NCBI RefSeq assembly: GCF_018873765.1
Contig: NC_057921.1
Location: 68,437,557 to 68,501,556, forward strand
Reading direction: 5' to 3'
DNA length: 64,000 nt
Origin: Telopea speciosissima
Taxonomy: Eukaryota > Streptophyta > Magnoliopsida > Proteales > Proteaceae
Numbering within the stretch: the stretch's first letter is position 1; every line of letters begins with the position of its first letter. The notes beneath the pieces were generated by a model. The model was not told the origin of the DNA and made no database searches. It was given only the letters and a program-made list of their open reading frames with translations. The translations under genes and the position numbers were made by a program. Shown piece after piece: positions 1 through 64,000 of the stretch.

Positions 1-280
1 TCCATGTGGCAAATCGGGTTATACCACTGTTTCAAAAATCGAAATCAGATTGGTCGAACTCTCTAATTCAGATCGGAATAAACTGTGACCAATTTGATTC
101 TGAATGTTTCGGAGCAGCCGATTTTATGTTTTTTGGCACCAGATGACTTGGTTGTTTTTTATTTGTTTATTTGCAGGTCCGATTCTAAGATTTTTGTGAT
201 AGATTCGAAGCCATATCTAATCCGGAGAAACCGACTCGGCTCAGTTTCCGAGTTTAAAGTACCAGGGCTGTACCCATCCA
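1..280. other. Left-edge intergenic sequence
   Basis: No gene, RNA or element end is recognised here. The stretch is ordinary A/T-rich plant intergenic DNA running up to the target-site duplication of the first Mutator-like element. The 97-codon open frame in it has no recognisable domain and runs into the element. Confidence 0.4.
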
Positions 281-289
281 CCAATTTTG
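281..289. repeat. 9-bp target-site duplication, left copy
   Basis: CCAATTTTG, repeated exactly at 1729-1737 on the other side of the Mutator-like element. The length and perfect match support a MULE insertion. Confidence 0.85.
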
Positions 290-935
290 GGATTCAGATC
301 CTCTACTTCCAACTTCTTGGCAGCCATCGCGCTGCCACGCTCCCATGGTGTTCCACGTGTATATATAAGCACATCTAACGGTTCTTTTTTTGAAAATTTC
401 AAAACTTAAAATCTTTACATGGTTATCTCCACACCCAACCCCAACCGGTCCGGTTGATCAAATCAAACCAAGTCAAATGGGTCACAAAAAACAGTGAAGA
501 GAGAAACCGTTTTCAAACCCTCGTCTTCTTCCTCCCTCACCGTGCGCGATTGCCGCCACTCATCTGCCTCTGCGGTTCCTCTCCTGCTTTTGATTTCTAA
601 TTTCTGTTTGAATCCCTACGTTTTCAAGCAAGTTTCTCTTCTTTATCTGTTCCTTCCCCGAGTCTTTCCAATTCTGAAAACACAGTCTCACAATCACTGA
701 TCACCGTCTCACCTATTTATCCCCTCCAACTTGCACACACAGAGATTCGAAGTAGCAGCTATAAGGAGAATAGTCCCAGGTGAGCAACTTGGATTATCTC
801 AATGACTTCAACCCTTGCCAAAATCTTGAAATTCTCATCAAACAGTCTCCTTTGCCCACTCTCATCACTGTGCAACTAATGTATTGAATGGTTCTCCTAT
901 TAGTTCTCTGTCTCTGCAAGTTTCCAATTTCGTCT

Positions 936-969
<34 letters not shown>

Positions 970-1728
970 AGTTATACACTATTTCTTGAATCATGAAACA
1001 TTGGAAGTATTTTGGAATGGACAAGTTAGAATGTCTTTTGCCATGACAAAGTTTTAGGTTGCATTTAAGTAGTGTGGTCCTTTATATTCACTAGAGAGTG
1101 TTTCAGTGCGCGGAAACCAAAATTTGGATTCAAAAACTATTTTCCTAAAGAATTACAAGGCAAGCGACCTGCTGACATGTTGATAACTAATCAGTTGGGC
1201 CACACTCAGTTGCTTCAATGAGTTGATGAATTAACACGCCGTATTGAATTTTATTTTCGTGGTTTGAACACCCTTGCTTCTTTACTTGCATTTGGTTTTT
1301 GAGGTCCCAGTCTGAATTTGAAAACTATGTGAATTCCTTAATCAGTTTTGCGAGGCAATATGGCAAAACGTATTGGATCAGTGGCTTTATTTTAAACCTC
1401 AAAGTGAAGGGTTTTAATTGCTGATAAATGAGCCCCACAGAGAGAGGTCAGTGGCGGCGGTCGCGCACGATGAGGAGAGGAAGAAGACGAGGGTTTGAAA
1501 ACAGTTTTTCTCTTCACGGTTCCTCTCGATTTTTTGGAACCCATTTGATTTGGTTTGGTTTGATCAATGAACCGATTGAAATTGTTTGTGGAGATAACCA
1601 AGTAAAGATTTTAAAATTTAAAATTTTCTAAAAAATAACCGTTAGATGTGGATATATACACGTGGCACACCATGGGAGCATGGCAGCTCGATGGCTGCCA
1701 AGAATTTGGAAGTAGAGGATCTGAATCC
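290..1728. mobile_element. Mutator-like element (long-TIR, non-autonomous)
   Basis: The ends are inverted copies of one another for about 275-290 bp (roughly 290-570 against 1448-1728), starting GGATTCAGATCCTCTACTTC. Both sides are flanked by the same 9-bp word CCAATTTTG (281-289 and 1729-1737), the duplication length typical of Mutator/MULE elements. No transposase is present, so it is non-autonomous. The interior (about 570-1447) contains a 33-base T tract and short open frames but no domain I recognise. It could be captured gene sequence (5' UTR plus intron would look like this), but that is unproven. Both TIRs carry a TATATA run next to a CACGTG G-box. The right end lies about 300 bp before the PADRE gene start. 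Confidence 0.88.
1653..1666. promoter_or_regulatory. TATA run plus G-box in the MULE terminal repeat
   Basis: TATATA (1653-1658) is followed directly by CACGTGGC (1659-1666), a G-box/ABRE-type core bound by plant bZIP and bHLH factors. The matching pair occurs inverted in the left TIR near 355-367. MULE TIRs often carry promoters that read inward, and the order of the two motifs here suggests the same. The G-box itself is symmetric at its core and sits about 370 bp upstream of the PADRE start codon, so it could act on that gene. No expression evidence is available. Confidence 0.4.
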
Positions 1729-2029
1729 CCAATTTTGTGCATTTGACTGCCGACCGAAAAACTCTCAGCTAAAAGAAAAGGCAAGTTACTATGATTGAGA
1801 TTTCTTTGTCTATTGATTCTCTTCCTTTTGGTTTTCGTGGGTGAACGACAAACTTGGGTCGGTTTGGAAGCTTAAAAGAAGCATCGCGGCCGACGCCAAC
1901 GAATATCACTGCTCTCTTCCCCGGCCAATATTTCTCCAGCTCTGCACCAGAAGAAGAAAATTAAAGAAAGAAGGTTGGAGAAAGTAGAGGAGGAGGTGAA
2001 TGATAAGAAATTAAGAGAGGGATAGATAG

Positions 2030-2677
2030 ATGGGGAACTGTGTGTTTCAAGGGGTAGGGGAAGTAGAAGTAGAAGAGGTAATAAAAGTGGTGACATCAAA
2101 CGGTGGGATCATGGAGCTCTACGCACCTTTAACTGCCGAGTTCATCACCAGTGAATTCCCAGGCCACGGCATATTCCGAAGCCAATATCTCTTCTCGGAG
2201 CAGCCACTCCTCCACAACGAGGAGCTTCTAGTTGGAGAACTGTATTACCTTCTTCCCCTCAACACTAGCATCCATAGGAGAGCAATATTCACTGCTGGTA
2301 TCAGATCCACCTGCGTCTCCTCCTCCTCCTCCTCCTCCTCGTCCCTCGTTACACCCTATCGGATGTCATTCGACAGCCAAGGAATCCTAAAGAGGTCCGA
2401 GAGCGAGGTTCTGTCGAGACAACAATACAACAACAACAACAACAACAACAACAACTACAACACAGGAGTGTGGAAGGTGAAGCTGGTGATAAGCCCAGAA
2501 CAGCTGGCGGAGATATTGTCCCAAGAGACACGCACGGAGGCGTTGATTGAGAGTGTCAGGACGGTGGCCAAGTGCGGGAATGGAGCAATCGCATCTGCAG
2601 CTAATTCTGATCAGTGGAGCATCTCCAGCAGTTGGAAGGCTTCCTCCTCCGACAGGCATGGCCTCTTTGATTTCTAG
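2030..2677 (+). CDS. DUF4228/PADRE-domain protein
   Basis: Single-exon 215-residue protein starting MGNC, a context for N-terminal myristoylation at Gly2 with palmitoylation at Cys4, so it probably sits at a membrane. The order is typical of the plant DUF4228 (PADRE) family. The N-terminal block reads KVVTSNGGIMELYAPLTAEF with a following SEFPGHGIF segment, then GELYYLLPLN. A variable middle carries a serine run (about residues 95-104) and an asparagine run from CAA/AAC repeats (about 133-143). The conserved C-terminal block VWKVKLVISPEQLAEILSQ follows. PADRE proteins are known from stress- and pathogen-responsive expression, but their biochemical role is undefined. The first ATG of the frame fits family N-termini. 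Serine and asparagine tract lengths may be polymorphic. The upstream neighbour is a MULE rather than a gene. Confidence 0.9.
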   Translation: MGNCVFQGVGEVEVEEVIKVVTSNGGIMELYAPLTAEFITSEFPGHGIFRSQYLFSEQPLLHNEELLVGELYYLLPLNTSIHRRAIFTAGIRSTCVSSSSSSSSSLVTPYRMSFDSQGILKRSESEVLSRQQYNNNNNNNNNYNTGVWKVKLVISPEQLAEILSQETRTEALIESVRTVAKCGNGAIASAANSDQWSISSSWKASSSDRHGLFDF

Positions 2678-4660
2678 CTAGCTACCTACCTACCTACCTA
2701 AATTAATCTCTTCGATCAATCCCCAAATCTAACAAAACTCTCCCTCCCAAGTCCCAACCTCCAACCCCCAACCCCCTACCCCAGGTCTAGCTCTCTCTTG
2801 GTCATGAGTATTTCAATTCCTTTCTCTTTCAGTCTTGCGTACGTTCTCTCCCCTGCTATCTTCTTCTCTTCTACCTCATCTCTTCCTCTTTATTCTTTTC
2901 CCCAACTTGTAAGTATATAAGTATTTTCAAGGCTGATTTTCCGAGTAATTTTTTACGGCAGTGGTAATAGCGCGCAGTGTGGTATGGTATGTATTAATGT
3001 AGAGTAGTGTACAATGGAGGGAGGGTATCCGATCGATTGTACGTAGAAAGGAACCATTAATTACTTAGGCAATCTTAATTAATTTGTTAATGAGTAGGTG
3101 GAGATGCAATGGAGGTAGGTAGAACGAACATACTTCGTGATAATCTTGTCACATAGAAGCACATCATCCACGCGTGATGCAAACTCCTGCTGACTGCTGA
3201 GACCAAAGATACCTTAATTTGTTGGGCTAAATCTGAGTTTCAAGGAAAAAGTGAGATTGGGCACTACAATACTACACCTTATTGAGCAGTCCAGCATCAA
3301 CTAAATTAAGAGACATTTGGCCCATCCCAACCAGCATTTCTGGTGGGCTTGGTGGACAAATAACGGCAAAGTCTAGTTGTACGTAGTATTTGAAGCTGGA
3401 AGGAAGGTACATGCTTTGCTGAGAATACATTCACAAGCACGCACATATATAAGAACGTACATCTGCATCCCGATCAACACAAAATTAAGAAAAAAACAAA
3501 TAAAAAGACTAGAGCCGCAACCCAACAAACAAATAAAAGAAAAAAATAATCCAAGCTAGTGGGAACAAAATAGAGGGAGAGGGGAGACTATGAGATGGGG
3601 CAAAACTGCATTTGAGATATCCTAACCTGAAATGATAAGCCGGTTCCTTGGGGTATCTCAATAAAAAAAGAGGAGAGAAACGATCTTGTATCAAACAACA
3701 TCAAAGGAGATGGAAGTCCGAATTTGATGAAGCATGCATGCGAGAGGAAGTAGACCAATGTCTTTTGTTTTGTTTTGTTCCCAACAAATATTATAGAACC
3801 CACGTCCGCTCTCTATCAAATGACCTAATTAATGTGCCTAGGGGGGGGGGGGAGGGGGGGGGGACGGCCAATTGGCAAGGACAGATTCCCAAATCTCCTT
3901 TGAGAATTGGAAAGAAAAGAAAAGAAAAGAAAAGAAACTTGGGTATAGAGAGTGGGTAATTAATGCTCTCGATCCATGTGATGAAACTGCAGAGAGGAAG
4001 ATATCCCTTAAATCAAACCACTTTAGCTCAAGGGACCAAAGGCATGTCGAGATCTCATCAGATTTCAAGCTGATCGAGAAGAGAATCTAAATCGAAGGTC
4101 AAACATTCCAATGACAAGATCACAAGTGACTCTGGGCCATCTAGGGATACTTTGCTGTTCGATCCACACTTCCATGACGGAAGGGAAGATAGAAGGATAT
4201 TCGAATCCCATCTGTCATCTCTTAGGATAGAAGAGACATTAGCCATTTGATCTGATCCGGCATCATATCTAATCTGATCTCCATAATGAGTATAGAGAAC
4301 ACTTTGGGATACCAAGAGTCTAATCAACGAAGGATGTCTTCCCGGTCATCGATACGATACTGAGTCATGATAGAATCCAAAACAAAGAATCTAATATGAA
4401 GAATTTTCCTGCTTCCATAGCACGATCATGCATGGATGTGGCTTACACGCGGACAAGAAAATCCTAATTGCCGAAGAGCACACGTCTCACTTGTTGCTCC
4501 CTTAACTGGTTTAACCATCTCTAGGGAGCACCAATTTTGAGAGGAGGGAGGTGCTACAGCGGGGCCCAATTGAAAGAGTCAACCCACATATTCAAAAGGA
4601 GATGACTCAAACCACAGTGGACTTATTGCATGACCAAGAGGAGTGACGAGAGCGCGTAAT
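2678..4660. other. Intergenic region with homopolymer tracts
   Basis: This holds the probable 3' UTR of the PADRE gene (pyrimidine-rich, with CTAC repeats at about 2680-2700) and then A/T-rich DNA. A near-pure G tract lies at 3841-3862 and AAAGA repeats follow at about 3912-3936. A denser stretch at about 4090-4440 has a more genic composition, but I could not match it to any family. No gene is supported. Confidence 0.4.
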
Positions 4661-5024
4661 TAAGGGTATGTATGGTAACCTTCTAAAAAATGGATTCTGG
4701 TGTTTTTCCTGATTCTGAGGGCAGAATTGAAACAGTTTATGTATGGGTTGTCCGGTTCATTTTTGTGATTTTTTGAAACGAACCGGGTGATAAAATGGAT
4801 TCTGGCAAGGTTTTGAGAAACACCAAAATGGTGTTTCTCATATTGGAGAATCGATTCTACGAATTTTCGGTGAAACGCGTTCTGCTTAAGTTACGAGGGG
4901 CATTCGATGGTATTTACCATCTCTTCGTTGACAGACAAGAGCGGCCTCCTTCTTGCGACCTCCACATCTTGCGACCTCCATTGACGACGGTTCTCGGCTC
5001 TCTTTCACTCTCAATCGGTGAAGG

Positions 5025-5078
<54 letters not shown>

Positions 5079-6628
5079 CGTCATTCTGCAACTTGTTAAA
5101 AGATTTTTCCTTGGGTAGTTGACCTTGCTTTGTGATTTGTACCATGCTTGTTTTCCAAGTAAGTGTGACTGAGTATGTGTGTATGTGTATGTGTATTTTT
5201 AAGCAATGACCTCAAATATCCTACTTTATGGTATTGTTTTGCGCTTTCTGCGTCTTCATACTTTATGTTTGCTTCTCTTTTTTTGTTCTGTTATCTCGTT
5301 CATTCTTTTTACCTAAAAAAATGAAATAATCTCGTTCATCCTCATTAGTTGGCCCTATTGCTAGAATGGCCTGTATAATCTAAAACTCAAAAACACCGAT
5401 GCTTGGAACTAAAATAGATATAGATTTTAGGTTCTTCTAACATCAATCTCGATCTGGTCAAGAGCTAAAACTACAGAACGTAGTGTATGCATTAGTGAGT
5501 ACATCTATAATTTTTATGGAATTAAATAATAATGGTCCAAATCTGCATTTGCTTAATTGGAATTAAATAATAATGGCCCAAATATATTTGATGATTCTCG
5601 TGATCTAATCTTTTCGTTTTAAATTACTTGATTTCATTCAACTCATTTTTGCCAATTTGATTCATAATCTCTCCGAAAATCCCAGTTCCTCCCATGAATG
5701 AACAGATTCTGTTTGCCCGTCTCGATCAATGAACGATGGTAATGCCATGGTTGTCCACCTAATCTTTGGAGTGTTATCATGCACTAGAAATTTGCTTCAT
5801 TTATATATTTCCAAATATATATATAGGTTATTGGTGGACTTTTATTAATGTTGAAGGAAATGGAAGTGGCAGGCCTTCCTCATTAAGAATTGAAGATTAG
5901 AAGTATCATCTTAGTTTTAAGTGAAAAACTATAAACGGAGGGAAAAGAGGTAATATAATCTAATTTTTATATATTTTCATATTCCCTCAAATTGGTGGGA
6001 GTTATTGCTATTGACATTGTGTTGATTTTTCTGCCTCTGTTCACGATCGAGAGGTTGAAGATAACCTCCTCTCATTGTTTAACTAAAATCCCCATTAATC
6101 CAACTTCCCATATTTACCTGATTCTACTTCATTCCATTCCTTCTCCATCTTTTATTACTCTCTAGAAATAACTTCCCTTAATACATTCCTTCCAAACCAT
6201 AAACCTTATTCTTCTTTGTTTGTTGGTCTTGGAATTTAGAGTATTTACAGGATTGCTATTACATCTTTGAATTGAGGTATTTACTATTTCCATCTGGGGT
6301 ATTTTTGCTACTAATGTGAGAACAATGAGAAATAAAATAAACCTCACTCTGAGATTCTCAGTTAGCTATAAACATGTAACAAACAAATTCCCACAAATGT
6401 CTATGGTTTTTTGTCAAGTCACATGCTTATGAGTTGCACACCATGAACTTTAGGCATGGAAAAGGGGGTTATCTATCATTCATGCCATGTTATTCTAGAG
6501 TTCTATAATCACTCAATCCCCACAAGCATTTAGAGCTCTTCTTACATGTTGATTGTTGAATGCACATTTCTTTTGAAAATATGCTGATTTTTTTCTTCTT
6601 ATTTGTTTAGATTTGAAAGCAATAAAAA

Positions 6629-7601
6629 ATGTCCAATTCACAAGGTGTCACTGAGAATGCTAGGTGGACCCAAGAAAATGTCAACCTTTTTGTTGAGTTA
6701 ATGGTAGGAGAGGTTAGGAAGGGGAATAGGACTACTCAAACCTTTAACAAAGCAGGTTGGAGAAACATTTCGAATGAATACAAAGCAAAAACTGGTATAT
6801 CTTATACTATGCTCCAGTTGAGGAATAAAATGGCAAAACTGAGGCAGGAATATAGCAGTTTCAAAAAGTTGATGGATACAACTGGATTTGGGTGGAATAG
6901 CTTGACACGAACTTGCACAGTCGATGATGAATCTATATGGGAAACACACATACAGGTTAGCTTATAATTTTTTAGAAAATTTTGTTAAAGGGGAAAGAAG
7001 AGTACTATGAGAATTACTGATTGTTGGTGTTTTTGTATGTCAGGCAAATCCTAAATGGGCAAAGTTCAAGAAGGATGGTCTTCCACAATGGCCTGAACTG
7101 TGCATTATATTTGGAGACACTTATGCAAGTGGTGATGGGAATGTAGGTAGTCGTAATGCTGTGTCATCAAATGTTGACTCAAGGAGCATGGAGAATATGG
7201 ATGAGGAGATTGGGGAATCTAGTGATGCTGAGGAAGTCGATCCATTTGTAGACTCTGAACCTGAAGCTACCCCCATACATACACCAACCCATTATCATAA
7301 TAGGACTCCAAATACAAAGAGAAAAAGAAGGGGAAACTCTGATTTATCAATGGCTTCCAAGGCCATTCAAGTGATGGTCAAATCAAGGTTGGAGAGAGAT
7401 GCTAGTTTGTCTACCACATCCAGGAATACTGAAATGCAATTTAGCATTGCTAGGGCCTTAGAGGTACTAGAGACAGTCAACAATGTAGATGAAGAATTAT
7501 ATGAGAAGGCAGCTGTCAAGATAATGGCAGACCCGCAATGGAGAGAGGCTTTCATTTCATGCCCTGCACACCACAAGATCATATTTCTTAGACTTCTTTA
7601 A
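6629..7601 (+). CDS. Harbinger Myb/SANT-like DNA-binding protein
   Basis: Two exons, 6629-6955 and 7044-7601, joined by a clean GT-AG intron, give about 294 residues. The N-terminal half is a Myb/SANT-like (Myb_DNA-bind_3 type) domain. It opens at RWTQENVNLFVELMVGEVRK and continues through the helix GWRNISNEYKAKTG and the LRNKMAKLRQEY segment. The C-terminal part has an acidic stretch (SSDAEEVDPFVDSE), a basic cluster KRKRRG that could be a nuclear-localisation signal, and a helical tail. In PIF/Harbinger elements this second protein binds the terminal repeats and is needed for transposition alongside the transposase. No lesion is seen in it. Similar proteins exist as domesticated host genes, but the position inside matching TIRs makes this a transposon gene. 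Confidence 0.88.
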
Positions 7602-7823
7602 TCATTGATATCATGTTCCTTTTTTAATGGTGGATGACTGTAATGGTACAATTTAATTCTGTTGGATGTTTTTAATGGTGGATGATTGTAATCATATATG
7701 TTGGATGTTTGCTATAATTTCTATATGCTTGATGATTTTCTTATTTGAGAATGTATGCCTATTTTTTCCTTCATTAGATTCTAATATTTTATTAATTGAT
7801 CATATTTTACATGACACTCTAGG

Positions 7824-9250
7824 ATGTCTGGTTCAAACTTGGAAGAACTAGATAGGGAAGAAACTGAAGAAGATTTGGTTATGTGTATGACTCTACTTAT
7901 GTATGCACAAGAGAGTTCACTACACACTAGAGAGCCCATTCGTGATAGTGCACTAACAGGCCCAGAACGTGTACGTGAGGTCTTGGAAGGTCATGTAGAT
8001 AGGTGTTATGAACAATACAAAATGGAACGACATGTCTTCTTCAACCTCTGTACGCTAATGCGGGAGCAAGGATGGTTGGAAGATAGTCGATATGTTAGAG
8101 TTGACGAGCAGCTAGCAATGTTCATAACTATGGTTGGTCGAAACCAGCGGGTAAGAGATATAGCTGAACATTTTCAGCATTCACCAGAGACCATTGGTAG
8201 GCATTTTAATACAGTACTGGAGGCTTTCCTCAAGTTAGGGGAAGTTAACATAAGACCACCACCATTTGATAAGATTGCCCCAGAAATTAAGAATGATCCC
8301 AAAAAGTATCTTTTTTTCAAGGTAAAAACAATTTGAATGAAAATTTTTACATACATATTACCATTATTTATTTTACTATGATACGTTTTTAATTCAGTGC
8401 ATATGATGGATTGTATTAGGATTGTATTGGTGCTATCGATGGAACTCATATAGATGCACGTGTTCCTCTATACAAACAAATACCTTATAGAGGGAGAAAG
8501 GGACAAACAACACAGAACGTCATGTGTGCGTGTTCACATGACATGAAATTCACTTTTGTGAATAGTGGCTGGGAGGGATCCGCAAATGATTGTCGAGTAT
8601 TTGCAACGGCACTCGTAGATCCAACCTTACACTTTCCTCATCCTCCTCCAGGTAAATACAAAGCCGTTATCATTTAGTAATATTCAGTTGATAGCATTAT
8701 CACAATATATATTTTTTTTTATAAAAAACATTATCAAAATATTATATTGATATAATCTTTCACCAATTATATTGTAGGCAAATATTACGTAGTAGATTCT
8801 GGATATCCATCTACTACAGGGTTTTTAACACCATTCAAGGGACAACGGTATCATCTCTGAGATTTCGAGTCAAGAAGAGCGCAGAATGCTAAAGAACTTT
8901 TCAACCAAAGGCATTCGAGTGTTAGGAATGTTATCGAGCGCAGTTTTGCTTCATTGAAACAACGGTTTCCTATACTAAGCAAAATGTCATGTTTTCCTCT
9001 TTCGACCCAAAGTCGTATCGTCATTGCATGTTGTGCCCTACACAACTTCATTCGGGATGAACAAAAAGCTGACACAAATTTTCCGTGGTTTGGAGATGAT
9101 AACAATTTAGAGAGACCCCCTGATGATGATTTCATCCCACCTGAGTATGGTAATTCTAGCCAACGAAATAGGGCAAGAGAGATGGATGAATTTCGGAAGT
9201 ACATTGCAAACGAGTTGGCTTTATCAAGAAACATGGCTCCAATTGAATGA
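7824..9250 (+). pseudogene. Harbinger DDE transposase with one premature stop
   Basis: Three exons (7824-8321, 8420-8651, 8778-9250) with GT-AG introns give a frame of about 400 codons. The first exon has the helix-turn-helix region found in plant PIF transposases (RVRDIAEHFQHSPETIGRHF). The catalytic core (DDE_Tnp_4) follows. The first Asp is in GAIDGTH, the second in VVDSGYP, and the Glu in NVIERSF, followed by ALHNFIR near the C-terminus. An in-frame TGA at 8858-8860 (codon 271) lies between the second Asp and the Glu, so the translated product would lack the third catalytic residue. Everything after it remains open to the natural stop. A CGA-to-TGA change is the likely origin, since relatives usually have Arg there. 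Confidence 0.88.
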
Positions 9251-9587
9251 AAATTAATCAATACTTTTTTTGATGTGTAAGAACATTATGTTTAGTATTG
9301 GAATTATTTTGGACATGTTGAAATTAGTGATATTTTCTCATTCATTTGTACTATGAAAATTGGGCTTAGGGATGAGATTTTATGTAATTTGATAGAATTA
9401 GAAAAGAAAACTGTTTCCATTAAAATGGCAATTCATACATGTTTCTGTTTCTCTGAATAGCAGAATCAATTTTTTACCATACAACATTTGTTGGTACAGA
9501 ATTACTCCAAAAATTTAGAAACAAAAAAAATTGATTCTGGGTCAGAATCAATTTTTTGAATCAGAATGCTTACCATACATACCCTAA

Positions 9588-10010
9588 TAGTCCACATCGT
9601 GTCTTTATTGAGAGGGCGAGAATAAAGCCAATCTACCAAGATAGAGTTTACCCTTGGAGCAATTTTTGAAACAAGTTTCTTGGGAGAGGCTAATTTTACC
9701 TCCTTCGTTCTTCTCAGACTGAGGCCAATCTCTTTCGAAAGGCAAATGGATTTCCAACTACAAGGATGTAAGAACTTATTGCCTTTCCAAAGGAAGGACA
9801 TACATGAAGTTAAGGATTCAATCTTTCTAATGGTGCTGCCGGGAACCCCGAAAGCAGACAAAGGTGAGCAAAAAGCTTTGAAGAGATTTGGGGTAGCCTC
9901 AAATAGGTGATAGGTCGGGAGTCTCTCAAAAGAAAGGCCCAAGATATCTCTAAGCTTGTCCTTATCATCATTAGTGACTCTAGTGATGAAGATCAAAGAT
10001 TTCTAGACAT
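9588..10010 (-). mobile_element. LINE fragment (reverse-transcriptase C-terminal region)
   Basis: On the minus strand an open frame reads LRDILGLSFERLPTYHLF, then LWKGNKFLHPCSWKSICLSK and a LRRTKEVKLASPKKLV segment. This is the order seen after the palm domain in plant L1-type reverse transcriptases, where a (F)LW-WKxICLPKxxGGLGxRR block is usual. The glycine-rich part is degraded. The fragment abuts the right end of the Harbinger element. No poly(A) tail or target duplication was found, so its limits are approximate. Confidence 0.6.
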
Positions 10011-10214
10011 CCCCGGGAAAAAGCTTTTAAATCCTCTATAGACAAGACCCTTAGTATGCATAAATAACATGCCAATGTAAAAGTTCTCATTATTGTGAGA
10101 GAAAGATTGGCCGGGATAAATAGGTAATTAGAATTAAAATTTACATAATTGTGAGAGAAAGATTGGCTGAGAGAAATATGTAAATAGAATTAAAAGGAGA
10201 GAGAGAGAGAGAGA

Positions 10215-10985
10215 GAGTAGTCAAACCTGGTAAACATAGTTTTTCGACTCAACTTGTTCTTGTCAAAGCCTGGTGACTAGAGCGAGTCAAACCTGGTTAG
10301 GAGGAGTCATGTTTTTTTTTTTTTTTCTTTTTTTAATTATCTTATTTCTTCTCCAACTCCAAATGAAGGAGTGAGACTGTAGTTGCTTCGCATGTGAGAA
10401 GAAAAAAAGGGTTAATATTGAAGAAGTCGAATTTTTTTTAAGGATTTGTTTAGTTTGTAGACCAAGCTTATGGTCTATGAATAGTATTTGGCATAATAAA
10501 AAAAAATCAGATATGGTAAATTTCACATGACTTGAGTAAAAACACCGAGCCAATGAAAACTTGGACTAACTCAGACCTAGTTTGGTTAATTTCTTAAACC
10601 TGGTTGAATTTTCATGACTCATGATTAAATTTTATGTTTTTTTTTTACTTGACTCGGATGAGATATATAGCTTGATTGACTGATCCGGGGATGGATGGAC
10701 TACGTTACCAGGCCGAAATCAATAAAGGTGCGAAAGCCGCCTCTCTCCTATGTTCAAATCAAGAGAATGAAATGAAACAATCCTTCGGAAGAAAGCTCAG
10801 GGCCCGATCAAGCTGGTGGGTGTTGAGGCTACCTCAAAATATCACCCTGCACGTGGTATGATCTAGCGTCTCTACCTCGTGATATGTCCTTATCGCCCAG
10901 GATAAGCAGGAGTACCTGGCATATGCAACAACTGGTCTACCATGGCGGATTGGTGAACTCAAAACCTAATTTTCCAACTATGTGA
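10215..10985. repeat. Dispersed repeat family R1, copy 1, with an insertion
   Basis: The sequence around 10235-10310 (GAGTCAAACCTGGTTAG) and 10430-10640 (GGTCTATGAATAGTAT, CTCAGACCTAG) matches the order of 26825-27465. The last part of the copy resumes near 10950 (CAAAACCTAATTTTCCAA). About 300 bp (roughly 10660-10945) absent from copy 2 lies between and is not recognised. It is probably a degraded non-autonomous element, but no end repeats are clear. Confidence 0.5.
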
Positions 10986-11410
10986 AACATGAGATTATTT
11001 GATTTGATTTTCCTTTTTCATATGATAAATTTGCATCCTTTAGATCTTTCAAAATCAAGTTGTAGACTTGTAGTAAATCAATGTGTCATTTGTGGTAAGA
11101 AGAAATAATAATAAGGTTGCCAATAAAGTTTTATCTTTTGTCACATCTAAAGAAGGATGTATATGTATTTGTGACAGATTTCTTATGTGGTTGGTAACCA
11201 TTTAAAAGTGCAATACCGATCACACCTACAATAAGAAAATAAAGGAAAATTTTCAAACTAAATATTAACCTACCACATTGAAGTACCTGGTTGGGTTAAT
11301 GTGATAGAGGATTAGGTAACTTGGTAAGTGACATGGTTCTGTACTTCTGTGGTTCTCTTTTACAAATGGGAATGCATAAGAAGCGTTGCCGAGTACCGTT
11401 ATATAATAAT
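10986..11410. other. Intergenic A/T-rich DNA
   Basis: I see nothing that supports a gene, RNA or element. Only short AT-rich runs are present. Confidence 0.35.
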
Positions 11411-11419
11411 GAGCGACAC

Positions 11420-12005
11420 TAGGGCTCCAACAGGGTCGGGTTGGACCAAGTCTTTTAAAATTCTAGTTCAACCCCGGAGTCCCCATAGGTAGGCCCAAAT
11501 CCAACCCGGCCTTGATTCAGGGTCAGAAAAATCCAACCTTGACCCGTCCTTAGGATTGGGCCGAGCTGACCCTGATTGGACCTTACCATGGGTGGAGGGG
11601 GGGGGGGGGGAAGGGAGATGCATGGACTGGCTAGGCTGGGAAGAAAGAAAAAAAGAAGAAATTTCTGATCTAGTTGGCGTTCTAAAATCCCGAATTGAGG
11701 TGGTTCTAGAGGAAGAAGAAGAAAGAAAGAAAGAAGAAAGAGAGGAACAGCAAGAAGAAGGGGACACCAAGGGTGTTGCTCAGTTGGCAAGGACCAACAC
11801 CTCACAAACATGAGGTCATGAGTTCAACTCTCCTGGGGCCTAACTATAAAAAAAAAAGAGTTTTCTTTGGGGCCCAACTACAAAAAAAACAAAAAAAAGA
11901 AAGAAAGAAAGAATAGGACCCTAACTTTGGGCAAAAAATTCCTAATCCTGACCCACCCTCAGGGCTAGAGTATTTCTACCCAAACCCTGTTCGGGTTCAA
12001 ACCCC
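11420..12005. repeat. GGGTCGGGTTGG-type repeat, disrupted
   Basis: The left end near 11420 (AGGGTCGGGTTGGACC) and the right end near 11980-12005 (ACCCTGTTCGGGTTCAAACC) are weak inverted copies, and related GACCC/GGGTC words fill both flanks. This resembles a degenerate MITE. A SINE and purine-rich repeats lie inside it. A G tract occurs at about 11597-11610. Confidence 0.35.
11763..11850 (+). mobile_element. tRNA-derived SINE
   Basis: A pol III A-box-like TGCTCAGTTGG (11777-11787) and a B-box-like GAGTTCAACTC (11820-11830) are spaced about 33 bases apart. The first part pairs like a tRNA D-arm/anticodon region (GGACCAACACC). An A-rich tail follows (from about 11850). There is no intact tRNA cloverleaf or 3' acceptor pairing, so this is a SINE or tRNA-derived relic, not a working tRNA gene. 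Confidence 0.6.
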
Positions 12006-12721
12006 TAAAGAAGATTGCCTTCCACCCCATTCATCCCTCACTTGACCTTTACATGTGGATGGACTTATGTACTGTTATGTATTAATTTTTTTTTTATAAG
12101 AACTGTTATGTATCAACTAGTAACGTATTAAAAAGGAAAAAAAAATATAATGTAGTGTGAGATAGTCTTAAATGTCACCAAACATAGAGACATTTAGCAT
12201 CTCCCTTTTTTTCTGAGGGGGATGGAGGTGACAATATATTAAAAGTCACTTTATTTCAAAGTTGAAATATTTTCCTTGACTAAATTAACATTTATCTACT
12301 CCATGATAATGCTAAACAATTTGTTAAGCATCATCATCATTTTCTTCTTTTCTTCATAGGCATACAACCTCTTGCATTATTCAATCAATAGAAAAACCAT
12401 TTACGCCATTATTTCAACGTGGGGTATATTTGAGAAGGGAAGGGAAGGGAAGGGAAGGGGGGGGGGGGGGAGGAGTCGGAGAATTACGTTGTCTCAACAT
12501 CATAAATGATTTTTAAAATATGAACAAATAAATAAAAGATAGATGTCTAAATGAATGGAACTAGCTAGAATTGGAGATTATGCAAGATCTTAAAATCCTT
12601 AAAATCTAATCCACCGTGTAAAGGGATTTTCTTTTGTACAATGGTAGTGCTCATATTATTTTGCATGTTTATTCTTGTTCTTTTTATTATTATTATTAGA
12701 CCTACAATTAGATCGGTGGTT

Positions 12722-13074
12722 TTTCGTTAAAGGTCAACAATGTATATATATTAGAAATGGAAAAATATGTTCAAGGAATGACTCATGATTTCCAAAAAGA
12801 CTATCTTGAGTTCTAACATGAAACCTTCGGCATAGCCCTTAGTTTACCGTTAGCCCAAGATGCAATCTAAGTAAATCTATAGAAAGGCCGTTCTAGCGCT
12901 TCCCAATAGACAGTCTGCATAATAAAATGGGGTGGGCTAGTCTAACAAGTGGTGCATTTCCTTTTCGCTGCATGGGTTGCAAGCGCATCCGCTGCGGAAT
13001 TTGCTTCTCTGTAGCAATGAGTGATACGCCACTTGATAGTGTCCAGAAAAGATGAGGCTTTCCACCACTTATTC
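12722..13074 (-). mobile_element. 5'-truncated LINE with RNase H remnant
   Basis: A 15-bp word ATTAGATCGGTGGTT (12707-12721) recurs with one mismatch at 13075-13089, marking a target-site duplication. Between them, on the minus strand, the frame WRITHCYREANSAADALATH is the C-terminal motif of the RNase H-like domain (RVT_3) found at the end of plant LINE ORF2. The rest of the element is missing at its 5' side, as usual for LINE copies made by incomplete reverse transcription. Confidence 0.78.
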
Positions 13075-13997
13075 ATTAGATCGGCGGTTAGCATCATTAA
13101 AGAAAATTCTTACTGACGTTTAGAAGGTTGTTAGTTCATCAACATATTTTGTTGTTGTCATTTGCATATGAAGACATTTACAAATAGATTATCTGATTGT
13201 AAAATTATATATTTACAATCTTAATTAGCAATCTCAACAATCAAAATATAAATATTTGGGGAAAAACTGGAATTTAATATGCATTAGGCCCCTCAAAATT
13301 AGTAATCTTAGTAAAATAAATAATATTTTTTAAGACAATATAATCAAAAGAACTACTATCAATATCACTTCATTTTTTTGGAAGAAAAAAACAATGTATT
13401 TGGTAACCATTCTTTTTCTTGTTCTAGTTAGAAGAGAGTAAAATTATCCAAGACGGCCTGGATGGTTCAAATATTTATCATGTAATATATCAGATGGGCC
13501 CCAATTTTGTAGCTTAAAACAGAGTATACAACATGACAAAACTGGAGATTTGAAGAAATTTATAGGAGGGTGCATGGACATACATGGATGATTGAAAAAT
13601 ATGAGAATCCGTGAATATGAATAAGAGGTCATTTGATGGAATTTGATTAAAACTTGATATGTGACTACGATTGTCCAAAACCAGTTATCTAAATTAAAAT
13701 TAGTGGACTATCTTGATAATTTTACCCCAAAAAAAAAAGGACTTGCATTGAAAAAGAACTTTTTTCATTATTTATTTTGTCTACTATAATTTATAATTAC
13801 CTTTTACTTAAATATGGTTCTACCTCTGAAACACATGTCTTATTAAAGAAGGACGTGCTTGCTAATACGATCCTTTTGATGTTTGTTGAGGTTTAAGTCC
13901 ACACTTGTAATGTCAAACGAGGAGCTTTTAGAGAGAAAGAACGGAAGAGAAAAGGGAAAAAAAAAAACATGTACGCCTTCTCCTTTAGCAATTAAAA

Positions 13998-14137
13998 TAT
14001 GGAAAAAAATTCTCTATCTGGGAGTGTGGATTACGTCAGCACTCCCATGAGTCTATCTGTCTTCTACCCATATGAAAAGACACCTCTACCCCCTTATTTT
14101 AAGGAGGAAAGAGATAGACAGAAAACTGCTTCCCTTA
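13998..14137 (+). mobile_element. MULE-type MITE M1, copy 1 (right TIR incomplete)
   Basis: Closely related to the complete copy at 26941-27102: it shares TCTGGGAGTGTGG, GAGTCTATCTGTC and CCATATGAAAAGACAC in the same order and ends AGAAAACTGCTTCCC. The right inverted repeat is largely missing. The 101-codon open frame over it is not coding. Confidence 0.6.
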
Positions 14138-15138
14138 AAATATATAAGGGTTTTGAATCTTCCCTTTACGTGTACGTATCAATTTGTTTGAGAAGAAAAA
14201 TCTTTGAGTGTCGTGATCGAATTGAAATGACTTTTAGACAATTCTCCGCCCTGGTTATCACTTTATCAATCAAAAAACAGAAAAAAAAGGAGGAAGAAAA
14301 ATAAACTCTCTCAAAACTTCATCAATAAACAGCTAAAGAATCTTGACAACCCCTTCCCGGCCCACCCTGCCTGCACCCACTGCTTTTCTAGAAAATGAGA
14401 AGAGCATAGGAATTAATTGTGAGACACAAAATCCTTCCAAGAATGAAAAGCTTAGATTTAGCTTTTAAAGAAATCAATTTAAAAGAAATTTATATATGGT
14501 CTAATCTAATATTTGAGATATAGATATATGAAGCTATCTATCTATATATATAGCTATAATATTATTAATAGACCATGTGAGATTCTCTCTAAAACAAGCC
14601 TACAACCAACTTGATGTGTGGCCAGCCGTGACCGCGTGCCGCCCAGCCCTCCTGAGCAGATCAGAAGCGACACTACTCGTACATCCACTAGCTTCCAGCT
14701 AACCAAATTTTTTCTCATATAATTGCTCAATGATGTTTTAACTTTGCAATAAAGCAGCTTTTTTGTTAGTATTAGTATTATTATTCTTGATGAACCTATC
14801 TATGATTATTATGGCTGGTTCCAATGGGACTAACTTTTCAACCAAGTGTTACTACTCTTCCTGTTGTTTTCCTTATTAACACTATTTTCTCTTAATTTTA
14901 CTAATCAATGGGACAAACTATTGGAATTTGAATATGCAACAACTAAAAGCCTAAAAGCTTAGGTCCAATTTGAATCTGCTTGGATTTTTGAAGTATAATC
15001 TTCATATGGTCTGATAATTGAATAGCTTTTCTTTTGTATTTGTACTTGTGAGATTTTTTTTTTTGTTTTTTTTTTGTCTACTACTTTTTATTATAGCCTT
15101 GTGATCGAGGGCTTTGGGTAGAGAGAATGGATCATCTC
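14138..15138. other. Intergenic A/T-rich DNA
   Basis: No gene is seen. Short GC-richer words at about 14620-14700 are not recognised. TA-rich microsatellite-like DNA occurs at about 14500-14570. Confidence 0.35.
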
Positions 15139-15277
15139 CACGTACCACAGGTGAACGTATATGTGAGAGCCAATCATTTCTCTTAATTTTGTCATTTACA
15201 AGGGGAGGAGAGGTTTTTATAGAAACAAAATTAAAATATGATTGACTCTCACATGTACGTTCACCTGTTGGTACGTG
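15139..15277. mobile_element. Small foldback MITE
   Basis: Left CACGTACCACAGGTGAACGT and right ACGTTCACCTGTTGGTACGTG are inverted over about 40 bp, around a short A/T-rich centre. No clear target duplication was found. The 92-codon minus-strand frame across it is an accident of the palindrome. Confidence 0.65.
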
Positions 15278-16010
15278 CAAATTAAGAAACCAAACTCGTT
15301 GATAGTTTCCTGCCCTCTTCTCTAAAAATTGATTCTTTCCCTCATCAAAATTAAACTTGATATGAATAGAGAAGCTTAATTACATGATTAACATATTGTT
15401 TAACACCTCCCTCCCCTGGCCCACTACCTTCCCCCCCCCCCCCCCCAAAAAAAAAGGTTTAATTACCCTTTTCGAGTTGCATTAATACACACAAAAGTGA
15501 TGAGATTCCCTCATGATTCACAGAATTTTCTTTATGGTTGGGTTATTCATAAGATGTAGGAATTGAATGTGATGTGTAGCATGCCGTGGGGTCCCTCTTG
15601 ATTAGTTGGAATGCAATTCATCAATTAATTTGACCTAAATTTCTCGCATCATTGATGATTCTTTGTACTGTTTCATCGGTTGTACATTTATATTCCTTGT
15701 TCCTTATTCCCTTTAAATTATTTTAAAATATGGTTCTAATATTGATGAGATAGAAATAGATAGATAGATATGTGGAAAATGGACTGCATGCCCGTATTTG
15801 TCATTTCATTCAAACCCCACGTTTTAAAGTGTCGGCTGGTGATTTTGTTGTTTTCACAATTATTTCTTCATATATACATTTCTCCAAATTCTTCAAGGAT
15901 CTCGAGAAGGCACGGAGACTAATGGTAAAAATAATCATGCACGGGAATCTCCTCTCGTTTTCAAGTTGCCAAATGACACCATGGGGTAGGCCGGAGGCAT
16001 ATATATATAT
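15278..16010. other. Intergenic DNA
   Basis: A C homopolymer (about 15430-15447) next to an A run is the only marked feature. No gene is supported. Confidence 0.35.
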
Positions 16011-16011
16011 A

Positions 16012-16135
16012 GAGGGAGAATGTTTTTTGTGCCGCAGTGCAGGCTGCGTTTAGGCATATGGACCTGACACTCAGGAGGGCAGGGTGGTCATTGCACCCAC
16101 CCCCATGTGCTTGGGCGCAGCCTCGTTTGTTAACA
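16012..16135. mobile_element. Probable MITE (GC-rich, degraded)
   Basis: A GC-rich patch, GTGCCGCAGTGCAGGCTGCG on the left and GGGCGCAGCC on the right, has weak inverted ends. It resembles a similar GC-rich patch at about 40436-40615. Ends are unclear. Confidence 0.35.
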
Positions 16136-16446
16136 ATTAGGTAAGATGTCAGTGACAATTTTTGGTAAGCTACCTCCAAAAAATCCACAAACAGAGCTTT
16201 AAGTGTGTGCTGCACCAAAGCCGTAAGTGTGTTATGTTTGACAGTGTCGAATAAGACATGAACGATCAATGAATACATGCCAGTCTCACTTCACTGGGTG
16301 GGACGTGGGAGAATATATTTCAGGGAAAAAACTAAAAAATTTCCAACACGATTTCACTCGGCCAGAAGTATATCTGCATGCATGCCCTGTGTTCCTTGTC
16401 ATGTGCACGGCTGATATTGAAATTTGGACCATTAAATTTTTAGGAA

Positions 16447-16561
16447 ATGAAGTGGTTGCTTCATTGTAACTTGGTGGTCCTAGGTTTGAATCCAATTTGA
16501 GGTGGTAAAGCTGTGTACGTTATGACTTTCCCCAACCGGTGGCCGGGGTACTTGGCATGCT
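16447..16561 (+). mobile_element. Au-like tRNA-derived SINE
   Basis: A B-box-like GGTTTGAATCC (16483-16493) is followed by the 3' body TGTGTACGTTATGACTTTCC, then CCAACCGGTGGCCGGGGTAC. This is the diverged counterpart, in sense orientation, of the sequence at 17218-17293. The order (tRNA head, then GCGTACATTATGACCCTCCCC-type body) is that of the plant Au SINE family as I know it. Family assignment is from memory and needs a search. Confidence 0.55.
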
Positions 16562-17217
16562 CAAATTGAAGAAAGCTTGATAGGTGCGTAGGACCTTGGG
16601 GTCCATATACACAGAAAATTTTGGTCCCATCTCAATTGTTACAGGGTAGATATCGGAGGGTCTTCCAGGTTACCTCGTGAATCATGAGTTGGAAGCCACC
16701 AAATAAAAAACAAAAACAAAAACAAAAACAAAATGGGCCTATCAGTTTTTGAGCCCATTAATTTGGGCTTCTAATTACATTTGGGAGCTCGTGAGTTGCA
16801 ATTTTGACTGAGCCAATTTTTTTATGTATAGGGAGCCAAGGTACAATTAAAGTGTTCCAATAGAAGTAATTTTTGGCTACACTGCAATTTTTGATGGGGC
16901 GCAAATTTTGGGAGGTGTTATCCACATCATCTTATATCCAAGGACCTAATTTCTCCAATGGTCCGCTATTGGATTGGGTGTTTTCCTGTCCTTCAAAGCT
17001 ATATTCAAATTGCTTTTCTGATTATATCATGTGATCTAATGCTTCTCTTTGAAACTTTCAGGAGTCAAGTAAGTTATTCACTCCACACTCCATCCCCCAA
17101 CCACAAAATGGGCCTATTATTATTATTATTATTATTTTTTTTTTTTTTTGGGGGGGGGGGGGAAGCGAAGATAAAGTTGAGGGAGAGAACATCTCGCCAA
17201 ACCCTTGAATAAAAAAA
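16562..17217. other. Intergenic DNA
   Basis: No gene is seen. A short CAAAAA tandem run lies near 16706-16731, and an ATT repeat leads into T and G homopolymers at about 17117-17161. Confidence 0.35.
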
Positions 17218-17293
17218 AAGGTGTACCCAGTGCACGAGACTCCCGCCACTATGCAGGGTCTGGGGAGGGTCATAATGTACGCAACCTTATCAA
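17218..17293 (-). mobile_element. Au-like SINE, 3' fragment
   Basis: GTGTACCCAGTGCACGAGAC and CTGGGGAGGGTCATAATGTACGC are the antisense of an Au-family SINE 3' body. The tRNA-derived head is absent. The match to the family is closer than in the copy at 16447. Confidence 0.6.
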
Positions 17294-17408
17294 ATATTAA
17301 TAATAATAATAAAACTGTTGCCCCTTCCCCCCCCCCCCCCCCTCTAAAGCATATTTTGTGGTGTATTAGGCAATTTTATTTTTTTTTTTGTCTAGGGAGG
17401 TGGGGACC

Positions 17409-17543
17409 TGGCTCTCCTCCAGCTGTGACGGGAGCTGGATGATTCAGCTTAGTAGGAGGGCCCACCTGTAAAATGATCCAAACACCCCTATTTTTGCTGG
17501 GTTGGATCTTCCAGCTCCCACCACAGTTGGAAGAGAGCCGAAT
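17409..17543. mobile_element. Foldback MITE
   Basis: CTGGCTCTCCTCCAGCTGTG on the left and its diverged complement (CACAGTTGGAAGAGAGCC) on the right form arms of about 45 bp. A G tract follows at about 17551-17564. No target duplication was identified. Confidence 0.5.
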
Positions 17544-18350
17544 AAAGGGAGGGGGGGGGGGGGGTGGAGGGGTATAATCCTAATAGGCAAGATTACATGT
17601 TTTATTGCTTTTTGGTGAAAAAGAAAGATTGCATGTTGATCTATCACAAAAAAGGATAGTGATAAAATAAAACTAATATTAGGGTTTCTTCATTTGACGA
17701 CTAAGTGGATGTATGTCATGTATGGCATGTAGGCTCTGGTCAATTTCGTAACCGAGTCGTCTTAAGATTACAAAAACGTGGAAATGGACGTGAAATTAAT
17801 GATTTGAATTTATAGTTTCAAAGATTCAAACTAGTGGTTAGGAAGGGCCTATATATAACCTCAGCTTGCAGTACGTGGACCCTGGGCCTGTTCTATCAGA
17901 TCCAATGAGTTCTAATTATATCTCTATTATATGTACTTGCCTCAATCATATCTAAATTGCATTCTCCAATTTGTATCTTCATGTATCCATTCCCTTGTAT
18001 TTACTCGTTCACAAGGGGCTTCATTACTTCCATTTTCTCGTTTCTTTGTTTTCTATTTGAATATATTTTTTTTCCCCTTCCCATGAAATGAATGAAATAC
18101 TTGGTTTTGTCAAAAAAAGAAAGTGTGGAATAAGTCAATATTCCCTCCAAAACACATTGTCGTCCGTCTTCTAACCCAACCTCTACATATCGGATATGAT
18201 GCTTTCCAAGTGGCCACACCATGGTCATATATTTTTTTTTCTAAAGATCAGCAATGTGTTTGTATTAATGATTCATCTCAACTAAATAGGTTTAGAGAGA
18301 GGATTCTTTGAGCAAATGGTAATGGAGAGTGCACCAATGAATTGTGGTAA

Positions 18351-18535
18351 GGATCGTTCTCCTCTCAGGTTCCCAGTCCGGTTAGGTTCATAGGTTCCTC
18401 TAATAGGGGGCGAAAATGACGACCTCATCCCCTGCCTGAACACACTGCCCAAGTGGGGTGAGATCGTCATTTTCGCCCCCTATGAGAAGAACCTGCGAAC
18501 CTGACCGATCAGGGAACCTGAGAGGAGAAAAATTC
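18351..18535. mobile_element. MULE-type foldback MITE M2, copy 1
   Basis: Nearly the whole 185 bp is palindromic: TTCTCCTCTCAGGTTCC on the left, GGAACCTGAGAGGAGAA on the right. A 9-bp flanking word matches 8 of 9 (TTGTGGTAA at 18342-18350, TTATGGTAA at 18536-18544), consistent with a MULE-type insertion. Relatives lie at 21376-21515 and about 59785-59965. Confidence 0.75.
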
Positions 18536-19350
18536 TTATGGTAAAATAAAATTGTACATCAAAAGATATTGATGTACGATTAAGTAATAAGGTGGACATG
18601 TTCATTACCAAAAAAACAAGAAAAAAAAAATGGAGTCTAGGCTACGTACAAGAAGAAGTCTTTTATTACGATAAAATAGCCTAACTTACTTTGTGTCGTC
18701 ATATACAGTAAGTATGTCTGGATTTTCAAAACACATTTATATGGCGGATGATGGTGATAGTCAGTGCGGCAACCATATATATAGAACATGCTTAATTTTA
18801 ATTTTTTTTCAAAAACGGAAAAGAGAAAGGTAATATATTATATTTTTTGAAGGAGAGTTTTGCAGATTCCCATGCAAACTTCATAAATGAATGTCCACTT
18901 TGCCGATCCATCAAAACGTATAATGCGATTGTTATCGTCAGTATGTGACTTTGGTAGATTTAAGTACTGTAACCATTTCACTCCTAAAGAAAAAGAAAAA
19001 GAAAGAAGATAAAAAAAAAAAAAGGGGTATCTTTCTATTCGATGGAGTTAACGGAATGACTCTCTTTCTCAACAACAGCAACAACTACAACCACAACTAA
19101 AAGTGATGTTTGGAGAAGCACATCAGTTATGCAGGTCAGTATAAAAAGTGGTTGCTCCGTCAATTGTTGGCCAAACTCATTATTAACCCAAGAATTTTTC
19201 CAAGGTGCGTGCGTGCAACGATCATGATTAGAGACGAGACGGTGAAGCCCCCCATAACTAAATGTTATGCACACCACATCTACTACCGCTGTCGATTGCT
19301 AATCTTTTTCTTCTTTTTTTTTTTTTCTTCCTACTTTCTTAAGAAAAATT
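18536..19350. other. Intergenic A/T-rich DNA
   Basis: No gene is seen. The stretch holds homopolymer A and T runs and short imperfect CAA repeats only. Confidence 0.3.
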
Positions 19351-19605
19351 AAGACATAAAACCTTGGTCGGTTTTAATAATCGGTATCGGTCTCTGTTAA
19401 TACTAATCTGGTTCAGTCCATATCATTTTGGAATCGATTTGATTTACTTCTGTTTTTTTTTTTTTTTTTTTTTTTAAATTTTATTTTACATTGTTTGTAC
19501 TGATCCACCGATACAGAATCGTTCAAAAATTAATATCAATCTTCACCAATATCGATACAAATCGATCGATCCAATAGATCCAGTACCGATTCCTCAAACC
19601 ATGGT
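19350..19605. repeat. Degenerate ATCGATAC-type repeat
   Basis: Runs of CGGTATCGG, GATCCACCGATACAG and ATCGATCGATCC end in AATTCCTCAAACCATGG-like sequence. Related words recur at 33240-33575, 50346-50465 and in the core of 61138-61699. This looks like an old dispersed MITE family. A long T tract lies at about 19450-19475. Confidence 0.45.
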
Positions 19606-19828
19606 CGCATCACCTTTTCTAAAGAAGAAGTCATAAGCAAAATTTGTTGCACAAAAGTGTTGAATTTTCATACTGCTCCTCTTAATCATCCTCTCGTATC
19701 GTTTTTTAAGCTTCCGTCATCAAGCCTCAGACCTTCCATCGGGATTTCAGGTTATATGCCTCTCCTGCATGCCGACAACTCAAGCACCCACCCAACCTCC
19801 CACCCTATGCTGCCTAGCTAGCCTACCT

Positions 19829-19959
19829 CGTCACATAAGCTAACACTGTGAAGTGATAAAATGGTGGTATTATTAAACTTCCATAATTACATCAAATACG
19901 GGCATATTTATACGATGGAATGCTACATAAATCACTTCACAGTGTTAGCTTAAGTGACG
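19829..19959. mobile_element. Small MITE with 28-bp inverted ends
   Basis: CGTCACATAAGCTAACACTG on the left is repeated inverted on the right (CAGTGTTAGCTTAAGTGACG) around about 75 bp of A/T-rich DNA. No target duplication was found. Confidence 0.65.
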
Positions 19960-20725
19960 TTGAGACATCTTAACTTCATACCATCCATCTCCTGGAAGAC
20001 CATATTATCCTATTCTCTAGGGACTCTCCCACTTTTTAATAATCTAGACTTAGGGCTCATCCCCAAGGTTGGACAAGTTAGTTAGGGAACATGGGCGTTA
20101 CCCTAAACCTATCTAAACAAAAGCAAACCTTCTCTTATTTTGTCCAATTTTTTTTAAGGTATAAATGACCATTCAATCTGGTGTGATATTGAATCATTTC
20201 CAAATGTTTGACAATGTTTATTTATTTATTTTATTTTTTTAATTCCTGACCTTTCATCCCCCCCCACCCCCCTAGTTTTCATATGATGACCTATAAGAAC
20301 TAGTTTATGAAAAGTAGCCAAGCATTCTTCTTTCAACAAGGAAGATGGTATCAAAGATCCTATTATCTTAGAGTGAAAATGAAATAAAAACACACACACA
20401 TAAAAAAAATAAATAAATAAATAAATAGAACTGCTCAATGGTTAAAATGATGGAGCAATATTGAGGTCATTTTATGGCTTCAAGAAATTGATGCATCTCC
20501 AATTTTTATGGGTATCAATATTATAGAAGTCCGTTAAGAAATGAAGGTTTTCTGTTCTTATCATACATATTCACCTCATTAAGGCATTTTCATTTCAACA
20601 TTCACTGTCACACCCTATTATTCATTATCAGAAATGCACTTCTTGTTGTGCAATAAATAAATAGAAATGCAATAGTATATTGGGAAGGGGAGAGGTGTAT
20701 ATCCCTCTTACCTCATAACCCAAAT

Positions 20726-20810
20726 CACTACAAGAAAAGCGGGCAAAACCTGCGCTTCTACGATACTTTAACAAGTAAAAACTGTGGGTAAAGTTCTATT
20801 TTCTTGTAGT
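20726..20810. mobile_element. CACTA-like miniature element
   Basis: CACTACAAGAAAAG at the left and CTATTTTCTTGTAGT at the right match the conserved end of CACTA (En/Spm) transposons, inverted. Only about 85 bp lie between, and the 3-bp duplication expected is not obvious. This is a solo-type remnant or a very small MITE. Confidence 0.5.
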
Positions 20811-20891
20811 TAATACCAACAGGAAAAATCTTGTTGTAACAAAAGTTAGTTACAACACGATTGTAATTTTAATTTTTTGCCCTCTTAGTTT

Positions 20892-20893
<2 letters not shown>

Positions 20894-20931
<38 letters not shown>
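20894..20931. repeat. (AT)n microsatellite
   Basis: About 19 uninterrupted AT units, probably length-variable. Confidence 0.9.
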
Positions 20932-20933
<2 letters not shown>

Positions 20934-21375
20934 TTCTTTCAGTGAGGGTAAATCCCATTATTTCACATAAAAATTGTATTAAATGATTTTCAACCTTTGT
21001 TTTATAAAGATTTTCAATTTTTGAAAATCCTTTTTTACCCCTATGTTAAATAGGACTGCATTAAATAACTTTAGGAAATAAAATAAAGGGCAATTAAAAG
21101 AAGCTTACAACTTGTTAGTTCACCACTTTAGTCACAACAAGTTGTTCCTATACATAAAACATACAAAACTAAAACCAACTTATTATAGTTTACCAAAAAA
21201 ATTATAATAAAAAAGAAAAAAACGAAAGAAAAACATAGCTAACCACACAACCCAGGTCTAATCACTTAAACTAAATAATCTCCCTAACATTCAGCCAGCA
21301 AGACCAAGGAGTCTTGCCTTTCCCATGAAGCAATAAATAAACAAAACCCTTCGAATCAGTTGCAACAATAATTCC

Positions 21376-21515
21376 TGAATTTTTCTCCTCTCAGGTTCCT
21401 ACTCGGTCAGGTTCGTACGTTCCTCTCATAAGGAGGGTGGAAATGACGACCTCACCCCACCCGAGCAGGGAGTGAGATCATCATTTCCGACCCCCTATGA
21501 GAGGAACCTACAAAT
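21376..21515. mobile_element. MULE-type foldback MITE M2, copy 2 (right end lost)
   Basis: TTTTTCTCCTCTCAGGTTCC and the central GGAAATGACGACCTCACCCC match copy 1. The right arm stops after GAGGAACCTAC, so the outer right repeat is missing. Confidence 0.65.
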
Positions 21516-22956
21516 GTTCATACCTTAACTATTGAATTAGAGGAGATTCATATTACCCGGCAACCTCCCAAAATTCCTGAATTTCCCTCCGCATCACCTA
21601 CTTTCACAAACCTTAGAGAAGTCTTTGGTGATCTTGTAATTAATAGCTGTTGTAGTGCTATCTCCAGTAGAACGAGCACCTAGCTAGGTTTGGACCATGG
21701 GGAAGGGGGTAAGGTGTGGTGTCCAATCTCACTTGTTGGATGAAAGCAGGAAAAAATAATATTTTCACCCCTGGTAATGAGAGAAGCGTTTTATCCAAAT
21801 CGATTTAATTGAACATCAATTCTCTCCCCTTATGTACAAAGGTTCAAAATATATTCTTTCTCAGTATAATACTGTAATGGGAGGGTAATTAGATGTTGTG
21901 GATTAGGGTTCCTTTCCATTGTGGAAGGGAGCAACTACGAAATCTCCCAGTGTTAGATTTTTATGTTTATTTTTTTTTAATTTCCTATTTATGTAAGTGC
22001 TTACTGTCTCTTTTATTTTTTTGGCATAGTACTTTTTTATTTATAGACTTTTCAACCATTTCTTAAAGTTTTTCTTCTATGTTTGTTTAATAAATTTTTT
22101 TTCTTTTTTTGATAATAAAAAAAAAATCAAATAGAATGCAAGGATACGTAGCATGAAATAGTTATAATTAAGCAAGTCTCATTGAATATGCTAAGCCCAT
22201 CATCATAAATGGCTAGATTGGTCACCACCTTTGCTATTATTATTATTGTTTAATTTATGAGTAAAAGGCAAAAAATGGTTTAAAAATAATTCTGTGTACG
22301 TACGTAAGTAAATCCAAATGTAGTTCGTAATTGCCATGAAAAGAAATGCGACAAAAAAAGTGGGACCTTTTAAAGTCTTCCGTATCTCTCCTTCCATTAT
22401 GTGTTTCTTGTCCGATGGGGCCATGAAAGCGCAACGCCTCCAGACCCCATCATCTCTTTCTCTCTCTCTCTCTCTCTCGGTCTAATGTCGTTGCGTTGCG
22501 GTGGTTGCACAAGCAAAACGAGTGATTGAATGCTTTATTTCTCTGTATGCATGTGTGTATTTGAGTGAACGTACGACTCTTTGAGAGAGAGAGAGAGAGA
22601 GATTCTTTAGGGAGAGCGGTGGTTTCGCTGGTGCTTTTCGCTAAGATTTTAAGGTCGAGGGTCGTAGTTAAGATGGGGGCTTGTCTCCTCACTCACTGGT
22701 GGCCCTAACGTCCTATCGGGGCCCATTGTTGCTACCCTTTTGTAGACTCTCTCTCTCTCTCTCTTTTATTTCATTCATATTCATATGGAGGAGAGGAGAA
22801 GGAGAGCAGGAGAGGTGGGTGGGTTTTCTCTTCTGGAAGCCCTAGCTAGCAAACTAACCCCACTGAAAAGTACACCCAATGACAGTAATCAAACCTTTTT
22901 CATGTATCTCCGGCCCTTTGGAGCTTAATTATGCATGCCCTACCAATCTTCCACAC
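21516..22956. other. Region upstream of the NAC gene
   Basis: No gene is supported. The last 600 bp carry (CT)n and (GA)n tracts (about 22459-22478, 22582-22601, 22747-22763), typical of plant core promoters and 5' leaders and plausible regulatory DNA for the NAC gene. Confidence 0.4.
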
Positions 22957-22964
22957 ATATAAAT
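22957..22964 (+). promoter_or_regulatory. Candidate TATA box of the NAC gene
   Basis: ATATAAAT lies about 185 bp before the start codon and is followed by a pyrimidine-rich leader (TTCTCCATT, TTCTCTTCC). The spacing would allow a 5' UTR of about 155 bp. The actual start site is unknown. Confidence 0.4.
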
Positions 22965-23148
22965 GATTCCCTTCTCCATTTGGGGCACACATACCCAACA
23001 CTTTCGATTATCATCTTCTCTTCCATTCTCTCTCTAACAACTCAATTGATGAGTGAGTTGGATCAGTGAGTAGGAATCGAATCCTCTGTTTTGGGTTGTC
23101 AGTTTTTTTTTTTTTGTTTTTTTGGTTTTATCTATCAAGGTTGAATAT

Positions 23149-24965
23149 ATGCCGGAGGAAATGAGCCTTTCAGTGAATGGTCAGTCTCGGGTGCCTCCGG
23201 GCTTCCGGTTTCACCCAACAGAAGAAGAGCTCCTTCATTACTACCTGAGAAAGAAGGTCGCTTATGAGAAGATCGACTTGGACGTCATTCGGGACGTCGA
23301 CCTTAACAAGCTCGAGCCCTGGGATATTCAAGGTATAACTCCATTAATAATGTCTCCTTTTAATTGTCCTCCTCCAAAACCCAAATCCATTCTTTTTAAG
23401 TTTTTATTTTTTTTTATTTTTTTTGGTTTCTGGCTTCTACTAGATCCTTATTTATTTATTCATTCTTCATTACTCGATCTTTCTTTAATTTTTTTAATTG
23501 CTGTTTTGTTATTTAAAGTTTAAACAAGCATTCCTAATAACTCAGTGTTGTAACTTGTAATTGCCTTCCTCACCAGTGCTTTTTTTTTTTTTTTTTTTTG
23601 TGGACTATTTTGGTTTTGACAGAAAAGTGCAAAATAGGATCCACTCCACAGAATGATTGGTACTTCTTCAGCCACAAAGACAAGAAGTACCCCACCGGAA
23701 CCAGAACTAATAGAGCAACGGCAGCCGGGTTCTGGAAAGCTACAGGACGTGATAAGGTCATTTACAGTAACTCTAAGCGTATTGGAATGCGGAAGACCCT
23801 CGTCTTCTATAAAGGTCGAGCCCCACACGGCCAGAAATCCGATTGGATCATGCATGAGTACAGGCTTGATGATAACCTAACAACCTCCTCCTCCTCGTCT
23901 GATCCTAACGTACGGTACCTTAAGATCCCATCCCATCCCATCCCATCCGCGCCTCTCTCTTATTTTGGCTAAATTAAGTTAGAATTGTTTCAATTCATTC
24001 TCTACCCGTCATATATTTGTCTGTAACAGTTGTGTATGTGTAAAATCCAGGCATCAAATTCGATGGGGGGAGAAGCGGCACAGGAAGAGGGGTGGGTGGT
24101 TTGCCGTGTGTTCAAGAAGAAGAACCATCATAAGGCTATAGACAGCCCCAAAAGCTCTGCCATCACCATTGAAGCAAAGGCGGCCCACATGTTAAACCCA
24201 AGCAATGATGGCGCCTTGGACCAGATTCTTCAGTACATGGGAAGGAGTTGTAAGCAGGAGAATGATTTCACAAGCCCCCTGAATATTAATAATAATGGTC
24301 TCAACAACATCCACACCATCACAGGCACCACCAACACCACCACCAACAACAACCACAGCAACAACCACCACAGCAACTTGAGGTTTCTCAGACCGATCGA
24401 GATAGCCATCAACAATGGACTCCACGAGAGATTCATGCAACTTCCAGCACTGGAGAGTCCAACGCTTACTTCACTACCAAACGATCGGAGTCAGGACTGT
24501 GGAGGCCAAGCTTGTTATCCACCGCTCGATGAAGGACAGGTGTTGTCCGATGCCGACCTTGGAGGAGGCACGGGGCATCTCAACCCGGTCTACCACTCGG
24601 AACCAGGACTGAGTGACTGGGCAGCCCTGGATCGGCTGGTTGCCTCCCACCTGAATGGCCAAGCAGAGACTTGCAACCACCTGGCCTGCTTTAACGAACC
24701 CACCATGGCCTTCTCTTCACCCGCAGGTCCACTTCCTCATGCTGAAGATGATGATGATGATGATGATGATGATCAAGATGATCATCACCTACCATTGCCA
24801 TTGCCATTGCCACTGCCACAGCTTCGCTCCTCCACTTCCAACTTCATCAACAGATCATATCATAACACCCACGACTACAATAGCGAAATCGATCTATGGA
24901 ACTTCACCAGATCATCGTCATCCTCATCCGACCCACTGTGCCACGTGTCCAATGCTTCTTTATAG
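23149..24965 (+). CDS. NST1: NAC transcription factor, NST/SND secondary-wall group
   Basis: Exons 23149-23332, 23623-23909 and 24051-24965 (GT-AG, phases matching NAC genes) give about 461 residues. The NAC DNA-binding domain covers roughly residues 14-175: [20 protein letters not shown] (A), LEPWDIQ (B/C), [20 protein letters not shown] (C), [24 protein letters not shown] (D) and [13 protein letters not shown] (E). The start [13 protein letters not shown] and the C-terminal [10 protein letters not shown]...DPLCHVSN block are specific to the NST1/NST2/SND1 group (Arabidopsis NAC043/066/012). These switch on secondary wall formation in fibres by activating MYB46-type genes. The C-terminal half is an activation region with Asn/His-rich and poly-Asp tracts, the latter from a GAT repeat at about 24746-24772. 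The ATG at 23149 is preferred because upstream codons lack family similarity. Which NST paralogue it is cannot be settled; symbol is tentative. Confidence 0.93.
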
Positions 24966-25060
24966 CCAAATATCCCTCCCCCTAAAGTGGTATCATAGTA
25001 TTAGTATACATCCCATCACTAGCCAGTTTCCCAAAGTCGTGACTATGTATATACCATATG

Positions 25061-25093
<33 letters not shown>

Positions 25094-26163
25094 CGAGAGA
25101 GAGAGAGAGAGAGATCAGAAAGAGACTGTATGAGAGTGAAGAGAAGTGTGTGAGAGTGAGAGAGTTATAGCCTCTAAGGTCGTATTTTGTATTAGTACTT
25201 TCCAATTAAATAATAATAATAATAATAATATAAGAATTCTAAGTTGGTGTGGCATTGTCAAGTGTCAACCATTTTATCTTTAATTAATCACTAATCACTA
25301 TGTCTTAGCTTTTCACCATTCTTGTCGAAGACTTATCACAAGTTGTTCTTTTTGGGTGGTGTGAATGTGTGATATGCTCTTCCCAACTCTAATCAATGTT
25401 TACTTTTCAAGGCTTTACCACTAATATATATCTTTATTTAATCGTTAAACCTCGTTTAGTTTGAAAGCTTGATGATGAGTTAGCCAAAGCTGCTTTCTTC
25501 CGAGCTTTGGCTACAATAATTCCCAAGACCCGCCTTCTCCATCCACTTGACCCAGGAAGCGATAAAGGGTTGAGTCCATGGCTCCAGATTGTGTATTTGC
25601 TTTATCGGCAGGCTCTGATCAGCAAGCAGCCAGGGTCACTGCTCCTGTGCATGCTGCATGTGTTCTCGGGTACGTGGACCTTAATTGGTTTGTCAACCCA
25701 GCGGCCGTGACCCGACTCTGGTGCACTGCGAAGCAAGATAAGAGAAAACGCTAAGAAACAGGAAAAAAAGTTAAGCTCTTTCAAGCTTCAAGCCAAGAGA
25801 ACGACTCCTCTCTGTTCTAAAACTCAATAATCCATCATCGCCCATAACGTTTTAAAGCTATAAACCCTTAAGATGTGAAGTCACTACCCATAAATATCCT
25901 ATGGCTGGGTTACATTTATAAATAAATAAGTATTCAGTTCAATTCCAGATTTCGCGATTCCGCAAAGAAACATCTTCTTTTTTAGAAAGTGAGAATCAAA
26001 TACAAAAAAACAAAAAACGAATCAGTTGTTGAATGTATTGTCACGTTCTGAGTTAGACTACACTGCATGGTTCTGAAAATGACCAACTTGGCCCGGTATT
26101 CTTCGATGCTCTTTCTTTCGTAAACAAGAAAGGAAAAGAAAGAACAATAATCACAGTTTTTTT
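24966..26163. other. NAC 3' region and intergenic DNA
   Basis: The NAC 3' UTR contains a (TA)n then (GA)n microsatellite (about 25058-25113) and an (AAT)n run at 25209-25231. A GC-richer block at about 25500-25745 (CTTGACCCAGGAAGCGATAA) is not recognised and has no long open frame. No gene is supported beyond it. Confidence 0.4.
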
Positions 26164-26168
26164 GTCTG

Positions 26169-26703
26169 TGTTGCGTCAAGAACTGGTGGGTGGAGCGTGC
26201 CGTTCTTGCAAAGAAGCAAACAGCAACAGAGGATCGGGCGAGCCGGCTTAGTCACTCCGATGCCCAAGTCAGAACTCCTTAAGAACAGATAACAGTAATA
26301 GAATTCAGATGATCATAGAGGGGGGGTTACCCCCAGTTTTTTATAGGTGGTTAGGAGAGTCCTACAGGTAATGGCGTGATTCATTGGGCAAGGAGGTTCT
26401 ATCGGCGTGAGGGATAAGTTCCCCAACCCATTATGCCTTGTCAGTCTGGATTGGCGCATTATTTTAGGGCCATTTTGCCTCATTTTCGGGAGATGACTTC
26501 GCTACATTATCCGGATTAGTCAATGTGGCCGCGTCGAGCCACTACTAAGATCGGGTCGCTACTTAGGCTAGGTCGATCGAGGACCGACCTTGTCCTTCAG
26601 AGGGGGCGGCCTAGTTGGCCGTTCGTTCCTTGTTCTCGTCGTCCCCACCCCTGAAGAGATACACTCGTCATCTTTCTATTGGGGCCGGTTTTATGGTGTA
26701 TCA
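26169..26703 (-). mobile_element. Solo LTR S1 (family with TGAT...CA ends)
   Basis: The 535-bp unit is flanked by perfect GTCTG duplications (26164-26168 and 26704-26708). In minus orientation it begins TGATACACC and ends GACGCAACA. It is related to the solo LTRs at 27467, 41164 and 52664. No internal retroelement sequence adjoins, so it is the usual product of LTR-LTR recombination. Family probably Ty3/gypsy, not proven. Confidence 0.82.
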
Positions 26704-26824
26704 GTCTGGAAAATCCATACTGAAGTTTCCCTAGGAGATCTGGACTCTGAAGCCACTTCTATTGTTGACTCTCCAAAATAATCTATACACTCCTCGATAC
26801 GCTTTCTCATGTTATCCTCCATGC

Positions 26825-27466
26825 CAGAGTTGAAACCAGGTTTTTTGAATCAACTCGTCACTCTAAAAATCTAGTGATTGGGGCAAGTCAAACCTTGTTA
26901 GAACAAGTCATGTTATTTTCTTTTTTCCTAATTTTTCTATAGGAAAAAGAATTCTGTCTGGGAGTGTGGGCCCATGTACTCCCAAGAGTCTATCTCTTTC
27001 CTTCCCATATGAAAAGACACATATGCTCCCTTGTTTTGAGGAGAGAGATAAACACATGGGAGTGCCGGCGTAGCCACACTCCCAGAGAGAAAACTGCTTC
27101 TCTTTTTCTATTATCATCCTCCTTCTACTTCTCAGACGGAGGAGGAACTGAGGCTATTGTTGCATCACATGAGGGAACAAAAAAAGGGAATAATGTTGAC
27201 AAAGAATAAAAATTCTAAGGTTTTGTTTAGTTGTTGATCAAAGTTATGGTCTATGAATAGTATATGACCCAACAAAAAAAAAAAAGACTTCTGATTTTAA
27301 TATGACTCAAAAAAAAAAATATATATTGAGTCAATAAAAACTCAGAGTGACTCAGACCTAGGTTGGTCATTTCTTAAACCTAGGCGATTCTTCATGACTC
27401 TTAACTGGATTTAATGTTTACTCAACTCCAGGTGGACTCGTTGGAGTCAAAACTTGATTTTCCAAT
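26825..27466. repeat. Dispersed repeat family R1, copy 2, interrupted by MITE M1
   Basis: It has the same order as copy 1 at 10215-10985 (GGGGCAAGTCAAACC, then GGTCTATGAATAGTATATG, CTCAGACCTAGG, GATTTTCCAATTG). A MITE is inserted at 26941-27102, and solo LTR S2 starts at its right edge. Confidence 0.6.
26941..27102. mobile_element. MULE-type MITE M1, copy 2 (complete)
   Basis: 162 bp with inverted ends (TCTGGGAGTGTGG at left, CCACACTCCCAGAGAG at right) and a perfect 9-bp duplication TTTTTCTAT (26932-26940 and 27103-27111). It is inserted in repeat R1; the uninterrupted R1 copy at 10215 shows the empty arrangement. Confidence 0.82.
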
Positions 27467-28061
27467 TGATATGTCAAGAAACATCAACCAATAAGAGATT
27501 GACACGTGTGCTGCGGATGAGCCGAGGTCGAGCAGGGCAAGGGTGAACCGACCTTATCTATAAGACCTCAAAGAACACGCGCGCAGCCCCAGACCACGCC
27601 ATGATAGCGAGGGGTCGCCAGATGGACCCTCCTATGAGGACGACCTGACCGAGAGCCTAGACCACCCAGCAGCAGGAAGGGGTAACCTCATCAGGACGAC
27701 CCGAACACCACACTCCATTAAAAGGAACAAGCCACGAATCCATGTGGCCCGAGATTATAGCCCATGAGGCACCTAATAAGGCGCAAGAGGATCAAGGGAT
27801 CAACGTTATCCCTAAAATCACTCCTAAAATCTCTCACTCCACGCCTAGGATTCTACCTTCCTATTAGGGCACGATTCTGCCCACATTCGCCTATAAATAA
27901 CAGGGTCAATTCCTTTCCCGATCATCTAATTTCAATTATCACTATCTGTTGCTAAGAGTTCTGACTTAGGCATCGGAGTGGAGACACCGGCATAGTCCGG
28001 CCCTCTCTTGCTAATTCTGTATTGCAAGAACAGGTCGTTCCGGCACAGTTCTTGACGCACA
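27467..28061 (+). mobile_element. Solo LTR S2 (family with TGAT...CA ends)
   Basis: Begins TGATATGTCAAG and ends TTCTTGACGCACA, with CCAAT before and CCAAC after as a probable 5-bp duplication. A TATA-type CTATAAATAAC near 27890 and the GACACCGG...GTCCGG stretch are shared in layout with the other solo LTRs. It lies opposite to S1, about 760 bp away. Probably Ty3/gypsy. Confidence 0.75.
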
Positions 28062-28920
28062 CCAACTATGCTCAATGCAAAATTAGAACACATAATCTTC
28101 AAATACTCTAAATGATTTCTTAGTGCATGGCAACCTAGGTCCTTCGCGAATTGGCCATCATTATAAGGTTCACCTAGTTATTACTCATTTTGGTCTTTCT
28201 TTTTTTGGTAGAACTCATATTGGTCTTAATTTTCAGATCTAATTAATTGTAGATCGACCTCCGTTGGAGTGAAATTGCACCAAGAAAATATACATACCGA
28301 GCATATATATATATATATATATATATTCACTTTGGAAGTGCCCTCTCATGTACAAAAGGAAATTTCCTTTTTATTTAAGGGGCATAAATTGTATTACGTA
28401 CACCCCTAATTAAAAAAATTCCATAGAATCAAATGACTATGATACAATGTTATACGATTATATCTATATAAATCCCAAAGTCTCAACATTCCCCTTCACG
28501 TTCACGTGGTGTTGTTTGACCGACAACAAATGGAATGGAAGTGACTCTAATATATATAACGTGAATCTCCCATGAAATACATTTGGGTTGTGCAATCCAA
28601 AACCTTAAGCAATTAGGTAGAGATGGCCCAAGTATATTTATTTTAAGACGTATACAACGAATACCTAAATAATCGATGTGAAACTACATACACCCCTATA
28701 ACTCACACATTATCTCAACATTACCAAAATACATAATTCATTTTCGAATCAACTTACAAAAGGAGAGTTGATCAATCAGAAGTATACGAGCTTGTCATGA
28801 AATCTGAAAGGTAAGTTGCATGCTCACTGCTTATACAATACAAACACGTCAAGCGGGATCCTTTGGTATCCGCAACCCATATACCCTTAACAGCTCAGAA
28901 TCTTTTTTTACCCGTATGGG
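28062..28920. other. Intergenic A/T-rich DNA
   Basis: Nothing genic is seen. A (TA)n microsatellite spans 28303-28326. Confidence 0.4.
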
Positions 28921-28924
28921 AACA

Positions 28925-29405
28925 TAAGAGACGAAACTACTTGACTGGAATATAGGTCCCTGACACGTACTACGGGTGACTTGTGAGTCCAGATGTCTTC
29001 GAAAGGACAGCTATTTTGTCCTTGGCTCCCTTTACTGAGGTAACTCTTTCACCTAATATGGTGCTTATGATCTAACTAGTAAATAGAGGAAGCCCCACTT
29101 GACTGGAATTTTAGGACCCAGACCCTACGGGTGACTTGGGAGTCCAGATGCCTTAGAATGGACGTACACCCTTTTTGTTCCTGTTCATTTTCGGGGGAAA
29201 CTATTTCACCTAATTTGTGGCTTATGTTCTTCTAGCTAATAAATAGACGAAGCTATATTAATAAGTAGACAGGAATTTTAGGATCCAGACCCTACGGGTG
29301 AGCGCGTGCAGATTCCTTAGAATGGACAGCCATTTTGTTCTTGCCCACATTTCTGGGGAAAACTATTTCACCTAATGTATATATATTATGTTCTAACTAA
29401 TGCCA
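28925..29405. repeat. Tandem array, about 3 units of about 160 bp
   Basis: The block GACTGGAATTTTAGG, CCCTACGGGTGACTTG, CCTTAGAATGGAC, ACTATTTCACCTAAT occurs three times in order, starting near 28930, 29088 and 29243 (periods about 158 and 167). Units are diverged, so it is an old local tandem duplication or a small satellite. No open frame runs through it. Confidence 0.72.
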
Positions 29406-29767
29406 TTCATATTCATCGGGGCTGGCTGGGTACCAGAGAAGTTCGGGTTAAAAAAAAAAAAACTAATGCCATTCATTTTCATGTGTATGAGTGTGTGGTT
29501 TTTTTTTTTAAACGTGGTCCAATAGAGGTGAGAGTTATGATGACACAAAAATCCAATCACAAGGTCAAATCATCAACAGTGAGGAAATTCTTCCTTATTT
29601 ATTATTAATTACCATCTAAAATTTCATTAAGATCAAAATCATCATTCACGAATCACCAGCCACTCTCTTTTATATATTTATCAGAAAATTCTTAATTTTT
29701 AGTACAAGTGCTGTAAGAGTACAAGTAATCACATGTGAAACCGGGTCAATTTCCATTCTTTGATTTT

Positions 29768-29897
29768 GGATACCATTTATCCATACCTTACGTTTATCAT
29801 GTTCTTTATTTGTTTTATGTATTTTGTTTTCTGGATACCATTTATCCATACCTTACGTTTATCATGTTCTTTATTTGTTTTATGTATTTTGTTTTCT
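29768..29897. repeat. Perfect 65-bp tandem duplication
   Basis: Two abutting identical 65-bp units (29768-29832 and 29833-29897) begin GGATACCATTTATCCATACC. I see no mismatch, so the duplication is recent or an assembly artefact. Confidence 0.92.
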
Positions 29898-30766
29898 TTT
29901 GCTTGGTGTTGGGCGCGCATGATGAATAACCCTCTTTCTACCCAAAAAAAAATTCAACTGGTGCCGTTTAGGGCAAAATGCTAATCGATGTAGATCGCAT
30001 TAATTAAACGATGATCATTTATCTAAGATTGGATTATTTAATTTTAACAATGGTGGTTTAGAGATTGTTACATGTGGGCTTGGCTTTGTAGCACATCAAG
30101 AATGGCCTGAATGCAAAACAAGGCATTATATGAAAGGATGACTTGAAACAAGCAAAGAAAGCAACATAAAAAAAAACACGCAGGGCTTCAACTTTCAACC
30201 CTTCACAGTTAAGAGAGGGGGGGGGGGGGGGGTGGCGCAAGAATTGAGTTACCTAGCTTTCATGATGGCCCTCTCTGGCCTCGTCGAGAAGCCTTGATTT
30301 CAGGAGTTATGAAACCTGATCGATCTGGAGCCCAAACGGGGCTGTGGGGTTTGCCGACAAACCATGAAAGCAATAGTAAAAGACCTGTTTTAAAGGGTCA
30401 TCAGTTTGGATGTGGTTCACCCCAAAAAGACCACTTAATTATCAATGAAAGAAGTAATTTAGTTAGGTGGATGGGCCCCAGAGAGGTTACATCTGGGCTC
30501 AAAATGGGGTGCACATACAACAGCTTTAATTCGCAAAGTAGAGGATGGGCTAAAAGGGAATGGGAGCAGCGTTTGAAATTTAGAGGCTAATGAGAATCAA
30601 ATCCCACCCAAAAGAATATTATGTGATGAAATTTAAAAAAAGGTTGAGGAGATCCCACTACCTTTTATAACTTTTCACTCTGCTTTCTCCATTCTTCTAT
30701 TAGGACGTAAAAGACATTCTACGAGCATTTTGTGCTCCTCGCTAACTTCCAAGCAACAAGAGATGA
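29898..30766. other. Intergenic DNA
   Basis: No gene is supported. A long G tract is at about 30218-30232. The open frame at 30294-30590 has no recognisable domain and atypical composition. Confidence 0.35.
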
Positions 30767-30774
30767 GCAGCAAG

Positions 30775-31210
30775 TAGGGATGTAAATGGATAATCGAAAT
30801 CCGAATCCGAATCTGCATCCGTGTCTGTTTAGGGGCATCCGTATTCGTTTAGAGATATCCGGGAAATAATCCGAATACTCCGATTAAAATCCGTCCGAAA
30901 AAAAATTCGAATACTTAATAATAAAAAATTAAATAAATAATGATTTTGACGATTTTTTAAGATTCAATAGGTTCTAGAATATGATGAAAAGAGAATCATG
31001 ATCTAAGAGATATGGATTGAGAGTGAATTGTATCCACTAGGGGGAGGAAGGTCCGGGTTACACAAGGCAGAGATGTAAACGGATGGTCAAAAATCCGAAT
31101 CCGATCCGCATCCGAATCCGTTTAGAGGTATTCGAATTCGATCAGGGAATATCCGACTCCGATCACATCCGATCCGTATCCGATCCGAATCCGATCCGTT
31201 TACATCCCTA
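30775..31210. mobile_element. hAT-type MITE H1, copy 1
   Basis: TAGGGATGTAAATGGAT at the left and ATCCGTTTACATCCCTA at the right are inverted ends. A perfect 8-bp duplication GCAGCAAG flanks it (30767-30774 and 31211-31218), diagnostic of hAT. The interior is rich in ATCCGAATCCG words. Confidence 0.88.
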
Positions 31211-31503
31211 GCAGCAAGACCGCGGAGACATCCTTTTTACACTTACAAATTGGCGGAGAAAGTAAGTCTGGGGACCGGTGTGGTACGGCCCTCTACAGGC
31301 CAGGTGATGTGCATGCAATTCAACGGCCGGGTTTCCCTTTCAGGAATCTTCAACTTTTTCCAGGCTATTATATCATCCATAATCGCATGACCCCAGCATA
31401 CTTAATTTCACATTAATCATCGTCTTCGATCTTCTCATTATAATTGCTACATAAGGTTGACATAATCAAGTTTACTTTTTCCTGTTTAGTGAGATGAGAA
31501 AAG

Positions 31504-31945
31504 TAGGGATGTAAATGGATAATCGAAATTTGAATCCGAATCCGCATCCGCATCCGTATTCATTTAGGGACATTCGTATTAGTTTAGAGATATTCAAAAA
31601 ATAATTTGAATACTCCGATTAAAATCCGTCTAAAAAAAATTTTGAATACTTAATAAAAAAAATTAAGTAAATAATGATTTTGAGGGTTTTTTAAGATTCA
31701 GCAGGTTCTAGAATATGATGAAAAGAAAATCATGATCTAAGAGATATGGATTGAGAGTAAATTGTGTCCGCTAGGGGGAGAAAGGTTCGGGTTACACAAG
31801 TCAAAGATGTAAACGGATGATCGAAAATTCGAATCAGATCCGCATTCGAATCTACATTTGAATCCATTTAGAGGTATCCATATTCAATCAGAAAATATCC
31901 AGTTCTGATCACATCCGATGTAAATCCGATCCGTTTACATCCCTA
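31504..31945. mobile_element. hAT-type MITE H1, copy 2
   Basis: Same ends and interior as copy 1, same orientation, about 290 bp further on. The flanks GAGAAAAG and AAAAAAAA are only a weak match, so the duplication has decayed or lay in an A-rich target. Confidence 0.8.
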
Positions 31946-33239
31946 AAAAAAAACTGTGATTGAACGAAGATGTCAAATCCATCTATCTCTAAGGGAGCTG
32001 GAGCTGCCACTGAATTCATGAAGTTTGTGGGAATTGAGTAGTATATGATCTAGTAAAGTGTAAAGACAGAAGAAAATGGTAGGGCTAGCTAGCTAGAGCT
32101 ATTAATGGGACATTGTCCTTCAATTCTCTTCCCTTTTTCTCTGGAAAACAGGCCATAAAGGAAGAATCCATTTGAGCCCAACCTCTTGTAGACCCGATCT
32201 GCCCATTATCAAACCCTACTTTTGGTATAGAAGGATAGAAATGATGTGTGTCCCAAGTCCCAACTATACTCTCATCCCACAGCTATGTTTTTTTGCGGCC
32301 TGGACGCTAAGTCAAAAGAATCTCTGTGGCTCCCAAAGGTGCTACAGTACTCATGAATCAATATCATCCACAGAGGATTAATGCATGCAGCCCTACTCAG
32401 AGTTTCTTCAATGGAAAGGCTAACAACGGTTGCAAATTAATATGTATAGTCCTTCTTCTATTTTTTTTAATGAAAGTATAATCACACAAATCACACACCA
32501 ATCCTAAAAGGTTAACCAAATTTTAAGACCGTAGAATAGCGGATATATACAATACACACCATACTCACACACACCTACACACCCCTTCTATTTTTTTTAT
32601 GAAAGTATAATCACACGAACCACACACCAATCCCAATAGATTAAACAACTTCTCTTGTTTCCTCGCAAAAGTGGCCGGGGTGGTGTACCTGCTATTATAC
32701 GTTTTGGTTGTGGGTGGGGGACTGCAAATTCCTTCTTACCATTCAACAGAGAAGCTCGTCAATAAAGTCTTTTATTCCTCTTGGCCAAAAAAATAAAGAT
32801 TAGTAGGCCACCCAACAACGATCGTTCCGAATACTGCGATTCTAATTCTTAGGGCATGAGTCACTTTAAAATGAGCACTCTCAGCTAGGATGTAGTAAAA
32901 TGGAGCAGTTTCCCTTCTCTGCGAGCATCACCATGGGCATTAATGGAGCTGGGATAAGGATCATAATGAGTGTATGGGCATTTTCAATTTTTTTGGCCTG
33001 AAAGGGGGAGTATTAATGATCATGGGACCGCGGGTTTTCTCCTAATAAAAAAATTATAGGATAATGTTTTCTCGAGCATCTTAAATGTGATGCACTAGCA
33101 TCGCACTTGAGATGATAAATTTTCAAATGTGTAACGTAAATTTCCATTTTCATTTCCATCTTGCTCCAGTCTATCATTTGCTCTAGCTCCGGTAACACTA
33201 AGCGGCAGCACCCACCTCTTTCTTCCACATCCTTCCTAC
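31946..33239. other. Intergenic DNA with a local direct repeat
   Basis: A unit of about 55 bp containing ATGAAAGTATAATCACAC and CACACACCAATCC occurs at about 32456-32512 and again at 32586-32642. No gene is supported. Confidence 0.45.
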
Positions 33240-33575
33240 CATGGTTCGTAATCCTGTGATCGATCAAGGTCAATACCAATCTGAGACCGATTTGTATCGG
33301 TCAAAATAGGTAAGTCCAAAGTGGCCAAAAAATTGGGTTTTGCATGATCAGTTTTTTATATCGGTCAATAATAATTAAAAAAATATATATTAAAATTTTA
33401 AAAACAAGAAAATTTTCAAAAAAATGTCCAAACACCCCCCCTCCCCAAAAAAGATCATATGTATCGGATTGGATGATCCAACCGGGTAAACCGATCTAAG
33501 GAGCGATCTACTAATACGGAGCAGGACCGGTCATTAATTGGATCGGATCAATTGGATCCAATAATACGAACCATG
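33240..33575. repeat. ATGGTTCGTA-ended repeat
   Basis: CCATGGTTCGTAAT at the left and TAATACGAACCATG at the right form inverted ends. The interior has CGATTTGTATCGG and GGATCGGATCAATTGGATCC words, related to 19350-19605. Probably a MITE of about 335 bp. Confidence 0.5.
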
Positions 33576-35320
33576 CTCCCTACTCCAAGCTTCTTCTTTT
33601 TTCCTTTAAATCCAGGTCCCCCTCCCCTAGGCAAGGTAGTTAGGTTGTTAATAATAGCGACATATGCTATTTACTTGCACAAATCCACTATATTTGCATC
33701 ACAACTTATAATATGATCTTTAGTGTTTTGAATACAAAAGCATAAAACAATCATAAATTTGTGGAAATCTTTGCCTCTTCCCAAATATAGTTTGGGTAAG
33801 GTTGCGATCGATTTTGAGCCCCATATCAATCAAAATGGGTCATGGCTGATCCTGCATCCGATTTGGGATTTTTGGATTTTTCTCCAAATGTAGGAATACG
33901 ATACATCCTTTTCGGTTTACCGTTCTTTAGACACGAAGTACAAAGAAAGGCAATATCATGACCACCATGGCAGAGGACGCTCCATCATTATTAAAAAAAA
34001 ATATCTAACTTATTGGGCAAGTAAAATGAAAAAAAAAATCAAAAATAAAAACTATTTGTTCAAATTAAGACTGAGCGTTGGACGGTTCACCCACCATCCT
34101 AGGGTTCATAAACCTCTCCTAAGATTTTTGCATGTTTCAAATTATCCTCCAAATACCCATTCATGCCCTCTCCCGACTCCCGCCCCTCGGTGAATGGAAT
34201 CCCACTCACCGTGCATGGAGGGAAACTCAGTCCCCCCCACCCCCCCCCCCCCCCCTCCCCCTCCCCCTCCCCAAAAACAAAAAACTATTATAGCTATAAA
34301 GATTGGTATGGTAAAAATCCACAAAATTTTGACTGCTTTGAAGCCCATGATAGATTATTACATCTAAGCCCAATTCTGGCTCAAAACTTATCAAAGCCTA
34401 CAAAAGGCCCACCCAAAAAGGCAAGTCACTAAACGATACTCATAAATCATTATTTCGGGTGTGATTCCTCTCCAGTCGCATCAAAAAACTGGTAATTAAA
34501 ACAAAAGATGAGGGAGCTGAAGGGGTCCAGTAGGTCTCGCACAAAGAGAGGATCCGTGGCCCATCAACTCACCCAAAGTTTGCCTCCATTCGATCATTCT
34601 AATTAAAGTTTATCCTTCCAAATCTCTCAATCAGAGAAGAAAGATCTAACAATGAGCCTTGACCTCCTGAAAAAGACCTCCTGAAAATAGGACATGTCGC
34701 ATACTGCATGTGGGTTCCATAGATCTGTATTAGAGTCTGGAAACCTGCTTAGATCTGAGATTTTCATTCTTTGTATGCTTGTGAGAGAATAATTAATACT
34801 AGATTAGATTACGTTGTCGATGAATCTTATAATAAGCAACAGCACCAAAATTCTACACGATGCACTGCCATTTCCATCACTCTTAACCAAATTTCTGTTT
34901 GAATATCTTTCTCACCAGGAAAAAGTTGGTTGTCATATTTTTCCACATGGCATATTCTCATTCGCTTTAAGACATTTCCTCGTGATGTATACATCTGCAA
35001 GTTTGACCCAGTTAACCTAAACCCACCTTAAAATACCGAGGGTCTATGCTGGGCTTTTTCTTATCTATAGAATAGCCAATTAAAGGTTAAGCTTTATAGG
35101 CCTCGGTCCAACCCAGCCCAGGCCTGGTTGCTCCCTATATATATGCCCATATTTTTTTGGAAAAAAGATTGTTGTTTGGTCAAATGCCTCCGGCGCTTAG
35201 ACATAGGATCGCCCAAAATTAACACCCAATACCTCCTGAAATTAAAAATCTAATCTATGTTAATGTCCCTGCACGTGCGCTTTTATTAGATCTCAAGTTG
35301 GTGTAGGGATTACAAAATCT
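33576..35320. other. Intergenic DNA
   Basis: No gene is seen. A C homopolymer leading into CCCCCT repeats occupies about 34231-34272. Confidence 0.35.
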
Positions 35321-35336
35321 AGTTTATTATAAGATT

Positions 35337-35747
35337 TTATTTGCTAAAGATCCTTTGTATTAAGAAAATAATAGAAAAAAGAATTTACACCCAAATAGAG
35401 TACACAGGGAACTAATGACAGCAACAAAAACCAAGATAAAAAAATCCCACCTACGGCAAAGTTATCAGTAGGAAAAGCGATCTGCCCTAAAAAGCTAAAA
35501 ATAAATCCGATAACTGGGTCTTCCTACAACATCAACCTCAAACTCATTAATGATAGAAGGAGGAAAAGCCTAAGAGACAAAAGAAGCATCACTTTTTGTA
35601 GCGGATTTTGATAAATAGTCCGCAATCGGATTTGCCTCTCTGTAGTAATGATAAATTTTTCAATCAATGGAAGTCAAAACAGGTTGAAGAAAAAGCCAAT
35701 CTTGACGCACACACCATGGAACAGAGTTGGAATATGCTGACGTCACA
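35337..35747 (-). mobile_element. 5'-truncated LINE with 16-bp target duplication
   Basis: AGTTTATTATAAGATT at 35321-35336 is repeated exactly at 35748-35763. On the minus strand the body contains YHYYREANPIADYLSKSA, the C-terminal RNase H motif of plant LINE ORF2, with a stop shortly before it. Only the last about 400 bp of the element was copied. Confidence 0.88.
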
Positions 35748-36420
35748 AGTTTATTATAAGATTCTACTACTTATTTATTCATAGTTTACCAAAAAAAAAA
35801 GAAAAAAAACAATATATTGAATCAAGAAGGAACCTGGTCCAGGATCCCTTGAAACTAAATAGGAGTAAAGAACCGACCCTTAGCTAAAGTACATGAGAGA
35901 ACAAACTTGACTATTGTGTGAATACCAAGGTTTGATCGAAAAGGAAGGAGTGAGCTTCTTGTGTTAGGATTTCCCCGAAATGCGACGAGTGTGGGTTTAA
36001 TTAATTATCGGGTCGATCATTGATGGGGATCAAGAAATACAAGGGCTGACGTGGCTGCTACTATTTTATTGAGATGGACCGGCCCGGCCTGGCCCATTGT
36101 GGAAGTGGGTTAGGGTTTTGGGGAGTATTATAAATACAACTGATGAGGGGTCCCTGCAATCACTATTCTCTTTTCTCTTTTCTCCACAAGAAAGGGAGTT
36201 GTGAGAGAGTTTAGAAGGCGGCAGAAGATCCCCATCGCGGATTGCATTCATTCTTTGACAGATCGATGCAGCTATTGGAGGCGATCTTATGTGTTCTTCA
36301 TCAGTACACGTGGGTGCCAGATACACTTGTTTTTCCTATTTATTTTGATTCAATTGTGTTCTAGGGATCTGTATAGGGACGGATTCGGGTTTGAATAAAA
36401 CCCTTGAATGTTCTAACAAG

Positions 36421-36438
36421 TGGCATCAGAGCCGACCA
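36421..36438 (+). other. Primer-binding site of the LTR element
   Basis: TGGCATCAGAGCCGACC lies two bases after the 5' LTR and resembles the initiator-methionine tRNA 3' end complement (TGGTATCAGAGC) used by many plant copia elements. Confidence 0.75.
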
Positions 36439-38321
36439 TACAGACCTAGGATTGATTGATTAAGAACCTGGATCGATTTTTTATGGTGGAAATAGGGATT
36501 TTGGCAGGATTTTAGCGAAACCGCACATTTTCACTGCTGTCAGAATTTTTCACCGACGAAAGTCAAATATTTTTGTATGGGTGTGAAGTGCTCGCCGAGA
36601 CGATCACGGCGGTGGGTGGATCGTCACCGCCGGAGGCCGAACGATCCTGCACGAGCCGCCTGAAGGTGCGCGTGAGATCCACGCGCCGGCAGCCGTTGCA
36701 AAAAAAAAAACCTTCGTAGCGATGCTTATGTCAGCATGACGTCAGCCCTGTTTCTTGCGGGTCACATTTGACCTGCTCAAAGATTCTAGACTAGGTCGAG
36801 GTTGACCCGAACCGATACCCTACCATTGACCCATTTTTCAACCCTGCTTTTGACATGAGTGACCCAGATGGGTGGATCGACGGTCCGGTTCAGGTGAACC
36901 GAGTTTGGTCCGGTTTAGTTGGCTCAAACTGGTTTGGTTCGGGTTTCAAAACAGGAAACAAAAAAAAGGGGGGGGAATAACCAGAAAACTTCAAATGGAC
37001 CTTGTGGGTTTGTTTGGATGAATTTTGAGACGCGGTTTTTTCTGGTGTGTCTATTTTTTCGTGCTCTTCGATTTGATATGCAATTCAGCCTACTTTGTAT
37101 GAACAGATATTGTGGTTTTGATGATTTTTATATTTTCCAATTGTTTTGGGAACAAAATCAACTGTTTTAAAACGTTTTTAATTGTTCCAGAAGCTGTTTT
37201 TCCTGTTTTGGAACACCGTTTTGATTGGATTTTGTTCTGGGATGTCCCATTTTGCTTGAATTTTTCAAAGCCGACGTTTTGGGTATCCAATTCGAATATT
37301 TTGATTGTATTTTTATGGGACCTGTTAATGACGACTATGTCACCTTTGAGTGACGTATGGGCTAGTGGAGCGTCCGATTGGGCTCCGGTTGGTCTTGTTT
37401 CATTCGTAATTACAAGATCTACCCACAGGTACTTGATTTTGGGAAGTTTAATAATCTCAGGGACCTGTTTTAGATGATTATGCTGCTTTGAGCATATTTG
37501 AACTATATTGGGCTGACCATTGTCGCTTTGACGATAAATATGCATGTCACAACACATTATGGACGATCAATGTGTTTACTTCCACATATATTGCTGCATA
37601 TCTGATTGAGAAATTATGAGAGGGTGAAATGGTGATCCACCAAAGTGGCCCATTGAATCCTTTTATGATTCTGTCAAGGCAGCGAAATAGGTGACATTAG
37701 CCCAAAGGCGATGTTACCAAAGTTTGACGAGGTGATATGCATATAGATTGGAATGATAGTGGTCTAAGGGTTCCAGTTGCCCAAAGGTGCTGGGATTTCT
37801 GAAAACTACTGATCTCTTCACGGATTTGGGATGTGTGGGCTAGGGGTTTTCTTACTGCCCAAAGGTGTAGAAAAATTTTCGCAAGTCATCGACATCTCGC
37901 GGTAATTGCAATGCGTTAAATTATTATTGAGGTGCATAACCTAGGGGTTTCTCTATCACCCAAAAGTGGAGGGAGATTTTTGAAAGTTGTTGCTATCTAG
38001 CGGTATTTACGGTACGATAAAGAAGTGTACCTTTGACCCGAAAGGGCAAGAATGCAGTATTGTAAAGAAGTGTTAGTGTTTGATATTTATCATCTTGATT
38101 GTATGCATACATGTACTTGATGTGTTGATGATAAATGTTTAGAACCACTGATTTTATTATGATATGTTGATGCATGTTTAAATGATGAGTGAACACGCGA
38201 TGTGTAAAGAACATGTTAGTTTGTGCGAAATAGAAACCTTTTATATTATAATGATTTGTTTCTATATATTGATGAAAATTATGCTGTTGACGAATAATAC
38301 ATTGTTATGATAGATGAAATA

Positions 38322-38885
38322 ATAAGTGAATAATTATGGTAACTGACGGTTAACTAACGAGCGTAATGGACCATGAACGAATAATCCATCAATAAGATTT
38401 GTAGTGATGAAAGATTAACAATTTGTAACCTATAGGGTATAACAGGCCTTAATCCATTTGATGGAAGCTACTTCGGTGCCATGGATTGAAAATGCATCAA
38501 TAATATGAAAAGATGAAGTCAAACACTGAAATAAAACAATAAATAATGAAAGGAATGGATGAGTGAATTAAAAATAAGTGAATAATTATGGTAACTGACA
38601 GTTAACCAACGAGCATAATGAACAAGATGAAATAATAAGTGAATAATTATGGTAACTGACGGTTAGCCAACGAGCATAATGAACCATGAACGAATAATCC
38701 ATCAATAAGATTTGTAGTGATGAAAGATTAATAATTTGTAACCTATAGGGTATAACAGGCCTTGAGCCATTTGATGGAAGCTACTTCGGTGGCATGGATT
38801 GAAAATGCATCAATAATATGAAAAGATGAAGTCAAACACTGAAATAAAACAATGAATAATAAAAGGAATGGATGAGTGAATTAAA
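38322..38885. repeat. Internal direct duplication within the LTR element
   Basis: A segment of about 250 bp (roughly 38325-38580) recurs at about 38635-38885. It shares TAATTATGGTAACTGACGGT, GAACGAATAATCCATCAA and GCCATTTGATGGAAGCTAC in order. A shorter third piece lies between. It is non-coding. Confidence 0.8.
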
Positions 38886-40201
38886 AATCACGAAGAATAT
38901 GTTAAAGAAATTGATGCACTTAACAAACTACGAGTATACCCTTGAAAGAAATTGATATCTAATTGTGCACAAGAAAGAAAGAAGGAAGAAAGAATCTTGA
39001 GAATGATAACTTGACTGAGAATGAAAGAAGTAATCGGTTCAAATAGTTTGACGGTTTTTTATTACTTTGTACCGAGATGTGTGGTTTGAATATTTTGACT
39101 TTCAAATGTGATTGATTTAGTTTGTTTGATTCTCTTGATCAGTGGGAGTGCTTCTTTACATGATTGTTTTGTTTGTGGATTGAGAGTTCTTCCTATCTCG
39201 TTGATATGCTTGTTGAGTGGGAGGACTTAATACTATATGATTCGTTTCGATTGTGATGCTTCTGTTCGTTGTGATGAATAACATTTGCATGTATGCATAT
39301 GATTGATGTGTTGAGGACCTTTTGGTTCAAGGATGTTCGATTGGCGGCGAGCCAAGTCATTCGGCTATTTCTAGCCACGGATGTTCGATTGGTGATAAAC
39401 CAGGTCGTTCGATTACCAATGAATCATGACGATGTTCAAAGGTAATCCATGAGTCGTACGATGCTCATGAGACGTTCGAGGACCCACAAGGAATGATGAC
39501 AATATTTATGTGATCACAGACGTGGATGACATTCCTTGTACAAATTATCTCAAGGAGGTTCATGTTAGTAAGTAGGTCTTTGTTTGTAGCTGACAGAAAG
39601 AGAAATGCCGTATGTTGAGGTGTATTTTCTGTTGTTGCTCGACATCGATGTATTTGCTGACTGGATCAAGGTTTAGTAGCATTATTGTTGTATTGAGGTC
39701 CCATGGCCACATCTGATAATGATGACTGTATAATTAATCTAGCCCAAGTGGGAGATTGTTAGGATTTCCCCGAAATACGACGAGTGTGAGCTTAATTAAT
39801 TTTTGGGTCGATTATTGATGGGGATCAAGAAATACAAGGGCTGACGTGGCTGCTACTATTTTATTGAGATGGATCGGCCCGGCCTAGCTAGGGTTTTGGG
39901 GAGTATTATAAATACAACTGATGAGGGGTCCCTGCAATCACTATTCTCTTTTCTCTTTTCTCCACAAGAAAGGGAGTTGTGGGAGAGTTTAGGAGGCGGC
40001 AGAAGATCCCCATCGCGGATTGCATTCATTCTTTGACAGATCGATGCAACTATTGGAGGCGATCTTATGTGTTCTTCATCAGCACACGTGGGTGTCAGGT
40101 ACACTTGTTTTCCCTATTTATTTTGATTCAATCGTGTTCTAGGGATCTGTATTGGGACGGATTCGGGTTTGAACAAAACCCTTGAATGTGCTAACATCTT
40201 G

Positions 40202-41158
40202 ATCATCAAAGTTACTATGCTTCGAAAGCATTGATCATATCTAAAAAAATTCACTCAACACTTTATCATTGGCTGCTCGAACCATGATACATAGTGAGGA
40301 ACAATCCATCCCTTATAGCTTTAGCTTGGAGAGCAACAAGTAAAGATAAGATTTCAAGAGCAAGTATGTGACTTAGACTACTAAAACTTCTTCTTTGCAG
40401 TTCCTAATAACAACATTAGTATATTTTTCTTTTTAGGGAAAGAGTATACCACTCGGTCTTGCAGCGCACGCTGCCCTGCGCCCAGATATTGGGGCACGCA
40501 AAATGATTGCTACACCCCTGGTCATTTCCATTTTTCAAGGTGGTGTGGCGATCATTACACATACCCCTGTGCCTGGCGCAGCGACGATGTGCATTGTGCA
40601 ACTAGGTGACATTCTTTCTTCCTTTTTGTAAAAATGACTAGGGCAGCAACACAATTGATCTTTCGGCATGGCATTGTGATTGCTAGGTGGATCAGCTAAC
40701 ATAAAATGGATAAAAGGATTGAAATTCTCATTTCCAGCTCGATCTGGCAACACAAAAGGGATTTGGCTCCTCTACAGTACACCCCCGAGTTGGAGATCGT
40801 CCAGCACGATAGTAGGTGTTGACACATGGCCTAGGTGCTATTTGGATGGCATGGATCGATGAAGCACAGTTGAGAGTGGTGCACATGCGATGGAGAGAAA
40901 GATTGAAATCCTCATTTCCAGCTCGATCCGTGTGGTCCAAAGGGCACCCAGGCTACATGTCAAAGCCTGGTGCCGCGCCGGACCAATAGCCTGATTCTTC
41001 CAAAAGATTCCAATGATTGTTCAAACTCATTTTTGTTTGGGTAGCCCTCTCAAGGATGGTGTGAGGTTCAATTGCTTTACAACTGAAGTTGCTATTATTG
41101 TTTCACCAAAAGAAAAAAACAGTTGCTATTGTTGCAGTTTTTTTACAAATTTACCAAA
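40202..41158. other. Intergenic DNA with a GC-rich MITE-like patch
   Basis: About 40436-40615 is GC-rich (GCAGCGCACGCTGCCC, GCCTGGCGCAGCGACG) with weak inverted ends and resembles 16012-16135. A phrase ATTGAAAT(T/C)CTCATTTCCAG with CTCGATC occurs twice, near 40718 and 40903. No gene is supported. Confidence 0.35.
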
Positions 41159-41163
41159 CAAAG

Positions 41164-41888
41164 TGATGAGGCATAAAACACCCCGCCTGTCAGAGGCGGC
41201 CACGTGGCCGACCAGACCGCTGGCCGGGAACCGATTTGGGCCGAGCAGGAGATTGGGCTGACCCCATCTCCGATAAGTCACCTGACGAGGCCAGACTCGA
41301 GCGAGCTAGCCGGTGGTCGAGGCCGAGCCCCTACAGGTCAGCCATAGACTCCTAGCCGAACTCATGGCCGAGACCAACCTCCCGGGCCGAGCTCCCTTGC
41401 CGACCTCCTCTGCCGACCCTCGGAGCCGACCTCCGAGGCCGAGCCCTCTTCCATTGAGGCTCCCATAGCACCCCACCGAGGATCTCCGGGCCACGTCAAC
41501 ACATCCCGAGAATCATGGGATAGGGATCGAGCCACGATCCCTGCGCATCACGGAATCGCACTCTACATGGACTCTTACCTTAATAAGAGTCCGACCCCGA
41601 AAATAACTCTCCACTCCGCTCTACGTGAGAGAACCTTCCGAAAGAAGGACTCCTACCATACTAGGACTCTGCCAACCGTCTCGTCTCCTCCTCACTCTAT
41701 AAATACCCAGGTATGGAGTACCATTCATCATCTTACTTTGACTAGCAGTTACGCTGTTGCACTGATGATCTAACTTTAGCATCGGAGAGTTCTAGGCCGG
41801 AGCCACACCAGCTCTCTTGTGCTCATCACTTGGTTTTTACAGGCTCATCCATGGGCGAACCAAGCATCGAAGATTTCCACACGCAACA
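41164..41888 (+). mobile_element. Solo LTR S3 (family with TGAT...CA ends)
   Basis: A 725-bp unit flanked by perfect CAAAG (41159-41163 and 41889-41893). It starts TGATGAGGC and ends CACACGCAACA, with a TATA-type CTATAAATACC at about 41697. The first half is GC-rich with GGCCGA words. The copy at 52664-53425 is closely related and inverted. Probably Ty3/gypsy. The IQD gene starts 1.2 kb downstream. Confidence 0.87.
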
Positions 41889-41893
41889 CAAAG

Positions 41894-41952
41894 AAAGCAA
41901 CACAAGAATCTAACTTGATATTGAATATAGCTCTGACACTATATATTATACA

Positions 41953-41994
<42 letters not shown>

Positions 41995-43065
41995 TATGAT
42001 TACGGTTCCTCTCAAGTCACTTGTAAATATATATATTTTGGTAAATGCAAATTTATTCAGAAAAACGCGAGCTATGGATTCCAGCGGTTCTCACGCTCCA
42101 GTACTTTCAAGTGATTGGAGAGATTCCATGAGGTATTACTAATTATATATTATAATTGGAAAAAACTGGATGAGAATCTATCAATGGTTTGACCGATCTA
42201 CCGGGAACTGAAGCCACACGTCCCTACTACCAAAAGGTCCGTGAAAATACAAAGCTAGAAGCGGTCTTCGAGGACAGAACCAAACATCACATTAACGAAT
42301 CCCTCACTCTTTTTCACATCCGATCTTTCTTTCTTTCTTTCTTTCTTTCTTGCCTTCCTTCCTTCCTTCCCAAAACCAAAAACAGCTAAAGAAACTAAGA
42401 AAGGCCCAAAGGCCAAAGCGCTCTCTCTCTCTCTCTCTCTCTCTCTGCTGTTCCCAACACGTGATGCCATGAGAGTTCGTCAGGTTTTTTTTTAAGCGGA
42501 AAGAGATGAACGTACGTACCCCCAAAAGCCATGCGCTATTAAAACTCTTTTTTAGTTCCTCTGTAACCACGACGTGCTACTCCTTCCTTCCTTATTTCCT
42601 TCCTTTCATCACACCCTCTTCTCTGCTTTCAATGTTATTTCTCTCTCTCTCTCTTTCTCGCACTCTCTCTCTCTCTCTCCCACGACTGATGACCCACCAC
42701 ATATGGTGGTGATGAAGTTTATTTACAAAGTTGTTGAGACTGTCTCTGACACCTCCATTAGTGTCTTCCATGCCACAAAAAAACACCTAACTTGGTGCAG
42801 ATACGGAGCTCGTAATATGTTCCTGCACAGATTAACGTTCCACTACCCAACCCCACCCAGTTTCTCTCTCCATATTTTAAAAAAAAAAAAAACAAGTTAG
42901 AAAGGAATCATTTTCTAACAAAAGGCAACAGCAGCAGCAGCAACCACCACCACCACCAGTGCTCCACTACTAACCTAATCCCAACCCAAAGCTCCAGTTT
43001 CGGGAGCTAGCTTCGAACTTGGTGACTCTCCCTTTAAATGCAGCTCAGTTTCCTTCTTTCCTTCC
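41894..43065. other. Upstream region of the IQD gene
   Basis: Simple repeats dominate: (GA)n at 41956-41991, (TTTC)n at about 42327-42351, (CT)n at 42420-42446 and 42641-42681. CT-rich leaders near the start codon are typical of plant 5' UTRs, so part of this is probably IQD promoter and leader. A CTTTAAATG at about 43032 could be a weak TATA element but lies very near the start codon. Confidence 0.45.
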
Positions 43066-45133
43066 ATGGGAAAGAAGGGTGGAACCTCATGGTTGACTGC
43101 AGTGAAAAGGGCTTTCAGGTCTCCTACTAAGGACAACGAGACGAGGAGTAGCAGAAGGAGAGAAGATCATGATCAAGAAGAGGAGGAAAAGGTAGTTCAT
43201 TTCTCCCTAGCTCTGTTGCTTTCTTCTTCCATCTTTTTTCCCCCCTTTTGGGTGTAGTGTGCACATTCGTTTTGTTTGTTTATTTAGCTATTTTAATGTG
43301 AATCACTACAATGTAATAACCGATCTGGTTTTTGTGTAGAAACGAGAGAAACGAAGATGGATTTTCCGAAAACCTTCGAATCATGAACTGGTGACACAAC
43401 AATGCGAATCTAAGCCTGCAGCTACGACCTCAACGACGAATCCTGTTGTGGCTGCTGCAACTACAGCCGCTGAGCAAAGGCATGCCATTGCCGTCGCAGT
43501 GGCAACCGCAGCTGCTGCTGAGGCGGCCGTGGCTACGGCCCAAGCTGCTGTGGAAGTGGTTCGCCTTACCAGGCCTTCAAATTTCGTTAGAGAACACTAC
43601 GCTGCTATTGTCATTCAGACTGCCTTCAGAGGCTATTTGGTAAGAATTTTGGTAATCCGAAAAACAAACACATAAATTTCACAACTGTTTTATCATCATT
43701 CTTCGGATGATTGATGTAGTCAAAGGAGATGATGATTAACTAAATTTTCTGTGGTGGGGAAGGCGAGAAGAGCTCTTCGTGCGCTGAAAGGGCTTGTAAA
43801 GCTCCAAGCTTTAGTGAGAGGGCATAATGTACGAAAGCAAGCCAAGATGACTCTTCGGTGCATGCAAGCTCTGGTCAGAGTGCAGGCTCGGGTGCGGGAT
43901 CAACGCGTGAAGCTTTCCCAGGATGGAAGCAGAAAGTCTGTGTTCAATGACATTAACAGCTTGTGGGAGTCGCGATATCTTCAGGACATTGCAGAGAGAA
44001 AGTCCATGGTAAGTATTCTCATTATATCTAACTATCTCCTCCTGGCTTTAGCATAAGCTTCTTCTAGGTTTAAAATCAAAGGGTTTTTTCCTTTCACAGT
44101 CAAGAGATGGAAGCAGCATTGCAGACGATTGGGACGACCGCCCACATACAGTTGACGAGATTCAAGCCATGTTACAGAGCAGAAAGGAAGCTGCTTTAAA
44201 ACGCGAGAAAGCCCTCGCCTACGCCTTCTCTCAGCAGGTTCACTTCTCTCTCTCTCTCTCTCTGTTTCTTAATCTGTCTGTCTCTGTTATTTATAATATT
44301 TGAGAGCTCACACATGCTAAAAACCTCCATATTCCATATCAAAGATATGGAGATCCGGTAGGAACTCCTCAATCGGGGACGAAGAAGAGCTTGAAGATAG
44401 ACCAAAATGGCTAGACAGGTGGATGGCAACGAAGCAATGGGAGAGCAGGGGAAGAGCTTCGACTGATCAAAGGGAACCCATTAAGACCGTTGAAATCGAT
44501 ACATCTCGCCCATACTCTTATTCAGCCCCTAAGAAACCTGGCACTCATGGTCTTGCATCTCCTCTCCATAGAGCCCACCAACAGTATGTCTCTGTTCACC
44601 AGTCCCCTGTCACTCCTTCTCCGTGCGGAACAAGACCTCTGCAAGTACGCTCGGCCAGCCCTCGCTGCCAAAGAGAAGAGAGAAGCTACCCAACGGCGCA
44701 CACACCAAGCTTAGGATCCAGCTATTACTACAACAGCGCGATGCGTCACCATGGACCCAGTTCAAATATCGGGGCTGGGTCTGGTGCTGCGGCAATGCCG
44801 AACTACATGGCTGCCACAGAATCGGCAAAAGCTCGGGTTAGATCGCAGAGTGCACCGAGGCAGCGGCCATCGACGCCTGAAAGAGAACGAGTGGGCTCAG
44901 CTAAGAAACGTCTCTCCTTTCCGGTTCCCGACACGTACAGTACTGGTGGTGTTGGTGGTTGTGGACGTGTGTACAACTACAGCCACAACTTAAAGAGCCC
45001 AAGCTTTAAGAGCGTTCATGGAGGCCATTTTGGTATGGAGCAACAGTCAAATTTATCTTCTTGTTGCACGGACAGTCTCGGTGGTGAAATATCTCCTTCT
45101 TCGACCAGTGACCTCCGGAGGTGGTTGCGTTAA
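43066..45133 (+). CDS. IQ67-domain (IQD) calmodulin-binding protein
   Basis: Five exons (43066-43191, 43340-43639, 43763-44008, 44100-44237, 44345-45133), all with GT-AG introns, give about 532 residues. The N-terminus [20 protein letters not shown] and the [10 protein letters not shown] block are IQD family hallmarks. The IQ67 region (about residues 127-195) starts with the IQ motif [20 protein letters not shown], split by the intron at the position conserved in IQDs, and continues through [16 protein letters not shown] and [17 protein letters not shown] basic C-terminal part carries the [18 protein letters not shown] motif (DUF4005 region). IQDs bind calmodulin and act as scaffolds on microtubules, at the plasma membrane or in the nucleus, influencing cell shape and organ growth. 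The N-terminus suggests the IQD17/18/19 side of the family, but I would not fix a number. No lesion is seen. Confidence 0.93.
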
Positions 45134-45208
45134 AATGTTTAATGCGTAGGGACTTGGCAGAGCTTCCAAGTTCGACAACGTACATGAACGGTAGTTGACT
45201 GGAGATTT

Positions 45209-45214
45209 AATAAA
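45209..45214 (+). promoter_or_regulatory. Candidate poly(A) signal of the IQD gene
   Basis: AATAAA lies 76 bp after the IQD stop codon, within a T-rich context, as expected for a near-upstream polyadenylation element. Cleavage site unknown. Confidence 0.5.
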
Positions 45215-48200
45215 ATTGGTTTTTGTTTTTCTCTATTTCTTTCTAAGTTAATCGAGTGTTGAAGTCTTGATTGATTGATTGATTGATTGAACAGTATGAA
45301 TGGTGTCACTTTGTTCAAATCCTACGTTCATCTGCAGCGAATCTTATCAACTTTTGAACATTTCAGACCTCTTTGCTGAATCCTGAATTTTAACTTTGAT
45401 TTGGGTTTTTCCCCATCCTCGCAACAACACTTCTGTTGGTACTTGTTACCTCTTTTTTTCTCGATTCTTGATTGATTCAACCATGGATTGATTAATAGGG
45501 ATCCGTCCCAAAAAAGTAAAGGGTAACAGTTCTTTTTTGATGTTTTTGGTTTTTTTTTTTTTTTTTTTTTGTTTTCTTTTTGGGTGGACAGAAAAGGGTA
45601 ATATAGTTCATACAATCATATACATTGAGAAAATATTTAAGCTTTCTTGATCATCGGAAATCCTTGATCAGTTGTGCTTAAGGGAATAGATTAACAGTAG
45701 CAGCGGACATCAACGATCTAATAGCGGTCGGCTATAGAGTAAAAGATGAAATGGCAGTCTCATAAACTTGTAAATGATTCTGAGATTTGCCTCTGCTCTG
45801 AGGACTTGAAGGACTCTAGGTCGGTTAGCAGAGAAGAAGAAACGATGTGGGGCTGGTTCTTGAATGGAGTGGTCTGGAAGCTATAATACATTTCCCGAAT
45901 TTCTTTGTCTTCCATTCCATGCCTTGTTTCATAGGGAACCTCAAAGATAAACTATTCAAACTTCTATATATCCCAGCAAATCTATCTTGAGTCTGACCTC
46001 AAATATAAAACTATTTAAGGAATTGCCCAAAGGGCAAATAACTCTGCAGTCTAACTTTTGAACTTTCCATTATTAAACATGAAAGTGGCATAATGAATTA
46101 CTTGTGCAAATTTATAGCAGAGGAGCTCTTTTATCATTGTAAAGGTTGGGGCAATAGAACCAAAAATTCAACAACCCCATATCCTGTGGAATACTAGTAT
46201 ACTGATTCTTTCTTACAGAGGTTCCATATTATAGGCACAATAAGGTAGCTGATCCAGAGCGGCAGGTATAGCAGCAGCTGAAGAAACAGGGAGCCGCAGT
46301 TACTGACCGTAATATATAGCAGTGATGGATGAGGTAAGCTTCACTGGAAACAATCATAGAGAGCTGGATTGTATTAGCACAACAATGCGCGCGCAGTACT
46401 TTGCGCACAAAGCCAGCTTATTGCCTGTATCATGCACAGAAAATTGTGATTCAACTTTATCAGAAATAAAGTTTCAATGAATGAAACAATTACACCCCAC
46501 AGCACATGTAGTAACAACAGAATGGCTGCAGCTTCCATTCTAAATTCTCATAATATTGAACTGATAACACTAAAATGGCTGTGGGCTTGCAATGAATAAA
46601 GCCATAAAGCTGAAATTAGCTCTTGCTTTTCAGTAAAGTTTTAATACCCTGACGGAGTTCTTTTGCCACACTGTATACCATTTATACGTTTCTTTTCAAT
46701 GAATAAAGATTTTAGTGTTCCCAAAACTTTAAAAAAAGCAAAAGGTGAGACCAAATAAATATTATATTCAGATGCTATTATAGAATGTATCGGCAAGGGT
46801 CTCAAAACACTTAATTCATTGATCCTAAGAACCTAAAAAATTAAAAAAAAATGGAATGTGTAATTGGTGCTCTTTTACGTATCAACTCTTGCCAATTAAA
46901 AATGCAGTTTTGTCTTTCAATTCTCTGGGAGGTTGTAGTTGATTCAACCAGTGCTAGCTGATACAAAGGGGGATAATAATAGTAGATGAAACCCCCATCG
47001 CATATTTTGCGTTTACTAATAAGTCTAAGATGCGAGAACTGGTGGCATCTAGTATGGGATTTTGAGTCTGAAATCTCAATATCAAAGCAACTACAACTAA
47101 GATGTTGGGTACAGTCGATCCCCATTTCCAAACGAGAACTCCGCACACCGGCATATTCTATATGCACGGGATCTGGAGAATGAGTTAAAAGCCCATTGTG
47201 AGATACATTAATCATGCACAACTACACTACAATCAAACATACACTCACATTTTCCAATATTGAAAAACAATTTTAAATATTTTATGTCAATTAGATTAGG
47301 TCATGGACCATTATGGACTAGCTGCCGATGCGCTAGCGCTATCATAATAAATGAGGCACACCCTAAACTTGTTGGTCACCGCCATAATTCCATCAAATCT
47401 TTTCATATACATCCTCGTACCCTTCATCTCCCACTATGTGAGGTACAAATGTACAATACATAAGGTGTTGTACATCTCACTCCTCCTTCCCCACTAAGTG
47501 ATCGAGGAAACAATCTCAAAGTACATCTCATTCCTCCTCCCCTGCTAAGTGAGGTACAGTACATAAGGTGTTTCATCCAACACATAATCTCCTGTTGAAA
47601 GATTTACAACTATGTCCAATATTCATTTATCATATCATATCATTTTTGTCCTGCATACATTTCATTTACTCTTAATTACATTTTCACATGTCTCATGTAA
47701 CAATCATTATGTCATGCTTTGATTATATCATAATAAAATTATATACTTAATGACACATCATTGTCAATAAAAAGTAAGCATACACATAGCAACATAACCA
47801 TGTCATCCATCATCATTCAAGCATGTTCATACATCATAGCATCATAACCATGTCATTCATCATCATCCCCATCACACATAAAAATAAAAGTAGATAACTA
47901 ACAGTTATGAAAATTCCACTCTCCATGATATCTGCATTAATTGGAAGATTCTCATGTTAGAGACTTTCTCTTTTCAGTTGCATTAGCTACATAGGTACAT
48001 CTTTTTATTTTAGTGTTTAATCCTAGTGTTGAAAATAATCTATTAAGAAGTTTTGGCCATTACAATTTTTAATTAGATATGTTAATCATTTTCTCCTTTC
48101 TTTATTTAGTTCTTAAATTTTGATTAAACTTGGCTCTTATTTTTTAATTTTAACAAATCCTAGGTTTCAAATTTGAAATTCCTTTATCTTGTATGATATA

Positions 48201-48638
48201 CATTATTGCAGGTGTATTCTTATACTTAGACGCATACCTAAGTTCTCTATATAGCATTAGTCCTTAGGTTCTTCACAACAACCCCTTATTTAATGTACGT
48301 TTCACTATTAAGATTTATCCATTTTAATGTCTATATACATAGCCCGTTAATTGAATTAGCCTTCTTTCTACTTGATTCATTAAATTTAATTAAATATTAA
48401 GTTCCATCATCTAATTTAACTAACATTAAGTTCTGATACTTAGTTAAATTTATTCTAAGCTCATCCATTAATTCGAAAGCCAAATCCATATTCTCATTAT
48501 CATGTTTACCCATTAAATTTCCTAAGTTTGGATCCCCATGTTCTAATCACAATTTCAGTTCATTAATTAGTTACATACAAATTTCATGCACTACTTTACT
48601 CAATTTAAGAACCTTTATTTCATTTTGTAAGGTTTACG
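45215..48638. other. A/T-rich intergenic region
   Basis: About 3.4 kb without a supportable gene. It has a long T tract near 45549-45570 and direct repeats around GTGAGGTACA and ACATAAGGTGTT at about 47440-47575. Imperfect CATCATAACCATGTCAT repeats occur at about 47790-47870. The 126-codon minus frame at 46841-47221 has no recognisable domain. Confidence 0.4.
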
Positions 48639-48653
48639 TACATATATTCTTAA

Positions 48654-49753
48654 ATTTTTTTTTTTTTAATAAAACCTCATGGAGGGTTCTTTTTATTTTA
48701 TTTTTTTGAAAAAAGGGGGACTGAGTCCTAAAATATATTGGCGAGGGCAACAAGCCACTCGCTCACCCAAGAGAAATAATAAAAAAAATTACGGAGGATC
48801 TGTGAGGCGCACCGAGGGGGTCTTTATCCTATTCGATCGTCGAGGGATCTCAGCATATAAACCAGGCCGATCAAGTGCCACACGGGCCAAAAGAGCCTCC
48901 TCCTCTGGTGAAAAGTGAGATGGAAGTTTTTGCAATCCCACTTCTAACTCCTTTTCAATCTGATGTTTTTCTAACGCTACGTCCACCGCCATAACACCAA
49001 GATTTGCATTCCTATGACCCCGAGTTTTGCCAATAACTAGAGTTGCCATATGGAAACCTACACGACCGCCTCGAAGAGCATTTCTACGTCCATCACGATT
49101 TTTCCGATCCAACACCTGAGTCCACCCGCCTTGCACATCCTCTTGGTCAGATTGGTCATAACCCCACCCACGAGAATCCGATCTTTGAACTGATTCTACC
49201 TCATTAGGCATATTTAAACCGAAAGATTCCTCTCTAGCGTTCAAATTTGAAAACAAAAGAACATTTGCGTGAGGGTTAATAGAAGTAGTAACCACCACGC
49301 CTTCCTCCACTAATCAGCGCCCAAACCGACATTCACGTTATCACCTTCCAAAAAAACCACTATTCGATTGGATTTGATTAACTAAATCTCCTTCAACGGG
49401 ATTCCTTCCCAAGCTAGGCTCCCCAACCCCAACGTCTCTCCTCTGAAGACTTTTGCTAGCAAACTGGTCCACTCCAGCCGAGTTAACTCCCGAGTTTGGC
49501 CTGAGTGAGCGACAACCGGGTGGGTTAACTCCATCTTCTTCAATGTAAGTAGCCCCTAGAACTTCCACCGCCTTATCCTTCTCAAGCTCCAAACCACAAT
49601 CCACTAATACAACATTCCTATTATCACTTGCGGCAACCTCTTTTGGATCACCAGAGTCGCCAACGTTAAGATCCTCCTCCCTTATGTTAGCAACACCAAT
49701 CTCTACCGGATCTGATCTTGACTTCGCTGCCTGAAGGGTGCTAGCGTGGCCTC
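48654..49753 (-). mobile_element. Retroposon with poly(A) tail and unidentified ORF
   Basis: TACATATATTCTTAA (48639-48653) recurs with one mismatch at 49754-49768, and a T tract (about 48655-48669; a poly(A) on the minus strand) adjoins the left copy. These are the marks of LINE-type retroposition on the minus strand. Two open frames read 49341-49604 and 48789-49310 on that strand, in the same reading frame and separated by stops. They form a hydrophilic protein with RNGRR/GGRVG basic patches and a tail LPSHFSPEEEALLARVALDR...RRSNRIKTPSVRL. This is not reverse transcriptase. It could be the C-terminal half of a plant L1 ORF1 (DUF4283/CCHC type) or a retrocopy of a host gene. I cannot decide. 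Confidence 0.65.
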
Positions 49754-49768
49754 TACATATATTCCTAA

Positions 49769-50195
49769 TTTAGTATCTTATTTATGAGATCAATTCAAAG
49801 TGTAGGTCTACATTGTAATGTCACTATGTGTAGTCAAATTTTTGGCTTAACATAGAGTAGATGATACACTAAAACTTTTGTTGGAAACATTTTAGTGCAT
49901 GACTTAAGATAGTTTCATAACAGTTCCTACATTGTACGTTATCATATCATGCATTAGTTTACTCTAAGTAAATTAGAGTCAATCACAAGCCCAATAAGTG
50001 CTTTCCCATTTAAGTTGGTAGTCCCTAAATAACTGTAGCATCTTTTACTTTACATTTTCTTTTCTTTTCTTTTTTTCACTTTTTATTTTGTTCTCTTTTT
50101 TTCGTTTTTTCTTTTTTTGAAAGTGCCCAAAATGATCACATAAGCTCACATTAACACACACACACATATAATAAAGGGGGTTTACCTCGTGTAAA
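49769..50195. other. Intergenic DNA
   Basis: A/T-rich with T/C-rich tracts at 50045-50120 and a short (CA)n at about 50155-50165. No gene seen. Confidence 0.35.
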
Positions 50196-50332
50196 ATTCC
50201 TCTCCAACTCACCAGTGAGTGTGAGTGCAGTGAGGATCGGACGGCTGGAGCTGTCCTTGAGGCACGTATCAAACAGCTCTAGCAATCCGATCCTCATTGC
50301 ACTCACTGATGCGCTGGAGAGGATCCGGACAC
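50196..50332. mobile_element. Foldback MITE
   Basis: CTCTCCAACTCACCAGTGAG at the left and CTCACTGATGCGCTGGAGAG at the right are inverted, with arms of about 60 bp including CAGTGAGGATCGGA. The centre is short. No target duplication was found. The next 130 bp (50346-50465) belong to the ATCGATAC-type repeat family. Confidence 0.65.
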
Positions 50333-50832
50333 GTTTACTACATAAACTCTTGTCCATATCAATGGATCGATACGAGATCAGTCAAGAATTGATATCAATC
50401 TCCACCGATACCGATACGAATCAGCCGAATTGGATGATCTGATACCGATTCCTCAAACCATGAACCCAACTTAACAAAATGGTGTAAAGGAAATTATGTC
50501 TTTGATAATAAATAAAAGAAGGGTCTTTTTGGTATCATCTTTTCATTTTGTTTTTGATCTATTTAAAATATTTTTTTTTTTTAAAAACAAAACCATTACT
50601 TAAAACCATTTTGATCAATGTGTTAATATTTTCCCAATAAATTGAAGAATGAAAAATGAGTTTGGTAACTACCAATGTGTAAATATTTTTCACAATAGAT
50701 AGATGAATAAATTCTACTATCACCCATCTTCTTTTTAAAACCAACTCTAACAAAGAATACGAAGGAGAATAAAACCCAGTTATATAGAATTGATTTTTTT
50801 TTTTCCCTGGGTTTGATTTTGTGTTGTTTGAT

Positions 50833-52403
50833 GGGAAATTTACACATACTACCCCGAGGTTTGACGAAAGGATATTTTCACCCCCCAGGTTTTGGAAAAT
50901 TGCGACTGCACCGAGGTTTGCAAATGGTAACAAATAAGCCCATTCCGTCAGTTCATGACTAACACGGTTAAAAATAGATCTGAATTGACGGAATTGCCCT
51001 TCTAAGAAGAACCAAAAAAAAAAAAGAGGTGAATGGACAAAATTACCCTTACAAAAAAAAAAAAAAAAAAAAAAAAAACCTACAACTCATCTTCCTCAAT
51101 CGAATTGGGGAAGATGAGTTGCAGGTTTCAAAACCATAATAGTTTTTCTTTTGTTTCTGTAATTATGATTAAGAGAAATAAAAGGAGTGGGTTTTAAACT
51201 GGAAAACCCTAGACAATGGAGTTTCAAAACATTTTTCAATTGTCTAGAAGTTTAGGGTTTGAAATTGGGGAAAAATCCCAAATCCCCTTTCACCTGCAAC
51301 TCGTCTTCATCCCCAAGGCAGATTCCAATCCAGATCTGATTCTTGGGTTTTAAAACTGATGAGATGCAACTGAAGAATTAAAATTTCCAGTCTGTATCTT
51401 CAACTCTTCAACAATGCAAACGAGAAAATTCCCTAGTGTTCTTCTTCCTTGGCACAATAGGAAACTTCAGCAAACGTGTCAACAAGCACTGAATCTCTTT
51501 CAAGGTTCAACTCTTACAATTACTCTATCCCTCTCTCTCTTAGATCATGTCTGTCAAAGATCCACTTCTTTCCTTTTGCACAAATCCAGCCCAATATAAA
51601 CAAAACAGAACATTTGAATCTAACCTTAAGCTACTTCTCCTGTACCTTTCTTCGAACACCTCTGTCTCAGGTGGTTTCTATAATACTTCAGTGGGCAACG
51701 ACACGAACCAAGTCTATGGGCTTGGCTCTGTAGAGGAGATGTCAACCGTGATGTTTGTCAGAACTGTGTGGAGAATGCAAGTCGAGAAATCCAATCTTTG
51801 TGTCCTCTGAAGGAAGATGCAATTATCTGGTACGAATATTGCCAATTGCGCTATTCGTATCAGAAGTTCTTCTCTGTGATGGTTTATGCTGGAGAGTATC
51901 CTCCCTAGAATGATCAACAGCAAAACATATCGAACCCAAATAAGTTCTCCCAGATTTTGAATGGTTTACTGAATGAACTTATTAGCCAGGTTGTTGCACA
52001 GTGGAATAAATCATTGGAAATATGCTGAGAGTTTAGGGTTAGGGTTTGAGGGTGGAGCAGAGAGTGATGGTAAAGATGGTGATGATTCGGTTCAGACAAA
52101 GAGGTTGAAGAGGAGTGATTGAGTGGTGAATCAATGGGGCATTGGGATGGTTGCAACTCATCTTCCCCATTCGATTTTGGGGAGGATGAGTTGCAGGTTT
52201 TTGTTGTTTTTTTTTTTTTTTCCTTCTTAGAAGGGCAATTTCGTCAGTTCAAGACTAATTTTTAATAGTGCTAGTCATGAACTAACAGAATAGACTTATT
52301 TGTTACCATTTGCAAACCTCAGAGGGGTACGCAGAATTTTCCAAAACTGGGGGGTGAAAATATCCTTTCGTCAAACCTCAGGGGTGGTATGTGTAAATTT
52401 CCC
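50833..52403. mobile_element. Pack-MULE carrying a DUF26 gene fragment
   Basis: A perfect 9-bp duplication TTGTTTGAT (50824-50832 and 52404-52412) flanks inverted repeats of about 290 bp. They start GGGAAATTTACACATAC and continue GAGGTTTGACGAAAGGATAT. Each TIR ends inwardly in a small palindrome (51083-51121 and 52154-52193) built on CAACTCATCTTCC. The interior contains a DUF26 receptor-kinase fragment and no transposase. Long TIRs, 9-bp duplication and captured host coding sequence define a Pack-MULE. Confidence 0.92.
51545..52020 (+). pseudogene. Captured DUF26 (Gnk2-like) fragment of a CRK-type gene
   Basis: The frame from about 51547 reads DPLLSFCTNPAQYKQNRTFE, LLLLYLSSNTSVSGGFYNTS and NDTNQVYGL. 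After a -1 shift near 51728 it continues CRGDVNRDVCQNCVENASRE, SLCPLKEDAIIWYEYCQLRY and FFSVMVYAGEYP. A stop codon follows, then NKFSQILNGLLNELISQVV. C-x8-C-x2-C is the diagnostic DUF26 motif of cysteine-rich receptor-like kinases and secreted DUF26 proteins, which function outside the cell. Only about one DUF26 domain is present; signal peptide, transmembrane and kinase parts are absent. The frameshift and stop make it non-coding as a full domain, though a transcript could still arise from the MULE. Confidence 0.85.
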
Positions 52404-52663
52404 TTGTTTGATTGTGTTTTTTGAATTGAAACAGAGCAACTGCAGAAGACATCATCAAACTGCGCCGTTTTAAAACAAATTTAAGGGATAAAATAAAAAG
52501 GTTGGAATACAATACAAGTGGAGTCATACAAACCTGATTGGTTTTGAAGAGCTGAAGTGACCTGTTGTTATGAAATGAAGATTCAGCATCCTCATATGTC
52601 CTAATTGTACTTAACAGGAAGCGTCACAAACTAGGTTTGGGCAAAAATTAAGAGAAAACCATA

Positions 52664-53425
52664 TGTTGCGTGTGAAAACCTCCGGTGCCCGGTCCGCCCG
52701 CGGATGAGCATGTAAAAACAGAGTTAGCGCAAGAGAGCCGGTGTGACTCCGGCCTAGGACTCTCCAACACTCAAGTCAGGTCTCCAATGCAACAGCGTAA
52801 CAGCTACTGAAAGCAAGATGTCCAATTGTGCTCCATACCTGAGTATTTATAGAGTGTGGATGAGGTGAGGCGGTTGGGAGAGTCCTAGTATGGTAGGAGT
52901 TCTTCTTTTGGAAGGCTCTCTCACGCAGAACGGAGTGGAGAGCTATTTTCGGGGTCGGACTCTTGTTAAGGTAAGAGTCCCAATGGGAGCGTGATTCAAT
53001 ATCGTGTAGGGATCGTGGCTCGATCCTTATCCCGGGATACTCGAGCGGTGCTGACATGGCTCCGCGATTCCCGACAGGCCGTTGTGATGACCTTGGTGGA
53101 GGGCTCGGCTTAGGAGCTCGGCCATGGAGGTCGGCCATGGGAGGTCGATCTCGGCGGCCACCTCGGCCTTGACCGTCCTATGCATGCTCGGCCAGGGAGG
53201 TCAAGTTCGTCAGTCACCTCGGCCTAGGCCGTCCTGTGTATGCTCGGCCAAGGCGGTCGGCATGGATGATGTGTCGCAGGCTCAGCAGAGTGCTCGGCCC
53301 AACCATGCGACGTGACGGAGATCAGGTCGGCCCGGTTTCTGATTCAGTTCTATTCGGTTCTTGGGATGACCTCAAGTTGGCCACGTGGCAGCTTCTAATT
53401 GGTGAGGTGATTCTGTGCTTTATCA
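52664..53425 (-). mobile_element. Solo LTR S4 (family with TGAT...CA ends)
   Basis: The 762-bp unit is in inverse orientation to S3 and clearly homologous along its length (TATA region, GGACTC/GAGTCC stretch, end CACACGCAACA). Flanks are CCATA and CCATT, a probable 5-bp duplication with one difference. No adjoining internal retroelement sequence. Confidence 0.82.
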
Positions 53426-54156
53426 CCATTTGCATCTCTTCTTGTCCAGCATCGTCATTTGACCATCTGAAGAAATCTGCTACCTTCCTCCCGACAAAAC
53501 TACAATATCCTTGTTTAGATATTATTTGCTACTCCGATTCTGTGCTTTCCAACAATCAAAGCTTCCACAATTTCAATTCAACCTTGATCCAATCCCCTTG
53601 TAGGAGTCAAAAGCCCTTAATTGTTAGTTTTTCTATTTGATAGGGTTTTAACAAGGTTTCAGGTTCAGGTTTAGGCTTCAGGTGATTTTGCCGAAGGGAA
53701 CAAGAAGAAGACAACACAGGAAATGGCCGGGAGATTTAGCCAGAGAGGAAAGGAAAAAGAATACAGAGGAAGAATTTGTTAAAATTCTCAAATCTCAAAG
53801 GATTGGACTGTCACAATAAATATGAAACCCAAAAAAAGAAAAATGCATTACAGACCATTGCAAGTGGGTTGCAACTGCTGAAATAAACATGGAAATATTA
53901 TAAATTCATCATGATAAATTACAAAGTAATTAATCCACTAAGATGAATTACTTTAATATAATGCCAATAATTTACTCCTACAAATTTTCAAAAGTAAACT
54001 TAATTTACGTAATTTACCCTTAAGATAACGATTCAACTATCTCCGACATCTGCCGAACCCACCCCAAAACTGTCCATCGATAATATAAAAATCTAACAAG
54101 GTGTGGGGTTGTTACATACAAAGTCAAATGGGCCTTGGTGTGTATGCCCAAGAGGG
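53426..54156. other. Intergenic DNA
   Basis: No supportable gene. The 134-codon frame at 53236-53640 mostly lies in the solo LTR and has no domain. Confidence 0.35.
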
Positions 54157-54424
54157 AGGATTAAGATCGTTTGCGGCCTGGGGTTGAGCAGTCATCATGA
54201 TGCGCTCGACTCATAGGCCGCCACATAGATTTTAATGCCTATCCAAAGGTTGGTAGACGAGTTTTTTGGCGGCTTGGCATTTTTTAATTTTGAATGATAA
54301 TTTTAAATTTTGAAATGAATAGATTCTACCAACCATTAGATCAGCATAGAATCCATGTGGCAGCCTGAGAGTTGAACGCAGCATGATGGCTGTTCAACCC
54401 CAAGCCGCAGACAAGCTCGATCCT
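54157..54424. mobile_element. Foldback MITE (about 270 bp)
   Basis: AGGATTAAGATCGTTTGCGG and CCTGGGGTTGA at the left are mirrored by TCAACCCCAAGCCGCAGAC and GATCCT at the right. The arms are about 100 bp. No clean target duplication was found. Confidence 0.7.
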
Positions 54425-55872
54425 ACAGTATTTGGGTGTCATGTGCAACAAAGGTAACCTCCATGAGAACACTGTTTGGTATATTAACTGCACATTTCTC
54501 TCAGAGATATATTAAAGACCCGAGACAAAATCATCCCCCACATGCACTGTTTGATTGGCACGGCCTGAACACTTATTTTATAATTAGATCCTGGTTTGAT
54601 CCATATATATATATATATATTTTGAAGATATTTTATAGGTCCTGGAGTCTCACTCAGCTTCTTGAACTCTCTGGATTTATGAAATTATCTCCCGTCTCAT
54701 AATTTATTCTTATCTCAACTGTTGCCTCAAATCTCCATCACAACTAGTAGTTTTGGCACAGTAGAAGAGGACAGTCATTTTGGAAAGCTCCCCCCAAGTG
54801 GGGAGGTTCTCTCTTTCATCAAGCATGGGCTCTCTCTCTCTCTCTCTCTCTGTTATTTCAATGGCAACTCTGTCCATAGTCATATCCTTGAAACTCTCCT
54901 TTTATGGCATTGTAGTAGCAAGAAAGAAATCCAAGGATTTATGGAGGTTATCAACTCTTCCTTAACCAGCTTAATTATATAGCAAAAACAAACGGTTTAG
55001 ATTAAAGAGCGGAGAGGATCTAAATCCAAGTAACAATGAATGATTCATATTTGCCTGGTGATTTTTGGAAATGTCACGCTCCATTGTTCCTTGCCTTTAC
55101 AGTTTGACTGGATCTTGTATTTCCCCCTAAACAGTAAAGATTTTATCTTTGAAAACCCAGTACTTCTAGAGCTTTGTGCATGGCAGTGGCCTCACGTTCG
55201 GATAAACCAGAGACGGGGAACCAGGAATAATCTAGATTCTAGACTAAGATGGGGATGATGATGAAGTAGGAATTGAATCAGAAAGGTGGCTTCAGTTCAG
55301 GTTTAACTAAATTAGAACAGGCCATCGAACGAACTGCCAACGAAGGGGGAAGTGGGGGTTCAGTTTTGATGGTGTCATCCTAATTTTATGATTAGGTGGA
55401 ATGTGATGGAGTGGAAATTAGGTCCACCAGATTATTATGTCGATATAAATCACTACAACTTCAAAAGAGGAATTGAATTGCTGATGACGATGATGATGGG
55501 AAAATAGGATCAAGAAGCCGAAATGAGAATGAAAGAGCATCGCCAGTTGAGCTCTTCTCTGTTTTCTGAAAGAGAGAGCAAAAGACATAAAGGGCAGTAG
55601 ATTCGAGATCGAAAAGATTACAATGGTGGAGAAATCGGACTTACTTTACAATCAGGAAAAAAATATTCTATCTATATCCCTGAAGATAAATTTTTTTCAT
55701 GGATGATAATAACTCAAGAAAATATAAGAAAAAATAAATGCATCTTTTTTTTTTTCTTTAAAAGGCTAACAAATTGACGAAAGAAGATAACCGAAAAGAC
55801 GTGAGAAGAGATTAAAAACGATGGAGGCAGACAGACATTACATTCCCTGAAGCAGGGCAGGGGATGGGATGG
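54425..55872. other. Intergenic DNA and probable GRF 3' region
   Basis: It includes an (AT)n run at about 54604-54620 and a (CT)n run at about 54833-54852. The last few hundred bp before 55873 would be the 3' UTR of the minus-strand GRF gene. No other gene is supported. Confidence 0.4.
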
Positions 55873-57989
55873 CTATTTACCCTGGTTCAGCCACTGCAAC
55901 GCAATCTCCGATTTTACAGTGCCAGCCTTGAACGTGGGATTGCTGCCACCACTACTATCTGAGACCGATGTCAGGGTCTGTTGCAGCACTTCTGATGGAG
56001 ATGAAACCGTGGTTGCTATGGGACTGCCCGTGGTATCACCACTAGTACCCCAAGCACCTGACATCAAATTGAAATTGAGCCCGCCGCAGCAACATGAGCT
56101 ACTCTTGCCACCACCACAGCAGCCATGCGATTTTGACCCTGCCATGCTCGGTCGCAGGACTTCAGCTAATGGGCCACCGGGTGGTGAAGGTGACCAGGGT
56201 GCGATTACTCCAAGACCCATTTGGATCTGTTCCCTTTCTTCTTCGTTGGAGACATTACCACCGGACATCGACAATGTAAGGGCAGACGGAGGCAGCTTCC
56301 CGTACGAACAAATTGACAACTTATTCCCTGCATTTTTGCTTGTGCTATCCCTAGCTGGGCTCGACCACCCGTCCATGAACCTCATGGGCGTTTGTCGATG
56401 TTCCGGGCTTGAAGGTTCACCTAAGGAAGTTACTTCGGGGTTCAGAAATTGGAAGCACCGATCGTTCAGATGGTGAGGTTCCGATCTTCCCCCATCACCA
56501 AAATTCGAGCAAGTGTCCAAACTCCGATCGCCTTCGTAAGGCCGTCGGAATTCAGCGGAATTTGCTTTCGATTGCATCAGTTGGGACCAATGTTGATTCG
56601 ACGCAGTAAGGGGAACCGGTTCCCCTCTCATCATCCAGTCCATACCCCTTCAAGCAGTAGAAACATAGCACAGTATTTTAAATAACAGCAAATATTCTGA
56701 AATTTGGGTTCTTAAAGCGATTACTAGGAACTCTTTCCAAACTCACCTGGGTTCCTTGTATGATGGAAGAGGAACAAGGTTATCAAAAGGGGAGGCCTTG
56801 AAATCTGGCCGGGATAAAAACCCTGAAAGCTGATGGGTGGTAGTCGTATTATTAGATTTAATGTTGGAAAAACTTGCAGACGCAGTCTCTGGATGCGTCA
56901 ATGGAGCCGAGCGCGTATTATAGCCTTCAATCTTCTTAATGTCGGTTCGTAGATGTAGTTCCACAGGCTTTCTTGAACGGGGACGGCCTCTGTGCAAGTG
57001 TCTCTCACAGTACTTCTGATCAGACGCCGCATCTCTCGAGCACCGCCATTTCTTCCCATCGGTTCTGCGGCACCTTCCTGGCTCAGGATCCATGCCGTTC
57101 GAGAATCGTAGATTGAAAGAAGAACTCCGATCAACTGAACATTAAAAAAAGGAGAAGATTAAAAAAATTTGAGGGAAATGAAAGGCAAAAAACAAAACCT
57201 AAAACAATACAATCATGGGATTCAAGAGGGATAGCAAGATTAAGACCAAGTTTTTAAAATGAGATAAAGAAGCCAATAAAATCACAGAAAACAACCCAAC
57301 CCAACCCATTTAAAGACGAGACAGGAAGATTTAAAAATAACGAAGGCAACGAAAATAGTCAAAGACATTAGGATTACGGGCAGAGTGGGGAGTAGCAACG
57401 GTGTCCAAAAGATTTCCGCAGATGGACATAAGGAGATTAGGAGGAACAGGCGCAGATGCCATCATGTACTTGTAGATCAATGCCTGTCGCTCAAGCTCCT
57501 GCCACTGTGGTGAAGTAAAAGGAAACCTCAGAGAAGGCGCCATAACTCCTGCTACAACACACGAAACCACATCTTCAGATTTTCTCTAGTATTGCAACAA
57601 CCAAAGCAAGATATAAAATTTCTGTGAGAGAGAGTGACAATTTTGAGAGAGAAGCGCAAGTCAGAAGCAATAAAGATAAAAAGAAAAACTATTGCTTCCA
57701 CAGACCTACCAGGGGATTCGAAGGCTGTAGTGCTAAAAGACTGCAGAGTCGTCGCCACTGACCTCCCACCAACACCACCACCACCTGCAGAACCAACAAC
57801 ATACCCATCCTCGGCGCCATTTCTATCCAGAGACCCTCCAGAAGAAGGAAGCAAAAGATTATGCTGCATCGTCATCATTTTATACGGCAAGGATTCAGTA
57901 CGTTGCAGTTTGTTAGAGCCAGAGACATGGCCACCACTCCCCACTGTTGCCTTGTCTACAATAAACCCAGTGCCGAGATCTATTTCCAT
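55873..57989 (-). CDS. GRF: Growth-regulating factor (GRF) transcription factor
   Basis: Four exons on the minus strand, in order 57989-57710, 57548-57378, 57134-56747 and 56647-55873, join with GT-AG introns and consistent phases into about 537 residues. The QLQ domain (about residues 102-137: [20 protein letters not shown], then PVPPNLL) binds the SNH part of GIF co-activators. The WRC domain (about 167-211) has the C3H zinc pattern C-x9-C-x10-C-x2-H and the basic [11 protein letters not shown] stretch, which gives DNA binding and nuclear import. The long C-terminal half holds [10 protein letters not shown]-like and Ser/Gly-rich segments and ends ALQWLNQGK. GRFs drive cell proliferation in leaves and other organs. 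The start MEIDLGTGF is the first ATG of the frame after an upstream stop. No lesion is seen. Which GRF number applies is not decided. Confidence 0.93.
56959..56979 (-). promoter_or_regulatory. miR396 target site in the GRF mRNA
   Basis: On the minus strand 56979-56959 reads CGTTCAAGAAAGCCTGTGGA plus a final A, the canonical GRF target of miR396, including the single unpaired base. It encodes the RSRKPVE part of the WRC domain in exon 3. miR396 cleavage at this site is known to limit GRF activity in mature tissue, so the same control is expected here. Confidence 0.92.
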
Positions 57990-58143
57990 TTTTAAATTTA
58001 AAAAAATAAATAAATAAAATTCTCCCGCACAGGAAACGACCTGTTCCTTCAATCAAGACCACCCCAAAAACCTTTTAAGACCTGCCAAACCTCCAGCGTT
58101 GGAGAAGAATCAACGTAAATAGACTAAAGAGTCGACTCTAACA

Positions 58144-58144
<1 letters not shown>

Positions 58145-58184
<40 letters not shown>

Positions 58185-58202
58185 CTCTCTCTCTCTCTCT
58201 CT
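58145..58202. repeat. (CA)n(CT)n compound microsatellite
   Basis: About 18 CA units followed by about 11 CT units, 155-215 bp upstream of the GRF start codon, so probably in its leader or core promoter. Its complement on the coding strand is a GA/TG tract. Length is likely variable. Confidence 0.88.
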
Positions 58203-58228
58203 TTTGTTGTAAGTAGCGTGTGGAAATT

Positions 58229-58286
58229 ATCGGCACTTGGTTTCTTGTTTCAACGCGATGGGTGAAACAAGTAACCAAGTGCCGAT
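58229..58286. repeat. Short hairpin upstream of GRF
   Basis: Arms of about 24 bases (ATCGGCACTTGGTTTCTTGT and its complement) pair with one mismatch around a 10-base loop. It sits between the GRF leader repeat and the TIR element at 58294. It could be a tiny MITE end, a fold in the GRF promoter, or a small-RNA source. No family recognised. Confidence 0.6.
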
Positions 58287-58293
58287 ACATTCC

Positions 58294-59570
58294 GGATTTT
58301 TATCTGTTCCATTACTGGCAGTCTAATACGCTTCATTTTGTTCCATTACCTTTTAGATGGTTGACACATGGCATATTTAAATCTAATGATCAGATTTAAG
58401 TTATGAGATTTATCCATCGTATCCAACCTTAACTTAATTTGAATTAATTTCCCATTCTCTCTCTCCTCTCTCCTCTCTCTATGCAACTCCACTTGCAACA
58501 CCGCCCCCTTCTCTCCTCCCACCTCGGCCCTTCCCCATCTGAAACTCTCAGCAAATAACAAAGAAGAAGAAGGTCAGCCAATTGCTAGCCTCCATTTTAC
58601 GCTTCTTCGTTTGACCAAAGGTCTCTGCTTCTTCTTTTGCTTCGTCGACTCGGGATTCTAATGGCAGAAAATAATGAAGCAAAAAGTACGCCAGAAACTG
58701 AGAAGAAGAAAGAGCTACATACAACATCATAGTTTACTCATCTGATTTCATTTTATATCTGAGCGATGTGGTCACCAATGTTTATTCAATATCTTCAAAT
58801 AAATGTTCTAAAAATTATAAAGAAGTGGGAAGTAGTTTGGAAAACAAGAAAAAAAGAGAAAGAAAACAGAGGAAAGTCTACAGGGAGATGTCCCTTAGAA
58901 CACGTAAATCTTTATTCATCAGTTGTCCACAAGTTCATCTGTTCCAAATCCATCTTGTACTGCCAACACATCTCAATAAAGGCAATGGATCCAAACCTGA
59001 GCTCCAAAACTTCAACCCTTGCTGAGTAAATGGATTAAGAGGATCAGAGGAGATAAAAAAAAAAAAAGGAGAGATTGGTCGCTGCCGCAGTGGATTGGGT
59101 CTTCTCCCTAGGGCGACTCAGATCCTAGGTCCCTAACCCCAACTATCTCCTCTATCATGGGATACTAATTTGAAACCAGACCTGACATTCCATCTTCCGC
59201 CAGACCCAGGTTCATATCCACCAATCCCTCTTATTGCAGGTTTTCTCAATTTGATTTGTAGCATTGTTAGGAGGATTGGTAGTTGCGATTCATTGCCTGA
59301 AAACCCACATCGATTGAGTTCCACAAGAAGGAGATCCCATCTCGAATCACATTCCTCGTCTTCGAGAGTTGCAACACAGAGAGAGAGGGTTGGTTAGAGT
59401 TGGAGGAGAGAGATGAGGGTTGGATTTGAAAACCATGGTTAGAATTGGATTGGTTAGATTTTGAATGATCTTTATTTTTAACCATTGGATTTAAATATGC
59501 CATGTGTCAACCATCTAAAGGATAAATGGAGCAAAATGGAGCATGTCAGTAATGGAACAGATAAAAATCC
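58294..59570. mobile_element. Long-TIR element (probable MULE)
   Basis: GGATTTTTATCTGTTCCATT at the left and AATGGAACAGATAAAAATCC at the right are inverted. The arms are well conserved for about 105 bp (through TTTTAGATGGTTGACACATGG) and weaker beyond. I could not find a matching 9-bp duplication, so assignment rests on TIR structure only. The interior has no domain I recognise; GC-richer pieces at 58490-58660 and 59170-59340 might be captured sequence. It lies about 300 bp from the GRF start. Confidence 0.65.
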
Positions 59571-59784
59571 CTTTTGATATATATGTCGTTGGATTTTGGG
59601 GTGAGGGTGTGATCCTTAATTTGCCGCCATTCTCCCATGCGGCCTTGCTTTTGCTTCCTATACTTCCAACATTCGTACTATTGTAGACAAATTAGTAAAA
59701 GATGATCTTTTGCTATCCCCCATACACGCACACCCCCCCCCCCCCCACCACAATACCCACCCACACATTATGGTCATGTCATTC

Positions 59785-59965
59785 TCAATTTTTCTCCTCT
59801 CAAGGTCCCTGTTCGGTCAGGTTTGTAGGTTCATTTCATAGAGAAGGCAGAAATGATGACCTCACCCCACCCGGACAATATGTTTGGGCAGGGGGTGAGG
59901 TTATCATTTCTGATCCCTATGAGAGGAACCTACGAACCTGACTGGGCAAGAACCTGAGAAGAGTT
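59785..59965. mobile_element. MULE-type foldback MITE M2, copy 3
   Basis: TTTTTCTCCTCTCAAGGTCC and GACCTCACCCCACCCGG at the left match the other M2 copies; the right arm GAGAGGAACCTACGAACC is present. About 180 bp. Flanking duplication not clear. Confidence 0.7.
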
Positions 59966-60794
59966 AGATTGTTCCCTGCTACTTCCCTCTCTCTCTCCTC
60001 ATGCTAGTTTGCTACAGCCTCCGCGAAGAATAACTCAACGCCACCGCCTTACTTAATCCCTTGACAGTTGACAATAACAGCTACCGTCCATACGTTCCTT
60101 TGCATTCAATCCATTCTGAAAGTCACTGCGGAAAAAAAAATTTTAAAATAAAATCTGTGGAAACTGGAAAGAAGTAAATCCCAAAGAAAAAAGATGAATA
60201 ACCTAATAGAATGTTGGGAATTTGCCTTTTGCCTCGGGAGATGGATTGAGTGGGGTCATCCCACATGTCACATAGCCATTCCAAATACCAATGGTTGAAA
60301 TGGAAAAGGGTGGAGGGCTTAAAAGCCTATTGTGCCTCAGTACCCGCCTTGGTGCCCTAGGGGTTGGGGTATCGTGGCCAATGCTTGGTCCACATTATGT
60401 GGCATTTCCCTACCACAATTAGGGGCCGGCCAGCCATAGGTTGTTGAAGTGGACACTACTACTATTGTCCTCTCGAGGGTATCGAAAACATCGAGGGTAA
60501 TGGCATGACACGGTCCGTTGGTCACTTGGTTGGAATTCAGAAGTATTGGAGAGGAGTATTGGAGGGATCCGACTCCTATACTTCCAGAGCGGGTAGTATT
60601 TCCGTGCGTCCAGCCTTGTCTCACAAATAAGGAGATGAAAAGTACCATCTTACCCCTACCTGAGCAAGGGCAAGGCGATATTTTTCACTCGTCTTGTATG
60701 TGGGGCAAGGCTGAGCACCGCAGTACAACCCACCTTAGAAGTAGAGAAGTCTCTTCCGTATTGGAGTGAGAAGTATTAAGGTACTTTCTTTTTT
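59966..60794. other. Intergenic DNA
   Basis: No gene is recognised. Open frames at 60337-60648 (-) and 60518-60769 (+) overlap each other and show no domain. Confidence 0.35.
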
Positions 60795-61913
60795 GGGACA
60801 ATTACTGTCACAACCTTACACTTAGCCCACATTTATTAAAACTATCCTATTTTAAACTTCTTTTCTATCTTGCTTTTAAACTTTTACATCTCCTTTTATC
60901 GTCATATTTTTAAATACCCAGATTGTCCTTCCTTCTTACCTACTAACCTGTTAATCTATGTGACCTCTCATTCATCTTCCACTTTTTACCTCTTTTGTCA
61001 TTAAAATAGTTAAAAATGAAAGCACCCACCGACTTCTTCTCTCTCCCATTTTTTATTCTATTCAATATTTCTATTTAATTAATTTTTTAGTCAACATTTC
61101 ATCTTCATCGCTCTTCTTTGAAATTCGTATAGATCATGGTTCTAAGTATTGGTATTGTATCGTTCGCCTGTATCAAGATACGTACTATTTTTGCTAATCA
61201 TTGATATCGATACCATGCCGATACCGTGTCAGTAGCATGGTACGAATACTTTAGTAGCTAATTATTTATTAGTACATGTGTTATATTCTTTGGAGAATTT
61301 TCTTTAAAAAATTATATTACTATAATAAAAAAAAAAGGAACAACTTCTTATCACCAAAGTGGTACATCATTTAATGCCATTCAAATGACACCATCTCTTT
61401 TTGCTTGTCAAACGGTTTCAATATTGGGTGTCAATCAAATGGGTCCACCATTTAGTGCTCATCAAATGGGTCCATCACTTGGTGTCCATTTTGATTTTTC
61501 TATAGGCCTGGATTGGTTGAATCGGACAAAATTACCTTGAAATCTCCTTAAAAATGAGTTTTTTGACATTTTTACCCCTTGTTTGTATCGTGCTACCGAT
61601 ACAGTATTGGCATGATATTGATATTGGTGACTCCGTGACTAGCAAAACCGGTATGTATTGCCTAATACGGACGATACGATACCAATACTTAGAACCATAA
61701 TCTGTTCGAAGAAGAACGATGAGAATAAAATGTTGAATAAAAAATTAATTAAACAAAAAAGTTGAATGGAGTACAAATCGGGAGAGAGAAGAAGTGGGCG
61801 GGTACTTTCATTTTTTACTATTTTAATGACAAACAAAGGTGAAATAGTAGAAGATGAATGGTAGGTACAGGTTATTAGATGAAAAGAAAAGGCAATCTAG
61901 GTATTTAAAAATA

Positions 61914-63735
61914 GGGTAAAGTACACGTACCCCCCTAATAATGCATCAAATATTCCTCGTACCCCCTTAAGTGGTTCAATATTCCACATACCACCCCTCA
62001 ATATTCCACGTACCACCTTTATTTTACACCCCTAATGCCACTTAAGTCCACACCAGGTATTAAATGCTATAAAATGACAGAAACTATCTTTTCTTTTCTC
62101 TTTTAAAATTTGAAAAGACCTAATTGCCTTGACCTATTTGCTAAATTTTGAAAAGACTAAAATGCCCTCATCTTCCCCAATCATCGTCTTCTTTTACATA
62201 CCCCCACCACCACTGCCACCGCCACCGCCACTATTCTTATATTCTCAAGCGCCAGAGCTTCTTCTCCGGCAAACCAAGAGAGGACAACACTAGAGTTCTT
62301 GTAGATTGGACAGATTGAAGCTGTCTTCCGGATCCAAGAGCAGATCTGACTCTTCTCCGACAAACCTGACTCTTCCCGAATCCCAGCTTTGAGAACGCCC
62401 AATGACACTGTCACTATGACATGATCTGCCACCATTTCTGAACCATCATCGAAACAGACCTTCACAGGCCTCCTGCTGCTGCAATCCCCTTTATTCTCCC
62501 TCTCCAACGACCTCACAAGACCTTCGGGCTGCCACTGGATCCTCTTCACCTTCCTACCCAGTTGGATCAAACCCGTGGGAAGTGCAGACACTAGCCACTC
62601 TACAATGCTCAAGTATCTCTTGGCAATGGTGACCTCCTCACCTGGGAACCCACGGTATTCGCTCTCGGCATTGAAGTCCGGGGTTGAGAGGTCCCCTGCC
62701 GAAATATAAGTCCTCTCCATGTTCTCGTTCATCGCAAAGACGGCTTCTTGGAGCATTTTCGTGCTCCAACTGTCGTACCCTTTGACATCATCTGTACGGA
62801 AGCCTAGTAAGCTTCGATTGCTCGTCGAAGGAAAGAACCAATGTTGAGACCCTTCTTATTGAAACCCATTTTAAGAGCTCGAGCTGCAATTGCCTTGTAA
62901 TCGACATCGACACCGCCATTGTTGCTGCTATCAGTGGCTTCTGCTTCAAATAGCTTCCCCTGAGCGAACTCCATCATATTCCGGTAAAGAGCGGAAATGG
63001 GTTCAACGATAGAAGGTTGAAGCTGAAACCCACCTTCAGGGATGGTTAATGGGTCTTCAGCGAAACCGTCCATGCGCTCCCATGGCTGGTCAGACTCCAA
63101 CGCATGGATTTCTTGGGCAATCTTGTGAATTGGGCTTCCACCGATGCCATGGATCCAGGTGGCGCCCATCTCAATTTGGTCACCACAGAACTCCGAAGTG
63201 CGAATTCTCCCACCAATCCTGTCCCCTCCTTCCACAATGCAGAGCTCAAAGAGCTCTGTTGCAACGGTGGCACTATAGATCTTATAGGCAGCTGTAATCC
63301 TTGCCATTCCTGCTCCTATAATCACGATTCTGGGTTGCTTGACCACCATGGTTGCTGGTTTCACCACACATGGTTGCAGATCGGAGTTTACTACTTTATT
63401 TATAGTTACAGGGCACCGAATGAACTCGATCTGCAAGAATACAAGAATAGTGGCGGTGGCGGTGGCGGTGGCGGCGGTGGTGGTGGTGGGTATGTAAAGG
63501 AAGATGATGATTTGGGGAAGATGACGGTATTTTAGTTTTTTCAAATTTTAACAAATAGATCAGGGTAATTAGGCCTTTTCAAATTTTAGAAAAGATAAAA
63601 GAAAAGATAGTTTAATCATTTTATAACATTTAAAACCTTATGTGGACTTAAATAGCATTAAGAGGATAAAACAAGGGTAGTACGTGGAAAATTGAACCGC
63701 TTAGGGGTACGAGGAATATTGGGTGCATTTTACCC
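61914..63735. mobile_element. Pack-MULE carrying a PAO5-type fragment
   Basis: Inverted repeats of about 305-330 bp (about 61914-62246 and 63431-63735) start GGGTAAAGTACACGTAC and its complement. They contain ATTCCTCGTACCCC-type and (CCACCG)n blocks and end inward at ATTCTTATATTCT. Flanks TTAAAAATA and TAAAAAATA agree at 8 of 9. All interior sequence between the arms derives from a polyamine-oxidase gene on the minus strand. It is inserted in the right arm of the element at 60795-63842, whose left arm shows the uninterrupted sequence. Its TIR start resembles that of the Pack-MULE at 50833. Confidence 0.9.
62247..63430 (-). pseudogene. PAO5: Captured polyamine oxidase (PAO5-type) fragment
   Basis: The start codon is at 63349. 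The frame opens MVVKQPRIVIIGAGMA, then ELCIVEGGDRIGGRIRTSEF and GATWIHGIGGSPIHKIAQEI, matching plant PAO5-type flavin amine oxidases. It stops near 62804. A shift in frame follows, then VKGYDSWSTKMLQEAVFAMN, SAGDLSTPDFNAESEYRGFP and DHVIVTVSLGVLKAGI. Sequence then jumps to RKTASICPIYKNSSVVLSWF and AGEEALALENI, where the TIR begins. So about two thirds of a roughly 530-residue enzyme is represented, with an internal deletion and no C-terminus. The FAD-binding GxGxxG reads GAGMAR, losing the third glycine. PAO5 oxidises spermine-type polyamines in the cytosol; this copy cannot make that enzyme. Absence of introns agrees with the intronless PAO5 type. Confidence 0.9.
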
Positions 63736-63851
63736 TAAAAAATATGAAGGCAGCAGGATATGTAAAAGTTTAAAAGCAGGATAATATTAGAAAAAAAAAT
63801 TTAAGGTACTAAGTGTAATAAGGTAATAATAGTAATTACCCCTTCCTTTTC

Positions 63852-64000
63852 GAAGCTCTCCATTTGAGACATGAGTCTCGACGGGTAGTAGATAGTTGTA
63901 GTAGAAGAAGAAGCAGAAGATGACAGTAAGAACGTGGAGAGAGAGAGAGAGGTGCTTTGGTGGGGAGCATTGAATGTGGTAACCAAAAGAGTATAAGAGA
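63852..64000. other. Right-edge sequence
   Basis: Short GA-rich sequence with no recognised feature; the window ends here. Confidence 0.3.

Follow-up and report, generated by a model that had tools for sequence, protein, structure and literature searches.

A Pack-MULE with a captured polyamine oxidase gene fragment nested in the arm of another long-TIR element

Here, we describe a nest of two transposable elements in the window, i.e., the whole stretch of 64,000 nucleotides that was analysed (G000:C6:68437557-68501556, in an 823-Mb genome with contigs labelled C1, C3, C6, C9 and so on). An inner element lies within the right arm of an outer one and holds a fragment of a polyamine oxidase (PAO) gene with a broken reading frame; the intact parent gene is on C3, and a second copy of the fragment, on C9, has the same breakpoints. 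With high confidence, we explain the nest as a Pack-MULE inside the arm of another long-TIR element, which is probably Mutator-like as well. Each component of this nest is of a well-known kind, and the captured gene copy looks dead.

Structure of the nested elements

The inner element is 1822 bp long (61914-63735), with the termini GGGTAAA at 61914 and TTTACCC at 63735. An inverted-repeat search and self-BLAST paired 61940-62245 with 63436-63729 at 81-88% identity by piece; the complete TIRs of 332 and 300 bp are about 81% alike and lie in the 100-500 bp range of long TIRs. The 9-bp TSD matches at 8/9 positions. In window coordinates, the parts are:

61905-61913, no strand: inner TSD, left copy TTAAAAATA
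61914-62245, plus strand: left TIR of the inner Pack-MULE
62244-62347, minus strand: PAO5-type segment, derived from further downstream in the captured region, 93% identical to the C3 gene
62348-62359, minus strand: 12-bp filler at the internal junction, replacing 165 bp of the gene (net loss 153)
62360-63373, minus strand: main PAO5-type segment (leader end, start codon and ~1 kb of coding sequence) interrupted by a frameshifting 7-base deletion and a premature TAG; its outer boundary is known to within ~10 bp
63374-63430, no strand: subterminal sequence common to inner-family members, with matches that abut TIR matches, e.g., on C1, C4 and C62
63436-63735, minus strand: right TIR of the inner Pack-MULE, ~18 bp shorter near its terminus than in the C9 copy
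63736-63744, no strand: inner TSD, right copy TAAAAAATA

Similarity to the gene part of PAO loci is confined in the window to 62244-62347 and 62360-63380, within the inner element, and other matches in the window to PAO gene loci stem from repeats flanking those loci. Likewise, the C3 locus resembles the inner element only in the two gene segments. The first-pass annotation of this DNA had proposed a Pack-MULE with a rearranged PAO5 fragment, PAO similarity ending within the TIRs, and we recovered the gene segments, the junction and the confinement as well as the C3 parent. Its claim that nothing else lies between the TIRs went too far, given the filler and ~57 bp of family subterminal sequence. 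PAO segments, filler and subterminal sequence account for the interior in full, leaving it free of transposase, and in Pfam the two longest ORFs hit amine-oxidase families and no others. The inner element thus holds part of a non-TE gene; the parent gene is located elsewhere and is not flanked by the inner TIRs.

The outer element (60795-63842) measured 1217 bp before the insertion, with arms of 449 and 430 bp that are 75-80% alike and a loop of about 338 bp; relatives have the same layout. Its parts are:

60786-60794, no strand: outer TSD, left copy TTCTTTTTT, 7/9 identical to the right copy
60795-61243, plus strand: left arm of the outer element
61243-61484, plus strand: low-copy 242-bp piece in the outer loop, a 94-95% match to C4:24308333-24308574
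61582-61913, minus strand: outer right arm, loop side of the insertion
63745-63842, minus strand: outer right arm, end beyond the insertion
63843-63851, no strand: outer TSD, right copy TTCCTTTTC

The arms pair as 60905-61246 with 61582-61913 (75%) and as 60866-60911 with 63738-63783 (85%). Self-alignment therefore bore out the two nested long-TIR elements of the first reading, with its coordinates nearly exact, while its description of the outer element as almost pure palindrome overstates the likeness of the arms and passes over the loop. The outer TSD lies in a T-rich tract, and its two mismatches fall within the tolerance quoted in the available text of PMC4858842; reading by eye gave a perfect TSD in the relative L068 and comparable ones in a few more relatives. 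A typical outer-family copy has an arm of ~350 bp and a second unit of ~200 bp on either side of the loop. By contrast, the left side of the focal element has only ~100 bp of the second unit, followed by the 242-bp piece, for which we found a single close match, on C4, and five weaker partial matches on C5, C7, C4, C2 and C5. Outer arms were sought at the C4 match and none was found there. The low-copy piece in this loop makes it probable that the outer element, too, took up foreign DNA. A third nested element at 61144-61700 (beginning GGTTCTAAGTATTGG) was considered and set aside; we treat this unit as part of the outer family because all 29 loci from L052 to L080 carry at least part of it. 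It may once have been an independent element, since three of the ten loci L011-L020 (L017, L019 and L020) have the unit without outer arms. This survey of units and TSDs used 63835 as the outer end, and the joining of arms described below used 63842.

Two neighbours of the nest can be named. A growth-regulating-factor-like gene with QLQ and WRC domains occupies 55873-57989 on the minus strand of the window; its presumed start codon is ~2.8 kb from the nest, which lies on the upstream side. A LINE-type reverse-transcriptase remnant (L081:3556-4999), with a zf-RVT match and an RVT_1 match below the curated cut-off, lies immediately beyond the right edge of the window.

To place the inner element in its family, we scored 40 left-TIR candidates out of 1665 from a first look, which yielded 30 loci; with L003, the set comprises 31, namely 15 distinct elements with both ends, two other ends of those and 14 one-ended loci. 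Among the 15, twelve have complete 9-base flanks, and their TSDs match at 9/9 positions in six, at 8/9 in five, including the focal and C9 copies, and at 4/9 in one. Matches of at least 8/9 thus occur in 11 of 12 real elements as opposed to 6 of 168 cross-element pairs. The left copies of these 11 TSDs are 94% A/T, compared with 60% in the window. Interiors often differ among family members, with some pieces in common. Only at the focal locus, among the 31, do outer arms stand beside the inner element; L044 and L048 adjoin the second unit of the outer family and have no outer arms.

Parent gene, capture and second copy

A search of the host genome for a parental PAO5 gene, as the first-pass annotation had suggested, found an intact, intronless ORF of 570 aa on C3. 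Outside the junction, the focal fragment is identical to it at 1050 of 1087 positions (96.6%) and the C9 fragment at 795 of 822. A paralogue of the C3 gene on C7 is also intact, encodes 588 aa and is 84% identical. Both proteins are assigned to Amino_oxidase in Pfam; among proteins of solved structure, the C3 protein best matches a spermine oxidase and a peroxisomal N1-acetyl-spermine/spermidine oxidase. The PAO5 label was given at first pass and agrees with the intronless structure that we take PAO5 genes to have.

The second Pack-MULE (C9 6332874-6334407) has its own TIRs and a TSD matching at 8/9 positions. It is identical to the focal copy in the leader breakpoint, the internal junction and the 3' end of the capture and, most simply, the two copies represent one capture followed by transposition. 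At the internal junction, where the filler replaces gene sequence, a 10-mer with a single occurrence in the C3 locus is found twice, starting at 62346 and at 62366. We read the filler as templated and as a product of repair, a mechanism that we infer from the junction. Outside PAO, the focal and C9 copies are 86-90% identical, with 65 transitions to 14 transversions, whereas within PAO they are 95% identical, with 25 transitions to 15 transversions. The greater divergence outside PAO could reflect fast, methylation-driven decay of the TIRs or TIR exchange; the TIR tree, in which the focal and C9 TIRs do not group together, is weakly resolved and too star-like to choose between the two.

In the literature, a search for Pack-MULEs together with polyamine oxidase gave one paper, which to judge by its title concerns a wheat GDP-L-galactose phosphorylase family, and a search for Pack-MULEs together with magnoliids found no paper.

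Fragments of the C7 gene occur in a different repeat. Of the C7 PAO5-type gene, this dispersed repeat carries the 3' half together with 800 bp or more of the flank, 94.9% identical in the one copy compared:

L082:2654-5760 (= C6:31739153-31742259): C7-type PAO repeat; also at L006, L008 and further places

PAO matches of the C7 type suggest at least eight places, four of them with open frames of about 280 aa, and sharing beyond PAO was checked at three (L006, L007/L082 and L008). The dN/dS of one copy is 0.88. Direct or inverted repeats of at least 40 bp were not found in 9 kb, and no TIRs or LTRs were seen; the vehicle is possibly a Helitron, which is a guess.

Decay, folding and cytosine changes of the captured fragment

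In addition to the 7-base deletion and premature TAG of the focal fragment, the C9 fragment has an internal deletion of ~275 bp and stops. Against the parent, dN/dS is 0.75 (bootstrap 0.38-1.77) for the focal fragment and 0.93 (0.40-3.33) for the C9 fragment, compared with 0.28 (0.19-0.41) for the intact C7 and C3 genes over the same stretch; the fragment values come from small counts, both of their intervals include 1, and the focal interval narrowly overlaps that of the intact genes. Values of 1.02 and 1.24 were set aside as inflated by misaligned junction columns, which the estimates given here omit. As far as the sequences tell, the fragments are compatible with neutrality.

The outer element before the insertion has a strong folding potential, with z-scores of -36 and -27 on the two strands against 20 dinucleotide shuffles each and 349 arm-to-arm pairs in the predicted fold. 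In the predicted fold of the whole nest, the stems consist of outer arms and of inner TIRs, with PAO lying between them and pairing almost only with itself. The first reading had envisaged a long hairpin transcript as a source of small RNAs against the outer family and, by extension, against PAO5; the folding potential is upheld, and silencing of the parent gene is left unsupported, which is short of disproof.

C-to-T changes also differ between TIRs and PAO. Relative to the parent, and omitting junction columns, the focal PAO sequence has such changes at 6/92 CG, 6/109 CHG and 5/359 CHH sites. Relative to the majority of relatives, the focal TIRs have CHH changes at 10/106 sites on the left and 20/87 on the right (30/193 together), and the C9 copy has 7/97 and 10/96 in its TIRs and 3/268 in PAO. 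The raw CHH contrast is strong, with Fisher p values of 2e-10 in the focal copy and 8e-5 in the C9 copy. After scaling to the changes at A/T sites, it is 30:15 versus 5:10 in the focal copy (p 0.03) and 17:18 versus 3:7 in the C9 copy (p 0.47, not significant), with a pooled p of 0.02. This contrast is suggestive only, because the TIR baseline is a majority of relatives that had been selected by resemblance to the focal left TIR, rather than a true ancestor. At that strength, the CHH excess in the focal TIRs and not in PAO would speak mildly against small RNAs aimed at PAO5.

These data bear on whether the locus has a function. A 246-aa ORF with a PAO N-terminus (62804-63544) has its start within the TIR region and hits Amino_oxidase and NAD_binding_8 in Pfam, and the dN/dS interval still allows some constraint; however, with the frame broken in both copies, by a stop and a 7-base deletion in one and an internal deletion and stops in the other, and with dN/dS point estimates of 0.75 and 0.93, it is extremely improbable that the inner right TIR drives a chimeric coding gene under selection. 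It is also very unlikely that the outer or the inner element gives rise, via a hairpin transcript, to small RNAs that silence PAO5 genes. The strong predicted hairpin and the near identity of the fragment to its parent favour such a regulatory locus, but PAO lies between the predicted stems, the parental ORF is intact and constrained, and C-to-T changes in the focal PAO sequence (12/201 at CG plus CHG sites, and few at CHH sites) lack the CHH excess of the TIRs, a contrast that is weaker in C9 and suggestive.

Order of events and relation to known elements

When the right arm is rejoined across the insertion, the alignment is unbroken in 37 of 40 sequences (the focal left arm plus 36 loci out of 39 others); the exceptions, L017, L019 and L020, hold no arm and have zero matches to the rejoined right arm. 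L009 and L051 (focal) and L010 (the C4 locus) were left out of this comparison. The loci outnumber the independent outer elements, as pairs such as L013/L052 and L058/L071 each represent opposite ends of a single element. Bases 60905-60911 of the left arm find a partner both before and after the inner insertion, as expected of a TSD, and the overlap of the two arm pieces is the inner TSD. Since the outer arm is continuous across the insertion, as the first-pass annotation had claimed, the outer element as good as certainly inserted before the inner one. That annotation had also placed a capture elsewhere between the two insertions, and the existence of a second copy with identical breakpoints makes this part of its order plausible; it stays short of proof, because two copies do not reveal which is the older.

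Capture likely preceded the nested insertion. A somewhat unlikely alternative is that an empty inner element entered the outer arm first, acquired PAO5 there by gap repair and was then copied to C9; the shared breakpoints leave the ancestral copy untold, and the C9 copy is without the ~275 bp that the focal copy retains. However, nothing positive argues for capture in place, and the simplest history is that an already loaded element moved. Under this simplest history, we suggest that the first to insert, ~2.8 kb upstream of the growth-regulating-factor-like gene, was an old, long-armed and non-autonomous Mutator-like element. A non-autonomous Mutator-like Pack-MULE would have acquired the 5' part of the intronless C3 gene, probably via gap repair with template switching, in that way dropping a net 153 bp of gene and duplicating the 10-base motif. 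With transposase presumably supplied elsewhere, it would have transposed at least once to give the C6 and C9 copies, later than the outer element entering an A/T-rich site of the outer right arm and creating the 9-bp duplication. Both copies are now decaying.

Pack-MULEs as portrayed in the available portions of PMC3310237 and PMC4858842 are, like the inner element, non-autonomous and Mutator-like, with TIRs of 100-500 bp, TSDs of 9-11 bp, a gene fragment between the TIRs, a parent elsewhere and more than one copy; measured against those portions, there is no essential difference, and it is incidental that the insertion here struck another MULE. The nested-insertion MULEs in the accessible part of PMC3903597 held transposase sequences, which neither element here is known to hold. 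For animal Pack-TIRs, the sections at hand of PMC8277862 propose gap filling for single-copy captures and transposition after replication-fork switching for multicopy ones. This model fits the two-copy element with its templated-looking junction described here, although Pack-TIRs are animal elements and the mechanism here is deduced from one junction. In rice genic MULEs, according to the same portion of PMC4858842, TIRs and interiors were measured directly and differ in CHH methylation and 24-nt small RNAs; the focal element is similar in its CHH contrast between TIR and interior, which here is a mutational footprint at one element.

Altogether, the nest is a tidy example of gene capture: the parent is intact, its two daughter copies have identical breakpoints, and the junction looks templated. 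The nesting fixes the sequence of two insertions, and no new mechanism is added. Comparing context-specific C-to-T changes in TIRs with those in the captured gene could serve as a cheap test on many Pack-MULEs, with no need of methylome data. A broader reading, in which different vehicles took both PAO5-type genes (a Pack-MULE the 5' part of the C3 gene and the dispersed repeat the 3' half of the C7 gene) and the scars of the Pack-MULE record RNA-directed (CHH) methylation confined to its TIRs, is unlikely and offered tentatively. If it were true, one sequence would keep a readable history of which of its parts were targets of small RNAs.
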